From Streptacidiphilus melanogenes (GTDB lineage: Bacteria > Actinomycetota > Actinomycetes > Streptomycetales > Streptomycetaceae): DNA of 64,000 bases. Where the stretch lies: positions 21,375 to 85,374 of the forward strand of contig NZ_BBPP01000003.1 in the NCBI RefSeq assembly GCF_000787835.1. Reading direction: 5' to 3'. Shown piece by piece: positions 1-64,000 of this stretch. Numbering within the stretch: position 1 is the first letter of the stretch; every line of letters begins with the position of its first letter. Position numbers and translations under genes: made by a program. Below the pieces are notes generated by a model that saw only the letters and a list, made by a program, of their open reading frames with translations, made no database searches and was not told the DNA's origin.

Positions 1-98
1 GAGGCGGGCCCGCAGGCCCCGCCGACGGGAGGACGGCCGTCGGAACCGGAGGGTCGGACGGTCGGCAGACGTCGAACGGCGAGGAGGAAGCACGGTGA
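1..98 (+). CDS. 3' end of an upstream gene (partial)
   Basis: Reading frame 3 is open from the window edge to a TGA at 96-98, and its codons are about 80% G/C at the third position, as expected for coding DNA here. The visible tail is about 31 Gly/Ala/Arg/Glu-rich residues ending in EEEAR. The stop overlaps the GTG start of the next gene as GTGA, the same coupling seen through the rest of this cluster, so this gene is probably the first visible member of the same operon. No function can be read from the fragment. The gene itself lies outside the window. Confidence 0.5.
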   Translation, partial: GGPAGPADGRTAVGTGGSDGRQTSNGEEEAR

Positions 99-3000
99 CT
101 ACCGCCGAAGTGAGCAGTCCGGTGGCCGCCGGCACCGCGGTCGCGACCGCGCCCGACGCCGGACGCGCCGGTCCGCGCGGACCGCGGGTGCGGCAGTGGT
201 TCTTCGGGGCACGCGCGGGCGGCGGAGCGGGCGGCCGCCTGCTCGCGGGCTTCTGGGCCGTCGTCCTGGCTGCGCTGCTCGTCGAGGCCCCGGGACGGAT
301 CGTCTTCGACACCAAGGCCGACGTGGTGCTGACGCCCGGCCGCTTTCTCGGCCAGCTCGCCCACCTGTGGAGCTCGCAGGGCGGCTTCGGCGGACTGCAG
401 GACCAGGCCGTCGGCTACGCCTTCCCGATGGGCCCGTTCTACCTGGTCCTCGAATGGCTCGGGCTGCCGCCGTGGATCACCGAGCGGCTCTGGATGTCGC
501 TCATCGTCGCCGTCGCCTTCTGGGGCATGGTCCGCCTGGCCGAACGCCTCGGCGTCGGCACGCCCGGGTCCCGGCTCGCGGGTGCGCTCGCCTACGCGCT
601 GTGGCCGACGCTGACCGCCGTCCTCGGCTCCACCTCCGCGGCCGTGCTGCCGATGGCGCTGCTGCCCTGGGTGGTCGTGCCGCTCGTCGACGGCGCCCGC
701 GAGGGGGCCTCGCCGCTGCGCTGCGCCGCCCGTTCGGCCCTCGCCGTGCTGTGCATGGGCGGCGTCAACGCCGTCACCGTCCTCGCCGTGCTGCCCGCGC
801 CGCTGCTCTATCTGCTGACCCGTCAGTGGACACCGCGCGGACGGCGGTTGCTCGGATGGTGGCTGCTCGCCGTCCCGCTGGTGACCGCATGGTGGTGGCT
901 GCCGCTGCTGCTGCTCGGCCGCTACGGCTTCGACTTCCTCCCCTACATCGAGACGCCGCACACCACCGCGTCGACCATGGCCGCCACCGAGGCGCTGCGC
1001 GGCACCGGCAACTGGCTGGACTACCTCGACTTCGGCACGCCCGCGCTGAGCGCGGGCTGGGTCCTGGCCACCACCGGGTGGGCCGTCGCGGGCAGCGCCG
1101 CGCTCGCCGCGTTCGGGCTCGGCGGGCTGGCTCGCCGTGATCTCCCCGAAGGGCGCTGGCTGCGCTGGACGCTCGGCGTCGGCGCCGTCACCGTCATGGC
1201 GGTCTACGGCGGCGCCCTCGGCGGCCCGCTGCACGACCAGGCGCAGTCGTTCCTGAGCGGGCCGGGAGAGGCGTTCCACAGCATCTACAAGTTCCAGCCG
1301 CTGCTCGCGCTGCCGCTCGTACTCGGCCTCGCCCACCTGCTCGGCCGCGCCGTCACCGGGCCCCGCCGCGTGCTCGTGCCCGTCACGGCGTTCGTGCTCA
1401 CCGCCGCGCTGATCGGCTGCGCCGTCCCGTACCTGACGGCCCGTACGCTCCAGAGCGGATCCTTCAAGGCGGTGCCCGACTACTGGAAGCAGACCGCCGC
1501 GTTCCTCGCCGACAACGGCGGGGGCGGGCGCAGCCTGCTCGAACCGGCTGCCTCGCACGGCGACTACACCTGGGGCAGCACCACCGACGACGCGCTGCAG
1601 CCCTACGCCCAGTCCCCGTGGGCCGAGCGCACCCTCGTCCCCGACGGCGGCGCGGGCGTGCAGCGCTACCTCGACGCCGCCGAGCAGGCCTTCGCGACCG
1701 GCACCGACCAGCCGGGCCTGGCCGCCTACCTGGCCCGGGCGGGCATCCGCTACGTCGTGCTGCGCCACGACCTCGACCCCGGCCAGTTCGACTACGTCAA
1801 CCCCACCGCCTACCGCGAGACGCTGCTCCAGTCCGGCTTCCACCTCGTCACCTCCTTCGGGCCGGAGATCCCGCCGACGCCGGTGCGCGGCGACACGCCG
1901 CTGCAGGTCGTCGCCCTCGACTACGGCTACCCGGCCGTCGAGGTCTTCGAGGCCGACGCCGCCCCGCTCCAGCCCGAGACGCCCTTCAGCGTTCTCCCGG
2001 CCGCCGGGGCCCTGCGGCTGAGCGGCGGACCGGAGAGCCTGCTCCCGCTCAGCGGGCCGCCCGACGGCCTCGGCGGCGGGCTCGCCGACGGCCGACCCGT
2101 GCTGCTGAGCGGTCAGACCGCGGCCACCGGCGGTGTCGCGCCCGCCGGCAGCCCGCTCGTGGTGACCGACGGCCTGCGCCGCACCGACACCTCCTTCGGA
2201 CTCGTCCGCGACAACGTCTCCTACACCTACACCGCGACGGGGACGAACCCGCCCGACCGCTCCGACGGCACCGGAGGCAAGGCGCCCAGCCAGATCGCCC
2301 TGCCCTTCGACGTGACCGGGCACCAGACCACGGCCGTGATCGCCGGAGCGGCCTCGGTGACCGCGTCGAGCTACGGCTCCTGGCTGCTCCAGTCCCCGCA
2401 GTACGACCCGGTCAACGCCTTCGACGGCGACGCCGGGACCGCCTGGACCGAGGGCAGCCCGAGCAGCCCCGTCGGCCAGTGGCTGCGGATCGACTTCGCC
2501 GGCCCCGTCGACCTGCCCGCCGCGGTGTCCGTGCGGCTGCTGGCCGACAGCCCGCTGCGGCCGCTCGTCAGCAGGCTGACCGTCCGCACCGACCACGGCA
2601 CGGTGACAGACACCCTGAGCGCGAGCGGCTCGCCGCAGGACCTGGCCGTCCCGGCCGGTCCCACCCGCAGCCTCACACTCACCATCGCCGCCGCACGCGG
2701 AGCCGTCCCCGGCGGGCTCGGCGCGGGCATCAGCGAGGTGTCCGTCCCCGGCGTCCAGGTGACCCGCTACCTGGCCGCCCCGCACGACGCGGCGACGAAC
2801 GGTCAGGGCGGCGTTGCCTTCTCCTTCCACCGCACCGTCGGCGCGACCGGCCTGCTCGGCCCGCAGAGCGCCGAGACCTCGCTGGCCCGCCGGTTCACCC
2901 TGGACGCGCCCGACTCCTTCGACACCCAGCTGACCGCCATGCCGGTCCCCGGACCGGCCCTGGACGCGCTGATCCACAAGCTGACGCCGAGCGGCGGCCT

Positions 3001-4807
3001 GACCGTCACCGGCAGCCCCGCCATCGCCGACCTGCCCCAGTACCAGGCCGCGAACCTGGTCCAGGCCACGTCCTTCGACGGCTGGATCGCCGCGCCCGGG
3101 ACCACGCCGCAGCTCAGCTACTCCTGGAAGGGGCAGCGGACCCTCAGCGAACTCGACCTCCGGCCCGCCCGCGGACTGTCCGCCGCGCCGCTGACCGTGC
3201 GGCTCAGCAGCCCCGCGGGCGACCGCACCGCGTCGGTGGGCAGCGACGGCAGGGTGATCTTCGCGCCGCTGCGCACGGACCGGGTCACCGTGACCTTCCC
3301 GAAGATCCAGCAGGTCGACACCTACGAGCCGATCACCGGCAGCGAGGTGCCGCTGCCGCTGGGGCTCGCCCGGGCCTCGTTCCCGGCGCTGCGCGACCTG
3401 CCGCAGCAGGCGGCCGACCCCGGCGCCTCGTTCGCGCTGCCGTGCGGCCAGGGCCCGCAGCTCACCGTCGACGGCCGCAGCTACCCGACGTCCGCCTCCG
3501 GCACGCTGGGGGCGCTGCTCTCGCAGCAGCCGGTCGTGGTCACGCTCTGCACGACCGGAGGTCGCCTCACACTCCCGGCGGGCACCCGCAGTCTCTACGC
3601 TCCCGGGGATGCGGCGGGCCAGTCCCTGGCTCTGACGGACGTGACCCTCGTCGGCGCGTCGGAGCGCGCCGCGCTGTCGCGCACCGAGACCGCGCCGGGC
3701 GCGGCGGTGCGCACGACGGGCGCGTGGAGCTGGGGCCAGGAGGACCGCACCGTGACGGTCCATCCGGGACCGGCCGCCTACCTGGAGGTGCACGAGAACG
3801 CCGCACCCGGGTGGTCGGCGACGCTGAACGGGCGGGCGCTCCAGGCCGTCACCCTCGACGGCTGGCAGCAGGGCTTCCTGATCCCGGCCGGAGCGGGTGG
3901 CGAGGTGCAGCTGACCTACACGCCGCAGACCTGGTACGTCGTGGCGCTCTCGGTCGGCGGCTTCCTGCTGCTGCTCGTGCTCGCGACGGCGGCCTGGGCG
4001 GCGCGGCGGCAGCGGTCCGGCGCACCGGCCGGCGCTGCGGCCCTGCTCCCGGCCGCGGGCGCACGCAAGGCCGCCGGGAGGACCGCCGCGCTGATCGCCG
4101 GGCCGGTCGTCGGCCTCGCCGTCCTCGCACTGGTCGGCGGCCCGATGGCAGGCGTGGTCCTGGTGCTGGCCGCGCTGTGGTGGTGGCGTCCCGACCTGGC
4201 CCGGGTCGTGGCTCCCGCCCTGGCGGTCGCGGCCATGACCGCGGCGGGCCTGATCGCCGCCGTCGACGTCCAGCACGGCCTGACGCCGGGCCAGGGCGCG
4301 TTCAGCGCGGCCGCGCAGGCCTGCGCGCTGACCGCCCTCGCGGCGGCACTGGCGAGATGGACCGCTTTGCGCCCGCAAGGGACGCCCGGTGGCACCGCCC
4401 AGCCGGAGACGCCCGCCCCGACGGTCGCGCCGCCCCCGCAGACGGCCCCGGCGCCCCCGGCGTCGGAGCCGGCCGGTCCGCCGACCCTCGTCGAGCCCGG
4501 CCCGCTGCTCCCCTTCGTCCCGCACCAGAGCGGCGCGCCGAAGGCGAGCGCCTACCAGCCGACCCCCCGGCCCGATCCCGCCCCCGCCCCCCGCGAAACC
4601 CCGGGCAGCGCGGAGGCGCGCCCTGGCGCGGTCGGCATCCCGCGCCAGACCCGGGGTGAGACCGCCGCCGCCGAGGCTCCTGCGGGCCGTCGCGCCGACG
4701 AATCGCCGAGCACCGCCACGCCGACGACCGCTGCCGGGGAGAACGACGTGTCTACCGAGGGCATGCCACCGGCGCCGGGGCCCGAGGACGAGGCGGGGGA
4801 GCCGTGA
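95..4807 (+). CDS. AftD-like GT-C arabinofuranosyltransferase (DUF3367 family)
   Basis: A 1570-residue polytopic membrane protein of the alpha-(1->3)-arabinofuranosyltransferase (AftD) family, which uses polyprenyl-phosphate sugar donors outside the membrane. Residues about 45-470 hold many membrane spans. The first loop has FDTKADVVLTPGR, matching the acidic loop expected of GT-C enzymes. A large extracytoplasmic part follows; residues about 750-870 resemble a discoidin/CBM fold (ASSYGSW, NAFDGDAGTAWTE, W-RIDF). More spans lie at about 1275-1425, and a Pro/Ala-rich tail at about 1430-1570 is probably cytoplasmic. GTG at 95 is preceded by GAGGAGGAAG. Mycobacterial AftD builds arabinogalactan and LAM. 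Streptomycetes lack arabinogalactan, so the acceptor here is unknown. Confidence 0.85.
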   Translation: MTTAEVSSPVAAGTAVATAPDAGRAGPRGPRVRQWFFGARAGGGAGGRLLAGFWAVVLAALLVEAPGRIVFDTKADVVLTPGRFLGQLAHLWSSQGGFGGLQDQAVGYAFPMGPFYLVLEWLGLPPWITERLWMSLIVAVAFWGMVRLAERLGVGTPGSRLAGALAYALWPTLTAVLGSTSAAVLPMALLPWVVVPLVDGAREGASPLRCAARSALAVLCMGGVNAVTVLAVLPAPLLYLLTRQWTPRGRRLLGWWLLAVPLVTAWWWLPLLLLGRYGFDFLPYIETPHTTASTMAATEALRGTGNWLDYLDFGTPALSAGWVLATTGWAVAGSAALAAFGLGGLARRDLPEGRWLRWTLGVGAVTVMAVYGGALGGPLHDQAQSFLSGPGEAFHSIYKFQPLLALPLVLGLAHLLGRAVTGPRRVLVPVTAFVLTAALIGCAVPYLTARTLQSGSFKAVPDYWKQTAAFLADNGGGGRSLLEPAASHGDYTWGSTTDDALQPYAQSPWAERTLVPDGGAGVQRYLDAAEQAFATGTDQPGLAAYLARAGIRYVVLRHDLDPGQFDYVNPTAYRETLLQSGFHLVTSFGPEIPPTPVRGDTPLQVVALDYGYPAVEVFEADAAPLQPETPFSVLPAAGALRLSGGPESLLPLSGPPDGLGGGLADGRPVLLSGQTAATGGVAPAGSPLVVTDGLRRTDTSFGLVRDNVSYTYTATGTNPPDRSDGTGGKAPSQIALPFDVTGHQTTAVIAGAASVTASSYGSWLLQSPQYDPVNAFDGDAGTAWTEGSPSSPVGQWLRIDFAGPVDLPAAVSVRLLADSPLRPLVSRLTVRTDHGTVTDTLSASGSPQDLAVPAGPTRSLTLTIAAARGAVPGGLGAGISEVSVPGVQVTRYLAAPHDAATNGQGGVAFSFHRTVGATGLLGPQSAETSLARRFTLDAPDSFDTQLTAMPVPGPALDALIHKLTPSGGLTVTGSPAIADLPQYQAANLVQATSFDGWIAAPGTTPQLSYSWKGQRTLSELDLRPARGLSAAPLTVRLSSPAGDRTASVGSDGRVIFAPLRTDRVTVTFPKIQQVDTYEPITGSEVPLPLGLARASFPALRDLPQQAADPGASFALPCGQGPQLTVDGRSYPTSASGTLGALLSQQPVVVTLCTTGGRLTLPAGTRSLYAPGDAAGQSLALTDVTLVGASERAALSRTETAPGAAVRTTGAWSWGQEDRTVTVHPGPAAYLEVHENAAPGWSATLNGRALQAVTLDGWQQGFLIPAGAGGEVQLTYTPQTWYVVALSVGGFLLLLVLATAAWAARRQRSGAPAGAAALLPAAGARKAAGRTAALIAGPVVGLAVLALVGGPMAGVVLVLAALWWWRPDLARVVAPALAVAAMTAAGLIAAVDVQHGLTPGQGAFSAAAQACALTALAAALARWTALRPQGTPGGTAQPETPAPTVAPPPQTAPAPPASEPAGPPTLVEPGPLLPFVPHQSGAPKASAYQPTPRPDPAPAPRETPGSAEARPGAVGIPRQTRGETAAAEAPAGRRADESPSTATPTTAAGENDVSTEGMPPAPGPEDEAGEP

Positions 4808-5808
4808 TACTCGGCGTCGGGGCGGCCGTGTTCGCGGCCGTCTGTTACAACGTCGGTCTGCTGGTGGAGAAGCAGGCGCTCGGCGCGCTGCCGCCGTTGC
4901 GGCTGGGCGCGCCGGTCGCGCTGTTCCGGTCGCTGTTCGGGCGGCCCGCGTGGCTCGCCGGGTTCGCACTGGTCCTCGCGGGGCTGGTGCTGCAGGTCGT
5001 CTCGCAGGGGCTGCTGCCGATCACCGTGGCGCAGCCGCTGCTCGCCGTCGGCCCGGCCGTTCTGGTCGCCGCCTCCGCCGTGGCCTACCGGGAGGCGCCG
5101 GCGCGCGCCGACCTCGCCATGCTCGGGCTGCTGGCCGCGAGCACAGTGATGCTCGTGCTCAGCTACGACCCGCACCTGGACCCCGTGGGCCGCGGTCAGC
5201 ACCCGGTCGCGGTGCTGACGGTGTGTGCGCTGGCGGCGGCCGGCGCAGCCGCGGTGCTGCTGCCGCGCGGTCCCCGCTCGGGCACGGCGTACGGGGTCGC
5301 GGTCGGCTTGCTCAACGGCGCGGGCGGGCTGCTGGCCAAGGCGCTCGCGGTCTCCGCGCGGGACGGCCGCCGCTCCCTGCCCGCCCTGGCGGCACTGCCG
5401 TACCCGTGGCTGCTCGGCCTGTTCTCCGTGCTGATGCTGGGGGTGATGCAGATCGGGCTGCAGCGCTCGCGCGCGGCCACGCTGGTGCCCGCCCAGGTGA
5501 TCACCGGCAACGCCCTGGTCATGGTCGCGGGCGGGGTGATCTTCCACGAGCCGCTGCCCGCCGATCCGTTGCGGCTCGGGCTGCGCCTCGCGGCGCTGGT
5601 CGCCTCGCTGCTGGTGCTGGCGCTGCGGCCGCCCGCCGCGTCAGTGCGCGGCGCGCGCGGAGTGGGCGGCCCGGTGCAGGGCCTCGTCGACGACGGTGGC
5701 GAACCGCTCGACGGTGGTGTGCCAGCGCAGGCCGAGCGCGCGTCTGCGGGCCGCCGCGCCCATGGCCCGCCGCCGGGCGGGGTCCAGGGCGAGCCCGGCC
5801 CACGCTGA
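4804..5808 (+). CDS. DMT-like integral membrane protein
   Basis: A 334-residue protein with about nine to ten hydrophobic helices over residues 1-275, starting at a GTG that overlaps the stop of the AftD-like gene (GTGA). The pattern of short helices (SYDPHLDPVG loop, ALAVSARDG loop, QVITGNALVMVAGG) resembles the DMT/EamA transporter superfamily. Coupling to the glycosyltransferase suggests moving a lipid-linked sugar or precursor across the membrane, but this is inference. The last 56 codons (from about 5641) run antisense to the glycosyltransferase gene, lack hydrophobic helices and are Gly/Arg/Pro-rich, so they look like read-through rather than a conserved domain. Confidence 0.75.
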   Translation: MILGVGAAVFAAVCYNVGLLVEKQALGALPPLRLGAPVALFRSLFGRPAWLAGFALVLAGLVLQVVSQGLLPITVAQPLLAVGPAVLVAASAVAYREAPARADLAMLGLLAASTVMLVLSYDPHLDPVGRGQHPVAVLTVCALAAAGAAAVLLPRGPRSGTAYGVAVGLLNGAGGLLAKALAVSARDGRRSLPALAALPYPWLLGLFSVLMLGVMQIGLQRSRAATLVPAQVITGNALVMVAGGVIFHEPLPADPLRLGLRLAALVASLLVLALRPPAASVRGARGVGGPVQGLVDDGGEPLDGGVPAQAERASAGRRAHGPPPGGVQGEPGPR

Positions 5809-6801
5809 GGCGAACGCGCCCTCGGTGGGGGCCAGCAGGCCGGTCGCGCCGTGCGCGACGGAGTCGGTGAGGCCCGGGATGCGGAAGCCGACGGTGGGCG
5901 TGCGGCGCACCGCGGCCTCGGTGACCACCAGGCCCCACCCCTCGACCTGTGACGGGTGCAGCAGCATCCAGGCCTGGCACAGCAGTTCGTGCTTGGTCTG
6001 CTCGCTGATCCGCCCGGTGAAGACGACCCGGCTCCCGGCCAGGGCTTCCAGCCGTTCGCGCTCGGGGCCGTCGCCCGCGATGACGAGGGTGCCGCCGGTG
6101 ACCGGACGCACCCGCTCCCAGAGCCGCAGCAGCAGGTCGATCCGCTTGTACTCGGCGAGCCGGCCCAGCGCCAGGAACAGCGGTTCGGCCGACTTCCGTG
6201 GCAGCGCTGCGGGTTGGGCCACGTCCTCGACGCCGTTGGTGACGACGCGGATCCGCTCGGGGGCCACGCCGATCTCCGCCAGCGCCCGGGCGGTGGACTC
6301 GGAGACGGCCACGAACAGGTTGCCGCGGTGGACCCGCGGCAGCAGCACGGTCTCCGCGTAGCGGCCCAGCGCGGCGATCGGCCAGGGGTAGCGCAGCGGC
6401 CACAGCTCGCGGTGCACGTGGTTGACCAGGCAGACCGCCGGAGTGCGCGGCGACCATGCGGGGGCGAGGTAGGGCAGGCCGTTGCACACCTCGACCAGCA
6501 GGTCGACCCGGTCCAGCGAGCGGACCGCGCGCGGCGCGGTGAGGAACTGGCTGTACGGGCCACCGTTGCGGCGCACCCGGTAGGGGCGTCCGGCGCCGAC
6601 GGGACCGCCGCAGACCAGGGTGGTGGGATGGCCGCGACGGGCGAGGCCTTCGGCGAGTTTGTCGATGAGCAGTTCGGATCCGCCGGCGGCGGGGCTGGCG
6701 AGATCGCGCAGGGACAGGAAGGCGACGTGCGCGCGGGGCGCCGTCCGGGCCCGGGCGTCGTTCTCCCGGGACGGCGGCCGAAGGACGCCTGAGCGGTCCA
6801 T
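5641..6801 (-). CDS. GT4-family glycosyltransferase
   Basis: A 386-residue cytoplasmic GT-B enzyme. The N-terminal acceptor domain has FLSLRDLASPAAGGSELLIDKLA, typical of GT4 enzymes. The C-terminal nucleotide-sugar domain begins near LFLALGRLAEYKRIDLLL and includes LVIAGDGPERERLEAL, VVFTGRIS and the HPSQVEGWGLVVTEAA segment with the conserved glutamates. It is transcribed away from the DUF3068 operon, from a shared 220-base region. Its 3' end overlaps the DMT-like gene by 168 bases in convergent orientation. It could add a sugar to the lipid intermediate used by the AftD-like enzyme. Sugar and acceptor cannot be read from the sequence. Confidence 0.88.
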   Translation of the reverse strand: MDRSGVLRPPSRENDARARTAPRAHVAFLSLRDLASPAAGGSELLIDKLAEGLARRGHPTTLVCGGPVGAGRPYRVRRNGGPYSQFLTAPRAVRSLDRVDLLVEVCNGLPYLAPAWSPRTPAVCLVNHVHRELWPLRYPWPIAALGRYAETVLLPRVHRGNLFVAVSESTARALAEIGVAPERIRVVTNGVEDVAQPAALPRKSAEPLFLALGRLAEYKRIDLLLRLWERVRPVTGGTLVIAGDGPERERLEALAGSRVVFTGRISEQTKHELLCQAWMLLHPSQVEGWGLVVTEAAVRRTPTVGFRIPGLTDSVAHGATGLLAPTEGAFASAWAGLALDPARRRAMGAAARRRALGLRWHTTVERFATVVDEALHRAAHSARAAH

Positions 6802-6843
6802 CGGGGGGTGCCTTTCGTCGGGGGCGGGGAGAAGGGCGCGCCA

Positions 6844-6872
6844 ACCCTAGGGCGTTGATGACAAAGCGTCAA
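6844..6872 (-). promoter_or_regulatory. Probable promoter of the GT4 gene
   Basis: On the minus strand TTGACG (6872-6867) and TAGGGT (6849-6844) are separated by 17 bases, good -35 and -10 elements for a principal sigma factor. Transcription would start about 35-40 bases upstream of the ATG at 6801. The -35 lies in an AT-richer stretch shared with the divergent promoter. Confidence 0.55.
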
Positions 6873-6934
6873 TAACTTCTTACTTGTGGGTAGTTCTTTG
6901 GCTCACATGGGAATCATCAGCCAGTGCGCAATTA

Positions 6935-6964
6935 TTGACGTTGCGTCAGTTTGCGCTCTACGGT
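6935..6964 (+). promoter_or_regulatory. Probable promoter/operator of the DUF3068 operon
   Basis: TTGACG at 6935-6940 and TACGGT at 6959-6964 with an 18-base spacer. The -35 is part of a near-palindrome, TGACGTTGCGTCA (6936-6948), a likely binding site for a regulator. An almost identical 13-mer, TGACGCTGCGTCA, occurs at 22999-23011 upstream of an unrelated gene. Confidence 0.45.
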
Positions 6965-7024
6965 CCGAGACGTCTCGCGCTCGTGCTCCGCCGCCACCAC
7001 GTCCGGCAGCCCTCTGGGGGTCCG

Positions 7025-8071
7025 ATGAGCCACCGCGTCAGCGCCGCCGTCCTGCTCGCCACCGGCGTCCTGCTCGCCGCCGCCGGCCCCGTGCTGCACT
7101 TCGCCGTGCTGCCCGCCGTCCGCGTCGCCCCGTGGGATCCCGACGACACCACCGTCTCCACCGGCCAGGGCCGTTACCTCGACCCGACCACGGGAGCGCC
7201 GGGCACCGGCCTGGTCACCGTCACCGAGCACATCCAGGGTGACCCGGCCGTCGGCCGGAAGCACCACGCCGCCGTGTGGACCATCACCACCCGTGTCGAC
7301 ACCCCGAGCACGATCGCGCTGGCCGACGCCCGGCAGGCCCTGCAACTGAGCGTGCACCGCTGGACCTTCGACCGTGTCACCAACCAGTACGTCCCCTGCT
7401 GCGGCGCCGACACCGGCCAAGGGGCGGACGCCTTCCGCAAGTTCCCCTTCCACGCCGAAGCCCTCAGCTACCGGCTCTGGGATCCGGAGGCCGCACGGGC
7501 CTTCCCCGCGCAGCTCGACGGCACCCGCGAGATCGACGGCCACGCGTTCAACGCCTACGTGCAGACCATCCCGCCCACCGAGGTCGGCACCCTCGCCGTG
7601 CCGCCCGGCGTGCTCGGCGTGACCTCCAAGGACGCCACCGTCGAGGCCCAGGAGTGGTACCAGAACCCGCAGACCGTCACCCTGGTCGACCCGGAGACCG
7701 GCACGCCCGTCTCCGTCACCACCCACGAGATCGTCACGCTGCGGCTGCCCGGCGACACGCGCCACGCGGCCACCGCCCTCGACGTGACGCTGCGGACCAC
7801 GCAGGACACCGAGCAGCAGCTCGTCGACCAGGCCACCGGGCAGGCGACCGAACTCTCGCTGCTCGAAGGGCCGGTGCCCTGGCTGGTCACGGCCCTCGGC
7901 GTGGTGCTGGCGGCCCTCGGCGCCCTGCGGACGCACCGCAGAGCGGTCCCGGGCGTGCCAGGCCTACCGGGCGGCGGAGCCGGCGGGGCGGACGGGCCCG
8001 ACGAGCCCGAAGGCCCGGAGGCGCGGACTCACATCCCGGCGGCCGAGACCCCGGTGGCGGAGGAGTTATGA
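7025..8071 (+). CDS. DUF3068 (PorA-like family) membrane-anchored protein
   Basis: A 348-residue protein with a hydrophobic segment near residues 5-27, a long extracytoplasmic domain, and a second helix near the C-terminus (WLVTALGVVLAALGAL) followed by an Arg- and Gly-rich tail. This two-helix, large-loop layout and motifs such as YLDPTTG and GLVTFPF-like KFPFHAEALSYRLWDPEA match the DUF3068 family. ATG 7025 is chosen because the signal/anchor starts directly there; the open frame reaches back to 6884 but that part is promoter DNA. It ends in an ATGA overlap with the next gene. The role is unknown. Family members sit next to envelope glycan genes, so a periplasmic accessory role is plausible. 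Confidence 0.8.
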   Translation: MSHRVSAAVLLATGVLLAAAGPVLHFAVLPAVRVAPWDPDDTTVSTGQGRYLDPTTGAPGTGLVTVTEHIQGDPAVGRKHHAAVWTITTRVDTPSTIALADARQALQLSVHRWTFDRVTNQYVPCCGADTGQGADAFRKFPFHAEALSYRLWDPEAARAFPAQLDGTREIDGHAFNAYVQTIPPTEVGTLAVPPGVLGVTSKDATVEAQEWYQNPQTVTLVDPETGTPVSVTTHEIVTLRLPGDTRHAATALDVTLRTTQDTEQQLVDQATGQATELSLLEGPVPWLVTALGVVLAALGALRTHRRAVPGVPGLPGGGAGGADGPDEPEGPEARTHIPAAETPVAEEL

Positions 8072-8685
8072 GCACGGGAGACGGCGTGCCCGCGGCCCGG
8101 TGCGCAGCGGACGCCCGGCCCCCCGCGGCGACGGCGCTGCGCCTGCTGGCCACCGCCGCCCGGCACGGCGTCGCCGACCCCGCCTACCAGCGCCTGCACG
8201 CCGCCTACCGGGTGCGGCGTCTGGACCGGTCGTTCGGGCTGGCAGACCGTCAGGTGGTCGCGGTCGGCACCGACGTGTGGCGCGCGGACGCGTTCCGCGC
8301 CGCAGGCGCCCGCTGCCTGACCGTCGAACCGGGCACGACCGGCCGCGCGCAGCCCGCGACCCCCGCCGACGCGCCGGACCTCGCCGCGCCAGGGCCGGGG
8401 GAGCGCATCGTCGCCGACGGCTACTGGCTGCCGGTCAAGGACGGCGCGGCCGACCTCGCCTACTGCGACGCGGCGTTACCGAGCGGACCCGACGCCGTCG
8501 GCGTCGTGGACGAGCTGGCCCGGATCACCCGCGTCGGCGGACTCGTCTGCCTCTCCCTCACCGGCGCCCGCCGCCCCCTCGTGCACCTCCTCCGCCGACG
8601 CGAGGACCTGGCACTGCTCACCCGCCCCCCGATCGTGCGGCTGCCCCGCCGCCGCACCGAGCTGGTCCTGCGGAGGACGGCATGA
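8068..8685 (+). CDS. Degenerate class I SAM methyltransferase-like protein
   Basis: A 205-residue protein whose C-terminal half (VADGYWLPVKDGAADLAYCDAAL, then VVDELARITRVGGLVCLSLTG) is a clear methyltransferase-11 type post-I region. The usual glycine-rich SAM loop is weak: the corresponding stretch reads VAVGTDVWRADAFRAAGARCLTVEP. It may bind SAM poorly or act as a partner of the second methyltransferase in this operon (10136). Start and stop overlap the neighbours by four bases (ATGA) on both sides, so it is translationally coupled in the middle of the operon. A basic C-terminal tail follows the fold. Confidence 0.72.
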   Translation: MSTGDGVPAARCAADARPPAATALRLLATAARHGVADPAYQRLHAAYRVRRLDRSFGLADRQVVAVGTDVWRADAFRAAGARCLTVEPGTTGRAQPATPADAPDLAAPGPGERIVADGYWLPVKDGAADLAYCDAALPSGPDAVGVVDELARITRVGGLVCLSLTGARRPLVHLLRRREDLALLTRPPIVRLPRRRTELVLRRTA

Positions 8686-10139
8686 CCACCCAGGCGACCC
8701 GCTTCACCGCGGTCGACGAGACCGCCGACCTGATGGAGCGACGCGGCGAACCCAACCTCATCTACCTGGAACTCGGCGTCGCCGGACGCCTGGACCCCGA
8801 GCGGCTCCGCGCCGCCGTCCACACCGCGTTCGCCGACCACCCGGCCACCCGCTCGCGGCGACTGCCGACACCGCCCTGGCGCACCCGCAGCCGCTGGCAG
8901 GTCGAACCACGGCCCCCCATCGATCCGCTGACCGTCCTGACCGGCCCCGACCTCGACCTCGACCTCGACGCCCAACGGCGCGCCATCCTCGACCACCCCC
9001 TCGACCTGCGGCAGCCACCCCTGCTGCGCCTGCGCCTGCTCAGCGGCCCACCCGGCGGCGACCGCCTCCTCCTGGTCGCCCACCACGCCGGCTTCGACGG
9101 CATGGGCTTCGTCGGCGTCCTGCTGGCGATCTGCGCGGCGTACAACGCCGAGGCGGCGCACGTCGCAGCCGCGCCTGCGGGAGCGGCCCCGGTGGGAACC
9201 CCTTCGGTCCAGCCCGCGCACGACGAGGCCGCGGCTGTCGGCGCGGGGAGTCGTGAGCGCAGGGAGGACGGGGCCGCCAGGGCAGACGGGCGGAGAGGGA
9301 TGCTGCCGCCGAGGCCCGTGCGGGTAGCGCGGGAGCCCGCGTCGGCGGGGCGGCGTGGGTACGGGCTCGTGTCGCTCGGGTTCGATGTCGAGGGGAGCGA
9401 CGCGCTCGCGCGGGCCGCCCGGGCGGCGGGGGTCACGCTGAACGACCTGCTGCTCGCCGCCCTCGGCCTGGCCGTCACCCGGTGGAACACGCGGCACGCC
9501 CGGCCGGTCGAGCCGCTGCGGATCACGATGCCCGTCAACACCCGGGACCGGCAGGCGCGGCACGTCGGGGGCGGCAACCAGTCACGGCTCACCTCCATCG
9601 ACGCGGCCGGTCGCGACGCCCGCGCCGTGCTCGCCGCCGTCGCCGTCCGGACCGCCGAGGCCAAGGCCGCGCCCGCAGGGCCCCAGGGAGGGCCGGCCGC
9701 GGTCGTGCTCGGTTCCCCGTGGCTGCCGCGCGCTCTGCGGCGGGCCCTCGCCCCCTGCGTGCGGTTCGCGGCGCGCTCCTTCGCGGACACCACCATGCTC
9801 AGCAACCTCGGCCCGCTGGCCGACCTGCCGCCCGTACTCGTGGGCGCGGGGGAGATCACCGAGCTGTGGGCCGCCGCGCCCGCGCCGATGCCGCGCGGCC
9901 TCTCGGTGACCGCCCTCGGCGCCCACGGACGCCTGCACGTGATGTTCCGTCATCGCTTCGAGGCGCTCGACGCCCCGGCCGCCGCCGCCTTCACCGACGT
10001 GTTCGCCGAAGCCGTCGCCGAACTGGCCGCCGCCGCACCCGCCGCCACCGCACCGGTCGCCGCCGCACCGGTCGCCGCGGACACGGCGGGAGCCGACCTC
10101 GCCGCGACCGCGGCCCACCGCACGGAAGGAAACCCGTGA
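8682..10139 (+). CDS. Condensation/acyltransferase-fold protein (HHxxxDG)
   Basis: A 485-residue protein of the CoA-dependent acyltransferase superfamily (condensation domains, PapA and wax-ester synthase relatives). The catalytic motif HHAGFDG spans residues 134-140, with His135 and Asp139 as the key pair. A second lobe begins after an Ala/Arg-rich linker (about 155-225) and includes LNDLLLAALGLAVTRW, RITMPVNTRDRQ and the late TMLSNLGPL segment, similar to the latch/bridge region. There are no adenylation or carrier domains, so it is a free-standing enzyme. In an envelope gene cluster it may acylate a glycan or glycolipid. Acyl donor and acceptor are unknown. The C-terminus is a low-complexity Ala/Pro/Val repeat. 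Confidence 0.82.
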   Translation: MTTQATRFTAVDETADLMERRGEPNLIYLELGVAGRLDPERLRAAVHTAFADHPATRSRRLPTPPWRTRSRWQVEPRPPIDPLTVLTGPDLDLDLDAQRRAILDHPLDLRQPPLLRLRLLSGPPGGDRLLLVAHHAGFDGMGFVGVLLAICAAYNAEAAHVAAAPAGAAPVGTPSVQPAHDEAAAVGAGSRERREDGAARADGRRGMLPPRPVRVAREPASAGRRGYGLVSLGFDVEGSDALARAARAAGVTLNDLLLAALGLAVTRWNTRHARPVEPLRITMPVNTRDRQARHVGGGNQSRLTSIDAAGRDARAVLAAVAVRTAEAKAAPAGPQGGPAAVVLGSPWLPRALRRALAPCVRFAARSFADTTMLSNLGPLADLPPVLVGAGEITELWAAAPAPMPRGLSVTALGAHGRLHVMFRHRFEALDAPAAAAFTDVFAEAVAELAAAAPAATAPVAAAPVAADTAGADLAATAAHRTEGNP

Positions 10140-11170
10140 CCGACTCCGCCGCCTCCCCGCTGCGCAGCCTCTACGAGGACCCCACCGTCGTCGTGGCTTC
10201 CGGCCTCGACCGGGCCAGACGCCAACTTGCGCTGCTCGAGCCGTTGCTGGACCAGGCCGCGGCGAGCCGTCGGCGGCTCCGCATCCTTGACGTCGGCTGC
10301 GGCGACGGAGCGGCCACCGCACTGCTCGCCGATCGCGCCCACGGGCACACCGTCGTCGGCGCGGACTGGTCCCAGATGGCCCTGGAGCGGGCCCGGGCGC
10401 GCGGCATGACCCTGGTGCGGGCGACGCTCGACGGCGGCGGGCTGCCCGTGGCCGACCGGGCCCTCGACGTGGTCGTGTTCAGCGAGGTCATCGAGCACCT
10501 CGTGGACACCGACGCGGCCCTCGACGAGCTCGTCCGCGTGCTGCGGCCCGGCGGGTCGCTGCTGCTCTCCACGCCCAACCTGGCGGCCTGGTTCAACCGG
10601 GGACTGCTGCTGGCCGGCGTGCAGCCGGTCTTCAGCGAGGTCAGCCTGCGGCGGATCTACGGCCGTCCCGGCCGTGAAGTCGTGGGCCACCTGCGCCTGT
10701 TCACCCGCGCCGCGCTGCTCGGGCTGCTGCGCGGGCACGGTCTCGACATCGTCGCCGTCCGCGGGGCCGCCTACCACGACACCCCGCGCCTGCTGCGCCC
10801 GCTGGACCGCCTGCTCCAGCACGTGCCCGAGTTCGCCGCCGACCTGATCGTCCACGCCCGCACGCGACCGGCCCCCGGCGCCGACGGCCCGGGACGCCCC
10901 GACACCGTCCCATCCGCGGAGGACCGCATGCCCCTGCCCGCCGAGCTCCTCGACCTGCTCGCCTGTCCCGTCGACAAGGGCCCCCTGCTGTACGACGCGG
11001 AGACGGACAGCCTGTACAACCCGAGACTGCGCCGCGCCTACGCGATCGTCGACGACATCCCGCAGCTGTTGGCCGACGAGGCACGCCCGGTGGGCCCGGA
11101 CGACCACGAACGCATCACCGGCCCGGGCGTCGAATCCGCCTCCCGGGGGCGGGATAGGGTGGGCCCGTGA
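10136..11170 (+). CDS. SAM methyltransferase fused to a Trm112-like domain
   Basis: A 344-residue two-domain protein. Residues about 45-240 are a class I methyltransferase (ILDVGCGDGAATALLAD, then VVFSEVIEHLVD and VLRPGGSLLLSTPN). Residues 265-320 are a Trm112/UPF0434 domain of actinobacterial type (LLDLLACPVDKGPLLYDAE, LYNPRLRRAYAIVDDIPQLL), normally a small separate protein that stabilises methyltransferases. An ATG at 10928 (residue 265) has GGAGG five bases upstream, so a free Trm112-like protein may also be made. GTG 10136 overlaps the previous stop as GTGA. Natural pairing of a methyltransferase with Trm112 supports a real functional fusion. The substrate is probably an envelope precursor, by context only. 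Confidence 0.85.
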   Translation: MTDSAASPLRSLYEDPTVVVASGLDRARRQLALLEPLLDQAAASRRRLRILDVGCGDGAATALLADRAHGHTVVGADWSQMALERARARGMTLVRATLDGGGLPVADRALDVVVFSEVIEHLVDTDAALDELVRVLRPGGSLLLSTPNLAAWFNRGLLLAGVQPVFSEVSLRRIYGRPGREVVGHLRLFTRAALLGLLRGHGLDIVAVRGAAYHDTPRLLRPLDRLLQHVPEFAADLIVHARTRPAPGADGPGRPDTVPSAEDRMPLPAELLDLLACPVDKGPLLYDAETDSLYNPRLRRAYAIVDDIPQLLADEARPVGPDDHERITGPGVESASRGRDRVGP

Positions 11171-11820
11171 CTCCTTCATCCGCTTCATCCGCGGCGGATT
11201 CCGCGCCGCAGGCCGCCCCACGGGCGCCTTCGCTGCGCAGCGAGTACCGGGAGCTGACCCGCAAGCGGCTGCTGGAGGCCGTGCGCGAGGTGCTGGAGGA
11301 GACGGACTACGCGGCGGCGACCGTCGACGAGATCGTGCGGCGCGCCGGGGCCAGCCGGGCCACGTTCTACGTGCACTTCCGCTCCAAGGCCGAGGCCGCC
11401 GCGGCGCTGCTGGAACGGGTGACGCCCTCGGACCGGGGCCTGTACGCCACCCTCCCGAAGGCGCTGCGCACCCGCGCGGGGCTGCGTCGCTGGCTGGAGC
11501 TGTCGCTCGGCTGGTACGAGGAGCACGCCCGGCTGCTGGCCGCGCTCAACGAGGCGATGGCGGTGGAGGGCACGGTCGCGGAGCGCCGCTCGGCGGCCGT
11601 CGAGCGCATGGTGGAGGCGCTGCCGGAGTACCTGGACCACTCGGAGGACCCGGCCCGGGCGCGGGTGCGCCTGCAACTGCTGCTGCGCCAGTTCCACCAG
11701 GTGGCGATGGACACCGTGGTGCAGCAGGCCTGGCAGCCGGACCGGGACGTGCTGCTGGACGAGATGACGGCCGCCTGGTGGCTCGCCCTGGGCGGGGAGG
11801 CGACCCCGCCCAGGCGCTGA
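11167..11820 (+). CDS. TetR-family transcriptional regulator
   Basis: A 217-residue TetR protein. The N-terminal helix-turn-helix is clear: RLLEAVREVLEETDYAAATVDEIVRRAGASRATFYVHFRSKAEAAAALL (residues about 35-85, with FYVHF as the hallmark). The ligand-binding C-terminal domain is alpha-helical and of the short AcrR type. GTG at 11167 overlaps the preceding stop as GTGA, so it is the last gene of the operon and probably controls it. The palindrome at 6936-6948 in the operon promoter is a candidate operator, but no link is proven. Confidence 0.85.
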   Translation: MTPSSASSAADSAPQAAPRAPSLRSEYRELTRKRLLEAVREVLEETDYAAATVDEIVRRAGASRATFYVHFRSKAEAAAALLERVTPSDRGLYATLPKALRTRAGLRRWLELSLGWYEEHARLLAALNEAMAVEGTVAERRSAAVERMVEALPEYLDHSEDPARARVRLQLLLRQFHQVAMDTVVQQAWQPDRDVLLDEMTAAWWLALGGEATPPRR

Positions 11821-11825
11821 GCCCT

Positions 11826-11841
11826 CCGCGGCGTGCCGCGG
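11826..11841. terminator. Short bidirectional hairpin
   Basis: CCGCGGC-gt-GCCGCGG, a 7-base-pair stem with a 2-base loop, lies exactly between the stop of the TetR gene (11820) and the stop of the convergent symporter gene (11849). No T-tract follows. It could terminate either transcript. Confidence 0.4.
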
Positions 11842-11848
11842 TGTGGGG

Positions 11849-13513
11849 TCAGTCCGCGTCGGCCCCGGTGAGCACCCGCAGCTCCACGGCCTCCTGGTCG
11901 ATCCGGTCGTCCTGGTCGACCCCGTTCCCGGCCTCGGCCCGTCGCCGGCCGCGCACGCTTCCCGCCCAGCCCAGCAGGAACGAGGCCGGGATGGAGACCA
12001 GCCCCACGCTCTGCAGCGGGGACCAGGCGAAGTCGTGCGTCGGGAAGAGCGTTCCCGGGCCGCCGGAGACGGTGGGGGAGATCAGCTGCAGGCCGATCGT
12101 GAGCGCCGCGCCGCCGTAGACGGACCAGAGCAGCCCGGTGCGGTTGTAGCCGCGCCAGAAGAGGCTGCAGACCAGGGCGGGCAGCACTGCGGAGGCGGCC
12201 ACGGCCACCGCCAGCATGGAGAGGAACTGCACGTTGTAGCCCTGAGCCTCGACGGCCAGCAGGATGCCGACGATCCCGAAGAGCAGCGCGGCCCACCGGA
12301 CCGTGCGCACCTCCTTGGCCTCGGTGAGACGGCCGCGGCGCACGGCGTGGGCGTGTATGTCGTGGGCCAGGCTGGCGGCCGCGCTGAGGGTGATGCCGGC
12401 GACCACCGCGAGGACCGTCACGAAGACCGTGCAGGCCACGGCGGTCGTCAGGGACAGCCCGGCCGTGGTGGAGGGGCCGCCTGCCAGGGTTCCGGCGAGC
12501 AGCAGCAGGGACGCCTGACCGTTGGGGTTGACGGCGGAGATCGTCTGGCCGCCCACCAGCGCGGCGGCGCCGAGGCCGAGGACGGCCAGCAGGACGCTGT
12601 AGATGCCCACGGTGCCGAGCGCGTACCGGGTGGAACGGCGCGCGGTGGCTCCGTCGGAGGTGGCGTTGATCCGCATGATCATGTGCGGCATGCAGGCGGC
12701 GCCGAGCACGACGGTCAGGTGCAGTCCGGCGATGTTGAGCGGGCCGCTGGCGGTGACGCCGAACTGCGAGGTCGAGCGCAGGTAGTCGGCGGGGTGACCG
12801 CTGCCCTGCGCGGCCGCGGACAGCAGTTCGCTCGGGCTCCAGTGGAAGCGGGCCAGCACGCAGAGCGTCGTGATCGCCAGGGTGACGGTGGTGAGGACCA
12901 CCTTGGCGATCTGCATGAGACTGGTCCCCTTCATGCCCCCGGCCAGGGTGTAGGCGACCATGAGCACGCCGATCAGTACGATGCAGATCTGCTGGGCCCC
13001 GGCGCTGGTCAGCCCGAGCAGCATGGCGGTCGCGGCACCGGCCCCGGAGAGCTGGACGACCAGGAACGGCACCGAGACGGCGAGGGTCGCCACCGAGGCG
13101 GCGACGCGTGGCGCCCTGCCGGGGGCCCGCAGCGCGAAGATGTCCCCGAGGGTGTAGCGGCCGGCGTTGCGCAGCGGGCCGGCGAGCACCAGCAGCGTGC
13201 TGAGCGCGAGGGCCGTGCTGACGTCGAGCATGATGCCGTTGAAGCCGGACAGGGCGATGATGCCGGTGGTGCCCAGCATGGTCGCGGCGGAGATGTAGTC
13301 GCCGGACAGGGCCAGGCCGTTCTGGAGCGGCGTCAGCGTGCGGTTGGCCGTGTAGAAGTCGGCGACCTCGTCCTTGTCCGGACCGACCATGACGCAGAGC
13401 AGCAGCGTCACGCAGACGAAGACCAGGAAGGCGATCAGCACCGCGGTGTGGGTGCTCTGGCCTGCCGCGGGGACGGCGTCGGCGAGGAGGAGAGGGCTCA
13501 CCAGCCGCTCCAT
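11849..13513 (-). CDS. Sodium:solute symporter (acetate permease ActP type)
   Basis: A 554-residue SSS-family secondary transporter with about 13 membrane helices. Diagnostic stretches are DFYTANRTLTPLQNGLALSGDYISAATMLGTTG near the N-terminus, GGMKGTSLMQIAKV in the middle and ACMPHMIMRINA after it, all typical of ActP-like monocarboxylate symporters. Start ATG 13513 was chosen because the preceding in-frame residues belong to the DUF485 gene in another frame. It overlaps the DUF485 stop by 16 bases. The DUF485/ActP order matches the yjcH-actP arrangement. Likely substrates are acetate, pyruvate or other short monocarboxylates. The tail carries Asp/Glu-rich residues of no known role. Confidence 0.88.
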   Translation of the reverse strand: MERLVSPLLLADAVPAAGQSTHTAVLIAFLVFVCVTLLLCVMVGPDKDEVADFYTANRTLTPLQNGLALSGDYISAATMLGTTGIIALSGFNGIMLDVSTALALSTLLVLAGPLRNAGRYTLGDIFALRAPGRAPRVAASVATLAVSVPFLVVQLSGAGAATAMLLGLTSAGAQQICIVLIGVLMVAYTLAGGMKGTSLMQIAKVVLTTVTLAITTLCVLARFHWSPSELLSAAAQGSGHPADYLRSTSQFGVTASGPLNIAGLHLTVVLGAACMPHMIMRINATSDGATARRSTRYALGTVGIYSVLLAVLGLGAAALVGGQTISAVNPNGQASLLLLAGTLAGGPSTTAGLSLTTAVACTVFVTVLAVVAGITLSAAASLAHDIHAHAVRRGRLTEAKEVRTVRWAALLFGIVGILLAVEAQGYNVQFLSMLAVAVAASAVLPALVCSLFWRGYNRTGLLWSVYGGAALTIGLQLISPTVSGGPGTLFPTHDFAWSPLQSVGLVSIPASFLLGWAGSVRGRRRAEAGNGVDQDDRIDQEAVELRVLTGADAD

Positions 13514-13953
13514 CTCCGTGCGGCGGCGCGCTCCTCGGCCGCCGTGGCCGTGGCGGCCGCCCGCTCCTCGTGCCTGGTCCGGATCCGGTCCGCCTCGGGG
13601 TCGACCTCGCGGCTGTAGCGGCGGTCGTAGCGGATCGAGGTGCACAACGACACCACGCCGAGGGCCGCGCAGAGCAGCAGCCCCAGGTTGACGCGCCCGA
13701 CGATCTCGGTGGCGAGCAGGCCGGGAGCGGCGCCGGCCAGCAGCACGAGCGCTGCGAAGCAGACCGCGTTGACGGTGATCAGGCTGCGGTCGAGGCGGGT
13801 GACGCGTCGGCGCAGGCCGTCGAGTCCCGGCGTGCCGGTCTTCTCCGGCGGCGGACCGAGCGTGGAGGGCGGCCCGGGCCGGGCGGGCCGGGGCCAGCCG
13901 GAGGGTTCGCCGAAGCCGTACGGCGGCTCTCCGGGGTGGGAGGTGGGATGCAT
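13498..13953 (-). CDS. DUF485 membrane protein, partner of the symporter
   Basis: A 151-residue protein. Residues 1-50 are Pro/Gly-rich and cytoplasmic. Two membrane helices follow (SLITVNAVCFAALVLLAGAA and VNLGLLLCAALGVVSLCTSI), then the YDRRY motif and a charged Ala/Glu/Arg-rich coiled tail. This is the DUF485 (YjcH) layout, which occurs beside acetate-type sodium symporters. ATG 13953 is preceded by AGGACC. The gene overlaps the symporter start, so both are made from one transcript. The role in transport is unknown; it is presumed to be an accessory subunit. Confidence 0.82.
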   Translation of the reverse strand: MHPTSHPGEPPYGFGEPSGWPRPARPGPPSTLGPPPEKTGTPGLDGLRRRVTRLDRSLITVNAVCFAALVLLAGAAPGLLATEIVGRVNLGLLLCAALGVVSLCTSIRYDRRYSREVDPEADRIRTRHEERAAATATAAEERAAARRWSGW

Positions 13954-14283
13954 CGAAGGGTCCTCGCGGTGGCGGCATGGGTGGGTGGGGCCCGCAGGTG
14001 AACCTCGCGGGCGAGTCCGGGGCGGCGGGGTGGCCGTCAGCGTAGCCAGCCCGGAGGCCATTGACTAGACATGTGTCCAGTCAGCAGACACTGTTTCGCT
14101 CACCTGCGAGGATCGGTGCACGGAGCGTCGGCGGCGACGTCCCGGCAGCGGAGGGAAGGGATGGGGCGGGATGGCCCACGAGGGGCGGTCGGTCGCCTGA
14201 CGTTCCGCGTACGTTCAACCCGCAGCCCCTGACCATGGCGCGTCACGCCCTTTACGTTTCCGGTGGGTTTGTGAGAAGGGGCC
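13954..14283. other. Intergenic region with an orphan palindrome
   Basis: A 330-base divergent region between the DUF485/symporter pair and the ABC exporter. It contains a 20-base interrupted palindrome GACTAGACATGTGTCCAGTC at 14063-14082 (arms GACT-GACA / TGTC-AGTC, one mismatched pair and a TG centre), a form typical of TetR-class operators. It lies about 110 bases upstream of the DUF485 start and 200 upstream of the ABC start. GAGAAGGGG just before 14284 is the ABC gene's ribosome site. I see no coding frame with support. Confidence 0.45.
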
Positions 14284-15324
14284 ATGGATACACAGCGTGC
14301 GGTACGGGCTCGTGGGATCACCAAATGCTTCGGAGACGTCGTCGCCCTCGACGGCGTCGACCTGGATCTGACGTCGGGGCAGATCCACGGACTGGTAGGG
14401 CCGAACGGCGCCGGCAAGACGACGCTGCTGGGTCTGCTGCTCGGCCTGGCCGTCGCCGACGACGGCAGCCTGGAGGTGTTCGGCAGGCCGGTCGGCCGCG
14501 CGCTCGCCGCGCCGGCGGGCGTCGCCGGGTTCGTGGACGGGCCGGGCCTGTACCCGTCATTGACGGCTCGTCAGAATCTGCAGGCGCTCGCCTCGCTGCG
14601 AGGCCAGGACCGGCGGACCGCGCGCGTCGACGAGGTGCTGGAGGAGGTCGGGCTCCGCGAGGTCGCCGACGACCGGGCCCGCGGCTTCTCCCTGGGCATG
14701 CGTCAGCGACTCGGACTGGCGGCGGCGTTGCTGGCCCGCCCCCGGCTGCTGGTGCTCGACGAGCCCTCCAACGGGCTCGACCCCGCGGGAAAGAAGCATG
14801 TGCACGGCGTCCTGACGCGGCTCGCGGGGGAGGGCGCCACCGTCGTGCTCTCCAGCCACCGCATGGACGACCTGGAGGCGCTCTGCTCCGAGGTCACCAT
14901 CCTGGCGACCGGACGGGTCCGCTTCTCCGGCCCGATCGGCAAGCTGGCCGCCGAGACCCGCGAACTCGACTACCGCCTGATCACCTCCGACCCCGAGGCC
15001 GCGCGCCGCCTCGCCGCCGACGCCGCCGGGGTCCGCGTCGTGGACGGCGAGGCGGCCTGGCGCGGCGCCGAGGCGCTGGTCGTGCGCGCGCAGGCGCCCG
15101 CCCTGGAGCGGCTCGTGGCGCGGCTGGTCGGGGAGAACCTCGCGATCCGCGAAGTCGCCCCCGTCGTCTCGCCGCTGGAGACCGCGTTCCTCACCCTCAC
15201 CGAGGAGCCGGAAGAGCACATGGACCACGCGGCGCAGGCCGACCACACGGAACCCGCGTCACACACGGAACCCGCGTCGCACGCGGAGCAGGCCGAGCAG
15301 AAGGCGCAGGAGGCCGACCGATGA
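14284..15324 (+). CDS. ABC exporter ATP-binding protein
   Basis: A 346-residue ATPase. Walker A is GPNGAGKTT (about residues 40-48), the signature loop is the variant FSLGMRQRL, Walker B is LLVLDEPSNGLDP, and the switch His lies in LSSHRMD. The extended C-terminal region (about 215-300, ELDYRLITSDPEAARRLAADA, then PLETAFLTLT) is the domain found in CcmA/NatA/DrrA-type exporters. A His/Glu/Ala-rich repeat tail (repeated TEPASH) follows. The stop overlaps the permease start as ATGA. It probably powers export of a lipid, peptide or drug with the next gene. Substrate unknown. Confidence 0.88.
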   Translation: MDTQRAVRARGITKCFGDVVALDGVDLDLTSGQIHGLVGPNGAGKTTLLGLLLGLAVADDGSLEVFGRPVGRALAAPAGVAGFVDGPGLYPSLTARQNLQALASLRGQDRRTARVDEVLEEVGLREVADDRARGFSLGMRQRLGLAAALLARPRLLVLDEPSNGLDPAGKKHVHGVLTRLAGEGATVVLSSHRMDDLEALCSEVTILATGRVRFSGPIGKLAAETRELDYRLITSDPEAARRLAADAAGVRVVDGEAAWRGAEALVVRAQAPALERLVARLVGENLAIREVAPVVSPLETAFLTLTEEPEEHMDHAAQADHTEPASHTEPASHAEQAEQKAQEADR

Positions 15325-16697
15325 CCGTCACCGTCGTCGAGCAGGACGTCATCCCGCCCGGCGCCGAGGAGGAGGCGCTGCGCGTCCCGGTGACCCGCGC
15401 CTACCGGTTCGAGCTGGTCAAGCTCGTCTCACAGTGGCGGGTCCGCCTGCTGCTGCTCGTCTGCTGGACCGCGCCCGGCCTGTTCGTCGCCGCGGTGGAC
15501 CAGCAGGGCACCCTGCCCAGCGACACCCTCTTCGGGCGCTGGATGCACACCACCGGCTGGGCCGGACCGCTGGTGGTCCTCGGCTTCGCCGGTTCCTGGG
15601 CGCTGCCGCTGCTGGTGTCGGTCGTCGCCGGGGACGTGTTCGCCGCCGAGGACCGGCTCGGCACCTGGCGCCACCTGCTGGTCGCGGTCCGCTCGCCGCG
15701 GCGGATCTTCTGGGCCAAGACGCTGGCCGCCCTCACCGCCCTCGTCCTGCTCGTGGCGGGACTGGTCGCCTCCGGCGTCGCCGGCGGTGTGGCCGCGGTG
15801 GGCAACCGGCCGCTGGTCGGCATCGACGGCCATCTGCTGACGCCGTCCGACGCCGCCGGCAAGGTCCTGCTCGCCTGGGCCTGCGCACTGGTGCCCACCC
15901 TCGCCCTCGCCGCGATCGGGCTGCTCGGCTCCGTCGTGCTCGGGCGCTCGCCGATGGGGCTGCTGGTTCCCGCACTGCTGGCGGTCGCGATGCAGCTCGC
16001 GCAGATGCTGCCACTCCCGGTCGCACTCCGCCTCGCCCTGCCCGGCTACGCCTTCGTCTGCTGGAACGGGCTGTTCGCGGCCCCGACCCAGCTCGGCGAG
16101 CTCCTGGTCGCCCTCGCGGTCAGCCTGGCCTGGATCGTCGTCGCCACCGCCGTGGCCTACCGGCTGTTCCTGCGACGGGACTTCACCAACGCCACGGACG
16201 ACGGCACCGGCCGCCGGGCGGGCGTTCTCGCGATCCTGCCGCTGGCCGCCCTGCTCGCCCTCACCTTCGGGGTCATCGCCGCGGCCACCCCGTCCACCGG
16301 CTCCGGGATCACCCAGGCCAAGGTGCAGCAGTCCGTGGCCACCGCCTTCGCGCACCTCTACCGGATGCAGACCGCCCAGCTGAACCGGCCTGCCGTCACC
16401 GAGGCGCAGCTGCGCGCCACCGCGACCTGCGACCGCAGCGACGGCCAGGTCGACCCGGTGGGCGCCGGCAACGACTGGCGCTGCGTCATCACCTGGCACC
16501 TGCCCGGGACGACGGCCCCCGGCAACGCGGTCTACCAGCTCAACATCGCCTCGAACGGGCGCATCGAGGCCGACGGCGACGGCCCGAAAGAAGTGAACGG
16601 CTACTTCCTGGTGCACACCCCGGCAGGGGACGCGCCGAACCCGCTGTGGCAGTTCGACGGGAATGTCGAGCTGCTCCCCACCTCCCCGAAGGGATGA
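15321..16697 (+). CDS. ABC-2 type permease with extracytoplasmic C-terminal domain
   Basis: A 458-residue membrane protein. Residues about 30-290 hold six helices of ABC-2 permease type (YRFELVKLVSQWRVRLLLLVC at the start and the cytoplasmic EDRLGTWRHLLVAVRSPRRIFWAKTLA motif). A seventh helix (VLAILPLAALLALTFGVIAAA) is followed by about 130 exported residues with two cysteines about 20 residues apart (ATCDRSDG and DWRCVITW), resembling a small secreted DUF4333-like fold. Such a C-terminal receptor-like domain is not usual for these permeases. The gene overlaps the ATPase and lies five bases before the secreted phosphoesterase gene, so the three form one operon. Confidence 0.85.
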   Translation: MTVTVVEQDVIPPGAEEEALRVPVTRAYRFELVKLVSQWRVRLLLLVCWTAPGLFVAAVDQQGTLPSDTLFGRWMHTTGWAGPLVVLGFAGSWALPLLVSVVAGDVFAAEDRLGTWRHLLVAVRSPRRIFWAKTLAALTALVLLVAGLVASGVAGGVAAVGNRPLVGIDGHLLTPSDAAGKVLLAWACALVPTLALAAIGLLGSVVLGRSPMGLLVPALLAVAMQLAQMLPLPVALRLALPGYAFVCWNGLFAAPTQLGELLVALAVSLAWIVVATAVAYRLFLRRDFTNATDDGTGRRAGVLAILPLAALLALTFGVIAAATPSTGSGITQAKVQQSVATAFAHLYRMQTAQLNRPAVTEAQLRATATCDRSDGQVDPVGAGNDWRCVITWHLPGTTAPGNAVYQLNIASNGRIEADGDGPKEVNGYFLVHTPAGDAPNPLWQFDGNVELLPTSPKG

Positions 16698-16701
16698 CTC
16701 C

Positions 16702-19452
16702 ATGCAGGTAACGCGCCGCCGGCGTGTCCAGGAGCAGCACTTCGTCCTCCCGGTCCGCCGCCTCGGCCGCCGGGCGACACTGGTGACGGCGTGCGTCACC
16801 GCCGTCGCGGTGGCCACCGGCACCGCGGTCGCCTCGACCCGCCAGTTCGGTGACCAGCAGGTCGGCCAGAACACCGCCAAGGGCGAGATCATCTCCAGCG
16901 ACCAGTACATAGCCCCCTACGGCAGCCGTCTCGTCATCAACGACGGGAAGCTCATGTCGTCCACCGTCAGCCCGGACGGCGGCCACCTCGCCGCCTCGGT
17001 GACCGACGGCGACGCGGCGCTGGTCGTGGTGAACCTCAAGACCGGTCAGATCCAGCAGCGCGTCGGCAGCGCCGCCGTCGACGACCTGCACATCGCCAGC
17101 AGCGCGGTGGGGCAGGAGGGCCCGACGTACTCGCCCGACGGCACCCAGCTGTGGCTGGGCCAGACCGACGGCTACACCAGGTTCACGGTCGACCCGGACG
17201 GCTCCCTGTCCAACCCGGTCACGGTCGCGATACCGGCCCAGGGCGCCGAGCACGCGCTCGTCGCCGCGGCGGTGTTCTCCGCTGACGGCAAGACCGTCTA
17301 CGGCGCCGTCAACGGCCAGAACCGGGTCGTCGCCATCAACGCCGCCACCGGCGCCATCGAGCAGAGCTGGGCGGTGGGCAACGCGCCGCGAGGCATGGTC
17401 CAGGTGGGTGACAAGCTCTACGTCAGCAACGAGGGCGGTCGCCCGGCCAAGCCCGGGGACTCCACGCTCAACTCCTACGGCACCCAGGTCCCGGCCAGCC
17501 ACGTGACCGGCGCCACCACCACCGGCTCGGTCAGCGTCATCGACCTGGCCGACCCGAGCGCCGCCGTGGGCAGCATCAGGACCGGTCTGCACCCGACCGC
17601 GGTCTACGCGAAGAAGGGCGCGGTGTTCGTCACCGACACCGCCAGCAACACCGTGTCGGTCATCGACACCAGGCGTGACAAGGTCGTGCAGACCATCTCA
17701 ACCCAGCCCTGGCCCGAGGCCACGGTCGGCTACGAGCCCGACGCGGTCACCCTGACCGACGACGGCCACCTGCTGGTCACCCTCGGCCGCGCCAACGCGG
17801 TCGCGGTCTACCGGTTCACCAGCGCCCAGGAGCCGGTCAGCTACGTCGGGCTGCTGCCCACCGACTACTTCCCCGCCCGGATCACGACCGTCGGCAAGAA
17901 CGTCATCGTCTCCAACACCCGTGGCATCGACGCCCTGCGCCCCGACGCCACCGGCGCCCACAACACCCACGACACGACGTCGAGCCTGACCCGGTTCACG
18001 CTGCCCAGCGACCGGGTCATCCAGAGCGAGACCGCCAAGGTCTTCCAGCAGAACGGCTGGACCCGTGGCGCGCTGACCCTGGCGAGCCGGCACAAGGCCA
18101 AGCCCGTCCCGGTGCCGGCGCGGCTCGGCGACCCGTCGACGATCAAGCACGTCTTCCTGATCGTCAAGGAGAACCGCACCTACGACCAGCTCTTCGGCGA
18201 CATCCCGCAGGGCAACGGCGACCCGGCGCTGGCCCAGTTCGGCGAGAACGTGACGCCGAACCAGCACGCCATGGCCGAGCAGTTCGGGCTCTACGACAAC
18301 ACCTACGACATCGGCACCAACTCCGCCGAGGGCCACAACTGGCTGATGCAGGCCGACGATCCGGAGTACACCGAGTCCTCGGCCGGCGAGTACCTGCGCA
18401 GCTACGACACCGAGGACGACGCGCTGGGCCACCAGGCCTCCGGCTTCCTGTGGACCGGCGCGCAGGCGGTCGGCAAGTCCGTCCGGGACTTCGGCGAGTT
18501 CCACCAGTTCCTGACCAAGCCCGCCGACGCGAGCTGGCAGAACCTGTACTGCGACGCCAAGACCATGGACAAGACCGGTCAGGGCAGCGCCTACACGCTC
18601 GCCTCTTCCTCGCCGATCCCGTCGCTCAACAACGTGTCCGTGCCCGCGTTCCCGAAGTTCGACACCAGCATCCCGGACCAGTACCGGTACGAGATCTGGA
18701 AGCAGGACTTCGAGAAGAACGGTCCGGCCAACCTGAACATGCTCTGGCTCTCCAGCGACCACACGGGCGGCCCCGCCGGCCCGGCCGCGCAGGTCGCCGA
18801 CAACGACCTGGCCACCGGCAAGATCGTCGACGAGATCAGCCACAGCACGTACTGGAAGGACTCGGCGATCTTCGTCGTCGAGGACGACTCCCAGGCCGGT
18901 CTCGACCACGTCGACGGCCACCGCGCGCCGATCCAGATCATCAGCCCCTGGGCGCAGCACGGCACCGTCGACGACCATTACTACACGCAGATCACGATGA
19001 TCCGCACCATCGAGCAGATCCTCGGGATCCACCCGATGAACCAGAAGGACACCGCGGCCACCCCGATGGCCACGGCATTCACCGCCACGCCCGACTACGC
19101 GCCGTTCGACGCCGTGCCCAACCGCACCTCGCTGACCGACGGCCTGCCCACGCCGCCTCCGTGCGGCAACGACAATCCGGCCCCGCAGGACCCGAAGGCG
19201 TCCCTGGTGCCGTCGACCACCGCCGTCCCCCCGGCGGAGACCTCGATCGCGGCCCAGTGGGCCACGTGGAAGTCGCAGCAGCGGCTGACCGGACCCAACG
19301 CGGTCCCGGACTACGCCAACCCGGCGCAGATGAACCACCTGGTCTGGTACCAGACGCACAACTGGAAGACGCCGTACCCCGGTGAGACCCGGATCTACGC
19401 CCCCAACGACGTCCCGGGCGCGTACATCCCCTCCTCGGACACCGACGGCTGA
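16702..19452 (+). CDS. Secreted YVTN beta-propeller / phosphoesterase fusion
   Basis: A 916-residue protein. Residues about 20-45 form a signal or anchor helix after a basic N-terminus. Residues about 60-430 contain YVTN-like propeller repeats (for example SVSVIDLADPSAAVGSI, FVTDTASNTVSVIDTRRDKVV). From about residue 480 a phosphoesterase domain of the PF04185/phospholipase C type begins (KHVFLIVKENRTYDQLFGD, NSAEGHNWLMQADDPEY, FVVEDDSQAGLDHVDGHRAP), with conserved Glu/Asn/Asp metal ligands. Start ATG 16702 follows GAAGGG. It lies five bases after the ABC permease, suggesting a joint envelope role, perhaps hydrolysing a phospholipid or phosphorylated glycan. The substrate is inferred only by family. 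Confidence 0.85.
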   Translation: MQVTRRRRVQEQHFVLPVRRLGRRATLVTACVTAVAVATGTAVASTRQFGDQQVGQNTAKGEIISSDQYIAPYGSRLVINDGKLMSSTVSPDGGHLAASVTDGDAALVVVNLKTGQIQQRVGSAAVDDLHIASSAVGQEGPTYSPDGTQLWLGQTDGYTRFTVDPDGSLSNPVTVAIPAQGAEHALVAAAVFSADGKTVYGAVNGQNRVVAINAATGAIEQSWAVGNAPRGMVQVGDKLYVSNEGGRPAKPGDSTLNSYGTQVPASHVTGATTTGSVSVIDLADPSAAVGSIRTGLHPTAVYAKKGAVFVTDTASNTVSVIDTRRDKVVQTISTQPWPEATVGYEPDAVTLTDDGHLLVTLGRANAVAVYRFTSAQEPVSYVGLLPTDYFPARITTVGKNVIVSNTRGIDALRPDATGAHNTHDTTSSLTRFTLPSDRVIQSETAKVFQQNGWTRGALTLASRHKAKPVPVPARLGDPSTIKHVFLIVKENRTYDQLFGDIPQGNGDPALAQFGENVTPNQHAMAEQFGLYDNTYDIGTNSAEGHNWLMQADDPEYTESSAGEYLRSYDTEDDALGHQASGFLWTGAQAVGKSVRDFGEFHQFLTKPADASWQNLYCDAKTMDKTGQGSAYTLASSSPIPSLNNVSVPAFPKFDTSIPDQYRYEIWKQDFEKNGPANLNMLWLSSDHTGGPAGPAAQVADNDLATGKIVDEISHSTYWKDSAIFVVEDDSQAGLDHVDGHRAPIQIISPWAQHGTVDDHYYTQITMIRTIEQILGIHPMNQKDTAATPMATAFTATPDYAPFDAVPNRTSLTDGLPTPPPCGNDNPAPQDPKASLVPSTTAVPPAETSIAAQWATWKSQQRLTGPNAVPDYANPAQMNHLVWYQTHNWKTPYPGETRIYAPNDVPGAYIPSSDTDG

Positions 19453-19470
19453 CCCGGCCCTCACATGGAG

Positions 19471-19502
19471 CGGTCCGCGTCCGGGGAACCGGACGCGGAC
19501 CG
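19471..19502. terminator. Strong bidirectional terminator hairpin
   Basis: A perfect 14-base-pair stem CGGTCCGCGTCCGG with a GGAA loop and the matching right arm, placed between the convergent phosphoesterase gene (stop 19452) and the SH3-like gene (stop 19517). Confidence 0.8.
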
Positions 19503-19516
19503 TCATGCCTCTGCCG

Positions 19517-19870
19517 TCAGTGGCACCAGCGCGGGGCCTCACCGATGTTCTCGATGTACCGGGCCGAGGACCAGGCCCAGCAGCCGTTCGCCAGCTTGTA
19601 CCAGCGCGGGTTGCCGTCCACCGTCTCGCCGTTGACCTTGCACTTGATCCAGACGATCTGGCCGAAGGCCAGCGAGCCGACCACCTTGGCGTTCCGGTTC
19701 GGAGCGTTGCGGATCAGCAGGCCGGTCTTGGCGATGACCTGACCCTTGTACAGGTGGTGGTGCCACGACGACGGGGCGGCGGCCGAGGCGGTTCCCGCGG
19801 CGGCGACCGTGGCGAGCGCGCCGGCGGCCGTGACGGTGGCGATCTTGCGAAGAGTCGACTGCAGAAGCAT
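19517..19870 (-). CDS. Secreted SH3-like domain protein
   Basis: A 117-residue protein with a Sec signal peptide (residues 1-31, ending in TASAAA) and one bacterial SH3-like domain (KTGLLIRNAPNRNAKVVGSLAFGQIVWIKCKVNGE, ending in ARYIENIG). Start ATG 19870 has AGGAG nine bases upstream; upstream in-frame residues are not signal-peptide-like. Two cysteines (IKCKV and GCWAW) could form a disulfide, and a third lies at the C-terminus. Streptomycetes export many such proteins of unknown role, possibly binding cell wall. Confidence 0.82.
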   Translation of the reverse strand: MLLQSTLRKIATVTAAGALATVAAAGTASAAAPSSWHHHLYKGQVIAKTGLLIRNAPNRNAKVVGSLAFGQIVWIKCKVNGETVDGNPRWYKLANGCWAWSSARYIENIGEAPRWCH

Positions 19871-20085
19871 CTGCGAATCTCCTGATGAGGTGGGCCCGAT
19901 GAACGGGCCGGGGGATGGGGGCTGCCGGCGTGAACCGGCGTCGTGCACCCCTCGGGTCGGCCCCTTCGCAGCCACGACCCTGTCGTCGTGACCCCGTGGG
20001 GACCGGTCACGAGCAACGCTAATTCGACTACCCACCGTCCGCAAAAGATGACTTTCGGCAACGGAGCGCCATGGGGGCGGCCGTG

Positions 20086-20508
20086 TCAGAAGCGGACCTC
20101 CTCGCAGGCCCGTCCACGCAGCCGGTAGCCCGAGTCGCTGTGCTCCCAGCCCTCGGCGCACAGCACGGACCTGTTCGGCAGATCCCGCCCCACCGGCACG
20201 GTGAAGTGCTGGTGGTACCCCCAAAAGCCGGTCGTGCTATTGGTGCTGACGCCACCACCGTAGACGTGGAAGTGGCCGGTGAAGTCGCCGCCCCAGGTGG
20301 TGGACGCGGTGATCCGGTCGACGTGCAGGCCGCTGCCGTCCACGTCGATGCAGGTGCGGTCGTTGCAGCCGCGCGCCCCCGCCTGGGCCGGCGGCGCAGC
20401 GACGGTGACGCCCGCCACCGCGAGCACCGCGCCGAGACCCGCGTGCAATGCCCAACGCGCCGCTGTCGCTGCCCTGTTGATGGATCCGACGAATCCGGTC
20501 CGCTTCAT
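20086..20508 (-). CDS. Small secreted protein of unknown function
   Basis: A 140-residue exported protein. After MKRTGF a hydrophobic signal (residues about 20-45, ending APPAQA) is followed by a mature domain with several cysteines (GCNDRTCIDVDGSGL, VLCAEGWE, GRACEEVRF) and GTTGFWGYHQHFTVP in the middle. The Cys pattern suggests disulfides. I recognise no domain. ATG 20508 is preferred over the frame's earlier start because AGAGGG lies upstream and the signal starts there. Confidence 0.68.
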   Translation of the reverse strand: MKRTGFVGSINRAATAARWALHAGLGAVLAVAGVTVAAPPAQAGARGCNDRTCIDVDGSGLHVDRITASTTWGGDFTGHFHVYGGGVSTNSTTGFWGYHQHFTVPVGRDLPNRSVLCAEGWEHSDSGYRLRGRACEEVRF

Positions 20509-20675
20509 CCGACGCGCCCTCTGCTCTTGTTCGCACACCGATCGTTGCGGGGCGATCTTCGCAGCCGGGCGGTCCGCCGATCATCCCCGGCCGCGGGAAA
20601 CCACCCGTATGGCCTCGTGCCGAGGCGGGCCGACGGCGGACGGGTGTGCGGCACAGGACGCGGGCAGACGGGTGA

Positions 20676-21860
20676 TCAGTCGGGAGCCGGCTCGCGCACG
20701 GCCTGGATGACGGCCCAGGTGACGGAGACGAACGGCACGGCCACGACCGCCCCGACGAAGCCGAGCGCGATCGTCCCGAGGATGACGGAGATCGCGACCA
20801 CGACGGGATGCAGCCGTACCGCCCAGCTCATGATCAGGGGGTGCAGCAGATGACCCTCGATCTGTCCGATGACGACGATGAGTGCGAGCACGATCAGCGC
20901 CGTCACCGGACCCTTCGCGGCCAGGGCGACCACGCTGGCGACCGCCAGTGCGAACGGTGAGCCGATCAGCGGCACGAACGCCGCCAGGAACTCCAGCACC
21001 GCCAACGGGACCGCGAACGGGACGCCCAGCGCGAACAGCGCGATGCCGACCAGGATCGCGTTGGTCCCGGCCACCAGGATGATGCCGCGGATGTAGCCGG
21101 CGAACGTGCGCCACGCCGCCCGTCCGGCCCGGTCCCAGCCCGAGCGTCCGCCCGCCGGGAGCTGGTCACGGAACCACGACCACATGCGTTCGCCCGAATG
21201 AACGAAGAACACCGAACAGAACAGGCCCAGCGCCGCCACCGTCAGCGCCTCCACCACCTGGGTGGCGCCGCTGAGGGCGCTCTGGATCAGCGTGGTCCGG
21301 TGGGCCGAGATGAACGAGGTCACCTTGTGCTGCAGATCCGTCAGGGCGCTCGGGCGCACGTGGAACGGCGCACCCTCCAACCAGACCTCCAGGCGGTGGA
21401 TCCCGGAGTCGAACTGCGTCGTCACATGACCCGACTCGCCGGCCACCAGGAACCCCGTCAGGGCGAAGCCGCCGGCGATCAGGACCACGCACAGCACGTA
21501 GGCGCAGACGACGGCCCAGATCCTCGGCATCACCCGGTTCAGACGGTCCGCCAGCGGCCGCAGCAGGGCCGCGATCACCAGCGCGAGGAAGACCGCGACG
21601 GCGACCGGCTGGAACCTCGCCAGCAGCCGGAACACCACGTAGGCCGCCGTCCCCAGCACCAGCAGCCGCCAGGCCCAGCCCGTGACCACCTGCAGGCCGC
21701 GCGGCACGTGCGGACCCGAGGTGATCCGGTCCAGGTCGACGACCCGCACCCGCCGCGCCCCACGGGCGAGCCGGTCCAGGGCGGCGGGGAACTGCGAGGT
21801 GCCGCGGCGCCGGGGCGTGGGTCGGGGCGGTCGGGGCGGTCGGGTCGTCCGGTGCGCCAC
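20676..21860 (-). CDS. AI-2E family transporter (PF01594)
   Basis: A 394-residue permease of the PerM/YdiK/TqsA superfamily. There is a basic Pro/Arg-rich N-terminus, then helices at about 65-140, a soluble segment (TTQFDSGIHRLEVWLEGAPF to TSFISAHRTTL), and a C-terminal helical core with GYIRGIILVAGTNAILVGIAL, LIGSPFALAVASVVALA and the hallmark GQIEGHLLHPLIMSWAVRLHPV. This family includes autoinducer-2 exporters and sodium/proton antiporters, so substrate is uncertain. The gene stands alone. The in-frame residues before MAHRTTR show no conserved features, so I keep this start. Confidence 0.88.
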   Translation of the reverse strand: MAHRTTRPPRPPRPTPRRRGTSQFPAALDRLARGARRVRVVDLDRITSGPHVPRGLQVVTGWAWRLLVLGTAAYVVFRLLARFQPVAVAVFLALVIAALLRPLADRLNRVMPRIWAVVCAYVLCVVLIAGGFALTGFLVAGESGHVTTQFDSGIHRLEVWLEGAPFHVRPSALTDLQHKVTSFISAHRTTLIQSALSGATQVVEALTVAALGLFCSVFFVHSGERMWSWFRDQLPAGGRSGWDRAGRAAWRTFAGYIRGIILVAGTNAILVGIALFALGVPFAVPLAVLEFLAAFVPLIGSPFALAVASVVALAAKGPVTALIVLALIVVIGQIEGHLLHPLIMSWAVRLHPVVVAISVILGTIALGFVGAVVAVPFVSVTWAVIQAVREPAPD

Positions 21861-22006
21861 TCGGTCTCCTTCCCCTCGACCTGCTCCTCCTGGCTTCGCT
21901 CAGCCAGACCCCGCCAAGTCCCGCCACGTTGTGCCAGGCCCCGCCACGCCGGGCCAGGCCCTCCTGCCGCGGTCCGCCCCTGGCGCTGCCGCAGGGGAGG
22001 GGCGGC

Positions 22007-22624
22007 TCAGAAGCTCTGGGCCTTGGCGACCACCGGGACGAGGGTCAGGTCGGCGTCCTTCGTGCTGAACGCGACCGGCGTCGCCTTCCCGTTGGGGGCG
22101 AGGTGCTCCGTGCCGACCACGCCGCTGTCGACGACGTGTCCCGAGGTGTCCGTCCAGTCCACCTGCACGGCGAAGGAGGCGGCGGCGGTCCCGTGGTTCG
22201 TGATGTTGACGATCGCGGCGTGGAGCCCGCCGGTCTGGGTCTTCGGAAGGCCGGTGAGGAAGACGTCCGAGAAAGCGTTCCCGCGCCCGGTGACGTTCTT
22301 CAGAGCCGCCTGGTAGGCGGCCTGCGTCCGGGCGGACTCGGCGGCGACGGAGGAGGCGAACGCGGAGGCCCGCGCCGCGTTGGACGCGGACACCGACGCG
22401 GCGGAGGCCTGGCCGGCGGAGGCGAGCGACTGCAGGGCCGACGGCGCGTTCCCGGAGAAGTTCCCGGTGTTCGGCGGTTGCGTGGTCATCACGGTGCTGC
22501 CGGAGAAGTTGCCCGTCGCCGAGCTGGTGCACGCGCTGAGCCCGAGCACGCCGCCCGCGAAGAGTGCCAGAGCAGCGACGAGACCTGCGGTGTAATGGAA
22601 GACGGCTCGCTTCGTGCTCGACAT
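22007..22624 (-). CDS. Lipoprotein with C-terminal FxLYD-like domain
   Basis: A 205-residue putative lipoprotein. The signal sequence ends in a lipobox (GVLGLSAC, with Cys near residue 32). A Ser/Ala-rich stretch follows (GNFSGS repeats, then an Ala-rich helix ASNAARASAFASSVAAESART). The C-terminal 90 residues (GGLHAAIVNITNHGTAAASFAVQVDWTDTSGHVVDSG) read as an FxLYD/DUF-type beta-sandwich found in actinobacterial surface proteins. GNFSGS occurs twice flanking a TT-rich linker. It probably sits on the outer face of the membrane. No partner gene is obvious. Confidence 0.75.
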   Translation of the reverse strand: MSSTKRAVFHYTAGLVAALALFAGGVLGLSACTSSATGNFSGSTVMTTQPPNTGNFSGNAPSALQSLASAGQASAASVSASNAARASAFASSVAAESARTQAAYQAALKNVTGRGNAFSDVFLTGLPKTQTGGLHAAIVNITNHGTAAASFAVQVDWTDTSGHVVDSGVVGTEHLAPNGKATPVAFSTKDADLTLVPVVAKAQSF

Positions 22625-23062
22625 CAGTGGTCCTCTCCGACTCGGACTCGCCTGGGCGTGGCCTGCCTGGGTGTCCGTGGCCGGTCCGGCGACGGAGCGC
22701 CCTTCCGATTACACGCGCAGACCCCGCGGCCCGCGACAGCTGGTGCTCCGTCTGGCGAGGTCCGAACGGGTGACGGTGTGGCTCCGACGCTCGAGCGCGG
22801 CGGGTCCCGGCAGGCCGCCGCAGGAGCGTGCCTTGGGGGGAGGACGCCCGGGGAGACCTCGGCGGCGTGCCCTGCGACGGCCCGGAGACGTCCCGGAAGC
22901 GGCTCGGAAGCAGCCCGCCCCAGCCGGCCGGAGTGGTACTCGGGCAGTCTCAGGACGGAGTATGGTGGAGTCCCAACACCGCGTTTAACTCCCATGCATG
23001 ACGCTGCGTCACTTCGCGGACGCCTAGTGACGTCATCGGGTCGACTTCGTAAGCTCTGTCAT
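22625..23062. other. Divergent intergenic region with palindromes
   Basis: A 438-base region between the lipoprotein gene and the 23063 gene. It carries TGACGCTGCGTCA at 22999-23011, matching 12 of 13 bases of the element at 6936-6948, and a TGACGTCA palindrome about 20 bases further on at 23029-23036. The first lies about 60 bases before the 23063 start, where a -35 would fall. The weak minus-strand frame 22624-22995 has no ribosome site or recognisable protein, so I leave it uncalled. Confidence 0.5.
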
Positions 23063-23392
23063 ATGCCCGACGCTCTTCCAGCCCCGGACGACCTCGTCCA
23101 GCTCCAACGCGAGTTGGATGCGGCGGACAATGCGCTCGCTGACTTCGCCCAGAGCAAGACCGCGGAGTACCGCGCGCGGTTCCCTGAGCCGCGTCAGGCG
23201 CTGCAGCGGGCCAGGTGGACGGAGGAGGACATCGAGGAGTTCGGCAGGCTCCGTCAGACGGTGCAGGACCTGCGCACGGCGGTGCGCCAGCATCCGACGA
23301 CCGTCCGCGCCCACGCCGTGGGCTGTGCGCGGGAGACCGCTCAGGCGCGCAAGGTCGCAGCTCGTAGGCGGGTGGAGCGGAGCGCGGACTGA
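23063..23392 (+). CDS. Small charged hypothetical protein
   Basis: A 109-residue soluble protein. Residues 8-40 (DDLVQLQRELDAADNALADFAQSK) and 50-80 (EEDIEEFGRLRQTVQDLRTAV) have heptad-like patterns, so it is probably a helical or coiled-coil protein. The C-terminus is very basic (ARKVAARRRVER). I recognise no family. ATG 23063 is favoured because the residues before it in the frame are Arg/Pro/Gly noise, and a palindromic promoter-like site lies about 50-60 bases upstream. Confidence 0.62.
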   Translation: MPDALPAPDDLVQLQRELDAADNALADFAQSKTAEYRARFPEPRQALQRARWTEEDIEEFGRLRQTVQDLRTAVRQHPTTVRAHAVGCARETAQARKVAARRRVERSAD

Positions 23393-23456
23393 ATCCCGGA
23401 CCGAATCCCCGGACTGGATCCGGGGCCGGGGCCCCGACCGGAACCCCGGGCGGGTC

Positions 23457-23942
23457 TCAGGCGGTTCTGAGCGTCGCCCAGACGACCTTGCCCTCGGTGG
23501 TGGAGGAGGGCTTGACGCCCCAGGACTCCGCGAGGGCCTGGACGATGAGCAGGCCCCGGCCGCTCTCCTCGTCGAGATCCGGCGCTTCGGGAGCCTCGCA
23601 GCAGACACCGTGGTCGTCGTGGACCTCGATGCGCAGCCGGCCGTCGGCGGAGAGGGCGACGCCGCAGAGGATCCTCGTGCTCGCCGTGTGCACCACGGCG
23701 TTGGTGGCGAGCTCGGACAGCAGCAGGGCCGCGTCGTCAAGGGCCTGACCGGGCACGGACCAGGCGTCCAGGTGTTCGGTGAGGCGGTGCCGTGCGATGC
23801 CGACGCTGGAGCGGTGAGCCGGAAGCTCCAGCCAGTGGGATCGTCGTAGGCCCGCCGTCGCTAAGTGCGGGGCGGGCAGGAGCTCTGTCGTCTGCTGTCG
23901 GTGAGCACTCACGAATCCGACTATGCTCGCCGTCCCGTACAC
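23457..23942 (-). CDS. RsbW-like ATP-binding protein (HATPase_c_2)
   Basis: A 161-residue serine kinase/anti-sigma-like protein. The GHKL ATPase motifs are present: the N-box region (LLLSELATNAVVHTAST), the G1 region (RIEVHDDHG) and the G2 region (EESGRGLLIVQALAESWGV). These proteins act in partner-switching with anti-sigma antagonists, or as stand-alone ATPases next to WhiJ-like regulators. It is divergent from the XRE gene that follows, a pairing very common in Streptomyces. The cysteine pair CC in VCCEAPEAPD is unusual but not known to matter. The start MYGTAS is weakly supported; MSAHR-like starts downstream are possible. Confidence 0.82.
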   Translation of the reverse strand: MYGTASIVGFVSAHRQQTTELLPAPHLATAGLRRSHWLELPAHRSSVGIARHRLTEHLDAWSVPGQALDDAALLLSELATNAVVHTASTRILCGVALSADGRLRIEVHDDHGVCCEAPEAPDLDEESGRGLLIVQALAESWGVKPSSTTEGKVVWATLRTA

Positions 23943-24077
23943 GGCGCAACCAACTCCCTGATAATTTCAGCGCGATGTCATCCTCCTGGTGTCATCATCG
24001 CCAAGTCTCTGCCAAAATCGGATCGCTGACGGAGCGACGGGTCGTCTGATCGCCAGATCGTCGGGGAGGTGGAGCGC

Positions 24078-24950
24078 GTGACCGAGAACCGGTCGAATGC
24101 CGGCACGGGCGCTCCCACCGTGCTGCGCATGATCCTCGGCCGACGGCTCCAGGACCGGCGCCTCGCCGCGGGGGTCTCGCTCGAGGCCGCGGCCAAGGCC
24201 CTGCGCGTCACCTCCCTGACGGTGCGCCGTCTGGAGAAGGCCGAGGTCGCCCTCAAGCCCCTGTACGTGGAACGGCTGCTGGAGAAGTACGGCGCCGACG
24301 CGCAGGAGATCGAGGAGTTCATCGCCCTCGCCGAGCAGGCCAACGAGCCCGGCTGGTGGTACGCCTACCGCGACGTGCTGCCCAGCTGGTTCTCGGCCTA
24401 CGTCAGCCTCGAATCCGGCGCCGTGACCCTGCGCACCTACGAACCGCACTACGTCCCGGGCCTGTTGCAGACGCACGCGTACGCCCGGGCCGTCCTGCAG
24501 GGCGGCTTCCCCAATGACTCCGGGGACGAGCTGGACCGGCGCGTCGACCTGCGGCTGCGGCGGCAGAGCCTGCTGGACCACCCCGACGCGCCCACCCTCT
24601 GGGTGGTGATGGAGGAGGCCGTCCTCCATCGCGTCGTCGGCAGCGCGGAGGTGATGCGCGACCAGATCGACGTGCTGCTCACGGCCATGGAACGCGACCA
24701 CGTCAGCATCGACGTGGTCCCGTTCACCGCGGGCGCCCACGTGGGAGCGTGCGCGCCCTTCACCTACTTCCGCTTCAGGGAGCGGGAGCTGCCCGACGTC
24801 GTGTACAGCGAGATCCTCTCCGCGTCCGTCTACCTGGACCAGCGCGCGGACGTCGTCGCCCATCTCGAGGCGCACAACCGGATGGCGCTGCTGACCTCGT
24901 CCGGGCAGAGCAAGGCTCTGCTCAACCGCATGCGTAAGGAGTACTCATGA
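24078..24950 (+). CDS. XRE-family regulator with DUF5753 (WhiJ-like)
   Basis: A 290-residue regulator. Residues about 15-70 are a helix-turn-helix (LGRRLQDRRLAAGVSLEAAAKALRVTSLTVRRLEKAE). The C-terminal DUF5753 spans about 85-285 (EPHYVPGLLQTHAYARAVL, LDRRVDLRLRRQSLLD, LWVVMEEAVLHRVVG, DVVYSEILSASVYLD). GTG 24078 is preferred over 24069 because GGGGAGG (24063-24069) lies eight bases before it. The stop overlaps the DUF397 gene (ATGA). With the RsbW-like gene divergent and the DUF397 gene downstream this matches WhiJ/BldB-type loci, which tune development or antibiotic production. Confidence 0.88.
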   Translation: MTENRSNAGTGAPTVLRMILGRRLQDRRLAAGVSLEAAAKALRVTSLTVRRLEKAEVALKPLYVERLLEKYGADAQEIEEFIALAEQANEPGWWYAYRDVLPSWFSAYVSLESGAVTLRTYEPHYVPGLLQTHAYARAVLQGGFPNDSGDELDRRVDLRLRRQSLLDHPDAPTLWVVMEEAVLHRVVGSAEVMRDQIDVLLTAMERDHVSIDVVPFTAGAHVGACAPFTYFRFRERELPDVVYSEILSASVYLDQRADVVAHLEAHNRMALLTSSGQSKALLNRMRKEYS

Positions 24951-25213
24951 CCACCACCGACAGTGCGGGTGCCGACAGAGGGATCTACAACGGGATGCCG
25001 GCCCGTGAACTCGGCGAGCAGGGCTGGGAGAAGCCCTGGAGCGGCCCCAACGGCGGACAGTGCGTCGAGGTGAAGCGGCTGGCCGACGGCCGCGTCGCGC
25101 TGCGGCAGTCCACGGACCCCGGCGGCCCCGCGCTGATCTACACCACCGACGAGATCAGCGCGTTCGTCGAGGGTGCCAAGGCAGGCCTCGCGGACCACCT
25201 GCTGGCCGGCTAG
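24947..25213 (+). CDS. DUF397 (BldB-like) small protein
   Basis: An 88-residue protein with the DUF397 core (WEKPWSGPNGGQCVEVKRLADGRVALRQSTDP, then LIYTTDEISAFVEGAKAGL). It is coupled to the XRE regulator by an ATGA overlap. Proteins of this family pair with WhiJ-like regulators and are thought to oppose them; BldB is the known example. The typical W-S and C-V-E motif is intact. Confidence 0.85.
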   Translation: MTTTDSAGADRGIYNGMPARELGEQGWEKPWSGPNGGQCVEVKRLADGRVALRQSTDPGGPALIYTTDEISAFVEGAKAGLADHLLAG

Positions 25214-25288
25214 GGCCGGTCGGCCCCAGGGCCGAGGCCCGGTCGGCGCGCACGACACCGACGTCAGACACGAAGGGGAACGGAACCG

Positions 25289-26101
25289 ATGAGCGACACC
25301 CGTCCCGCGAGGGGCCTCGACACCAACAGGCCGCACTCCGCCCGGATGTACGACTACTACCTCGGCGGCAAGGACCACTTCGAGGTCGACGCCCAGGCCG
25401 CGGAACGGGTCGTCGCGGTGTTTCCCAGCATCTTCACCTGCGCCCGCGAGAACCGCGCGTTCATGCACCGCGCCACCCGCGTCCTCGCGCGCGAGCACGG
25501 CATCCGCCAGTGGCTGGACATCGGCACCGGCATCCCCACCGAGCCGAACCTGCACCAGGTCGCCCAGTCGGTCGCCCCGTCCGCGCGCGTCGTCTACGCC
25601 GACAACGACCCCCTCGTCCTCAAGTACGCCGAGCGCCTGATGCGCAGCACGGCCGAGGGACGCACCACCTACATCGAGGCGGACGTCAACGACCCGGAGT
25701 CGCTGCTCGACAGTCCCGAGCTGTCCGAGGTCCTCGACCTCGATCGGCCCGTCGCCCTGTCCCTGAACGCCCTGCTCCACTTCGTCCCGGACGCCCAGGA
25801 CCCGCACCGCATCGTGCGGACCCTCCTCGGCGCCCTGCCCTCCGGCAGCGCGCTGGCGATCAGCCACTGCACGCCCGACTTCGACCCGGTCAGCTGGGAG
25901 AAGGTCGAGGACATCTACAACGGCTCCGGCACGCCCGTCCAGTTCCGCACCCGTAAGGAGGTCGCGGGGTTCTTCGAGGGCCTCGACCTGCTGGAGCCGG
26001 GCATCTCCGTGGGCCACCGCTGGCGCCCGGACGGCGCCTCGGAGGACGTGCCCACCGACGCCGAGGTCAGCCTGTGGGTCGGTGTGGGCGTCAAACCCTG
26101 A
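25289..26101 (+). CDS. DUF574-type SAM methyltransferase (methyltransf_19)
   Basis: A 270-residue protein of a family abundant in Streptomyces. Hallmarks are RPHSARMYDYYLGGKDHFEVD near the N-terminus, RQWLDIGTGIPTEPNLHQVAQ (SAM loop), VVYADNDPLVL and ALSLNALLHFVPD. GGGGAACGGAACC lies before ATG 25289. It follows the WhiJ/BldB-like pair by 75 bases and may share its transcript. The substrate is unknown for this family. Several family members sit next to XRE/DUF397 genes, so the link here is likely real. Confidence 0.88.
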   Translation: MSDTRPARGLDTNRPHSARMYDYYLGGKDHFEVDAQAAERVVAVFPSIFTCARENRAFMHRATRVLAREHGIRQWLDIGTGIPTEPNLHQVAQSVAPSARVVYADNDPLVLKYAERLMRSTAEGRTTYIEADVNDPESLLDSPELSEVLDLDRPVALSLNALLHFVPDAQDPHRIVRTLLGALPSGSALAISHCTPDFDPVSWEKVEDIYNGSGTPVQFRTRKEVAGFFEGLDLLEPGISVGHRWRPDGASEDVPTDAEVSLWVGVGVKP

Positions 26102-26149
26102 CGCCCACGCTGCCCGGAGCCGCCCCGCCCTTCCCGTACGGGGAACGAG

Positions 26150-26694
26150 ATGCCTCACTACCAGACGATCCCTCCAGTCGGCGCGCCCCCGGCACGGCAC
26201 CGGCCCCGCCGGTGCCGCCCCCCACGTCGTCCGGAGGCGTGGCCGGCGGGGCGGCCGGCGACCGACCCGGGCGGGCGGTCGTGGTGACGCCGACCCCCGC
26301 CCAGGACGGGTGGCCGGACCCCGCCGCCGATCCGACGGCGGTCTGGCCGGAGCTGTGGCGCAGCCACCCGACGCTCGTCTTCCCCTCGCGCCCGGACCAC
26401 CCCACCGCCTCCGGCTGGCTCCCGGCCGACTTGGCCTCCGGCCTGGACTGCGCCCCGCGATGGCTCGTGACCATCGACGACCGCCACCTCGCCGTCACCG
26501 CTCCCGACGGCCGCCCCTGGTACCGCGGCCTGCTCCTCTCCACCCGCCCCTGGCGCCGATCCGCCCGTGCTCGCGGCGAACTCCTGCTCGTCACGGGCCC
26601 GTTCACCCATCCCACCGAGTTCCTCCCGGCCGCCCACGGCGGCCGCCTGCTCTGCGCGGTGGCGGACGTCCTGCTCCTGAACTGCTGTTTCTGA
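26150..26694 (+). pseudogene. Hypothetical gene with an apparent one-base frameshift
   Basis: From 26191 to the TGA at 26694 codons are strongly G/C at position three and encode a soluble protein with recognisable order (AVWPELWRSHPTLVFPSRPDH, WLVTIDDRHLAVTAPDGRPWY), of no known family. No good start exists in that frame except a GTG at 26074 inside the previous gene. In another frame ATG 26150, with GGGGAACGAG before it, begins MPHYQTIPPVGAPP and then degenerates. Restoring one C to the C-run at 26186-26190 joins both parts into one 182-codon gene. The break could be a real mutation, a sequencing error, or programmed. Confidence 0.5.
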
Positions 26695-26711
26695 CGGCCC
26701 GGCAGGGCCGC

Positions 26712-27050
26712 CTACCGCCCGTCGAAGGGCTCGTCGTGCCAGCGCCAGCCGGCGGTGTCGTCGGCGTGGATGTGGAGCAGGAACTCGGCGACCGGGCTGC
26801 CGTCCGGGAAGGTCATGGTGAGGGCGTCGCGGATGCGGAAGTAGGAGAGGTCCGCCTGCTCCCAGTCCTCCTCCTCGACGGCCTGCTCGTGTTCCGCGAA
26901 GAGGGGGCGGAAACCCTCGAATCCGGGGAGGGCCTCGACGGTGGCCCGGAGCCAGGGCCAGTCGTTGTCGGTCACGGTCAGCCGGGCGATCTCGTGGTCG
27001 CCGTGGTGGAGTCGCCAGACGCTGCCGGGGGCCAGGTTCGTGTTCGTCAC
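26712..27050 (-). CDS. Small hypothetical protein
   Basis: A 112-residue soluble acidic protein (TNTNLAPGSVWRLHHGDHEIARLTVTDNDWPWLRATVEALPGFEGF, then EEDWEQADLSYFRIRDALTMTFPDGSPVAEFLLHIHADDTAGWRWHDEPF in outline). The Trp-rich conserved-looking sequence suggests a real gene; I do not recognise the family. GTG 27050 is preferred; GGGGAGG lies immediately before it, unusually close. An alternative start lies inside the neighbouring divergent gene's leader. It is divergent from the HAD-like gene with about 58 bases between starts. Confidence 0.6.
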   Translation of the reverse strand: MTNTNLAPGSVWRLHHGDHEIARLTVTDNDWPWLRATVEALPGFEGFRPLFAEHEQAVEEEDWEQADLSYFRIRDALTMTFPDGSPVAEFLLHIHADDTAGWRWHDEPFDGR

Positions 27051-27108
27051 CTCCCCATGATGGCGATCGGCACTGACAGGCGGACCGTCGAGCGGTACGG
27101 TGTGGATC

Positions 27109-27633
27109 ATGGACGCGGCAGGTGCAGTGGTGCGGCCGTTGCTCTTCCTCGATGTCGACGGCCCGCTCATCCCGTTCGGCGGACCCGCGCCGAGCCGAGC
27201 GCTGCCGACCGATGCGGCCGACTCGCTGTTGTCGCGGATCGACCCCACCGTGGGCCGTCGACTGGCGGCGCTGGAGTACGAGTTGGTATGGGCGACCACC
27301 TGGGGCGAGGACGCGAACGAGCTGGTCGCGCCCCGGCTCGGGCTGCCCGCCCTGCCCGTGCTCGCGTGGCCGGAGGGCGAGGGGGACGCGGAGGCGGAGG
27401 AGCGGGACATACGCGCCGGGCGGCACTGGAAGACGCGCCCGATCGTCTCCAGCGCCGCCGGGCGCGCGTTCGCGTGGGTCGACGACGAGATCACGCGCGC
27501 GGACCGCGTCTGGGTGGCGGCGCACCACGGCGGTGCGGCGCTGCTGCTGCGCGTGGATCCCCGGACCGGGTTGACGGGGGAGGACTTCGACCTGCTCGCC
27601 TCGTGGCCTATCGACGGGCAGGCGCGGGGGTGA
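27109..27633 (+). CDS. HAD-like hypothetical protein (copy 1)
   Basis: A 174-residue protein with the HAD nucleophile motif LLFLDVDGPLIPFGG near residues 11-25, followed by LVWATTWGEDANELVAPRLGLP and AFAWVDDEITRADRVWV. These match a family of actinobacterial HAD proteins resembling the HAD domains of RNA-repair proteins. A second copy with the same motifs lies at 35004-35552. ATG 27109 is preferred over GTG 27100; neither has a strong ribosome site. Its 3' end overlaps the convergent SDR gene by 26 bases. Activity is probably hydrolytic but unknown. Confidence 0.78.
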   Translation: MDAAGAVVRPLLFLDVDGPLIPFGGPAPSRALPTDAADSLLSRIDPTVGRRLAALEYELVWATTWGEDANELVAPRLGLPALPVLAWPEGEGDAEAEERDIRAGRHWKTRPIVSSAAGRAFAWVDDEITRADRVWVAAHHGGAALLLRVDPRTGLTGEDFDLLASWPIDGQARG

Positions 27634-28498
27634 GCGGCGCGGACTCGCGGCTGAGGCGCAGGACGTCGTGGGCGACCTGCGGGTCCGTGGCCCAGCGGAT
27701 CGGGGTGACGGGCACGGCCTCGGGGCCGATGAGCAGTCCGGTCCGCCCATCGAGGGAGGGGTCGGTGGCGGCGAGGACGGACGACCGCGCCGCCACTGCG
27801 GCCGGTCCGGCCGTGGAGCGCTCGAAGGCGCGCCGGACCAGCGGCCACATCAGGCGGAGCCCGGGGGAGACGATCTTCGGGGAGGTCATCGTGCCGTCGG
27901 TCATCGCCGTCGCCGCGCCGCCGGGATCGGCGGCGAAGACCGAGACGCCGCTGCGGTCGAGCCGCCGCGCGAGGTCCAGGGTGTAGGCGAGGTTGGCGAG
28001 CTTCGCGCGCCCGTACCAGTGGAAGCCGTAGTAGCCGCCGCGCGGCTCGACCGCGTCGAAGCGGTGCTTGGCCACCCGGACCGCCCCGGAGGTCACGTTC
28101 ACGATCCGGCTCGGCGAACCGGAGCCGAGCGTCTCCAGCAGCGACTCGGTCAGCAGGTACGGCGAGAGGTGGTTGACGGCGAAGGACGCCTCGATGCCGT
28201 CGGCGGTCAGCCGTCGCTCGGGGAACATCGCTCCCACGTTGTTGACCAGCACGTCCAGCGGGCCCTCGGCCGCCAGCCGCACCGCCAGCTCCCGGACCTC
28301 GCCGAGCGAGGCGAGGTCCGCGGCGACGAAGGCCGGCTCGCCGTCCGTCGCGGCGGCCTTGAGCCGTTCCACCGCCTGCGCTCCGCGTGCGGCGTCCCGG
28401 CCGACAACGGTCACCGCGAAGCCGGCCGCCGCCAACCCCCGTGCGGTCTCCAGGCCGATACCGCCGGTCGCACCCGTCACCACTGCCCGCTGCGTCAT
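27608..28498 (-). CDS. SDR-family NAD(P)-dependent oxidoreductase
   Basis: A 296-residue short-chain dehydrogenase. The cofactor loop is TGATGGIG (residues 8-15), the NNVG motif follows (LDVLVNNVGAMFP), the catalytic Ser is in VTSG and the catalytic pair is Tyr162 and Lys166 (WYGRAKLAN). It resembles the retinol-dehydrogenase/protochlorophyllide-reductase-like branch. It is the likely target of the TetR gene just upstream, with two operators in the 106-base gap before its start. The substrate is unknown. Confidence 0.88.
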   Translation of the reverse strand: MTQRAVVTGATGGIGLETARGLAAAGFAVTVVGRDAARGAQAVERLKAAATDGEPAFVAADLASLGEVRELAVRLAAEGPLDVLVNNVGAMFPERRLTADGIEASFAVNHLSPYLLTESLLETLGSGSPSRIVNVTSGAVRVAKHRFDAVEPRGGYYGFHWYGRAKLANLAYTLDLARRLDRSGVSVFAADPGGAATAMTDGTMTSPKIVSPGLRLMWPLVRRAFERSTAGPAAVAARSSVLAATDPSLDGRTGLLIGPEAVPVTPIRWATDPQVAHDVLRLSRESAPLTPAPARR

Positions 28499-28538
28499 TG
28501 TGCCCCTCCAGGCGTCGAATGCTTCGAACCCGCTGAAA

Positions 28539-28592
28539 CGGATGACTATCCGGTTCCCTGGGCAGACGGTAGCACAAACGGATAGCTATCCG
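28539..28592. promoter_or_regulatory. Twin operators for the TetR regulator
   Basis: Two copies of AAACGGATrrCTATCCGGTT. One is a perfect 14-base palindrome, CGGATAGCTATCCG, at 28579-28592. The other, CGGATGACTATCCG at 28539-28552, differs by two central bases. They lie 40 bases apart, four helical turns, in the gap between the TetR stop and the SDR start. Confidence 0.75.
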
Positions 28593-28604
28593 GTTGGTGG
28601 TGTG

Positions 28605-29183
28605 TCAGCGTGGCGGGCGCAGACCCTCGAGCAGGACGCTGAGATAGACCCCGATGCGCAGCGGATCGCTGTCGCCCACCCGCACCGCGTGCTCGATGCC
28701 GCACAGCAGCCGGCGCACGTCGTCCGCCTCGATGTCGCCGCGGATGGCGCCGGTCTCGCGGGCGCGGTCCAGCAGCCCGGCAACGGCCTGGTCGAGCTCC
28801 GCCTTCAAGGCCGCGGTCTGCTCCTCGGCGTCGCGAGAGGCCTCCAGGACCGCCGCGAACTCCGGGTCGTCGAGCGACCGCGCCAGGGCGTAGGTCAGCA
28901 GCCGGTGCAGGCCCGTCAGTGCGTCCGCCTCCGCCGCCGCGGCCCGGGCCTCGTCGACGAGCTGCGCGAAGCGCTCCACCGACAGGGCCTCCACCAGCGC
29001 GTGGCGGGTGGGGAAGTGCCGGTACACCGTCCCGACGCCGACGCCCGCGAGGCGGGCGATGGCGTTCAGCTGCAACGAGCTGTCGCCCGCTGCCAGCTGC
29101 TCGCGGGCGATCTGCAGGACCCGTGCGCGGTTGCGCGCGGCGTCCGCGCGCATCGGCGTCGCGCGCTCGGGGTTCGGTGTCAC
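28605..29183 (-). CDS. TetR-family regulator of the SDR gene
   Basis: A 192-residue TetR protein. The helix-turn-helix is LQLNAIARLAGVGVGTVYRHFPTRHALVEAL (residues about 37-65). The ligand-binding half is short and helical. The gene lies upstream of the SDR gene on the same strand, and two palindromes between them are likely its operators. Start GTG 29183 (VTPNPERATPMRADAARN) and ATG 29153 are both possible; neither has a clear ribosome site, so the first ten residues are uncertain. Confidence 0.85.
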   Translation of the reverse strand: MTPNPERATPMRADAARNRARVLQIAREQLAAGDSSLQLNAIARLAGVGVGTVYRHFPTRHALVEALSVERFAQLVDEARAAAAEADALTGLHRLLTYALARSLDDPEFAAVLEASRDAEEQTAALKAELDQAVAGLLDRARETGAIRGDIEADDVRRLLCGIEHAVRVGDSDPLRIGVYLSVLLEGLRPPR

Positions 29184-29601
29184 GCCGACCAGGATAGTGG
29201 CCGCTGCGGCGCGCCCCCCGGCCGACCACGGGGGTGCCGGGCCGCCCTCGCCTCCCTCACGCGCAAGCCCGGGGTCCGGAGGCCCGGGGCCCCGGCCCCG
29301 GAGGATCGGAGGCCCGGAGGAGCTTGTGGCCCGGAGGAGCAACGCGCGCAAATCCCACCCCGGCGGTGCTCACCGGCACCAAGCGGACGACCGCGCCGGA
29401 ACCGTGCGAGCTCCCGCCCAAGCGGACGTCGATCTTTCCGACGATGTGTCAGGACTTCACCGCCACAAGGACGTAGGTGTCAGGACGCGGCCATGACCAC
29501 TTCCGCGCCGTCGTTACCCACTGGTACACAAGTCCGCGACGCGCGTCGACCTGTCCCCACCCGACCTGTCGTGCAACACCACCACCACAAGTGGAGGCTC
29601 C
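29184..29601. other. Intergenic region upstream of a secreted esterase
   Basis: A 418-base region between the divergent TetR and esterase genes. A repeat of GGCCCGGAGGA-type motifs lies at about 29280-29340. GTGTCAGGAC occurs as a direct repeat at 29446-29455 and 29477-29486, 31 bases apart, and would lie 115-155 bases upstream of the esterase start. GTGGAGG precedes ATG 29602. I see no supported coding frame. Confidence 0.4.
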
Positions 29602-30408
29602 ATGCGCACCCCCGCGTCCAGACGGCTCATGGCGGGCACCCTCGCCGTCGGCACGGTTCTCGCCGGCGCTCTCGTCCTGGCCCCGAGCGCCCGGGCCGCC
29701 GGCGGCGGCTACGTCGCCCTCGGCGACTCCTACGCCGCCGGCGTCGGCAGCGGCAGCTACATCTCCTCCAGCGGTACCTGCTACCGCAGCACGCTCGCCT
29801 ACCCCTCCCTGTGGCAGCAGGCGAACTCCCCGTCCAGCTTCGACTTCGAGGCCTGCTCCGGGGCCACGACCTCGGACGTGCTGAACGGCCAGCTCTCCGG
29901 GCTGAACAGCGGCACCACGGAGGTCAGCGTCACCGTGGGCGGCGACGACGCCGGCTTCTCCTCGACGATGGAGACCTGCGTGCTGGACGGCACCAGCTCC
30001 TGCGTCTCGGCCGTCAACACGGCGGAGAACTTCGTCAACACCCAACTCGCTTCCAGGCTCGACTCGCTGTACTCGGCGATCCGCTCCCACGCGCCCAACG
30101 CGCACGTGGTCGTGCTCGGTTACCCGCACCTCTACGCGATCCCGGGCGACTGCCTGTTCGGCATCAGCAACACCAGCCGCAGCGCCATCAACGGCGCCGC
30201 GGACGACCTCGACGGCGTCATTGCCAAGGAGGTCGCCAAGTACGCGGGCTTCACCTTCGGCGACGTCCGCAGCGCCTTCTCGGGTCACGAGATCTGCACG
30301 GACAGCCAGTGGATCCACAGCACGACGCTGCCGGTCTACGAGTCCTACCACCCCACCTCTGCGGGGCAGTCCGGGGGCTACTACCCGGTCTTCCGCGCCG
30401 ACGCGTGA
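29602..30408 (+). CDS. Secreted SGNH/GDSL hydrolase
   Basis: A 268-residue exported lipase/esterase. A Sec signal (about residues 1-34, ending SARAAG) is followed by the SGNH blocks: ALGDSYAAGVG with the catalytic Ser, GATTSDVLNGQ, VTVGGDDAGF (block III, normally GGND; here Asp replaces Asn), and ESYHPTSAG with the catalytic His. Paired cysteines (GTCYRSTL/FEACSGA, METCVLD/SSCVSA, GDCLFG/HEICTD) suggest three disulfides, as in the Streptomyces scabies esterase fold. Ribosome site GTGGAGG. It probably cleaves acyl esters or plant polymers outside the cell. Confidence 0.88.
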   Translation: MRTPASRRLMAGTLAVGTVLAGALVLAPSARAAGGGYVALGDSYAAGVGSGSYISSSGTCYRSTLAYPSLWQQANSPSSFDFEACSGATTSDVLNGQLSGLNSGTTEVSVTVGGDDAGFSSTMETCVLDGTSSCVSAVNTAENFVNTQLASRLDSLYSAIRSHAPNAHVVVLGYPHLYAIPGDCLFGISNTSRSAINGAADDLDGVIAKEVAKYAGFTFGDVRSAFSGHEICTDSQWIHSTTLPVYESYHPTSAGQSGGYYPVFRADA

Positions 30409-30443
30409 ACCGGCGTGACACGCTGAAAGCCTGACGGATCGTC

Positions 30444-30478
30444 CGGTACTGCGGGCCCTGGCCACGCCCGCAGTACCG
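30444..30478. terminator. Bidirectional terminator hairpin
   Basis: CGGTACTGCGGGC with its exact 13-base complement and a 9-base loop, between the convergent esterase (stop 30408) and Lrp (stop 30518) genes. Confidence 0.8.
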
Positions 30479-30517
30479 TTCAGCGCCCGTCCGAGTCCGA
30501 CCAGGGCCCGAACCCGG

Positions 30518-30967
30518 TCAGGGCTCGATGGCCCGTTCGAGGCCCAGGGGCACCTCGTGCAGGACGAGGCGGCTGCGCAGCTCGCGCACGCCCAACTCGG
30601 CCTTGAGGCGGTCGATCACGGTCTCGAACTCGCGGGTGTCGGTGCAGGCGAGGTGCAGCTGGTAGTCGTACTCGCCGGTGACGCGCATCGCCCCGACCAC
30701 CTGCGGCACCGCGCCGAGCTGCTCCTCGAAGCCCCGGCGGTCCACGCCCTCTCGCAGGCGGACGTCGCTGAGCAGCTGCATGGCGCGGCCGAACGACTCC
30801 AGGTTCAGTTCGGCCCGGTAGCCGCGGATGACGCCGTCCGTCTGGAGCCGGCGCACCCGGTCGGCCACCGTGTTGGCCGACAGCCGCACCTGGCGGCCGA
30901 GCTCCTGGTACGTCGCCCGGCCGTCGTGCAGGAGCAGCGTCAGAAGCTCGCGATCGATACGGTCCAC
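30518..30967 (-). CDS. Lrp/AsnC-family regulator
   Basis: A 149-residue regulator. The N-terminal winged helix is MDRIDRELLTLLLHDGRATYQELGRQVRLSANTVADRVRRLQTDGVI. The C-terminal RAM ligand-binding domain contains VVGAMRVTGEYDYQLHLACTD and FETVIDRLKAELGV. GTG 30967 is used as start, with a GGGA nearby. It is divergent from a membrane protein gene at 31088 across a 120-base region, a typical layout where an Lrp protein controls an amino-acid exporter. The effector is unknown. Confidence 0.88.
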   Translation of the reverse strand: MDRIDRELLTLLLHDGRATYQELGRQVRLSANTVADRVRRLQTDGVIRGYRAELNLESFGRAMQLLSDVRLREGVDRRGFEEQLGAVPQVVGAMRVTGEYDYQLHLACTDTREFETVIDRLKAELGVRELRSRLVLHEVPLGLERAIEP

Positions 30968-31087
30968 GGTCCCATGCTACAAATCTTCGGCGCTGCTGGC
31001 ACCGTGGCGAGTTTTCCTCGGCTGCTATCCCGAACGGGCCCATAACTCCGCGACAAAATCGGACAGATCGGCGCAAGAATCGCGGGC

Positions 31088-31873
31088 ATGGAACTCCTGC
31101 TGCTCAGGTCCGCCCTCGCCCCCCTCCTCGTCCTCCTCGCCTCCGTCCTCGCGCGTCGTCTCGGGCCCCGCAGGGGCGGGCAGCTGCTCGGCGCGCCGAC
31201 CACGAGCGGTCCGTTCCTCGCCCTGACCTGGATCGCCTCCGGCCCCGAGAAAGCCGCCGCGGCCGCCCACGGCACCGCCACGGGAATGCTGGGCGTCGCC
31301 TGTTTCTGCCTCGCCTACGCCCGGCTGGCGCCCACCCGCCGCCCGGCCCGCACCCTGGCGATCGCGCTCGCCTGCGCGGCCGGGGCGGCACTGGCCGGAG
31401 CCGGCGGCGGGAGCGTCTGGCTGTCCACGGCGCTGGCCGTCTCCGTGATCGTCGTCGGCCTGCTGACCTGGCCCTCCGTCACACCGACGCCCGCGCGGCC
31501 GAACCGCGGCGCGGGCGGCTGGGAGATACCGGCGCGCATGGCGATCACCGGCGTCGTCGTGGCGGGTGCGCTGGCCGCGAGCGACGTGCTGGGGTCCTTC
31601 GTCGCCGGCGTGCTGACGGCGCTGCCGGTGCTGCTGTCCGTGATGGTGACCTCGACCCACCGGGAGGCCGGCGGGCGGGCCGCCGTCGACATGCTGCGCG
31701 GCGCGCTGACGTCCACTGCGGGCACGCTCGGCTTCATGCTGGTGCTCTGCTTCGCCCCGACCCACCTCGGACCGGTCGCCGCCTTCGGTCTCGCCCTCGC
31801 CGCGCTGGTGCTCGGCGAGCGCCTGCTGCGCCGCTGCGCGCCACGGGCGGCCGCCACCGGCCGGACCGCCTGA
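31088..31873 (+). CDS. Hypothetical integral membrane protein, divergent from Lrp
   Basis: A 261-residue protein with about seven hydrophobic helices (for example LLLLRSALAPLLVLLASVLA, TATGMLGVACFCLAYARLA, LSTALAVSVIVVGLLTWPS, AITGVVVAGALAASDVLGSFVAGVLTALPVLLSVMV in outline). No signature I recognise; no LysE or EamA motif is evident. Position next to an Lrp regulator suggests a small-molecule transporter or exporter. A conserved-looking THREAGGRAAVDMLRGALT loop lies between helices. The start ATG 31088 has no strong ribosome site, so a short leader or leaderless mRNA is possible. Confidence 0.68.
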   Translation: MELLLLRSALAPLLVLLASVLARRLGPRRGGQLLGAPTTSGPFLALTWIASGPEKAAAAAHGTATGMLGVACFCLAYARLAPTRRPARTLAIALACAAGAALAGAGGGSVWLSTALAVSVIVVGLLTWPSVTPTPARPNRGAGGWEIPARMAITGVVVAGALAASDVLGSFVAGVLTALPVLLSVMVTSTHREAGGRAAVDMLRGALTSTAGTLGFMLVLCFAPTHLGPVAAFGLALAALVLGERLLRRCAPRAAATGRTA

Positions 31874-32215
31874 GCGCGCCGGAGGCGCGGCGTCGGTCGC
31901 GTGCGGGTGTTGTGCCGGTTCCGTGCGCGCGGCGCGCGGCGCGCGGCGCGGCCCCGGGGCGGGAGCATGCTGGTCGTGGTTCGTGCTCACGGACCCGGGT
32001 CCCGCTGGTTCCTCACCTCGGCGGGGCCCGATGAAAGGAGCCTGCGGTTACCCCCCCCGGCCGCAGGCACCCGGGGTGCGGTGCTGCACGGAGCGGAGCA
32101 CCGCACCCCGTTCCTCGGATACGCGTACGCCGGTGGCCCGGACGGCGTGCGCCATCGGGGTGGCGCCGGGAGTGTCCTGCACGGATTCGGGGGAGTGTCA
32201 CCCGGATCGTGAAGC
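31874..32215. other. Intergenic region with two strong hairpins
   Basis: A 342-base region. Hairpin A, 32040-32068, has an 8-base-pair stem GCCTGCGG/CCGCAGGC around a 13-base loop that contains an 8-C run. Hairpin B, 32072-32110, has a perfect 14-base-pair stem CGGGGTGCGGTGCT with an 11-base loop. They lie about 170 bases after the membrane gene and about 110 before the serine hydrolase start, so they could be a terminator or leader structures. No coding frame is supported. Confidence 0.5.
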
Positions 32216-33436
32216 ATGACTCGTAAGCGAACCGCACTGCTGTGTGCTGCCGCTCTGCTGCTCTCCTCCACCCCGCTGCTCGCGGGGACCGCGGGCTCCG
32301 CCGACGCCGCCGGGCGCCGCGGATCCGACTGCGTCGCCTCCCCGGCCGCGGCGCACGGCAAGGCCCGCGTCATCGAGGACACCGTCAGGAAGTCCCGGCG
32401 CGAGCTGAAGCTGCGCGCGGTCGTGGCCAGGGTGACCGAGAACGGCCGTGACCTGTGGACCGGCGCGGTGGGAACGTCGATGACCTCCGTGCCGGCCCGC
32501 CCCGACATGCGCTTCCGCGCGGGCTCCGTGGGCATCAGCTACATGGGCACGATCCTGCTGCAGCTCGCCGACGAGCACCGGATCAGCCTCGACGACCCCA
32601 TCTCCCGCTGGCTGCCCTGGGTCCCGCACGCCCGCGAGATCACGCTGCGGATGCTCGGCAACACCACCTCCGGCTTCCAGGACTACGTCAAGAACCCGGA
32701 CTTCCAGAAGGCGCTGCTGGCGCACCCGTTCAAGCACTGGACGCCCGCGGAGCTCCTCGGCTACGCGAACCCGGAGACGCTGCTCTACAAGCCCGGCACC
32801 AACATCAGCTACTCCCACGCCAACTTCCTGCTGTTGGGCGAGGCGTTGCAGCGGATCACGCACACCCGGCTCGACCACCTGCTGGAGCAGCGCATCTACC
32901 GTCCGCTGGGCCTGCACGCGACGTCGAACAGCTACACCCCCGACATCCCCACCCCGGTGCTGCACGCCTTCACCACCGCACGCGGCACGTACGAGGAGTC
33001 GACCTTCTGGAACCCCTCGTGGACCACCGCGCCGGGCGCGGTCATCACCCAGGACATCTGCGACCTCGCCCGCTCGGGCGAGGGCATCGGCGCGGGGCAG
33101 ACGCTCACCCGCCAGGGCTACCGGACCCTGCTCGACCCCGGCACGGTCGGCCTCGGCGAGAAGACGCCGCAGTGCCCGCTCTGTTTCCCGCAGACCAGGG
33201 CCGCGCACTTCGGCATGTCCGTGATCGTGGTGAACGGCTGGATCATCCAGAACCCGTCCTTCCTGGGCTACGCCGCGATCATGGCGTATCTGCCCTCCCG
33301 GCACCTGTCGATCGCGGTCTCGGCGACCGACACCCCGGACACCTCCACAGCCGTCACCAACCTGGCCACCAACGTCGCCGAGGACATCTCACAGCGGCTC
33401 GTGCCGAACAACCCGCTGACCCTGGGTCCCTTCTAG
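32216..33436 (+). CDS. Secreted serine-beta-lactamase-fold protein lacking catalytic Lys
   Basis: A 406-residue exported protein with a signal peptide (residues 1-33, SADAAG). Residues 95-400 fit the beta-lactamase/class C PBP fold: FRAGSVGISYMGTILLQL aligns with the S-x-x-K motif, followed by ISLDDPISRWLPWV, and ISYSHANFLLLGE aligns with Y-x-N. But the Lys is Ile107 (Ser104 remains) and the Asn is His201. Two residues essential for acyl transfer are therefore missing, so it is probably not a normal hydrolase. The start is followed immediately by the signal; ATG 32216 sits after a GGGGGAG-like stretch. A strong terminator follows. Confidence 0.85.
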   Translation: MTRKRTALLCAAALLLSSTPLLAGTAGSADAAGRRGSDCVASPAAAHGKARVIEDTVRKSRRELKLRAVVARVTENGRDLWTGAVGTSMTSVPARPDMRFRAGSVGISYMGTILLQLADEHRISLDDPISRWLPWVPHAREITLRMLGNTTSGFQDYVKNPDFQKALLAHPFKHWTPAELLGYANPETLLYKPGTNISYSHANFLLLGEALQRITHTRLDHLLEQRIYRPLGLHATSNSYTPDIPTPVLHAFTTARGTYEESTFWNPSWTTAPGAVITQDICDLARSGEGIGAGQTLTRQGYRTLLDPGTVGLGEKTPQCPLCFPQTRAAHFGMSVIVVNGWIIQNPSFLGYAAIMAYLPSRHLSIAVSATDTPDTSTAVTNLATNVAEDISQRLVPNNPLTLGPF

Positions 33437-33440
33437 CGAC

Positions 33441-33476
33441 GAGAGGGGCGCGAGGCATCAGCCTCGCGCCCCTCTC
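33441..33476. terminator. Very strong terminator hairpin
   Basis: GAGAGGGGCGCGAGGC and its exact 16-base complement around an ATCA loop, starting four bases after the serine hydrolase stop and before the convergent acyltransferase stop. Confidence 0.85.
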
Positions 33477-33522
33477 AGGTGCGCACGTCGTCGGCACCGC
33501 CGACGTCCCCCTCGGACGACCG

Positions 33523-34752
33523 TCAGGTGCGGACGGTCTCCGGGTCCCGCGTGCCGGCGCCGACGGGCGGCTGCGGCATGCGGGGCGGCTTGCGCAGCGA
33601 CCGCGGCATGAGGGCGGTCCACTTCTTGCGGGCCGGCTCCTCGACCAGGGTGTACAGCAGCCAGGCGAAGAGGGTGCCGATGGCGAAGCCGACGGCGAGG
33701 ATCCACACGTTGCGGTTGCCGGCCGGCTGCCACAGGTGCAGGTCGTACATGGCCTGGATGACCTGCTGGTGGACCAGGTAGTAGCAGTAGGACCAGCTGC
33801 CGAGGAGGACCAGGGAGCGCCGGTTCAGCAGGCCCGTGCGGCCGTCGAGCTCCCGTTGGACGTAGGCCGTGATCAGCAGGACGGACAGGATGGCGACGAT
33901 GTCGCGCACGCTGGCCTCGACCTGGATGCCGTAGCGGCCGTACGGCGGGACCGCGTGGGTGGCGTACACCGGGACGTACGCGACGAGCGCCAGCAGCACG
34001 ACCCAGGGGCTGAGCCGCATGCGCCACCCGCGCCGCAGCGCGAAGGCGAAGGCCATGCCGACCGCGAACTGCGGGAAGTACGACACCGGCAGTCGCATGA
34101 GCCACGTCTCGAACGAGGGGCGGCAGTAGTTGAGCGCGTAGACGTCCACCGCCCACACGATCACCATGCTGGCGGCGCTGATGAGCATCAGGGTGCGGGT
34201 GCGCAGCCGCTCGAACCAGCGGAACGCGAACGGGAAGACCAGGTAGAACGCGAGCTCGACGCTGAGCGTCCAGGTGACCGGGTTGCCCGGGAGGATGGGG
34301 TGGACCCCGGGTATCCAGGCCTGGACCAGGAAGATGCTCGACAGCGTCGAGCCCAGGTCGGTCGTGTCCTTGCCCCAGCCGATGCCCGAACCGAGGTTGT
34401 AGAAGAGCAGCATCGCGGTGACGGTGGCGACCAGGTGCGCCGGCCAGATGCGGCCGAGGCGTCGCCAGTAGTAGCCCCCGGTGCTCTGCCGCCCGGGCTG
34501 CCAGGTCCAGGTGAGCAGGAAGCCGGACAGGACGAAGAAGAACGTGACGCCGTGCGCGCCGATCAGTGACCACGGATACAGCGCAGGGATGCGCGCCACG
34601 CCCCCGTTGGGGGCGAAGCCGTTGAAGTGATGCAGATAAACGGCAAATGCGGCAAAGAACCGCAAACTGGTCAGCGAATCGAGCCGCATCGCCCGCGTTG
34701 CGGGCTCTGCGCCTCGGCGCACGAGGGAGCGGGGTGAGAGAGCGGTGAGCAC
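33523..34752 (-). CDS. Acyltransferase-3 family membrane protein (OafA/YrhL type)
   Basis: An integral membrane O-acyltransferase with about ten helices. The first helix shows RFFAAFAVYLHHF with the catalytic-type His, then FFFVLSGFLLTW, a YYWRRLGRIWPAHL loop with the conserved Arg/Pro, and the last helix ending LLYTLVEEPARKKW. These enzymes acetylate or succinylate sugars or antibiotics across the membrane. Start is uncertain: GTG 34752 (409 residues) or ATG 34689 (388 residues, MRLDSLTSLRFF). Neither has a strong ribosome site. There is no obvious partner gene. Confidence 0.85.
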   Translation of the reverse strand: MLTALSPRSLVRRGAEPATRAMRLDSLTSLRFFAAFAVYLHHFNGFAPNGGVARIPALYPWSLIGAHGVTFFFVLSGFLLTWTWQPGRQSTGGYYWRRLGRIWPAHLVATVTAMLLFYNLGSGIGWGKDTTDLGSTLSSIFLVQAWIPGVHPILPGNPVTWTLSVELAFYLVFPFAFRWFERLRTRTLMLISAASMVIVWAVDVYALNYCRPSFETWLMRLPVSYFPQFAVGMAFAFALRRGWRMRLSPWVVLLALVAYVPVYATHAVPPYGRYGIQVEASVRDIVAILSVLLITAYVQRELDGRTGLLNRRSLVLLGSWSYCYYLVHQQVIQAMYDLHLWQPAGNRNVWILAVGFAIGTLFAWLLYTLVEEPARKKWTALMPRSLRKPPRMPQPPVGAGTRDPETVRT

Positions 34753-35003
34753 CGGGAGACGATAGCGCGCCCCACCGCGCACGGAAGATCCCCCACCCGC
34801 GAGGGTGGATGGTTTGCGTAGATAAGTCCTGTTTGGGTGCTGCTTCGGGGTGCGTGGACGATGCTGCGGGGACGAAGGGTAGGGTGTGGTCCCGGCCGGG
34901 CGCGCGAGGGAGTGCTGATGGCCCCCGTGCTCACGGCTGCGGCAGCGCTGGCCGGGCTGCGCGAGCTCGAGGCGGTCGGTCCAACCACGGCACCCGACCG
35001 ATG

Positions 35004-35552
35004 TCAGCCCATCAGGTTCGCCCAGTCCTGCAGATGCGCGAAGTCGTCTGCGGTCAGACCGATCTTCGGATCGACGTAGTGGAGGAGCGCCGGACCGCGG
35101 TGGTGGGTGAGGACCCAGGCGCGGTCCGCGTCCGTGATCTGATCGTCGACCCACGCGAACGGGCGGCCCTGCGCCCAGGCCACGACCTCCGGCGTCTTCC
35201 AGAACACGCCGCCCTCCGGCTCCGGCCGCGGATCGGGCCAGGCGATGAACGGCAGGGAAGGCAAGCCGAGAAGCGGTGCCAGGAAGTCGTTGGCTTCTTC
35301 CTCCCAGGTCGTCGCCCACACCAGGTCGAAGGGCAGTGCGGCGAGCGAGGGCCCGTGTGTGGCGTTGAGCCAGACCCGCAGCGGCTTCACCGCCTTGTCG
35401 GGAAGGCCCCACTCAGCGAGCCGACGACGTTCGGTCGCCTGCCACCGGGGCGTCATCAGCCGGTGCGTCCCGTAGCCCTCGGGCCGCCTGTACGGCTTCG
35501 CCGCGTAGGGATTCAGCGGCCCATCCACATCCACCAGCAGCGTCGGCCGCAC
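35004..35552 (-). CDS. HAD-like hypothetical protein (copy 2)
   Basis: A 182-residue protein with VRPTLLVDVDGPLNPYAAKPY, FDLVWATTWEEEANDFLAPLLGLPSLPFIAWPD and RPFAWVDDQITDADRAWV. It is a clear paralogue of the 27109 gene (LLFLDVDGP, VWATTWGEDAN, FAWVDDEIT), with a longer insert (RRPEGYGTHRLMTPRWQATE). GTG 35552 is chosen over GTG 35582 because the homologous copy starts at the same motif distance. It is in the same orientation as the two-component genes and separated by 163 bases. Activity unknown; probably a phosphatase or RNA/nucleotide-processing HAD. Confidence 0.78.
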   Translation of the reverse strand: MRPTLLVDVDGPLNPYAAKPYRRPEGYGTHRLMTPRWQATERRRLAEWGLPDKAVKPLRVWLNATHGPSLAALPFDLVWATTWEEEANDFLAPLLGLPSLPFIAWPDPRPEPEGGVFWKTPEVVAWAQGRPFAWVDDQITDADRAWVLTHHRGPALLHYVDPKIGLTADDFAHLQDWANLMG

Positions 35553-35715
35553 CAGCCCACCCCCCAAAGATCGTCCCCGCACGCTACCGGCACCCAGCCG
35601 GAGAACCCAGCGCCGGACCAGTCGGGCTCCGAGCGCCGGAATGCGGGCTCGCTGCGGTGTTCCCGCTACGGACGGGAAAGCTCGCCTTCGGGCTCGTCGG
35701 TCGTCGGCATGGCGC

Positions 35716-36432
35716 TCATCGTCCTGCTTCGCCGACAGGTGAGGGGTGAGCCGGGGTGGCTAGGCCGGTTTGGTAGGCGAGGACGACGGCTTGGACGCGG
35801 TCGCGGAGGTGGAGTTTGGCGAGGATGCGGGCGACGTGGGTCTTCACCGTGGCTTCGGAGAGGTGGAGGTGGGCGGCGAGTTCGCTGTTGCTGAGGCCGT
35901 GGGAGATCAGGAGGAGCACCTCGGTCTCGCGCGGGGTGAGAGAGGAGAGGCGGCTGTGCTGGGCCGCGCGGTCGTGGCCGCCCGGGAGGGAGGGGTCGTC
36001 GCGGCGGGCGAAGCGGGCGATGAGGCGGCGGGTGATGGCGGGGGCGAGCAGCGCGTCGCCGGTCTGGACAGTGCGGACGGCGTTGACGAGGTGTTCGGGG
36101 CTGATGTCCTTGAGGAGGAAGCCGCTGGCGCCGGCGTTGAGGGCGGCGTAGACGTACTGGTCGAGGTCGAAGGTGGTCAGAATGATCACCCGCGGGGAGT
36201 GCTCGCTGTCCGCCGAGAGGATTCGGCGGGTTGCCTCGAGGCCGTCCATCTCGGGCATGCGGACGTCCATCAGGACCACGTCCGGCAGGGTGCGGCGGAC
36301 CGCCTGGACGGCGGCAGCGCCGGTGTCGGCCTCGGCGACGACCTCGATGCCCTGGGCGCCGAGGATCATCGTGAAGCCGGTGCGCACGAGCGCCTGGTCG
36401 TCGGCGATCACGACGCGCAGCGGGGTGGTCAT
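35716..36432 (-). CDS. NarL/LuxR-family response regulator
   Basis: A 238-residue response regulator. The receiver domain (residues 1-120) has the acidic pair DD11-12, phospho-acceptor Asp56 (DVVLMDVRMPEMDG) and LKD near residue 105. A linker is followed by the LuxR-type DNA-binding domain (LTPRETEVLLLISHGLSNSELAAHLHLSEATVKTHVARILAKLHLRDRVQAVV). Its start overlaps the stop of the sensor kinase (ATGA), so both are made together. It probably controls the divergent ABC transporter at 37824. Confidence 0.93.
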   Translation of the reverse strand: MTTPLRVVIADDQALVRTGFTMILGAQGIEVVAEADTGAAAVQAVRRTLPDVVLMDVRMPEMDGLEATRRILSADSEHSPRVIILTTFDLDQYVYAALNAGASGFLLKDISPEHLVNAVRTVQTGDALLAPAITRRLIARFARRDDPSLPGGHDRAAQHSRLSSLTPRETEVLLLISHGLSNSELAAHLHLSEATVKTHVARILAKLHLRDRVQAVVLAYQTGLATPAHPSPVGEAGR

Positions 36433-37670
36433 GCGTCCTCCAGGAGGTCCAGCGGAATCAGTGCCTTCACGCGGTAACCGCCGGTGAGCCGTGGGCCGGT
36501 GTGCAGGGTCCCACCGTAGAGCGCCAGGCGTTCGCGCAGGCCGAGCAGGCCCTTGCCGCCGCCGGTGGCGGCCGCCTCGCCGGGGCGTCCTTCGGTGTTG
36601 GCCACGTCCACCGACAACTCCCGTGGACCGTAGTCGACCTGGACGAGCGCGTCGGCGCCGGTGGCGTGCTTGACCATGTTGGTGAGCGCCTCCTGCACGA
36701 CCCGATAGGCCGTCAGTTCCACTCCCGGCGGCAGCGCCCGCCGTTCGCCGCTGACCGTGAGGTCGATGCGGATGCCGGTCAGCCGGATCCGTTCGACCAG
36801 CGCGTCGAGCCCGTCCAGACCCGGCTGTGGGGCGAGTTCGGGCTGCTGCTCCGCATCGGGGGCGGCGGAACCTTCCATCGTCAGCAGGCCCATGACGTGG
36901 CGCAGGTCGGTCATCGCCGCACGGCCGCCGGACTCGATGGCGAGCAGCGCCTCCTTGGCCAGGGCGGGGTTCTGGTCGACGACCATCCGCGCCGCGCCGG
37001 CCTGGATCACCATGACGCTGACGTTGTGGGTCACCACGTCGTGCAACTCGCGGGCGATCCGGGCCCGTTCGTGCTCCACGGCCAGGCGCAGGGCCTCGAT
37101 CCGGTCCTGCTCCAGGGCTCGCACCCGGGCCCGGCTCTCCTCGGCCCGCCGGGCCCAGAGGCGCTGCCCGAGGGCCGTGACCACGACCGGGAACAGCAGC
37201 AGCGCGCCGACCAGGCCGTTGGGGAAGTGGGGGAGCCGTGCCCGCGACACCAGGACGATCAGGACCGCGACCGCGACCGGGGCGCTGAGCAGGCACAACC
37301 GCCGGTGCGGGCTGTGGGCGACGGCGCTGTAGAGGGCGACCGCCGCGACGAGGGATGCGGTGAACAGCAGGTCAGGAAAGACGTGGCGGGCCAGCAAGGC
37401 CATGGAGAAACCGAGTTGGGCCCACAGGGCGGGCAGCGGCGCCCGGCGTCGCCAGGCCAGGGGCGCGGCCGCGGCGGGCGCCAGCAACCTGACGTCCAAC
37501 GGGCTGGCAGGCAGGTTCGGCGTGGTGAGGGCGTAGCGCAGGGCGACCAGGGCGAAGGCGAGGGCCAGACCCGCGTCCAGCAGCTGCTGGCGCCGCGTCG
37601 GGCGTGGGAGCGGCTCGGTGGCCCTCAGGAGCCAGGCCGTCGGGCCCGCGCTCGTCGGACTGCTGTTCAC
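36429..37670 (-). CDS. NarL-type sensor histidine kinase
   Basis: A 413-residue kinase. The N-terminal half has about five to six membrane helices (to about residue 170). The HisKA_3 dimerisation motif ARELHDVVTHNVSVMV places the phospho-acceptor at His210. The ATPase domain ends GGGKGLLGLRERLALYGGTLHTG. It sits upstream of the response regulator in a coupled pair and is divergent from a MacB/FtsX-type ABC transporter. Such kinases often sense a membrane stress or drug that the transporter handles. Confidence 0.93.
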   Translation of the reverse strand: MNSSPTSAGPTAWLLRATEPLPRPTRRQQLLDAGLALAFALVALRYALTTPNLPASPLDVRLLAPAAAAPLAWRRRAPLPALWAQLGFSMALLARHVFPDLLFTASLVAAVALYSAVAHSPHRRLCLLSAPVAVAVLIVLVSRARLPHFPNGLVGALLLFPVVVTALGQRLWARRAEESRARVRALEQDRIEALRLAVEHERARIARELHDVVTHNVSVMVIQAGAARMVVDQNPALAKEALLAIESGGRAAMTDLRHVMGLLTMEGSAAPDAEQQPELAPQPGLDGLDALVERIRLTGIRIDLTVSGERRALPPGVELTAYRVVQEALTNMVKHATGADALVQVDYGPRELSVDVANTEGRPGEAAATGGGKGLLGLRERLALYGGTLHTGPRLTGGYRVKALIPLDLLEDA

Positions 37671-37823
37671 GCTCTCCCTCTCCCGACTACATCAGAAGGA
37701 TGATCCCGGAGGCCATCGTCCGTGAGGTGTACCGGATATGCCTCCCGGGGCCGAGGTGGCCGGTCACCGACCGACCCTAGCGTTTCCGATGTCGGGCAAG
37801 GGGCGGGAGAAGGGGAAACGACC

Positions 37824-38564
37824 ATGAACGAGCCTGTGATCGAACTGAGCGGGGTGCACCGCCGGTTCCCGGAGGGACCGGCCGCGCTGTGCGACGTCTC
37901 GATGACCGTGGGGGCGGGGGAGGCCGTCGCGATCCTCGGCCCCTCCGGCAGCGGCAAGTCCACCATGCTCAACATGATCGCGGGCCTGGACCGCCCCGAC
38001 GCCGGCACGGTCACCGTCGCCGGAGTGCGGGTGGACCGGCTCGGCGAGGCGGGCGCGGCCCGCTACCGCCGCGAGAAGGTCGGCATGGTCTTTCAGTTCT
38101 TCAACCTGCTCGACGACCTGACCGTCCTCGACAACGTGGTGCTGCCCGCCGAGATGACGGGTGTCGGCCGCGGTGAGGCCCGCAGCCGGGCCTCCGGGCT
38201 GCTGGAGACCCTCGGCATCGCCCGGCACGCCCGCGCCTACCCCGGTCGGCTGTCCGGCGGCGAGCGCCAGCGGGTCGCGGTCGCACGGGCGCTGATGAAC
38301 CGTCCACCGCTGCTGCTGGCCGACGAGCCGACCGGCGCCCTGGACTCCGCGTCCGGCGAGGAGGTGAGGGCGCTGCTGCGGGAGCTGCACGCCGACGGCC
38401 AGACGGTCGTCGTCGTCACGCACGACGAGGGCCTCGCCGCGAGCTGTGCGACGCGCGTCGTGCGCATTGCCGACGGCCGGATCGCCTCGGACACCCGCGT
38501 GGTGAACGGCGGTTCCGGCGCGCCGGCCGGTGTCGCCGACGGGTCCGCGGCGGTGGCTCGATGA
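37824..38564 (+). CDS. MacB/LolD-type ABC ATP-binding protein
   Basis: A 246-residue ATPase with Walker A GPSGSGKST, Q-loop FQFFNLLDDLTVLDNV, signature LSGGERQRVAVARAL, Walker B LLLADEPTGALD and switch His in VVVVTHD. These are the MacB/FtsE-subfamily patterns. Ribosome site GGAGAAGGGG before ATG 37824. It overlaps the permease by four bases (ATGA) and is divergent from the two-component pair, which likely regulates it. A Gly/Ala tail is nonconserved. Confidence 0.93.
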   Translation: MNEPVIELSGVHRRFPEGPAALCDVSMTVGAGEAVAILGPSGSGKSTMLNMIAGLDRPDAGTVTVAGVRVDRLGEAGAARYRREKVGMVFQFFNLLDDLTVLDNVVLPAEMTGVGRGEARSRASGLLETLGIARHARAYPGRLSGGERQRVAVARALMNRPPLLLADEPTGALDSASGEEVRALLRELHADGQTVVVVTHDEGLAASCATRVVRIADGRIASDTRVVNGGSGAPAGVADGSAAVAR

Positions 38565-40981
38565 GCGCGCTCGGCCGGGTGGTGAGGGCGGGAGTCCGCC
38601 GGCGACGGGTGCAGACCGCCGTCACCGGTCTCGCCGCGATGATGGCGGTCACCGCCTCGGTGCTGGGCGGTTCGCTCCTGGTCGCGTCCAACGCCCCGTT
38701 CGACCACGCCTTCGCCCTCCAGCACGGCGCGCACCTCGCCGCCCAGTTCGACGCCGCCCGGGTGACCGCCGCGGAGGTCGACGCCACCTCCCACGACGCC
38801 GGGGTCACCGCCGCGGCGGGCCCGTTCCGGACGGTGACGGCCGACCCGTCCGGCGGTCCGGGGCTGGAGCTGCCGCCGGGCGTCGCCATGGACCCGATGA
38901 AGCTGGTCGCCCGCTCCGACGCGGGCGGCCCGGTCGACGACGTCACCTTGAGTTCGGGCCACTGGGTGTCGGGCCCGGGCCAGTTGGTCGTGTCGGCCGA
39001 CTACTCCGGGCCCGAGCTCGGCCTCGGACAGGAGGTCGACTTCCCGAGCGCCTCCGCCGGTGTCACCGCGCTCCGGGTCGTCGGGATCGCGCGCTCCGTC
39101 AGCCGCACGGCGGACGGCTGGGTCGAGCCTTCGGACGTCTCCGGCCTCGCCGGGACGAAGGGTGCCGACGCCGGGTTCCAGATGCTCTACCGGTTCGCCT
39201 CCGCGTCGACCACCGCACAACTCGCCGCGGACCGCGACGCGATCGCGGCGCGGACGCCGCCCGGCTCGCTCAGCGGCACCCGCACCTGGCTCGACGTCAA
39301 GAACAGCAGCGACACGAGCACCGGACTCTTCGTCCCGTTCCTGACCGCCTTCGGCCTGCTGGGCGTGCTGATGTCGGTGCTGATCGTCGGCAACGTCGTC
39401 GCCGGAGCGGTCGGCTCCGGCACCCGGCGCATCGGGGTCCTCAAGGCCCTGGGCTTCACCCCGGCGCAGGTGGTGTCCGCCTACATGGGGCAGGCGCTGA
39501 TCCCCGCAGCCGTCGGGACCGTGCTCGGCGCGCTCGTCGGCCATCTGGTGGCCGGTCAGGTGCTCGCCACCACCGAGCAGGTCTACGGCACCGTCTCGCT
39601 CACCGTCGCCCCGTCGGTCGACGTCGCGGTGGTCGGCGGGGTGCTGCTCATGGTCTCGGTGACCGCGCTGCTCACCGCGCTGCGGGCGGGCCGGCTGCGC
39701 ACGGTCGACGCGCTCGCCGTGGGCCGCACGCCGAAGGCCGGACGCGGTCGGCGCGCTGCTCGCCTTTCCCGAGCGCTGCCGTTGCCCCGCCCGGTGACGC
39801 TGGGTCTCGCCCGGCCGTTCGCGCGTCCAGCCAGGGCCCTCGCGATGGTCACCGCGATCCTGTTCGGCGCGGCCGCCGTCACCTTCGCCTTCGGCCTCGG
39901 CAGCTCCCTGCAGCGGATCCAGGACGCCAAGGCGACCACCGCCGACGTCACCGTCCTCACCTCGGCGCCGCCGCAGTCCGGCGGGCCCGTGCCACCGGCC
40001 TCCGGCGTGGCGGGCGCGTCCGGCGCGGCCGGCGGTGCCACCAGGGCGCCCGGCACGGTCGACACCGCGGCCATGACCCGGGCCATCGGGGCCCAGCCCG
40101 GTACCCGCGCCTGGTTCGGCACAGCCCGGACACAGGTCACCGCGGCGGGCACGACCGGCAGCGTCGACGTCACCGCCTTCCTCGGCGACGCCTCCTGGGC
40201 CGGCTACCGGATGGTCTCCGGCACCTGGTTCCACCGGCCCGGCGAGGCCGTCGCGCCCACCCCGTTCCTGACCGCCACGGGGACCAGGGTCGGCGACACG
40301 GTCGTGCTCACCGACCACGGCAGGGCGATCCCTGTGAGGATCACCGGCGAGGTCTTCGTCACCGAGAACCAGGGCATGGACCTCCTCACCGACGCCAGGA
40401 CCCTGGCCTCGGCCGAGCCGAACCTGAAGGCGGCCTACTTCTCCGTCGCGCTCACCTCCGGTACGGACCGCAGCGCCTACGCGAACGCCCTCAACGCGGC
40501 GCTCCGGCCCACCGGCGCCATCGCCCAGCTCGGCGACGGCGGGGGAGCCAGTCAGCTGCTGATCATGCTGGACGCGCTGACCGGGCTGCTCACGCTGATG
40601 CTCGTCGTCGTCGCCGGCCTGGGCGTCCTCAACGCGGTGGTGCTCGACACCCGCGAACGCGTCCACGACCTCGGCGTGGTCAAGGCGCTCGGGATGACGC
40701 CGCGGCAGACGGTGTCGATGGTGCTCGCGCAGGTGGTCCTGATCGGTGCGGTCGGCGGGGCGCTCGGGGTCCCGCTCGGGGTGGTGCTCCAGCGGATCGT
40801 GGTCCCGGCCATGGGCCACAGCGCGGGTCTGCGCCTGCCGTCCGTGGTGCTGGACGTGTACCAGGCACCCGCGCTGGTCCTGCTCGGCCTCGGCGGCCTG
40901 GTCATCGCCGTGCTCGGCGCGACGGGGCCGGCCGGCTGGGCCGCCAGGACGCGGACGGCGGTCGCGCTGCGCACCGAGTGA
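38561..40981 (+). CDS. FtsX-type ABC permease with two repeat units
   Basis: An 806-residue MacB-like permease. N-terminal helix (VTGLAAMMAVTASVLGGSLLVA), large extracytoplasmic domain, then helices around residues 250-370 (FLTAFGLLGVLMSVLIVGNVVAGAV; RRIGVLKALGFTPAQV). A second unit follows (LAMVTAILFGAAAVTFAFGLG, extracytoplasmic part, VHDLGVVKALGMTPRQTV and final helices). The GVLKALGFTP/GVVKALGMTP pair marks the two FtsX domains. It exports or mechanically couples a substrate powered by the preceding ATPase. Probably resistance-like, given the adjacent sensor. Confidence 0.92.
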   Translation: MSALGRVVRAGVRRRRVQTAVTGLAAMMAVTASVLGGSLLVASNAPFDHAFALQHGAHLAAQFDAARVTAAEVDATSHDAGVTAAAGPFRTVTADPSGGPGLELPPGVAMDPMKLVARSDAGGPVDDVTLSSGHWVSGPGQLVVSADYSGPELGLGQEVDFPSASAGVTALRVVGIARSVSRTADGWVEPSDVSGLAGTKGADAGFQMLYRFASASTTAQLAADRDAIAARTPPGSLSGTRTWLDVKNSSDTSTGLFVPFLTAFGLLGVLMSVLIVGNVVAGAVGSGTRRIGVLKALGFTPAQVVSAYMGQALIPAAVGTVLGALVGHLVAGQVLATTEQVYGTVSLTVAPSVDVAVVGGVLLMVSVTALLTALRAGRLRTVDALAVGRTPKAGRGRRAARLSRALPLPRPVTLGLARPFARPARALAMVTAILFGAAAVTFAFGLGSSLQRIQDAKATTADVTVLTSAPPQSGGPVPPASGVAGASGAAGGATRAPGTVDTAAMTRAIGAQPGTRAWFGTARTQVTAAGTTGSVDVTAFLGDASWAGYRMVSGTWFHRPGEAVAPTPFLTATGTRVGDTVVLTDHGRAIPVRITGEVFVTENQGMDLLTDARTLASAEPNLKAAYFSVALTSGTDRSAYANALNAALRPTGAIAQLGDGGGASQLLIMLDALTGLLTLMLVVVAGLGVLNAVVLDTRERVHDLGVVKALGMTPRQTVSMVLAQVVLIGAVGGALGVPLGVVLQRIVVPAMGHSAGLRLPSVVLDVYQAPALVLLGLGGLVIAVLGATGPAGWAARTRTAVALRTE

Positions 40982-41038
40982 GGGTCGCCCGCAGAGCCCG
41001 CCGGGTGCTGGTGCCGCGGAGGGTCCGGAGCGGACCGC

Positions 41039-41845
41039 TCAGGGGCCGGTGGGTTCGAAGCCGGCCAGCATCTGCGCCAGCGCGGCCTGGTCGGGGCCGA
41101 CGAACGGGGAGAGCCCCGCCGCCGAGCCGAGGGTGTCGACCATCCGCTCGGTGATCCCCTCGGCGGCCGGCAGGTGCGTCGACAGGACGAGCTCCGGCGC
41201 GCGGTCCCGCAGCAGGTGGAAGCTGTCCAGGAAGCGCTTCGGGTCGACGTTCTCGACCCAGGGGCTGTCCACGCTCGCCCACATCAGCTGCGCGGCGCGC
41301 AGGTCCTCGGCCGGGAGGCCGCGGGCGTCCGTGCTCTCGGCGACGTCGGCGGCGGGCATCGGCGCGCCGAAGCAGTCGGAGCTGAAGCAGACGCCGGTCA
41401 GGTCGTCGAAGAAGCCGACCGTGGTGGGGTTGTCGAACAGCGGCGGCCGGAACGCGGTCAGCGTGCGGTCGCCGACGTCGAGCGACTGGCCGGGATTGAG
41501 CAGGTGGACCCGGTCCAGCGGAAGCGGCGACTCGCAGGACATGATCCCCACCGCGACGAAGGTCGTCACCAGCTTCGCGTCCGGGGCCGCCGCCAGGAGG
41601 GCGTCGATGCCGCCGGTGTGGTCGCGGTCCGGGTGGGTGAGCCAGATCCAGCGCACGTCGGCCGGGTCGACCACCTGGGCGAGGACCTCCAGGAAGTGGC
41701 GGTCCGGCAGGCCCAGACCGGTGTCGACGACGACCGGCTGCGGCGCGTGCAGCACGAAGGCGTTGACGGGGATGTATCCGATCCCGGGCACCTCGAGGCT
41801 GTCGCTGAGGACGCTGATGTCGGGCCGGATGCGGTGAACGGGCAT
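41039..41845 (-). CDS. MBL-fold protein with HxDxDH metal site
   Basis: A 268-residue metallo-beta-lactamase-fold protein. The metal motif is LTHPDRDHTGG, HxDxDH instead of the usual HxHxDH, with later HxD/E ligands (LVLSTHLPAAEG). Asp in place of the second His occurs in diiron MBL proteins such as the flavodiiron/ODP-like branch, so an Fe-Fe site and an oxygen- or NO-related role are possible, though no flavodoxin domain is attached. GGAGGGAGA precedes ATG 41845. It is followed downstream on the same strand by no partner; it may be a single-gene unit. Confidence 0.82.
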   Translation of the reverse strand: MPVHRIRPDISVLSDSLEVPGIGYIPVNAFVLHAPQPVVVDTGLGLPDRHFLEVLAQVVDPADVRWIWLTHPDRDHTGGIDALLAAAPDAKLVTTFVAVGIMSCESPLPLDRVHLLNPGQSLDVGDRTLTAFRPPLFDNPTTVGFFDDLTGVCFSSDCFGAPMPAADVAESTDARGLPAEDLRAAQLMWASVDSPWVENVDPKRFLDSFHLLRDRAPELVLSTHLPAAEGITERMVDTLGSAAGLSPFVGPDQAALAQMLAGFEPTGP

Positions 41846-41937
41846 GAGCGGTCTCCCTCCGGGGTGGGGCCGCTCGCAACCGCCCTCCCATCGTAGCGAC
41901 GCGCAGGGGCATCGGCCCTGGGCGGCCTGGCCGCTCC

Positions 41938-42969
41938 TCAGGGGACGAGGATGATCTTCCCGGTCGCGGTGCCGGACTCGGCCAGGCGCAGCGCCGCGGC
42001 GGCCTCGGTGAGCGGGAGCCGGGTGGCGATGCCGGGCGTGATCCCGCCGCTGCGGACGGCGGCGAAGACCTCGGTGAGGTCGGCCCGGAGGCGGGCGCGG
42101 AAACGGTCCTTGGCGAGGGCGTGGCCGGCCCAGATGTTGTAGAAGGTGGCGCGGCGCCGGTTGGGCAGCGCGTTCCACGTCCAGGTGCGGGCGAGGATCT
42201 TCAGGACCGGCCACTGCTTGGAACCGGTGTCGTCGCGGGTGGAGGCGCTGCCGTAGGCGACGAGGGTGCCGCCGGGGGCGAGCAGGTGCCAGGAGTCGAC
42301 GACGCTGCGGCCGCCGAGGTGGTCGAAGACGGCGTCCACGCCGCCGGGCGCCAGCCGGCGCACCTGGGCGGGGACGTCCCCCGTGCGGTAGTCGAGCGGG
42401 ACGGCGCCCAGGGCGCGCAGCTGGTCGTGGTGCCGCGGGGAGGCGGTGCCGATGACCTTGGCGCCCGCCGCGGTCGCGAGTTGGGCGAGGACCGAGCCCA
42501 CGCCGCCGCCCGCGCCGTGCACCAGGACCGTCTGACCGGACCGGACGTGCGCCTTGCGGTGCAGCATCTGCCAGGCCGTGATGCCGTTCACGACGACCGT
42601 CTCGGCCTGGGCGGGGGAGATCCCGTCCGGCACCTCGACCGTGTCCCGCGCGTCCACCAGCACGTGGCTGGCCCAGCCGCCCACCTTGACCAGGGCGGCC
42701 AGCCGCCGGCCGGTCAGGCCCGGGTCGACGCCGGGGCCGGTGCGCAGGGCGCGGCCCACCAGGTCGTAGCCGGGCACGAACGGGAAGGCCGGCTGGTCGT
42801 AGTAGCGCCCGCGGCGCATCTGCTGCTCGGCGAAGGACACGCCCGTCGCCTCGACGGCGATCAGCACCTGGCCCGGCCCCGGCTCCGGGACGGGCGCCTC
42901 GCGGATCTCGAGGCCCTCGGGCTCGACGATCCCGGGCAGGACGACCTGGACAAGCTGTTCGCGGCTCAT
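41938..42969 (-). CDS. MDR-superfamily quinone-type oxidoreductase
   Basis: A 343-residue zinc-independent medium-chain reductase. N-terminal GroES-like part (LEIREAPVPEPGPGQVLIAVEATGVSFAE), then VVVNGITAWQMLH and the NADPH loop VLVHGAGGGVGSVLAQLA. Catalytic Zn ligands are absent, as in quinone/enone reductases. ATG 42969 has CTGGAG five bases upstream. It is divergent from a TetR gene across 109 bases that include a palindrome at 43002-43016, so it is probably repressed by that TetR protein and induced by a small molecule. Confidence 0.9.
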   Translation of the reverse strand: MSREQLVQVVLPGIVEPEGLEIREAPVPEPGPGQVLIAVEATGVSFAEQQMRRGRYYDQPAFPFVPGYDLVGRALRTGPGVDPGLTGRRLAALVKVGGWASHVLVDARDTVEVPDGISPAQAETVVVNGITAWQMLHRKAHVRSGQTVLVHGAGGGVGSVLAQLATAAGAKVIGTASPRHHDQLRALGAVPLDYRTGDVPAQVRRLAPGGVDAVFDHLGGRSVVDSWHLLAPGGTLVAYGSASTRDDTGSKQWPVLKILARTWTWNALPNRRRATFYNIWAGHALAKDRFRARLRADLTEVFAAVRSGGITPGIATRLPLTEAAAALRLAESGTATGKIILVP

Positions 42970-43001
42970 GACCACTCCAGTCGGTAGATGCTCTCGCTTC
43001 T

Positions 43002-43016
43002 GTTATAGGTTCTAAC
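43002..43016. promoter_or_regulatory. Probable TetR operator
   Basis: GTTATAGGTTCTAAC is an imperfect palindrome (GTTATAG versus GTTAGA) in the divergent region between the oxidoreductase and the TetR gene, in AT-rich DNA where both promoters should lie. Confidence 0.5.
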
Positions 43017-43078
43017 TCATCGCCTTCGTGATAGTCAAGAGCGTCAGTGATACCCTCTAGCCGAAAGGTGGTGGGGCT

Positions 43079-43744
43079 GTGGTCGGGACGGATGCGGGAA
43101 CGCCGAGGGAGCGGTACCGGGCCCAGGTGCAGCAGGAGATCAAGGCGCACGCCTGGGAGCAGATCCGGGCCGCCGGAGCCTCGGCGCTGTCCCTCAGTGC
43201 GATCGCCAAGCGGATGGGCCTGAGCGGCCCCGCGCTCTACCGCTACTTCGCCGGGCGGGACGAGCTGATCACCGCGCTGGTCCGGGACGCGTACCGCAGC
43301 CTCGCCGACGCCGTCCGCCTCCGGGCGGAGGCGGGCGCCGACCTCGCCGCGCTGGCGCAGGTCCTGCGCCGGTGGGCGCTGGACGACCCGCAGCGCTACT
43401 TCCTCGTCTACGGCACCCCGGTGCCGGGCTACGAGGCCCCCCGGGACACCACGTCCATCGCCGCCGAGATCATGGCCGTCCTTCTGGAGGCGAGCGCGGG
43501 GGTGGTCGGGGCCGCCACGCCCGACGACCGGGAAGCTCCGGGCCCGCTCGAGGCCCACCTCGCCGAGCACCGCTCCTGGGACGGTGGCAACCCGGCGCCG
43601 TCGTCCGCGCTGCGCCTCGCGCTCGTCTTCTGGACGCGCCTGTGCGGCGTCCTCTCCCTCGAACTCGCGGGCCACTTCACCGGCATGGGGTTCGACCCCG
43701 AGGAGCTCTACACCGCCGAGGTCCGCGCCCTCACGGGGGGCTGA
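43079..43744 (+). CDS. TetR/AcrR-family regulator
   Basis: A 221-residue TetR protein. HTH: ASALSLSAIAKRMGLSGPALYRYFAGRDELITALVRD (residues about 33-70, with LYRYF as the hallmark). The C-terminal half is a TetR_C-type helical domain containing RWALDDPQRYFLVYGTPVPGYEAP, typical of the WHG-containing branch. GTG 43079 follows AGGTGGTGGGG. Divergent from the oxidoreductase, which is its likely target. Confidence 0.88.
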   Translation: MVGTDAGTPRERYRAQVQQEIKAHAWEQIRAAGASALSLSAIAKRMGLSGPALYRYFAGRDELITALVRDAYRSLADAVRLRAEAGADLAALAQVLRRWALDDPQRYFLVYGTPVPGYEAPRDTTSIAAEIMAVLLEASAGVVGAATPDDREAPGPLEAHLAEHRSWDGGNPAPSSALRLALVFWTRLCGVLSLELAGHFTGMGFDPEELYTAEVRALTGG

Positions 43745-43845
43745 CCGGAGCGCCGAAGGGCGCCGTCGCCTCGCGCCGGGCCGCGCCCGGGTTCGGGCGG
43801 CCTCCAGCGGATGCGGGCGTGCGGGGAAGGGCGCACGATCGAGTC

Positions 43846-44127
43846 GTGACCGCGATCGTCGTCCTGCTGGAGCTGGAGCCCGCCACGGAGGTGGTGGACG
43901 CCGACGTCGGTGAGACCGACATCGGCGCCCGGGTCCGCGCGGTCCACGCCGCGGCCGCCGACGCGGAGGCTCCCGGCGCCCCGCTCCCGCGCACCCTGTG
44001 CGGGCTCGACACGGACGAACTGGAGCCCGAGGCCTACGTGCCCGCGGGCCCCGGTGCACCGTGGTATCCGCCCGAGTACCGCAGCCGGCACTGCCTGGAC
44101 TGCGAAGAGGCGCTGCGTGGCGCCTGA
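43846..44127 (+). CDS. Small hypothetical protein with C-terminal CxxC
   Basis: A 93-residue acidic protein (VTAIVVLLELEPATEVVDADVGETDIGARVRAVHAAAADAE in outline) whose C-terminus reads YRSRHCLDCEEALRGA, a His/Cys-Cys cluster that could bind zinc. The middle has a lone Cys (RTLCGLD). GTG 43846 is the best in-frame start, although no strong ribosome site is seen. Codon third positions are G/C rich. Not recognised as a family. Confidence 0.5.
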   Translation: MTAIVVLLELEPATEVVDADVGETDIGARVRAVHAAAADAEAPGAPLPRTLCGLDTDELEPEAYVPAGPGAPWYPPEYRSRHCLDCEEALRGA

Positions 44128-44184
44128 TTCCAACGCCCGCGCCTGATCCGACCGCGTGTGATCCGGCCATGCGCTCTCCTCACC

Positions 44185-44232
44185 GTGTCAACCAGGGTTG
44201 ACACGGCTTGCTCTGTCAACCTACATTGACAG
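44185..44232 (+). promoter_or_regulatory. Palindrome-embedded promoter of the HTH/Clp-N pair
   Basis: Two 20-base palindromes: GTGTCAACCAGGGTTGACAC at 44185-44204 (9-base arms) and CTGTCAACCTACATTGACAG at 44213-44232 (7-base arms), centres 28 bases apart. TTGACA (44198-44203) and TACATT (44222-44227) form a -35/-10 pair 18 bases apart, one inside each palindrome. The predicted start falls on or next to ATG 44235, so the mRNA is probably leaderless. The binding protein may be the HTH protein itself. Confidence 0.7.
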
Positions 44233-44234
44233 AC

Positions 44235-44471
44235 ATGAGCGAAACCAGGACGCTCGCGGACGCCGCGAGCAGCCGCGATCCGGCGGTCGGCCTGAAGGCC
44301 GTGCGCGCCCTGCGCGAACTGGCCGAACGGCTGGAGGACCTGCAGGTCGGCAACGCCCGCGCGCAGGGATGGACGTGGCAGATGATCGCGGACTGCCTCG
44401 GCGTCAGCCGTCAGGCGGTCCACAAGAAGCACGGCGGCGGCGGCCGGTTCGGCCGCAGGAAGGAAGACTGA
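44235..44471 (+). CDS. Small helix-turn-helix protein
   Basis: A 78-residue protein. Residues 15-45 form an amphipathic helix (AVGLKAVRALRELAERLEDLQV) and residues 48-68 a helix-turn-helix (WTWQMIADCLGVSRQAVHKKHG), with a Gly/Arg tail (GGGGRFGRRKED). ATG 44235 starts two bases after a palindrome and has no ribosome site, fitting a leaderless mRNA. The next gene, three bases further, encodes a Clp N-domain protein. Probable autoregulated repressor of the pair. Confidence 0.82.
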   Translation: MSETRTLADAASSRDPAVGLKAVRALRELAERLEDLQVGNARAQGWTWQMIADCLGVSRQAVHKKHGGGGRFGRRKED

Positions 44472-44473
44472 CG

Positions 44474-45043
44474 ATGTTCGAGCGGTTCACCGCCGACCTC
44501 CGGCGGGCCGTCGTCCTCGCCCAGGAGGAGGCGCGGATGCTGGACAGTGCCACGACCGGCCCCGAACACCTCCTGCTCGGCCTGCTCGGCCTGCCGGGCG
44601 ACGCCGCCGTCGCGCTGCTCGCCGAGGGCGGGCTCGACCTGCCGACCGCCCGCGAGGCGGTCCGCGGCGGCCACGCCGCGCCAGGCCCGGAGCTGGACGC
44701 CGAGGCGTTGGACACCATCGGCATCGACCTGGACGCCGTGCGCGAGAAGGTGGAGGCGGTCTTCGGCGTCGGCGCCCTCAGTGGGGCAGGCAGCGCCGCG
44801 GGGCGCCGCAGGCGCGGCGGCGGGGGTTTGCCCGGTGGGCATCTCCCGTTCACTCCCGAGGCGAAGAAGTCCCTGGAGCTCTCGCTGCGCGAGGCTCTCG
44901 CGCTGAAGAGCCGGGTGATCCTCCCCGGCCACCTCCTCCTCGGGCTGCTGAGGCTCGAGGAGGCCCCCGCCGCCCGCCTCGTGCACGCCCGCGGCTTCGA
45001 ACTCGCCGACCTGCGCGGGCGCGTCCGCGCAACCCTCGCCTGA
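44474..45043 (+). CDS. Clp N-terminal domain protein without ATPase
   Basis: A 189-residue protein made of two Clp_N repeats: MFERFTADLRRAVVLAQEEARMLDSATTGPEHLLLGLLGL and FTPEAKKSLELSLREALALKSRVILPGHLLLGLLRLEE, with a Gly/Arg linker between them. The AAA+ modules of ClpC/ClpA are missing, so it cannot unfold substrates. It may bind adaptors or substrates and compete with ClpC. It is in one operon with the HTH gene (three-base gap), under a palindrome-controlled promoter, which suggests a stress-linked role. Confidence 0.85.
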   Translation: MFERFTADLRRAVVLAQEEARMLDSATTGPEHLLLGLLGLPGDAAVALLAEGGLDLPTAREAVRGGHAAPGPELDAEALDTIGIDLDAVREKVEAVFGVGALSGAGSAAGRRRRGGGGLPGGHLPFTPEAKKSLELSLREALALKSRVILPGHLLLGLLRLEEAPAARLVHARGFELADLRGRVRATLA

Positions 45044-45181
45044 GGGTCGGTCAGTACACCTGCCCGCCAGTCGAATCCGACGATCGGCGGTGTCCAGACC
45101 GCCGAGCGGAGGTACCGCCCCGCCCTGCGGTTCGTGGAACATCGAACCAGGACCCCGCCGTACCCCCGTGTGCGGGATCTC

Positions 45182-45210
45182 TGCCCCGGCCGTCGTGCTC
45201 GGCCGGGGCA
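45182..45210. terminator. Rho-independent terminator
   Basis: TGCCCCGGCCG and its exact 11-base complement around a 7-base loop, followed by TTTCCCCTTT. It separates the Clp-N gene from the convergent ricin-domain gene. Confidence 0.82.
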
Positions 45211-45230
45211 TTTCCCCTTTCCGGGCTACG

Positions 45231-45794
45231 TCACATGTCGTACGGGCCGATGAGCGTCCACTGCTGGTTCGGGTCGCTGCCGCTGCTGTTGCTCAGGCAG
45301 TCCCACTGGTCGACCCTGCCGCCGTTCGACTGGGACCAGCCCTGCACCTCGAGGCACTTGTTGCTGTTCACGTTGATGACCCGGCCGCCGCCCACGAACC
45401 ACAGCTGGTTGGTGTCCGGGCCGTTGCTGTTGCTGAGACAGTCCCACTGGTCGACGGTGGCGCCGTTGGACTGGGACCAGCCCTGAACCTCGAGGCACTT
45501 CCCGCTGAAGGCGTTGACGATCCGGTAGTAGCCGTTCACCGGCTCGAACCGCCACGCCTGGTTGGCGTCGGGGTTGTCACCGGGATAGATGCAGTTCCAC
45601 TGATCGGCGGTGCCCCCGTTCGCCGAGGACCACCCCCCGATCTCAAGACAAAGGCGGGAGTTGATGTTCTCCATGACGAACGGCTCGGGATCTGAGGCAT
45701 GGGCCGAGGCGGCTGGAAGCATGACCAGGAAGCCCGCGGCGGCGACGGTCATGCAGAGAGAACGACGCCAGGACGGCAGGATGCGGACAGACAA
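45231..45794 (-). CDS. Secreted ricin-type beta-trefoil lectin
   Basis: A 187-residue exported protein. Signal peptide residues 1-33 (ending ASAHAS). The rest is one ricin B-like domain of three repeats: NSRLCLEIGGWSSANGGTADQWNC, GKCLEVQGWSQSNGATVDQWDC and NKCLEVQGWSQSNGGRVDQWDC, each with the QxW-type end (WRFEP, LWFVG, QWTLIG). The last two repeats are nearly identical, so they duplicated recently. Probably binds galactosides or glucans outside the cell. No enzyme domain is attached. Confidence 0.92.
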   Translation of the reverse strand: MSVRILPSWRRSLCMTVAAAGFLVMLPAASAHASDPEPFVMENINSRLCLEIGGWSSANGGTADQWNCIYPGDNPDANQAWRFEPVNGYYRIVNAFSGKCLEVQGWSQSNGATVDQWDCLSNSNGPDTNQLWFVGGGRVINVNSNKCLEVQGWSQSNGGRVDQWDCLSNSSGSDPNQQWTLIGPYDM

Positions 45795-45896
45795 GGAGAA
45801 CCCCCCCGGATGTTCACAGGACGGCCGCGACGGCCGGTCGTTGATCGGTGATCATCTTGGATCACGCCCGTCCGGGCGGCAACCGGATTGGCCGAA

Positions 45897-46826
45897 TCAC
45901 CGCCCCGGCAAGTCCACCACGGGTGCTGACGGTTGCTGGAGTCCGAGCAACCGGGTGAGCTCGGTGAGCGCGCGGCCGAGGGGGAGGTCGACGCGGTGGG
46001 CCGCGTGCTCGTCGCCACGGGTGCGGCCCTGGTTGATGATGAGGACCGGGATGCCGCGGCCGGCCGCATGGCGGACGAAGCGCAGGCCGGAGAGGACTGT
46101 CAGCGAGGAGCCGAGGACGAGGACGGCGTCGGACTCCTCCACCAGGCGGTAGCACTGGTCCACCCGGGAGCGGGGGACGTTCTCGCCGAAGAAGACCACG
46201 TCGGGTTTGAGGGTTCCGTCTCCGCAACCCGCGCAGGGCACCGTGCGGAAGGCGCGGACGAGGGCGTCGGGCAGGTCCGCGTCGCCGTCCGGGTTGATCC
46301 GGGTGGCGGTCGCCGCGAAGTCGGGATTGGCCTCCCGCAGTCGGCGGTCGAGCTCCGCGCGCGGGCTGGTCCCGCGGCAGCCGAGGCAGACGACACGGTC
46401 GAGGCTGCCGTGCAGCTCGACGGTCTCGACGAGCTCGGCCGTCCCCGCCGCGCGGTGCAGGCCGTCGACGTTCTGCGTGATCACGCCGGTGAGGTAGCCG
46501 TGCCGGGCCAGCGTCGTCACGGCGTGGTGGCCGCTGTTGGGGTGGGCCCCGGTGATCGCGCGCCAGCCCAGGTGGCTGCGGGCCCAGTAGCGGCGCCGGG
46601 CCTCGTCGCTGCCGGTGAAGTCCTGGTAGGTCATCGGGGTGTGGCGGCGCAGCGTGCCGCTCTCGCCGCGGTAGTCGGGGATCCCCGACTCGGTGGACAG
46701 CCCGGCGCCGCTCAGGACCAGGACGCGGCCCGCGCGCACGACGGAGGCGACGGCCTCCACGCTGGTCGACGCCGGGGCCGGCGGGACGCCGGTGGGCGTC
46801 CAGGTCAGAGTCGGTCGCATCCGCAT
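45897..46826 (-). CDS. Sir2-family NAD-dependent deacylase
   Basis: A 309-residue sirtuin. NAD loop VLSGAGLSTESGIPDYRGESG; catalytic base in ITQNVDGLHRAAG and ELHGSLDRV; zinc ligands in CLGCRG and CAGCGDG; and the C-terminal VLGSSLTVLSG and IINQGRTRGD. All four zinc Cys and the catalytic His are present. Two ATG codons (46826 and 46820) sit at the start. It removes acetyl or other acyl groups from protein lysines. The gene follows the ricin gene on the same strand but is probably separate. Confidence 0.92.
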   Translation of the reverse strand: MRMRPTLTWTPTGVPPAPASTSVEAVASVVRAGRVLVLSGAGLSTESGIPDYRGESGTLRRHTPMTYQDFTGSDEARRRYWARSHLGWRAITGAHPNSGHHAVTTLARHGYLTGVITQNVDGLHRAAGTAELVETVELHGSLDRVVCLGCRGTSPRAELDRRLREANPDFAATATRINPDGDADLPDALVRAFRTVPCAGCGDGTLKPDVVFFGENVPRSRVDQCYRLVEESDAVLVLGSSLTVLSGLRFVRHAAGRGIPVLIINQGRTRGDEHAAHRVDLPLGRALTELTRLLGLQQPSAPVVDLPGR

Positions 46827-46847
46827 GCATGCAGGGTACGGCGATCC

Positions 46848-47042
46848 TCAGGCAGTCGAGGGGCCGTCCGCGGGAGCCTCGGGCAGCGCATCGGGCAGCG
46901 GTGTGGCCCAGTCCAGGACGCGCAGCAGCTCCTCGTCCACCCGGGGAGCGGGCCTGCCGCCACCGCCCGGCCCGCCCGGCTCCCGCGCCGGAGGGGGCCC
47001 CGACGGGCCGCGCGCCGCGGTGAGCTGCGCGCTGGCTGCCAT
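46848..47042 (-). CDS. Small conserved-looking protein (64 residues)
   Basis: A short frame from ATG 47042 to 46848 with Pro/Gly-rich start and an acidic C-terminal segment, RVDEELLRVLDWATPLPDALPEAP. The ending resembles a conserved tail, and it follows a GAGCGGAAC-type ribosome site. It sits between the SpoIIE phosphatase and sirtuin genes on the same strand. Too short to assign a function. Confidence 0.42.
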   Translation of the reverse strand: MAASAQLTAARGPSGPPPAREPGGPGGGGRPAPRVDEELLRVLDWATPLPDALPEAPADGPSTA

Positions 47043-47158
47043 GTTCCGCTCGGTGCGCGGCCTGCGGTGCCGCTCGGGCGAGTCTAGGCGATCTGGTGGT
47101 GGACACGTCAGCCGGACACGCCGTGCGGTTCGGCGAGCTGCGAGCGGCGCAGGAGCCC

Positions 47159-49687
47159 TCAGCGGGCGGGGCCCCAGCGGTCGATCGAGGCCAGCAGCAT
47201 CGCCACGTCGTCCAGGCGGCTGGTCGCGGGCAACGCGTCCGCGAGCAGCCGGTCCGCGAGCTGCTCCAGCGAGGGCACGTCCGCGTGGGCCAGCGCGGCG
47301 CGCAGGCGGTCGATGCCGTGGTCGATCTGCCCGTCCGGGCGCTCGACCAGGCCGTCGGTGTACAGGGCCAGCACCGAGCCGGGGGCCAGGACCACTTCCT
47401 CGACCGGGAAGGTCGCCCTCGGATCCACGCCCAGCAGCACCCCGCCGCCCAGGTCCAGCACGTCGGTGCGCCCGTCGGGGTGACGCAGCAGCGGGGGCAG
47501 ATGGCCCGCGCGGACGCCCTGCGCCCGGCCCGTGGCCGGGTCCAGCTCGACGAGGCAGCAGCTGGCCAGCAGCCCGGACCCGAGGTCGGGCAGCAGCTGG
47601 TTGACGTGCTCCAGCACCTGCTCCAGCGGGTGTCCGCTCGCCACGAAGGCGCGGACCGCGCTGCGCAGCTGCCCCATGACACCCGCCGCCGCCACGCTGT
47701 GCCCCTCGACGTCGCCGATCACCAGGCAGAGCCCGCGCTCGGTGACGATCGCGTCGTACCAGTCGCCGCCGATCTCCATCCCGCGCGTGCCCGGCAGGTA
47801 GCGGGCGGCGATGCGCACGTCGTCCAGCCGGGGCAGGGCGTGGGGGAGCAGCGCCTGCTGCAGCCCGCGGGCGAGGGCGAACTCCGCGTCGTACAGGCGG
47901 GCACGCTCCAGGGCCTGGGCGATCAGGCCCCCGAGCGCGGTCAGCACGCTGCGCTCCTCGGAGGTGAACGGGTGCGGCTCGTCGAAGCCGAGGATGCAGC
48001 TGCCGACCGGGTGACCGGAGGCGATCAGCGGCAGGAACGCCCACGCGCACATCTGGTCCAGCGGGATGCCGGGGTAGGCCCCGGCGAGCTCGTCGACGGA
48101 CGCGAAGAAGATCGGGGCGCCGCTGGTCAACGTGTCCACCCCGGGGAGCCGGGCGCGCATCGGCGTGCCCTCGAAGGGATCGAGGAAACCCTCTGGGTAG
48201 CCCGCCTGAAGCGCCAGGTGCAGCCGGTTCTCCCTGACCACGTAGATCGCCAGCTCCTGGCCGCCGAACGCGGGCAGGATCTGTTCGGCCACCGCCGCGC
48301 ACACCTCGCGGACGGACACCGCCTGCGCCAGGGCGCCGGCCAGCTGGAGCAGGTGGTAGATCGCGCCCGCCCCGCCCGGCCGGGCCGCCTCGTCGGTCTG
48401 CGCGACCGGGACGGCGATGTCCTCCACCGCCCGGCCCTTGCCGCCGGTGGGGAGCGCGCCCGGCTGGACCGTGCCGGTCATGCCCTGCGCGTCCGGCTGC
48501 AGCGTGAACGCCAGCCAGCGGTCCGGCGGGCGGCAGGCCAGGAAGGCGGTCGGCTGCCGCGAGATCACCGCCGCCCGGTAGCGGTCCTCGTGGACCGGAT
48601 CACTCAGCCAGGGCAGCATCTCCCACAGTGTCCGGCCCAGCAGCGTCTCCCGGCCGACCCCGAGCATCAGCTCCGCGCCCAGGTTGGCGTACAGCACCCG
48701 CCCGTCCCCGTCGAGCGAGAACACGCCCTGCCGCATCCGTTCGACCGTCTGCGCCGCGGCCGCCGTGGTCCCGATGTCGAGCACCGCGCCGACCAGGTGC
48801 GGTCCGCGCACGCCGTGGGCGACCCCCTCGCGCACCCGCGCCCAGACCTGGACGGGGCGCACACGCTTCGAGGCGTCGACGACCCGCAGACGCAGCGGCG
48901 GGAACCGGCCCGTCCGGTAGGCGCGCCGCAGCGCGGCCCGCACCCGCGGCAGGTCGTCGGCGTCGATCGCGGTGGTCAGCACCTCGACGGCCCGGCCGGT
49001 GCCGGTCCCGGGGGCGAGGCCGAACAGCGAGCAGAGCGCGTCGTCGAGGTCGAGCGCCCTTGTCTCGAGGTCCAGGTCGAACAGCCCGAGCTGGACCGCC
49101 TGACCCGTCAGCCAGGGCAGTTCCACGACCGTGGTCCGGGCCTCGACCGACCCGCCGTCGGCGAGCAGCTGGGACAGCTCGGCGCCGAGCCGGCGCGCGG
49201 TCTGCCGCAGATGCCGCCGAGCGGTCGTGGGCACGCCCTGGTCGGTGGCCGGCCACAGCGCGCAGAGCACGCCGAAGACCTCCTCGCCGTCCATGACCGG
49301 GGTGTAGGCGGACGCGAAGGCGTACGGCAGACCCATCAGCAGCTGCGGGAAGCGGCGCATGGTCTCCTCGGGCCCCGCCAGGTGCACGGTGCGCCGCGAG
49401 CGGTAGGCGAGCGATCCCGGGAGCGCGCCCTGCACCGAGACCCTGCGGAACGGCTCCAGCGTGGCGACGGGCACCCCGACGACGGTGCTCAGCACCAGGG
49501 ACCGGCGGTCCCGTGAGCGCAGGTAGACCATGGAGCCGTAGGCGCCGGTGCCGCGCACGGTGCGTTCCACCGCGTCGGCCAGCAGATCGTCGCAGTGACG
49601 GGCGGCGGCTGACGCGAGGCCGCCGGCTCCGCCGCCGCGAGTGGTCCGGGTCGCCCCACCCGGATCATTGGGCACATCCTGGCGCAC
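47159..49687 (-). CDS. Multi-sensor SpoIIE-type phosphatase (GAF-PAS-GAF-PP2C)
   Basis: An 842-residue phosphatase of the RsbU/SpoIIE family. Residues about 20-190 resemble a GAF domain (SMVYLRSRDRRSLVLSTVVGVPV), about 190-420 PAS-like units (VFSLDGDGRVLYANLGAELMLG), about 440-600 a second GAF (QELAIYVVRENRLHLALQAGYP), and about 610-842 the SpoIIE/PP2C domain (MEIGGDWYDAIVTERGLCLVIGDVEGHSVAAA, LYTDGLVERPD, DDVAMLLAS) with the metal-binding Asp residues. Start GTG 49687 has GAGAAGG upstream; GTG 49675 is an alternative. It probably dephosphorylates an anti-sigma antagonist in response to light, redox or osmotic signals. No kinase partner is adjacent. Confidence 0.9.
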   Translation of the reverse strand: MRQDVPNDPGGATRTTRGGGAGGLASAAARHCDDLLADAVERTVRGTGAYGSMVYLRSRDRRSLVLSTVVGVPVATLEPFRRVSVQGALPGSLAYRSRRTVHLAGPEETMRRFPQLLMGLPYAFASAYTPVMDGEEVFGVLCALWPATDQGVPTTARRHLRQTARRLGAELSQLLADGGSVEARTTVVELPWLTGQAVQLGLFDLDLETRALDLDDALCSLFGLAPGTGTGRAVEVLTTAIDADDLPRVRAALRRAYRTGRFPPLRLRVVDASKRVRPVQVWARVREGVAHGVRGPHLVGAVLDIGTTAAAAQTVERMRQGVFSLDGDGRVLYANLGAELMLGVGRETLLGRTLWEMLPWLSDPVHEDRYRAAVISRQPTAFLACRPPDRWLAFTLQPDAQGMTGTVQPGALPTGGKGRAVEDIAVPVAQTDEAARPGGAGAIYHLLQLAGALAQAVSVREVCAAVAEQILPAFGGQELAIYVVRENRLHLALQAGYPEGFLDPFEGTPMRARLPGVDTLTSGAPIFFASVDELAGAYPGIPLDQMCAWAFLPLIASGHPVGSCILGFDEPHPFTSEERSVLTALGGLIAQALERARLYDAEFALARGLQQALLPHALPRLDDVRIAARYLPGTRGMEIGGDWYDAIVTERGLCLVIGDVEGHSVAAAGVMGQLRSAVRAFVASGHPLEQVLEHVNQLLPDLGSGLLASCCLVELDPATGRAQGVRAGHLPPLLRHPDGRTDVLDLGGGVLLGVDPRATFPVEEVVLAPGSVLALYTDGLVERPDGQIDHGIDRLRAALAHADVPSLEQLADRLLADALPATSRLDDVAMLLASIDRWGPAR

Positions 49688-49796
49688 CCCTTCTCTGTAC
49701 GCTCGGCCTCCTGGTGTGTCAAGGCGAAACCGCAGGTGGCGGCCCCGCCTGCGCACGCACCCAGCGTGAGCTCGACGGGGCCACGAGGTGAGGGGA

Positions 49797-50381
49797 TCAG
49801 TTGCCGCGGTGACGCTGGTGACGTCCGGCCTGCGGTTCTGCCTGGAGGCGGGTCAGCACCTCGTCGGCGATCTGCTCCGCTCCGCCCACGGCGTCGACCG
49901 ACACGAGCAGGTCGGCGTAGTAGGCCAACACCGGGGCGGTGTCTCGGTGGTACACCCGCTGACGGTTGCGGATGACGTCCTCGGCGTCGTCCTGGCGCCC
50001 GCGGGCGAGCAGCCGGTCGACCAGGACGTCCTCGGGCGCGGTGAACTCGACGACGGCGTCGAGCTTCACGCCGGACCCGTCCAGGAGCAGGGTGAGCCCG
50101 TCGGCCTGAGGGACCGTCCGCGGGAAGCCGTCCAGGATGAACCCGTGCCGGGCGTCGGGCTCGTCGAGGCGCATCCGCACCATGTCGACGGTGACCGAGT
50201 CCGGCACCAGCTCACCCGCGTCCAGGTAGCGCTCGGCGTCCCGCCCGAGCGGCGTGCGCCGCTCGCGGTGCCGGCGGAAGAGGTCGCCGGTGGAGATGTG
50301 GGGGACGCCCAGGGCGGAACTGAGCATGGCTGCCTGGGTGCCCTTGCCCGCTCCGGGCGGGCCGATGAAGACGAGTCGCAT
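49797..50381 (-). CDS. Short adenylate kinase paralogue
   Basis: A 194-residue adenylate kinase. P-loop GPPGAGKGTQ, AMP motif GDLFRRHRERRTPLG, FILDGFPRTVPQADGL, LID-type ARGRQDDAEDVIRNRQRVYHRDTAPVLAYY. The LID is the short form, without the zinc-finger insert of long-type enzymes. Streptomycetes also carry a long-type adk in the ribosomal protein operon, so this is probably a second, stress or specialised copy. ATG 50381 has only weak upstream purines. It is not in an operon. Confidence 0.85.
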   Translation of the reverse strand: MRLVFIGPPGAGKGTQAAMLSSALGVPHISTGDLFRRHRERRTPLGRDAERYLDAGELVPDSVTVDMVRMRLDEPDARHGFILDGFPRTVPQADGLTLLLDGSGVKLDAVVEFTAPEDVLVDRLLARGRQDDAEDVIRNRQRVYHRDTAPVLAYYADLLVSVDAVGGAEQIADEVLTRLQAEPQAGRHQRHRGN

Positions 50382-50493
50382 CTGACGTCGGGGGCCTTTC
50401 GTGGCGGAGGATGGCATCCGATCGTCCATCTGGTTCCCGACGCGGCGGTGCGGTATACCCGATCGGTGTACCCGATCCGGGTGTGCGGTGAGT

Positions 50494-50724
50494 TCAGCGC
50501 GAGAACGGTGCGGTGCGCTGGGGGGCCGGGAAGGGAAGACGCTCCCTGCGATCTCTGCGCAGCGCGGCGACCGCCTCGAAGGCGTTGCGCCGCGCATGTT
50601 CCTGCCACGGACGGTCCAGACGGGCGATCCCCGCGACCACGAAGCCCGTGAGGTCGTGGAGCCACCGCTCCACGCTGCCGTCGGTCCGGCCGGTGTTTCT
50701 CAGGAACGTGGGTGAGCTCTGCAT
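50494..50724 (-). CDS. Small hypothetical protein following the SSI gene
   Basis: A 76-residue protein starting 10 bases after the SSI stop with GGAG five bases before ATG 50724. Middle region VERWLHDLTGFVVAGIARLDRPWQEHARRNAFEAVAALRRDRRERL is amphipathic and helical. It has no signal peptide. Probably co-transcribed with the inhibitor gene. No family recognised. Confidence 0.5.
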   Translation of the reverse strand: MQSSPTFLRNTGRTDGSVERWLHDLTGFVVAGIARLDRPWQEHARRNAFEAVAALRRDRRERLPFPAPQRTAPFSR

Positions 50725-50734
50725 GGCACTCCGA

Positions 50735-51160
50735 TCAGAGGGTGAACAGCACGCCGGTCGCGCGCTGCATCAGACACTCGTTGGTGTAGGTGTGCTGGTA
50801 CTCCACCGGGTCGCCGTCCCACACGCCCGTCGCGCTGACGGTCACCGGGCGGACGATGTCGGGGCACATCGTCTGGACAGTGGGCTTGGCGGTGAAGTCG
50901 AGCCCGTCGGTCCGCAGCGCCGCGCAGGCGGCGGCGGGCGAGGGGTGGGTGCCGCCCGGCTCGTCGCCGCACTGGAGCACGACCGAGTGGCCGATCCCCG
51001 GCACGGCAGGGGTGCCCGGGGTCACCGTCAGCACCAGCACCGAGGGTCCCGTCGCCGCCCCGGGGGCGGGATCGGCGAAGGCGAGTGGTGCGGCCGGCGC
51101 GATCAGGCCCGTGACCGCGAGGAGAGCGGTGGTGGCCAGTCGACGCGAGTTGTGACGCAT
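50735..51160 (-). CDS. Subtilisin inhibitor (SSI family) with Asp at P1
   Basis: A 141-residue secreted protease inhibitor. Signal peptide residues 1-29 (ending AFADPAP). SSI hallmarks: VVLQCGDEPGGTHPSPAAACAAL, then TMCPDIVRPVTVSATGVWDGDPVEYQHTYTNECLM with four cysteines making two disulfides. The reactive loop is Met98-Cys99-Pro100-Asp101-Ile102, so by alignment with the classical C-P-M-V loop the P1 residue is Asp101 and P1' is Ile102. Known SSI-type proteins carry Met, Lys, Arg or similar at P1. GGAGGACACC precedes ATG 51160. A palindrome lies about 110-125 bases upstream. Confidence 0.92.
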   Translation of the reverse strand: MRHNSRRLATTALLAVTGLIAPAAPLAFADPAPGAATGPSVLVLTVTPGTPAVPGIGHSVVLQCGDEPGGTHPSPAAACAALRTDGLDFTAKPTVQTMCPDIVRPVTVSATGVWDGDPVEYQHTYTNECLMQRATGVLFTL

Positions 51161-51635
51161 GGTGTCCTCCGAGCTGCGTTCCGTGACCGCATGAGCGGTC
51201 GGTTCGTCCCGAGCGAGGACACTGCCACACGGTTTTGTCACGTCGTGCAGTTGATGGGCCGAACAGGTCATGACATGTACATATCACAATGGCTGGATTC
51301 AGGCTCGCGCCGTTCCGTTTCGCCCCCCTTCGGTTCCCGCTCGACAGCCGCTCAACACCCGCTCCCCACCGGCCCGGTGGCAGCTGGGGCCGGATGGCCA
51401 GCGGAATCGCGGCGTCCGCGCGTCGCGCGGGTGCTGACGGGAGTCGTTCGTCGCACCTGCGCAAGCCCGGCGGTCAGGCCACGCCGGAACGGCCGGCATG
51501 TGCGCCGGGCGTGGGTTTTTGCGCCGGGCCGGGCTGCCGGTCGTAGCCTCTGATCTTCATGGGTAATACCCCCTGCCGGTGGGCACCGCTTTCATGTCAG
51601 AGTGGCCGCCCGTCACACGCTGGGAGAACTGACCG
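51161..51635. other. Divergent intergenic region with a 16-base palindrome
   Basis: A 475-base region between the SSI and gamma-glutamyltransferase genes. TGACATGTACATATCA at 51271-51286 is a near-perfect palindrome (7 of 8 positions per arm) in unusually AT-rich DNA about 110 bases from the SSI start. GCGCCGGGC is directly repeated around a five-T run near 51505-51535. CTGGGAGAACTGACC precedes ATG 51636. No supported coding frame. Confidence 0.55.
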
Positions 51636-53471
51636 ATGTTCACCACCCGTCCCACCCTGCAGGGCACCTTCGGCATGGTCTCCACCACGCACTGGCTCGC
51701 CTCGCAGTGCGCGATGGCCGTCCTCGAGGACGGCGGGAACGCCTTCGACGCCGCCGTCGCGGCCGGTTTCGTCCTGCACGTGGTCGAGCCGCACCTGAAC
51801 GGACCGGCCGGCGAGGTGCCCGTCCTGCTGGCCCCCGTCGGCGTCGCGCCCACCGTCCTGTGCGGGCAGGGGCCGGCCCCGGCCGGAGCCACCGTGGCCC
51901 ACTACCGCGGGCTCGGTCTGGAGCTCGTCCCCGGCACCGGGCCGCTGGCCGCCGCCGTGCCCGGAGCCTTCGACGCCTGGATGCTGCTGCTGCGCGACCA
52001 CGGCACCCGGCGCCTCGCCGACGTGCTGCGCTACGCCGTCCACTACGCCGAGTCCGGGCATCCGGCGCTGACGCGCGTCGGCGCCACCGTCGAGACGGTG
52101 CGCGAGCTGTTCGAGCAGGAGTGGACCAGCTCCGCCGCGCTCTACCTGCCCGGCGGCCGCGCCCCGCGGGGCGGCGAGCTGTTGCGCAACCCCGCCCTCG
52201 CGGCCACCTGGCGACGCGTCATCGCCGAGGCGGAGGCGGCGGGGACGGACCGCGAGACGCAGATCGAGGCCGCCCGCCGCGTCTGGCGCGAGGGCTTCGT
52301 CGCCGAGGCGCTGGTCCGCGCCGCCGCCCGGCCGACCATGGACACCTCCGGTGAGCGCCACGTCGGCGCCCTGACCGGCGACGACCTCGCCTCCTACCGG
52401 GCCGGCTACGAGGCGCCGGTCACCCTGGACTGGAACGGCTGGACGGTGTGCAAGGCGGGCCCCTGGAGCCAGGGCCCGGCGCTACTGCAGCAACTCGCGC
52501 TGCTCCCTGACGACTTCGGAACGGGCGAGACCGCGTACGGCACGGCGGGCTACGTGCACGTCCTGGTCGAGGCTACCAAGCTGGCCATGGCCGACCGCGA
52601 GGCCTGGTACGGCGACGCGGCCGACGTCCCGCTCGCCGACCTGCTCTCACCCGGGTACAACGCCGCCCGCAGGTCCCTGATCGGCGACCGGGCGAGCCGG
52701 GAGCTGCGGCCCGGCGCCCCCGGGGGACGGCCCCCGCGTCTGCCTGCCTGCGTCGACCGCCTCGCCAAGACCGGCAACGATGACGGCTTCGACGCCCTCG
52801 GCACGCCGCCCGCTGGCGCGCTGCCCGCGGGGACGGGCGAACCGACCGTCGGCCGCGACGGCCTGACCCGTGGCGACACCTGCCACCTCGACGTGGTGGA
52901 CCGCTGGGGCAACATGGTCTCCGCCACGCCCAGCGGCGGCTGGCTGCAGTCCAACCCCGTCGTTCCCGAGCTGGGCTTCCCGCTCGGCACCCGGCTGCAG
53001 ATGGCCTGGCTCGAACCCGGTCTGCCCAACTCGCTCACCCCCGGCCGCCGCCCGCGCACGACGCTCACCCCCTCTCTGGCGCTGCGCGACGGCGAGCCGG
53101 TCCTGGCCTTCGGCACCCCCGGCGGCGACCAGCAGGACCAGTGGAGCCTGCACTTCTTCCTCGCGGTGGCCCTGCGTCCCCGGGTGAACGGGCAACCTGA
53201 CCTGCAGGGCGCGGTCGACGCCCCGAACTGGCACACCGACGCCTTCCCCAGCTCCTTCTATCCGCGCGGCATGCGACCCGGCAGCCTCGTCGTCGAGGAC
53301 CGGATCGGCGCGGCGGCGGCCGCCCAGCTCCGGGCCCGCGGCCACGACGTCACCCTCGGCGACCCCTGGTCCGAGGGCCGCCTGTGCGCGGTGGCCCGCG
53401 ACCCGCGCACGGGCGTGCTCTCGGCGGCGGCCAACCCGCGCGGCATGCAGGGCTACGCGGTCGGCCGCTGA
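51636..53471 (+). CDS. Gamma-glutamyltransferase family protein
   Basis: A 611-residue Ntn-hydrolase of the GGT family. N-terminal part GMVSTTHWLASQCAMAVLEDGGNAFDAAVAAGFVLHVVEPHLNG, then the autoprocessing site before RGDTCHLDVVDRWGNMVSATPSGG, where Thr415 is the likely nucleophile (DTCH instead of the common TTH). The GTPGGDQQDQ and C-terminal GxxG sequences fit. There is no signal peptide, so it is probably cytoplasmic, unlike classical periplasmic GGT. Some actinobacterial family members act on other amides such as cephalosporins or mycosporines, so substrate is open. Ribosome site GGGAGAAC. Confidence 0.88.
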   Translation: MFTTRPTLQGTFGMVSTTHWLASQCAMAVLEDGGNAFDAAVAAGFVLHVVEPHLNGPAGEVPVLLAPVGVAPTVLCGQGPAPAGATVAHYRGLGLELVPGTGPLAAAVPGAFDAWMLLLRDHGTRRLADVLRYAVHYAESGHPALTRVGATVETVRELFEQEWTSSAALYLPGGRAPRGGELLRNPALAATWRRVIAEAEAAGTDRETQIEAARRVWREGFVAEALVRAAARPTMDTSGERHVGALTGDDLASYRAGYEAPVTLDWNGWTVCKAGPWSQGPALLQQLALLPDDFGTGETAYGTAGYVHVLVEATKLAMADREAWYGDAADVPLADLLSPGYNAARRSLIGDRASRELRPGAPGGRPPRLPACVDRLAKTGNDDGFDALGTPPAGALPAGTGEPTVGRDGLTRGDTCHLDVVDRWGNMVSATPSGGWLQSNPVVPELGFPLGTRLQMAWLEPGLPNSLTPGRRPRTTLTPSLALRDGEPVLAFGTPGGDQQDQWSLHFFLAVALRPRVNGQPDLQGAVDAPNWHTDAFPSSFYPRGMRPGSLVVEDRIGAAAAAQLRARGHDVTLGDPWSEGRLCAVARDPRTGVLSAAANPRGMQGYAVGR

Positions 53472-53513
53472 GCCCCGCCAGGGCCGGGGCGGTCCGCCGC
53501 CGTCAGGCGGGAC

Positions 53514-54455
53514 TCAGCGCAGTACGCGGGAGCGCCAGGCCGCGAACTGCTCGACCGGGTCGCCCCGCTCCACCCACGGCCAGCCGACCACCGTCGACCC
53601 CAGCTGCTCGAACACCGCCCCCGCCTCGGAGGTCCGTCCGGCCTGGGTGAGGGCGTAGGCGAGCAGGTTCAGGTCGGCCAGCGCCGCGGCATGGCGCAGG
53701 AAGCCAGGCCGGGTCCACAGGGTCAGGGCACGGTTCAGCACCGCGGCGGCGTGGGGCCGGTCCCACCACATGTCGGCCAGAATGCCGTTGAGCTGGTTGC
53801 CGGTCGTGGCCCGGTGGAACTCCCGGACGGACGCGGTGAGTTCCAGCGCCGTTGCGGGGGCGTCCGCCGGCATCCTGGTCTGCTGGGCGTCGACGAACTC
53901 ACGTGCCTGGCCGGCCAGACCGCACTCCTCCGGCGAGAGGTACGCGAGCACCTGCAGGTGCGCCTCGCGGTTCCACGGGTCGCGGATGACGACGCCCTGC
54001 CAGACCTCGTTCAGCTCATGCGACGGGCGACGCATGAGCCGGAGTATCGCCAGCAGCACCACCAGCGGCAACGGGTCCTCGGGCCGCAGCTCACTGGCCT
54101 GGTAGCAGGCGTCCGCCGCCTCCGGCAGCTCCGTCGCGGGCTCGCCGCGGGCCACCCGGACCGCCGCCACCCAGGCGCCGAAGATCATTGCGTCGACGCT
54201 GCGCGGGCGACGCATGAGCCAGGACCGCTCGAAGTTGAAGTCCGCCGTGTACTCGGCCAGCACCGAGAGCCGGTGCCAGCGCCGGTCCCAGTCCGTGTCC
54301 GCGTCCTTCATCAGGCGCTCGGCGGCCTCCACGTTGAAATCCGCCATGCTGCGCATGGTGGAGGGGCTGAGCTGCTTGCACAGCCTGCCCAGTTCTCCGT
54401 CGTCCAGCTCGGGCATCAGGCGTGGAGACGACTTGGAGCGCCCAAAAAGTGCCAT
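53514..54455 (-). CDS. Tetratricopeptide-like hypothetical protein
   Basis: A 313-residue soluble, helix-rich protein (MALFGRSKSSPRLMPELDDGELGRLCKQLSPS start). Segments such as ADACYQASELRPEDPLPLVVLLAILRLM, WNREAHLQVLAYLSPEECGLAGQAREFV and LADLNLLAYALTQAGRTSEAGAVFEQLG are spaced and patterned like TPR helices, so it is probably a scaffold. Streptomyces genomes have similar hypothetical proteins. ATG 54455 is the start; the frame extends upstream but that part is intergenic. Convergent with the GGT gene. Confidence 0.7.
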   Translation of the reverse strand: MALFGRSKSSPRLMPELDDGELGRLCKQLSPSTMRSMADFNVEAAERLMKDADTDWDRRWHRLSVLAEYTADFNFERSWLMRRPRSVDAMIFGAWVAAVRVARGEPATELPEAADACYQASELRPEDPLPLVVLLAILRLMRRPSHELNEVWQGVVIRDPWNREAHLQVLAYLSPEECGLAGQAREFVDAQQTRMPADAPATALELTASVREFHRATTGNQLNGILADMWWDRPHAAAVLNRALTLWTRPGFLRHAAALADLNLLAYALTQAGRTSEAGAVFEQLGSTVVGWPWVERGDPVEQFAAWRSRVLR

Positions 54456-54810
54456 GAGTCCGGATCCTAGCCAGAGAGTAGGTTTGGTGAAGATAGCCCG
54501 GAATGTAACGATTAAGCCGCACCTGTTCCGCGACTGAACCGGGCCGGGGTCGCAGATCATACACATGCGGTGAGCGTGGCGTTACGGGTCGGGCACCCTG
54601 AATCGGCCCTGTGAACAAGTCGTGGACAAAGGACCTTGACGGTCTCTCACATGCTGGAATCAACGGCCCGCGGAAGGTCTCACGCGCCGGGCACGAACCG
54701 GTCGACCACGAACACGACCCCGGCGGCTCCAGGACCCGGGGCGTCGGCCCCCGAGCGGCCCACCTGCGCCCGACCGGCGGAGTCCGTGGCGGCGTGGTAC
54801 CCAGGAAGTT
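54456..54810. other. Divergent intergenic region
   Basis: A 355-base region between the TPR-like gene and the membrane SpoIIE phosphatase gene. It holds AT-richer DNA (about 54475-54570) that could contain both promoters, but no clear -35/-10 pair, palindrome or coding frame. CCAGGAAGTT precedes GTG 54811. Confidence 0.35.
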
Positions 54811-55893
54811 GTGACGGAATCCGTTTCCCGGGCGCGGTGGGTCGCACCGCTGCCCTGGGTGCTGATCGCGGTGAGCATGACGCTCGAGCTGACGACGCCG
54901 AGCGCCTACTCCTACCTCTCGCTGCTCAGCGCCGCCGCCCCGCTCGCGGCCCTGTACTACCGCACGGCCTGGGTGATCGTCGTGGCCCTCACGGGCGCCG
55001 CCGGGATGATCGCCCTGCAGATCGACCAGGGCCGGGCCTACAGCGCGCACTTCGGGGTGGACTTCGGCGCGAACGCGGTGATCGCCGGGGCGGCGGTGTT
55101 CTTCACGGTGTCCACGACCCGGTCGAGCGAGCGCCTGGAACGGGTCCAGGCGCTCGCCGAGGCCGCCCAGCGGGCCCTCCTGCGTCCGCTGCCACGGCGG
55201 GTCGGCAGCGTCGCCATGGCGGGCTTCTACCGCGCGGCGGACGCGGAGGCGCTGGTCGGCGGCGACCTCTACGGAGTGCGGCAGTCCGCCTGGGGAACCC
55301 GGATGATCCTCGGCGACGTCCGCGGCAAGGGCAACGGCGCGGTCGCCACCGTCGCCACGGCCCTGGCCACCTTCCGCGAGGCGGCAGCCGTCCAGAAGAG
55401 CCTCAGCGACGTCGCAGAGCGGATCGAGACCGCCCTGATGCTGGACTCGGCCGACGCCCACGACGAGGAGCTCTTCGTGACCGCGGTCCTGCTCGAGTTC
55501 CCCTCGGACGAGCCCGTGGTGCGCCTGCTCAACCGCGGGCACCCGCCGGTGCTGCTCCTGGACGCTGACGCTGTCCGCCCGATCGAGGCCCCCTTCGCCC
55601 TGCCGCTCGGCCTCGGCTCCATGCTCGGCGTCCCGCGTCAGGACGAGGTCACCCACCGCCTGTCGGACGGCGACCTTCTGGTCGCCTACTCCGACGGCAT
55701 CACCGAGGCCCGCGACACCCACGACAACTTCTACCCCCTCACCAGCCGGCTCGGCTCGTACTTCACCGGCCGCACCGGCCACCGGCGCAGCCCCGCGCGC
55801 GTCGCGGAGTTCATCGAGCAGGACGTGGGCACCTGGGCCGAGACCCTGAAGGACGACGCCGTCGTGCTCGTCCTCGAACGCGCCACCGACTGA
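54811..55893 (+). CDS. Membrane-bound SpoIIE-type phosphatase
   Basis: A 360-residue PP2C/SpoIIE protein with about four N-terminal helices (residues about 12-110) and the phosphatase domain from about 125 to 358: VGSVAMAGFYRAADAEALVGGDLYGVRQSAW, MILGDVRGKGNGAVATVATALATFREAA, LLNRGHPPVLLLD and LVAYSDGITEARDTHDNFYP, ending DDAVVLVLERA. GTG 54811 has AGGA five bases upstream. The helices suggest that membrane state is sensed directly. A common family in Streptomyces with mostly unknown antagonists. Confidence 0.9.
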   Translation: MTESVSRARWVAPLPWVLIAVSMTLELTTPSAYSYLSLLSAAAPLAALYYRTAWVIVVALTGAAGMIALQIDQGRAYSAHFGVDFGANAVIAGAAVFFTVSTTRSSERLERVQALAEAAQRALLRPLPRRVGSVAMAGFYRAADAEALVGGDLYGVRQSAWGTRMILGDVRGKGNGAVATVATALATFREAAAVQKSLSDVAERIETALMLDSADAHDEELFVTAVLLEFPSDEPVVRLLNRGHPPVLLLDADAVRPIEAPFALPLGLGSMLGVPRQDEVTHRLSDGDLLVAYSDGITEARDTHDNFYPLTSRLGSYFTGRTGHRRSPARVAEFIEQDVGTWAETLKDDAVVLVLERATD

Positions 55894-55903
55894 ACTGCGG
55901 GGT

Positions 55904-56650
55904 TCAGGACTTCCACTGCCAGACCCGGAGCCAGTCGACGAGCATCGTCTGCGGGACCGGCGTGGTGCTGCTGGTGTTGTCCAGGACCAGGTACTGGGCC
56001 GCGCCGCCGTTCGTGAAGGGCTCCTGCGCGAGGGTGTAGCCGTCGTAGTAGAACGTCACGGTCCGGTCGTCCGGGTTCCAGTACGAGGCGTAGACGTGCC
56101 AGCCCGGGCGGAGACTCGTGCAGGCGCCGGGCGCGCCCGTGCCGTCGTGGACGTGGAAGCAGAGCCGCCCGTTCAGGCCCTCCATCGTGTCGATCTCGCC
56201 GTCGGCGGGGTAGCGCTGGCCGTCCGACCAGAAGGCAGGCCAGTTGTCGACGGCAACGGAGGTGGTCCCGGGCGTCCGGATCCGGGCCTCCACCAGGGCG
56301 GGCCCGGTGAACTCGAAGCCGCCGGAGGCGCGGCCGTCGTGCGGGTTGCTGGACACGAGCGCGCCGTGCTCGGCGGTGAGCGCCAGCCGCAGGCGGCCGC
56401 CGGACTCGGTGACGTTGGCCGAGTCGTAGCCCTGCTTCTCCGAGCTGCTGACCGGGCCGGTGAGGCCCGAGCCGAACCAGCCGGGCCGCCAGATCGCCGT
56501 GTCCAGGGCGGTGCCGTCGAACTCGTCGTCGAGGACCAGGTGCCAGTCGGGGAGAGCCCTGACGCCCGGCCTGGTACCGGCGGCCGGGGCCGCCGCGACG
56601 AGGAGGAGCGCCGGCAGGACCGCGGCACACACGCTGATCGGACGCTTCAC
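55904..56650 (-). CDS. Secreted GH16 family glycosidase
   Basis: A 248-residue exported GH16 enzyme (beta-glucanase, laminarinase, agarase group). A signal peptide (VKRPISVCAAVLPALLLVAAAPAAG) is followed by LVLDDEFDGTALDTAIW and the catalytic motif DGEIDTMEG (Glu nucleophile and acid/base spaced as ExDxxE). GTG 56650 with GAGGT upstream is the start; the frame extends further but without a signal. LRVWQWKS at the end is the usual GH16 C-terminus. Substrate is probably a beta-1,3 or mixed glucan. Confidence 0.92.
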   Translation of the reverse strand: MKRPISVCAAVLPALLLVAAAPAAGTRPGVRALPDWHLVLDDEFDGTALDTAIWRPGWFGSGLTGPVSSSEKQGYDSANVTESGGRLRLALTAEHGALVSSNPHDGRASGGFEFTGPALVEARIRTPGTTSVAVDNWPAFWSDGQRYPADGEIDTMEGLNGRLCFHVHDGTGAPGACTSLRPGWHVYASYWNPDDRTVTFYYDGYTLAQEPFTNGGAAQYLVLDNTSSTTPVPQTMLVDWLRVWQWKS

Positions 56651-56848
56651 GGACGACCTCGGCTCTCCTCGACGGCCGGCCCCGCCTGCTGCGGGCCGCA
56701 CGGTGCGTACTGATGCCCCGACGGCGCTTCGCCGCAGGCGTCCGACCCGAGAAGTCACCTGTTCGGCCGGGAGCCCGCGGCGGCGGTCTCGCGCATCCAC
56801 GCGACCTCCGACCCGCAGAAGCTCCCCGGCTGGACAGCCCGCCCGGAC

Positions 56849-58096
56849 TCACCCGGTGGACACGCGGACCGGCAGGTGGGTGAGGCCGTTGATGAAGTTC
56901 GACGTCAGCCGCACCGGCGTCCCGTCCAGCTCCAGTTCCGGCAGCCGCAGGAACGCGCCGAAGAACGCCCGCAGCTGCAGCCTCGCGAAGTGCGCCCCCA
57001 GGCACAGGTGCGGTCCCTGGCCGAAGGCCAGGTGGTCGTTGGGGCTGCGGGTGATGTCGAAACGGTGCGGCTCGGGGAAGACCCGCTCGTCGTAGTGCGC
57101 CGACACGTGGTAGACCACGACCTTGTCGCCGCGCCGGATCCGTTGCCCGCCGAGCTCGGTGTCGCACGCGGCGGTGCGGCGGAAGCTCAGCACCGGCGGA
57201 TGCCAGCGCAGCATCTCCTCGACCGCGGTCGGCAGCAGCGCGGGCTCCGCCCGCAGCCGCCGGTACTGCGCGGGGTGCTCCAGCAGGGCGAGGACGCCCC
57301 CCGGCAGCGCGCTGCGGACGGTGTCGTTGCCCGCGACCACCACCAGGAAGAAGAACATCTCCAGCTCGGCGTCGGTCAGCGCCCGCCCGTCGACCTCGGC
57401 CCGGACCAGCGCCGTCATCAGGTCGTCCCCGGGTTCGGCGCGCTTGCGCCGGGCCAGCTCCTGCGCGTAGTCGAACATGTCGCGCAGCATCGCGGGGGAG
57501 CGCGGGTTGACCGGCCGACCGTGCTCGTCGCGTACCACCTGGGCGTGCTCCGGGTCCTGGTAGCCGATGACGCGGTTGGTCCACTCCAGCAGCAGGCGCC
57601 GGTCGCCCTCCGGCACGCCCAGCAGCTCGGCCAGGTTGGTCAGCGGGAAGTCGTCGGTCACGTCGACCGGCAGGTCGCAGCGGCCCCGCTCGGCGACCAC
57701 CCGCAGCAGCGCGGCGGCTCGCGCCGCGATCCGCTCGGAGGAGCGCTCCAGCCGCCGCCGGGTGAACACCCCGGCCGCGATCCTGCGGATCCTGGTGTGC
57801 TCGGGCGGGTCCATGTTGAGGATCATCCGCCGGATGAAGTCCAGGTCGTCCGGTTCCGGGTCGCGGATCTGGGTCGCGCCCAGCCAGGACGAGAACACCT
57901 CGGGCGTGCGCAGCACCTCCTTGACGTCGCGGTGCCGGGTGACCGCCCAGTATCCCGGCCCGGCGGGCCAGTCGAACACCTCGTGCTCGTCCTGCCAAGC
58001 CACCGGCGCCGTGTCGCGCAGCAGGCGGAACGCCTCGTGCGGGATGCCCCGCACGAACACGCGCGGGTCGAAGACGTCCGGCCGCGCCGTCACCAT
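56849..58096 (-). CDS. Cytochrome P450
   Basis: A 415-residue P450. I-helix oxygen motif VAGNDTVRSA, ExxR in VEEMLRW, and the heme loop FGQGPHLCLGAHFARLQLRAF with Cys365. The hydrophilic N-terminus (no anchor) is typical of soluble bacterial CYPs. ATG 58096 overlaps the hydrolase stop as ATGGTGA, so both are translated from one mRNA. Ferredoxin and reductase genes are not adjacent. The sequence suggests a fatty acid, steroid or terpene type substrate, without proof. Confidence 0.93.
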   Translation of the reverse strand: MVTARPDVFDPRVFVRGIPHEAFRLLRDTAPVAWQDEHEVFDWPAGPGYWAVTRHRDVKEVLRTPEVFSSWLGATQIRDPEPDDLDFIRRMILNMDPPEHTRIRRIAAGVFTRRRLERSSERIAARAAALLRVVAERGRCDLPVDVTDDFPLTNLAELLGVPEGDRRLLLEWTNRVIGYQDPEHAQVVRDEHGRPVNPRSPAMLRDMFDYAQELARRKRAEPGDDLMTALVRAEVDGRALTDAELEMFFFLVVVAGNDTVRSALPGGVLALLEHPAQYRRLRAEPALLPTAVEEMLRWHPPVLSFRRTAACDTELGGQRIRRGDKVVVYHVSAHYDERVFPEPHRFDITRSPNDHLAFGQGPHLCLGAHFARLQLRAFFGAFLRLPELELDGTPVRLTSNFINGLTHLPVRVSTG

Positions 58097-58842
58097 TGGG
58101 CGAGGAACCGCTCGACGGACCCGGCGAGGGCCACCGGCGTCTCCTCCATCGCGTAGTGGCCGGCGTTGCCGAGGACCTCCGTCTCCAGGTTCGGGTACCA
58201 GGCGGCGAAGGTCGCCCGCATGGTCTCGGCCCCCAGCGCCGGGTCGTGCTCGCCGACGATCACCTTGACCGGCACCGCGCTGCCCTCGATCTCGGCGTGG
58301 AAGTCGGTGTGCGCCCAGGCGGGCAGGTAGGCGGCGAAGGCGTCGCGGTCGGAGTTCTCCAGCGAGTGGCGGACCATCGCGTCCAGCCAGACGCCCGTGA
58401 GCCGGTTGCCGGTGGTGAGGTCGATGATCGTCCGCCGGTGGCCGGAGTCGTCGGCCGCGCCGGAGAACAGCTGCCAGCCGGCCTCGTCGAAGGGGAGCCC
58501 GCCGGCCGGCACGGGCGAGACGCCCACCATCGCCCGCACCCGCTCGGGCGCGTCCGCGTACACGCGCTGCATGACCGTGCCGCCCATCGAGTGCCCGAGC
58601 AGCGAGAACCGGTCGAACCCCAGCTCGTCCGCCGCGGCCAGCACGTCCGCGGCCGCCTCGTCCAGCGTGAACCGCCCACTCTCCCCGCGCCGCGCGCCGT
58701 ATCCCCGGTAGTCCAGCAGGACGTAGCTGAAGGCCTCCCGGTCCAGGTGCGGCAACAGGGCCTGCCACGCCCGCGACGAGCCGAACCACCCGTGCAGGAC
58801 CAGCACGGCGTGCTCCCCGGTCCCGATGCGCTGAAGCTCCAT
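58090..58842 (-). CDS. Alpha/beta hydrolase coupled to the P450
   Basis: A 250-residue alpha/beta hydrolase. Nucleophile elbow GHSMGG, oxyanion LHGWFGSSRAW, catalytic His in GNAGHYAMEETP and Asp in VGEHDPALG. ATG 58842 is preferred (GGAGGGACAG upstream). The stop overlaps the P450 start. The pair probably processes one metabolite, for example ester cleavage plus oxidation, or epoxide handling. No ACP or PKS genes are near, so it is a small tailoring or catabolic unit. Confidence 0.9.
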   Translation of the reverse strand: MELQRIGTGEHAVLVLHGWFGSSRAWQALLPHLDREAFSYVLLDYRGYGARRGESGRFTLDEAAADVLAAADELGFDRFSLLGHSMGGTVMQRVYADAPERVRAMVGVSPVPAGGLPFDEAGWQLFSGAADDSGHRRTIIDLTTGNRLTGVWLDAMVRHSLENSDRDAFAAYLPAWAHTDFHAEIEGSAVPVKVIVGEHDPALGAETMRATFAAWYPNLETEVLGNAGHYAMEETPVALAGSVERFLAQW

Positions 58843-58903
58843 CAACTGTCCCTCCGTTGACGCGTGCGGGTCCGTGGGTGGGCCCTGCGCGATCCTACGG
58901 GGG

Positions 58904-60589
58904 TCAGGTCGCGTACACGGAGAACCCGGACGCCTGTCCGGCGGGCCAGCCGGTGTTGGCGGTGAAGAACAGCCGCAGGTAGCGGGCCGATGCCGCCGGG
59001 TAGGTGAGCGTGGAGGTGTTGCCCGTGGCGGGGTCGAACAGGTGGTTCGCGGAGGCGAGGACGGTCTGGAAGGTGCTGCCGTCGGTGCTGCCCTGGACGG
59101 TGAGCGTCTGGGTCCGGGCGCCCCAGGCGGTCGAGGGCGGCAGCGTCAGCACGATGCGCCGCGTCGTGACGGTGGCGCCGAGGTCCACTTGGAGCCACTG
59201 CGGGAACGCGTTGTCCACGCTCTCCCAGTAGCTGTTCGGATCGCCGTCGACCGCGTTGGCGGCGACGTAGACCTGGGTGTGGCCGCTGTCGGTGACGGGC
59301 TGGTGCAGCGCCAGGTCCGGGTTCGAGCCCCCGCCTCCGCCCCCCGAGCCGGTGACGGGCTGTGTGGGGCGGGTCGCGGTGAGGGCGCTCTGCCCCTTGA
59401 GCATGCTGCCGCCGTCGGCCGTGAGCCGCAGGTAGTAGTCGCTGGAGCAGGCGGTGCCGTCCTCGTCGAGGGCGAGCAGCCCGGAGCCGGCGGGCACCTG
59501 GCCCTGGTTCTCGGCGGTCTTCGCGATCTGGTTGCCCTCGCCGAACTCGTCGAACATGGAGATGTAGACGGACCGCACGCCCGCCCGGGTCATGTTGTAG
59601 AACTGCCGCCACATGAAGTCGCCGTGCGCCCGCTGGCGCGCCGACAGGTCGCCGGGGAGCACGCACGGTTGGTAGTCGATCCCGTGGGCGTCGCAGTCGG
59701 CCAGGTCGGGGACGGTGGCGTTGGTGTAGAAGTTGTCCGCGTCCGCGGCGGTGCCGATCCGGCCCACCATCCACGGCGACAGCATGTCGAACGCGTGGTA
59801 GACGTCCAGGTACCCGGCCCGCGAGTCGCTGGTCCCCAGCCGCCACCAGGTCGGTACGCCGCCCATGACGTAGCAGCCCTGCGCCTTGAACCAGCTGATG
59901 ACGTCGGCGCAGGAGGACGGGGACCACGGGTGGTTGGCGTCGTCGAAGCCGAAGCCCCAGATCCCGACGACCGGCTTGCCGTTCTGCCGCGCGTACGCGG
60001 GGGACGCGGTGTGGGCGGACATCAGGTCGGTCCAGTCGGCCTTGATCTCGGACTGCATGTTCGTCCAGCCGCTCACGTCGTACATCACGTAGAACTTCAC
60101 GCCGTGCGCCTCCGCGGAGGACCGCAGGCGGGCGGTGATCGCGTTGCGGGTCGGGCCCTCGCTGCCGTTGGGGTCGAACCGCTGCAGCGCGGCGGTGTCG
60201 CAGCCGTTCTGGCGCATCCACTGGACGTGGGTGTCGATGGTCTGCTGGTCGTAGGAGGAGAACAGCGTCGCGGGCCCTCCGCCGTTGAGGCCGGCGTACG
60301 CGGTCGGGTAGACGCCCGAGAGGTCGCGCGAGTCCGGCCAGGCCTTGATCACGTTGTTGCCCGGCGAGGGAGCCTGCGACCAGTTCTGGCTCCAGTGCCA
60401 CCAGGCGTCGATCGGCGCCCCGTCACCGGGGCAGGCGAACCAGCCCTGGTAACCGACGGTCACTTTGCCGACGACGTCGCCGACCGCGCTCGCGGCCCGC
60501 GCGGCGCCGGGCAGCGCCAGCCCTCCGAGAGCGACCCCGGCCGCGCCGGCGGAGACCGTGGACAGGAAGGTGCGACGGGAAACGGTCAT
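58904..60589 (-). CDS. Secreted GH99/GH71-like protein with discoidin domain
   Basis: A 561-residue exported protein with a Tat signal (SRRTFLSTVSAGAAGVALGG). The catalytic part (residues about 35-395, VGYQGWFACPGDGAPIDAWWHWSQNW, TLFSSYDQQTIDTHVQWMRQNGCDTAALQRFDPNG, KPVVGIWGFGFDD) matches the GH99/GH71-like family acting on alpha-mannan or alpha-glucan. A Gly-rich linker (GSGGGGGG) leads to a discoidin/F5-8C domain (about 430-561: NAVDGDPNSYWES, WLQVDLGATVTTRRIVL). ATG 60589 has AGGGATGG upstream. A CGCAAGAAA repeat lies upstream. It is a polysaccharide-binding hydrolase. Confidence 0.85.
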   Translation of the reverse strand: MTVSRRTFLSTVSAGAAGVALGGLALPGAARAASAVGDVVGKVTVGYQGWFACPGDGAPIDAWWHWSQNWSQAPSPGNNVIKAWPDSRDLSGVYPTAYAGLNGGGPATLFSSYDQQTIDTHVQWMRQNGCDTAALQRFDPNGSEGPTRNAITARLRSSAEAHGVKFYVMYDVSGWTNMQSEIKADWTDLMSAHTASPAYARQNGKPVVGIWGFGFDDANHPWSPSSCADVISWFKAQGCYVMGGVPTWWRLGTSDSRAGYLDVYHAFDMLSPWMVGRIGTAADADNFYTNATVPDLADCDAHGIDYQPCVLPGDLSARQRAHGDFMWRQFYNMTRAGVRSVYISMFDEFGEGNQIAKTAENQGQVPAGSGLLALDEDGTACSSDYYLRLTADGGSMLKGQSALTATRPTQPVTGSGGGGGGSNPDLALHQPVTDSGHTQVYVAANAVDGDPNSYWESVDNAFPQWLQVDLGATVTTRRIVLTLPPSTAWGARTQTLTVQGSTDGSTFQTVLASANHLFDPATGNTSTLTYPAASARYLRLFFTANTGWPAGQASGFSVYAT

Positions 60590-60693
60590 GAGCCATCCCT
60601 GAGTCGGGCGGCCGCTGGCGTGGGGGATCCGGCCGCGCTCCGGGCGTGAGCGTATTGACGCCGACACTTCAAGGCAAGAGTCAGAGGAGATTG

Positions 60694-60723
60694 CGCAAGA
60701 AATGATGTATCCAACGCAAGAAA
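60694..60723. promoter_or_regulatory. Direct CGCAAGAAA repeats upstream of the GH99/71-like gene
   Basis: CGCAAGAAA occurs at 60694-60702 and 60715-60723, 21 bases apart (two turns), about 105-135 bases upstream of the gene start. The first is part of TTGCGCAA, an 8-base palindrome. A third near copy, GGCAAGAG, lies just upstream. It could be a LacI- or ROK-type site controlling polysaccharide use. Confidence 0.45.
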
Positions 60724-60779
60724 CGTAGCCGCTTCGACAGTTCTTTAGTGGAACGGGCTGCCCCCGGACGTTCGGGTGA

Positions 60780-60803
60780 GCCCCCGGCCCGTGGGCCGGG
60801 GGC
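60780..60803 (-). terminator. Terminator downstream of the FAD oxidase pseudogene
   Basis: GCCCCCGGCCC and its exact 11-base complement with a two-base loop, ending eight bases before the pseudogene stop at 60811. Gene and hairpin orientation fit a terminator for the minus strand. Confidence 0.65.
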
Positions 60804-60810
60804 GCGCGCG

Positions 60811-61552
60811 TCAGGCCGGGAGTTCGATGCAGAGGGCGTGGTGGAAGACGTCGCGGGGGTCCCAGCGGGCCTTGACGCGTTGGAGGCGGGGGTAGTTGTC
60901 GCCGTAGTAGTGGGTGGACCAGGGGACGCCGGAGGTGTTGAGGGTGGGGTCCTCGTCCTCGGAGTACCAGATGGACCGGAAGACCGCCTTCATCACCACG
61001 TCGCGCTGGGCGACGGCCGTCGCCTGCGGTGCGATGCGCTGGATCTCGCCGCCGTAGCCGATGAGCAGCATGCCGCTCTGCTGGTCGCCGGTCTTGTCGG
61101 TCAAGTGTGCGTAGATGGAAATGAGTTGGGCAACGGTGAAAGCGCAGGTACGCCGCCTTGAGCCTGTAGCGGCGCGTCGCGACGTCGCCGCCCTCGCCCG
61201 TGCCGGGCCAGGTCGTGGCGTGGAGCCAGGAGCTGGAGAAGGGGCCGGGCGCCGGGGCCGGGCCGGTGTCCTTGACCAGCGCGGCGTAGTAGTCGCCCAA
61301 CAGCTGGTCCGCGTTCGGGAGGTCGCCGTCCATCTGGGTGATCATGGAGAAGGTCCCCGCCGAGCAGTGCATCGGCAGCAGGACGTTGTACAGGCCGGTG
61401 CCGGGCGCGCCCGGGGGCGCTGTTCTGCGGCGACCCGCCGGCCGGTGCGCACGGCGTCCGCGACGGCGCGCACGACCTGGTCCGTCGGCCAAGCCGCCTG
61501 CGGTGGCCAGGATCTGACGGCGGGTGGGCGGCTGGTCCGGGTTGGGTGCCAT
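60811..61552 (-). pseudogene. Decayed FAD-linked oxidase (BBE-type)
   Basis: Remnant of a Tat-exported FAD-binding oxidase. It starts at ATG 61552 (MAPNPDQPPTRRQILATAGG, Tat motif RRQ). At 61482 the frame shifts to a fragment of the FAD domain (DQVVRAVADAVRTGRRVA), then a different frame gives the middle domain (GTGLYNVLLPMHC...). At 61141 an extra base breaks the join to the berberine-bridge domain, which reads in another frame from FTVAQLISIYAHLTDKTG to WDPRDVFHHALCIELPA and stops at 60811. Most of the FAD-binding core is deleted. About 740 of an expected 1600 bases remain. Confidence 0.85.
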
Positions 61553-61709
61553 CGCGGTTCCCCCTGGTGTGATACGACCGAACGGCGGACGATCTCAGAC
61601 GCGCGGCCACGCTACCCACGACCGGGCGGAGGATGCCGCTCCGCCGTCGGCGGGTCGTCGGATCCCCCCGACGGAACCACACGGCCCGAACCGCACATGC
61701 TGCACGTGC

Positions 61710-61743
61710 CGAGGGCCGGACCCCCGGCGGGGTCCGGCCCTCG
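61710..61743. terminator. Strong terminator downstream of the CBS gene
   Basis: CGAGGGCCGGACCCC and its exact 15-base complement around a CGGC loop, between the pseudogene start (61552) and the CBS gene stop (61762), so it most likely ends the CBS transcript. Confidence 0.8.
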
Positions 61744-61761
61744 GACGTGCGTGCGTGCCCT

Positions 61762-62226
61762 CTACCGCAGGTGGACGGGGCTCGGCGCGCCCTGGATGTA
61801 GTGCTCCAACTGGTCGATGGTGAACTGCTGGTCGGCGATCTGCTGCTTGAGCAGGTCACCGATGGAGACGATGCCGCTCAGTCGTCCGTCGTCGAGGACC
61901 GGCAGGTGACGCATGCGGTGCTCGGTCATCAGCGCCATGCACTCGTCCGCGCTCTGGGTGGGTTCGACGTAGCGGACCTTCCCGGTCATGATCTCGTCGA
62001 CGCGCGTCGTTCCGGCCGAGCGTGCGCAGAGCTCCACCTTGCGGGCGTAGTCCCGCTCGGTGACGATGCCGACGATCTGGTCGTCGGCGATGACGACGAG
62101 AGCTCCGATCCCCTTCTCGGCCATCAGCTCGAGTGCGGCGAGAACCGTACTGTCCTTGCCGATCGTGTGGACGGTACGACCACCGTCGGATTTGGCGGCA
62201 AGAACCTGTGCCACGGTCAGGCTCAC
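61762..62226 (-). CDS. Two-CBS-domain protein
   Basis: A 154-residue protein of two CBS repeats: VHTIGKDSTVLAALELMAEKGIGALVVIADDQIVGIVTERDYARKV and VRYVEPTQSADECMALMTEHRMRHLPVLDDGRLSGIVSIGDLLK, the G-I-V-T/S-x-x-D ends of both repeats intact. Such proteins bind AMP, ATP or SAM and are often stress proteins. No catalytic domain. It is divergent from the MscS channel gene. Confidence 0.92.
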   Translation of the reverse strand: MSLTVAQVLAAKSDGGRTVHTIGKDSTVLAALELMAEKGIGALVVIADDQIVGIVTERDYARKVELCARSAGTTRVDEIMTGKVRYVEPTQSADECMALMTEHRMRHLPVLDDGRLSGIVSIGDLLKQQIADQQFTIDQLEHYIQGAPSPVHLR

Positions 62227-62407
62227 GTCATGTCCTCCTTCGCTGGCCGGCCGACATCTCCCCCTTTCCTCTCTTCATGCCCACATCCATCCCCGCCGGA
62301 ACGGATGTAGTGCGGGCCACTCGCTCTCCCCGTTTGGGTCGCGCCGGGCCCGGTTAGGCGCGGCCAGGACAGGCGCGTGCGCGCAACCAGGACCCCGGGG
62401 AGGTCAC

Positions 62408-63502
62408 GTGAATCCAGCCGTCGAGTCGGTGACAGTGCCGCTGATCGCGATCGCCGCAGCCATGGTGGCCGCGTGGCTCGCGGTCGAGGCCGTCGAACGG
62501 GTGGCGCGGCGCACGATCCGCGGCCGCGCCGCGCGCGGCCTGTCCGTGCGGCTGCTGGGACGCTGCCGCCGCCCGCTGCTGGCCACCCTGGTGCCGCTGG
62601 CGCTGCTGATCGCCGGCAGCCGCTTCCGGTGGGCGGGCGACGCGGACGGCGTCGCCCGGCACACGCTGGTCGTGCTGCTGATCGCCGCCGCGTCCTGGCT
62701 GGTCTACCAGGTCGCCAGCGTGGGCTTCGACCTCGGCCTCGCCCGCTACACCGTCCAGCCCAGGGACGCCGCGCGGGTGCGCCGGGTGCGTACCCAGGCC
62801 GACCTGATGCGCCGCATGACGGGCGCGTTGTGCGCGGTCCTCGCCGTCGCGGCGATCCTGATGACCTTCCGCACCGTGCGCACCATCGGCACCAGCGTCT
62901 TCGCCTCCGCGGGCCTGATCGGGGTGATCGCGGGCATCGCCGCACAGAGTACCCTGGCCAACCTCTTCGCCGGCATGCAGCTCGCCTTCGGCGACATGAT
63001 GCGCATCGGCGACGAGGTCGTGGTGGCCGACGAGTGGGGCACGGTCGAGGAGATCACGCTCACCTACGTGGTGGTCGCCACCTGGGACCAGCGCCGCATC
63101 GTCATGCCCGCGTCCGCCTTCGCCGGCAAGCCGTTCGAGAACTGGTCCCGCCGCGACCCAGCGATCACCGGCACCGCGCTGATCCACGTCGACTACCGCA
63201 CCGAGATCGCCGACCTGCGAGAGCGCCTGTCCGAGGTGCTGCTCTCCACCAAACTCTGGAACGGCGACGGCCAGGCCCTCCAGGTGGTCGACACCACCCC
63301 GACGACCCTGGTCGTCCGCGCCCTGATGACCGCCGACAACGCCTCCGACGCCTTCGAACTCCGCTGCCTCGTCCGCGAGGAGCTCGCCGCCTACCTCCGC
63401 GACGAACAACCCCACGCCCTGCCGCGCGTCCTGGTCGCGACCTCCGGCGGCGACGGCGCGCCGCGCACCCCCCGGGACCAGCTGTCTGAGGAGCGCCGTT
63501 GA
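62408..63502 (+). CDS. MscS-type mechanosensitive channel
   Basis: A 364-residue channel. Helices lie at about 8-30, 55-70 and 85-105, then VFASAGLIGVIAGIAAQSTLANLFAGMQLAF, the pore-lining helix characteristic of MscS, followed by the beta domain MRIGDEVVVADEWGTVEEITLTYVVVATWDQRRIVMPASAF. GTG 62408 has GGGAGG upstream. The Arg-rich N-terminal region is typical of actinobacterial homologues. Releases solutes in osmotic down-shock. Confidence 0.93.
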   Translation: MNPAVESVTVPLIAIAAAMVAAWLAVEAVERVARRTIRGRAARGLSVRLLGRCRRPLLATLVPLALLIAGSRFRWAGDADGVARHTLVVLLIAAASWLVYQVASVGFDLGLARYTVQPRDAARVRRVRTQADLMRRMTGALCAVLAVAAILMTFRTVRTIGTSVFASAGLIGVIAGIAAQSTLANLFAGMQLAFGDMMRIGDEVVVADEWGTVEEITLTYVVVATWDQRRIVMPASAFAGKPFENWSRRDPAITGTALIHVDYRTEIADLRERLSEVLLSTKLWNGDGQALQVVDTTPTTLVVRALMTADNASDAFELRCLVREELAAYLRDEQPHALPRVLVATSGGDGAPRTPRDQLSEERR

Positions 63503-63888
63503 ACGGCGGGCGTCTGTCCGGCTGACGGCCAGAGATGAACCCCCGGGCCGGGAAAGGGGTGGGGCCGCACACAGCCGACCCGCTCGGACCCGGGGATCGC
63601 GCCCTCCCAGTCGTCGGCGCGGCGGGCGGCCCAGTCACGGCCTTTCTACCACTCGTGTCTGCGGCCGGAGCGTGGCCGGTGAAAGGTGTTGTCGCCACCT
63701 GGGGCGATCGCTAAGGTCGGTCGGGTGACTGCCGGGTCGGCCATGGGCCACGCACGAGTGAGGTTCCCGGCCTCGGCGTGAGCCTTGGGCGGGCACGAGG
63801 CCCGCCCCCCTTCTTCGAGTCTTCGCTCCCGGCGCCCCCGTCCGGCGCCCCCGATCCAGCGGATCCCAAGACCGGAGAAACTCCACTG
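63503..63888. other. Intergenic region with two ACGA-loop hairpins
   Basis: A 386-base region before the VOC gene. Two hairpins have CACGAG at the apex: one at about 63746-63768 (loop 63754-63757, mostly paired arms with G-U pairs and one mismatch) and one at 63787-63807 (GGGCGGGC/GCCCGCCC arms), 41 bases apart. Two ACGR-loop hairpins in tandem are the shape of guanidine-II riboswitches, but the second could equally be a terminator; C/T-rich bases follow. Confidence 0.35.
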
Positions 63889-64000
63889 ATGTCCCATGAC
63901 CAGCAGTACCCGCACGAATCCCTGCTGCCGACGGCCGGTGTCCAGCTGAACCACACGGCTGTCTATGCAAGCGACCGGCGCCTGTCCGCCGAGTTCCTCG
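63889..64000 (+). CDS. VOC-family protein (partial, 5' end)
   Basis: An open frame from ATG 63889 to the window edge, with ACCGGAG upstream, encodes MSHDQQYPHESLLPTAGVQ followed by LNHTAVYASDRRLSAEFL. The LNHTAVYASD stretch is the first beta strand and metal-binding His of the glyoxalase/VOC fold. The rest is outside the window. Confidence 0.68.
   Translation, partial: MSHDQQYPHESLLPTAGVQLNHTAVYASDRRLSAEFL

Follow-up and report, generated by a model that had tools for sequence, protein, structure and literature searches.

The gene cluster at the start of the window (the whole 64,000-nucleotide stretch of Streptacidiphilus melanogenes DNA that was analysed) is a regulon and not a single operon, and we give about an even chance to the reading that it is dedicated to building and modifying a surface glycolipid and shares a common ancestor with the AftD/LmcA/MtrP locus of mycobacteria and corynebacteria. 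Streptomycetes are not known to have mycolates or arabinogalactan. As the hosts of the cluster lack the lipid-rich coat of mycobacteria and corynebacteria, its product is therefore probably another, not yet described, surface glycolipid, the sugar and the product itself being putative. No matching streptomycete surface glycolipid was found in the literature searched. The macroamphiphile of Streptomyces hygroscopicus NRRL 2387 is reported as a lipoteichoic acid, and the cited part of that report mentions no lipomannan-type lipoglycan (PMC3196553); the cluster-bearing S. hygroscopicus (L078) is a different strain.

All eight genes named in an earlier, sequence-only reading are intact frames within window positions 95–11820, which contain the following features:

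95–4807, + strand: AftD-like GT-C glycosyltransferase, 1570 aa (PF11847, 682 bits)
4804–5808, + strand: DMT/NIPA-like membrane protein, 334 aa (weak family matches of its relatives)
5641–6801, − strand: GT4 glycosyltransferase, 386 aa (PF00534, 2e-26)
6859–6872, − strand: operator-like dyad TTGACGCTTTGTCA facing GT4
6935–6948, + strand: operator-like dyad TTGACGTTGCGTCA facing PgfA
7025–8071, + strand: PgfA/LmcA (DUF3068) protein, 348 aa (NF053601, 197.7 bits; PF11271, 184 bits)
8068–8685, + strand: MT1, MtrP-like methyltransferase fold without SAM motif I, 205 aa
8682–10139, + strand: AT, condensation-superfamily acyltransferase with HHxxxDG, 485 aa (PF00668, 37.4 bits)
10136–11170, + strand: MT2, class I methyltransferase fused to a Trm112-like tail, 344 aa (PF13489, 79 bits; PF03966, 43.6 bits)
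11167–11820, + strand: TetR-type regulator, 217 aa (PF00440, 47.9 bits)

The genes form two plus-strand groups, AftD-DMT and PgfA-MT1-AT-MT2-TetR, with the GT4 gene on the minus strand between them; its 3' end overlaps that of the DMT gene by 168 bases, and it diverges from PgfA. The 4-base overlaps that were thought to tie all the genes together are exact (GTGA at 4804, 10136 and 11167; ATGA at 8068 and 8682), but they join seven of the eight genes, as two groups, and exclude GT4. In addition, a further member of the set, an alpha/beta hydrolase (ABH) gene, is located just upstream of the window (L003 8440–9351; gene calls outside the window were made with our own codon-usage caller). The AftD gene starts at about 95, and the upstream N stretch at L003 9563–10000 is unreadable sequence. 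The TetR gene was found in three of the seven loci that have the gene order of the window cluster (type A).

Co-conservation in related genomes, on which the sequence-only reading had staked its proposal, was observed: the seven core families occur together in 45 of the 51 named loci that reach 20 kb, out of the 80 named loci ranked best by similarity in a capped scan (29 shorter than 20 kb were excluded). Abundance of the cluster genes across loci was scored with our own score thresholds, and the 31st AftD genome, G145, was left out of the analysis. Streptomyces loci have a different order (type B), GT4-MT1-AftD-AT-MT2, and in the trees of GT4 and PgfA the two types group together, separate from other loci. 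Within the genus of the window, the cluster was present in 5 of 14 genomes, and because it is absent from the other nine it may be dispensable.

The two gene arrangements share a promoter dyad, TTGAC-N5-GTCA, a putative operator, which was found at 27 of 28 type A gene starts and in 68 of 70 type B PucR-PgfA intergenic regions (these 70 include one or more genomes twice, as L037 and L098), is rare elsewhere within the same loci and was absent from 15 loci outside the family; in the dyad tally of 138, full palindromes are counted twice. A looser pattern with two mismatches gave nine matches but was too loose, since 10 of 100 shuffles also reached nine. Genome-wide searches of ten genomes with the strict form, TTGAC-N5-GTCAA, returned 4–12 sites per genome versus 0–4 for the reversed pattern, and revealed neither a wider regulon nor the regulator. 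Among the genomes whose sites were listed, G079 not being one of them, the cluster accounted for 4 of 6 strict sites in G019, 3 of 12 in G037 and none of 8 in G000, in which the cluster sites do not have the final A. Another dyad lies at window position 14560, within a called gene. Because the set is conserved and the dyad is shared, the cluster is more than a chance neighbourhood, an explanation that we reject.

The claim that no described pathway uses this combination of families does not hold, for AftD, LmcA/PgfA, a glycosyltransferase and MtrP stand together in a described envelope locus of Corynebacteriales (cg3161-cg3168; Rv0224c-Rv0228 plus aftD), to which the streptomycete set is related. 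The cited passages on Corynebacterium glutamicum place AftD, TmaT, two membrane proteins, a putative glycosyltransferase and MtrP as near neighbours in cg3161-cg3168 (PMC7775120), assign LmcA, a DUF3068 protein, and MmpA to the aftD-tmaT-mtrP locus (PMC8972800, PMC8698533), and attribute to its products lipoglycan elongation, arabinan and glycolipid acylation (PMC7775120, PMC8972800, PMC8698533). LmcA/PgfA, MmpA and MtrP are described there as envelope genes of Corynebacterineae, and the role of LmcA/PgfA is disputed between lipoglycan elongation and trehalose-mycolate transport (PMC8972800, PMC9678360, PMC8698533). The Mycobacterium-like genome G108 has the same layout as the Corynebacteriales locus and has core genes in common with the streptomycete cluster. 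Unlike the Corynebacteriales locus, the streptomycete form adds the HHxxxDG acyltransferase, MT2-Trm112 and the DMT-like protein and has its own dyad, whereas TmaT and MmpA profiles matched no type A or B locus at threshold. Recent transfer of a mycobacterial locus was considered and rejected, as the copies of types A and B cluster with each other, away from the rest, and the identities to the G108 proteins are 23–36%.

At the protein level, PgfA exceeds the cut-off of 160 bits of the NCBIfam equivalog model NF053601 and also that of PF11271 (DUF3068, “PorA” in Pfam), and it weakly matches the solved LmcA structure 7n3v (E 3.4e-4); the mycobacterial-type copy is about 23% identical to the streptomycete PgfA, and G000 carries a second PgfA copy at a polA-rpsA-coaE locus. 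GT4 is 36% identical to its counterpart in the Mycobacterium-like locus L066. As regards the DMT-like assignment, the window protein matched no Pfam family, and the 11 family members gave weak matches to Mg_trans_NIPA (7/11, best 4.5e-08) or EamA (4/11), from which a lipid or lipid-sugar flippase is a possible function.

As for the two proposed methyltransferases, the activity of MT1 is doubtful. MT1 shares its fold and family with MtrP/Rv0224c, but the SAM motif I, not recognisable, and the GGHE...WHYxG segment are gone in all five Streptacidiphilus copies; G019, G037 and all nine type B copies examined retain the SAM motif. We rejected the idea of a dying pseudogene, as MT1 is intact, 71–79% identical among the five copies and has an omega of 0.38–0.6, a weaker constraint than the 0.14–0.22 of four type B copies. 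AT has the fold and HHxxxDG motif of the Condensation, WS-DGAT and PapA acyltransferases, but stays below the cut-offs for WS/DGAT (TIGR02946, 69 versus 309.95) and PapA_C (27.1 versus 30). In a motif search the acyltransferase site looked lost from several AT copies, which we rejected since the alignment keeps the second His (His135) and Asp139 in 15 of 15 copies; the first His or the Gly is altered in some of them.

In the pathway that we infer from these families, in which every reaction, sugar, lipid and the order of steps are predicted, GT4 would glycosylate a lipid at the inner face and the DMT-like protein would flip the lipid or lipid-sugar, after which AftD would add sugar, arabinose or not, on the outside from a polyprenyl-phosphate donor. 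AT would acylate the product, possibly assisted by MT1 in a non-catalytic role, a step likened to that of TmaT with MtrP and MmpA on trehalose corynomycolate; MT2 may methylate a precursor, and PgfA is the putative periplasmic protein that would bind the finished lipid and hand it over. A bolder conjecture, advanced tentatively and somewhat against the balance of probability, is that AftD, PgfA, GT4 and the MtrP-like protein constitute an ancient actinobacterial glycolipid machine that predates mycolic acids and arabinogalactan, whose streptomycete remnant would be a self-contained regulon for an acylated surface glycolipid, as yet undescribed and made with a donor other than arabinose, with the MtrP relative of Streptacidiphilus as a pure partner protein, and which mycobacteria would later have adapted to mycolates and arabinan. 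If true, the acylation role of the MtrP relative was never wholly dependent on methylation. In mycobacteria PgfA is reported to be essential (PMC9678360), which hampers its study; its co-regulated counterpart in streptomycetes, which are harmless, would allow the shared core function to be tested apart from mycolates and arabinogalactan.

Whether AftD uses decaprenyl-phosphoryl-arabinose as in mycobacteria, giving an arabinan-bearing glycolipid, bears directly on the product, and we consider this unlikely. The streptomycete protein does lie far above the PF11847 (GT-C_AftD) cut-off of 26 bits and aligns along almost its whole length with solved mycobacterial AftD (6wbx, 6w98), over about 1300 residues comprising the GT-C domain and the C-terminal region (residues 48–1346 against 6wbx, E 1.2e-138). 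At position 72, in the first outer loop, all 18 aligned relatives have an acidic residue (15 Asp, 3 Glu), and an acidic residue in this loop is catalytic in GT-C enzymes generally. Moreover, G000 has relatives of DprE1 (73% to the Streptomyces one) and UbiA (36–38%), as well as a full-length DUF4185 gene elsewhere on the same contig, and a DUF4185-like gene adjoins the cluster in G037 and G019; DUF4185 is reported to include endo-D-arabinofuranases (PMC10115798). However, just 34 of 150 genomes have DUF4185, and several of these lack AftD; Emb (PF04602) was found in none of the eight non-mycolata genomes tested (G000 and seven others), so that streptomycete-type AftD, unlike the mycobacterial one, occurs in genomes without detected Emb. 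In the draft, cluster-bearing genomes G019, G037 and G079, the phosphoribosyltransferase of the arabinose-donor pathway was not found at E 0.001 and DprE1 gave only partial matches of 28–31%; together with the Emb result, this makes arabinan an unlikely product in these three genomes, as judged from gene content. Across the family, the presence of AftD was independent of that of a UbiA relative with 40% identity or more, a post hoc threshold of ours (8/15 versus 30/75, p 0.40). These results agree with the earlier proposal that the product is something other than mycobacterial-type arabinan, and the cluster puts in question the arabinosyltransferase label of PF11847 proteins, which 44 of the 296 genomes sampled from the phylum encode.

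Two further explanations concern the unity and the nature of the pathway. Separate functions under one regulon, a lipoglycan branch (AftD, PgfA, GT4) and an acyl-lipid branch (AT, MT1, MT2), are quite improbable in our estimation. The cited data from C. glutamicum favour such a division, in that strains without NCgl2760 are altered in LM/LAM but unaffected in trehalose corynomycolate, and loss of tmaT, mtrP or mmpA has the opposite effect (PMC8698533), but PgfA of M. smegmatis is reported to act in trehalose-mycolate transport (PMC9678360) and the supposed branches interleave in the type B order. Still another explanation, a specialised-metabolite cluster with a membrane-anchored sugar step, in which the HHxxxDG protein would be a free-standing condensation enzyme, would fit the patchy distribution within the genus and the predicted AT model, whose nearest matches are condensation domains with SgcC5 of S. 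globisporus among the first. We regard it as very improbable, given that no synthase or carrier protein was found among the seven core families, ABH, PucR and FkbM, and that PgfA, AftD, GT4 and MT1 are related to an envelope locus.

The eight genes that the sequence-only reading had named for this envelope cluster are intact at positions 95-11820 of the window, which covers 21375-85374 of contig C105, and they encode AftD (a GT-C glycosyltransferase, PF11847), a DMT-like membrane protein, GT4, PgfA/LmcA (DUF3068), MT1 (MtrP-like), AT (an HHxxxDG acyltransferase), MT2-Trm112 and TetR. The tying of all genes by 4-base overlaps requires correction: exact overlaps join AftD-DMT in one group and PgfA-MT1-AT-MT2-TetR in another, and GT4 lies on the minus strand outside both. 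One further gene, located upstream of the window, is counted in the cluster because of its score to the family profile (534 bits) and its homologs (58-85% identity) at the equivalent position in the six other loci of the same gene order (type A, below). A run of N at L003 9563-10000 lies between this gene and AftD.

L003 (window locus with upstream DNA) 8440-9351: ABH (alpha/beta hydrolase) gene

The requested comparison of gene neighborhoods bore out conservation across Streptomycetaceae, with all seven families (AftD, DMT, GT4, PgfA, MT1, AT and MT2) found together in 45 of the 51 named loci of at least 20 kb, among at least 80 loci listed from named genomes; S. griseus (L137) and S. scabiei (L129) are included in the 45. 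Two gene orders were observed.

Type A (five Streptacidiphilus, G019 and the Streptantibioticus genome G037): ABH-AftD-DMT-(GT4 opposite)-PgfA-MT1-AT-MT2
Type B (Streptomyces and genus g4): PucR(opposite)-PgfA-GT4-MT1-AftD-AT-MT2-DMT-Trm112-FkbM

The type A MT2 is fused to a Trm112-like tail that matches the separate small gene of type B, which links the two. Types A and B are united and separate from other loci in the trees of GT4 (27 rows; support 100/100) and PgfA (38 rows; 99/99), and each forms its own group in both, B weakly in the GT4 tree (68/88). In 150 genomes (own included), PF11847 was detected in 31 and DUF3068 in 70, and a DUF3068 gene lies on the same contig within 15 kb of AftD in 27 of the 31; none was found within that distance in G122, G140, G142 and G145. 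Loci from 30 of these genomes (G145 excluded) gave 31 AftD-bearing rows, two of them from G142, in which, at thresholds set for this analysis, GT4 is present in at least 29, PgfA in at least 27, MT1 in at least 24, AT in at least 18, MT2 in at least 15, DMT in at least 14, and MmpA-like and TmaT-like genes in at least 9 and 7, respectively, these being lower bounds because contig ends or the 20-kb limit cut some loci. AftD occurs in 5/14 genomes of Streptacidiphilus and in 44/296 of a phylum sample, with lower scores outside the class.

The claim that no described pathway uses this combination was too strong, since relatives of AftD, PgfA, GT4 and MtrP stand together in a described envelope locus; the observation itself holds with corrections. 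In C. glutamicum the described order is cg3161 (AftD), cg3163 (TmaT), cg3164 and cg3165 (membrane proteins), cg3166 (putative glycosyltransferase) and cg3168 (MtrP) (PMC7775120). LmcA (NCgl2760) and MmpA (NCgl2761) are assigned to the same locus (PMC8972800, PMC8698533) and, from the order, would correspond to cg3164 and cg3165. G108, which we read from its gene content as Mycobacterium, carries MT1, GT4, MmpA, PgfA, TmaT and AftD in this order with other genes interspersed (L066, L026); its MT1 and GT4 score 257 and 418 bits to profiles built without the G108 copies, and identity to the window proteins over aligned parts is 36% for AftD and GT4, 28% for MT1 and 23% for PgfA. In contrast to the Corynebacteriales TmaT-MtrP-MmpA system, no TmaT or MmpA relatives were found in the streptomycete cluster, which is thus not a member of that system. 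The cluster is a variant of the described locus, and its new features are a different acyltransferase, a dyad of its own, an MtrP relative that has degenerated and, probably, an undescribed product. It seems to represent either a second or a relocated set, because several of the loci outside the family (L028, L030, L031, L044) are placed close to rpsA, coaE or polA and the own genome holds a second PgfA at L005 11747-12805 (contig C89) in the order polA-PgfA-methyltransferase-rpsA-coaE. This setting recurs in L056, L057, L058, L063 and L065, whether or not an AftD cluster is present at another place. The MmpA-like family is related to the AftD N-terminal half (hhalign probability 99.3%, E 3.6e-20). 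Outside Streptomycetaceae, an undescribed family without Pfam match (F21, 589-625 aa) recurs near AftD/PgfA (L030, L031, L044, L051), and its profile matches the same half of AftD (hhalign probability 82%); a second, more distant PF11847 gene occurs in G113, G122, G131 and G142 (L041, L053/L054).

Position 72 of AftD is acidic in all 18 relatives aligned, and all 15 AT proteins compared retain the Asp as well as the second His of the HHxxxDG motif, the AT model having a condensation-type fold (pLDDT 78.4; top match E 1.5e-18). Motif I of MT1 reads DVGGG or DIGGG in nine of nine type B copies and the Mycobacterium-like copy, and has letters like AVGT-DVW in all five Streptacidiphilus copies, which also lack the GGHE...WHYxG segment. 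Since MT1 of G019 and G037 retains motif I and lacks that segment, the sequences show a pattern as in stepwise motif loss. The Streptacidiphilus MT1 model has a methyltransferase fold (pLDDT 76.0; top match a UbiG structure, E 5.1e-8), and purifying selection acts on this MT1 (omega 0.38-0.6), though less strongly than on four type B copies (0.14-0.22).

The expectation of a product other than mycobacterial-type arabinan drew support: Emb (PF04602) was found in both mycolata tested and not in eight of eight non-mycolata genomes, the own included. Arabinose as the sugar is rather unlikely in our estimate, although the own genome carries relatives of DprE1 (73%) and UbiA (36-38%), and G037 and G019 have a DUF4185-like gene next to the cluster (46 bits, above the cut-off, and 36.6 bits, below it, respectively), DUF4185 being a family to which endo-D-arabinofuranases belong (PMC10115798).

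L049 18703-19890 (Streptantibioticus): DUF4185-like gene beside the cluster
L045 4040-5356 (genus g7): DUF4185-like gene beside the cluster

A full-length DUF4185 gene also lies 196 kb off on the own contig, and partial matches occur in 4/6 AftD-bearing Streptomyces of the sample, as well as in genomes without AftD. Against arabinose, searches of the cluster-bearing G019, G037 and G079 with Streptomyces queries found no phosphoribosyltransferase at a threshold of E 0.001, and their DprE1 matches were all partial (28-31%); G088 has DprE1 (85%) and likewise no phosphoribosyltransferase at that threshold. Within the family, 8/15 AftD-bearing genomes versus 30/75 others have a UbiA relative with an identity of 40% or more (p 0.40, own excluded). 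In the Streptomyces genome G043, genes for a UbiA-type phosphoribosyltransferase, PAP2, GtrA, DprE1 and DprE2 stand together far from the cluster (L157 2181-6706), in our reading an apparently complete set for the arabinose donor, without Emb; at G088 L158, DprE1 and DprE2 are kept and UbiA and PAP2 are missing. A lipomannan-type product is weighed against by the lipoteichoic acid obtained from S. hygroscopicus NRRL 2387 (PMC3196553), a strain outside those analyzed. Acetylation of trehalose corynomycolate and its movement across the membrane are described as needing TmaT, MtrP and MmpA together (PMC8698533); by analogy, AT, MT1, AftD and PgfA could modify and move another lipid.

The cluster is further marked by a putative operator, the dyad TTGAC-N5-GTCA, which by eye overlaps a possible -35 hexamer.

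6859-6872, GT4-PgfA intergenic region: dyad facing GT4
6935-6948, GT4-PgfA intergenic region: dyad facing PgfA

Both are present in all five Streptacidiphilus loci. The 64-kb window holds three matches versus 0.17 expected, a number attained in 0/100 shuffles; the third (14560-14573) falls within a called ABC-type gene (14284-15324). In the seven type A loci, a dyad (at most 600 bases upstream of the start, up to 150 bases inside the gene permitted) precedes 27 of the 28 starts of ABH, AftD, GT4 and PgfA, the sole exception being AftD of L047, and 27 of the 28 dyads across 132,770 bases sit at those starts. As GT4 is marked in the same way, it seems to share the regulon despite its opposite strand. 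Type B loci have the dyad between PucR and PgfA in 68/70 cases (misses L130 and L133), with unmerged counts of 138 in 33,509 bases of PucR-PgfA versus 8 in 1,332,028 bases elsewhere. No dyad was found near the polA-linked PgfA (6/6 loci) or anywhere in 15/15 loci outside the family, and one of five solo loci (L062) has a dyad close to PgfA. Because the local regulator differs, with TetR in 3/7 type A loci (of the remaining four, one is truncated by its contig end) and PucR in type B, a common dyad regulator is likely encoded outside the cluster; the genome-wide dyad search did not reveal it. In G037, a dyad lies between the DUF4185-like gene and an FkbM gene (L154 3021). The same genome-wide search returned a near-fixed sequence, TTGACTGGGGGTCAA, recurring one to three times in each of the nine genomes listed, which is probably a conserved element that is unrelated.
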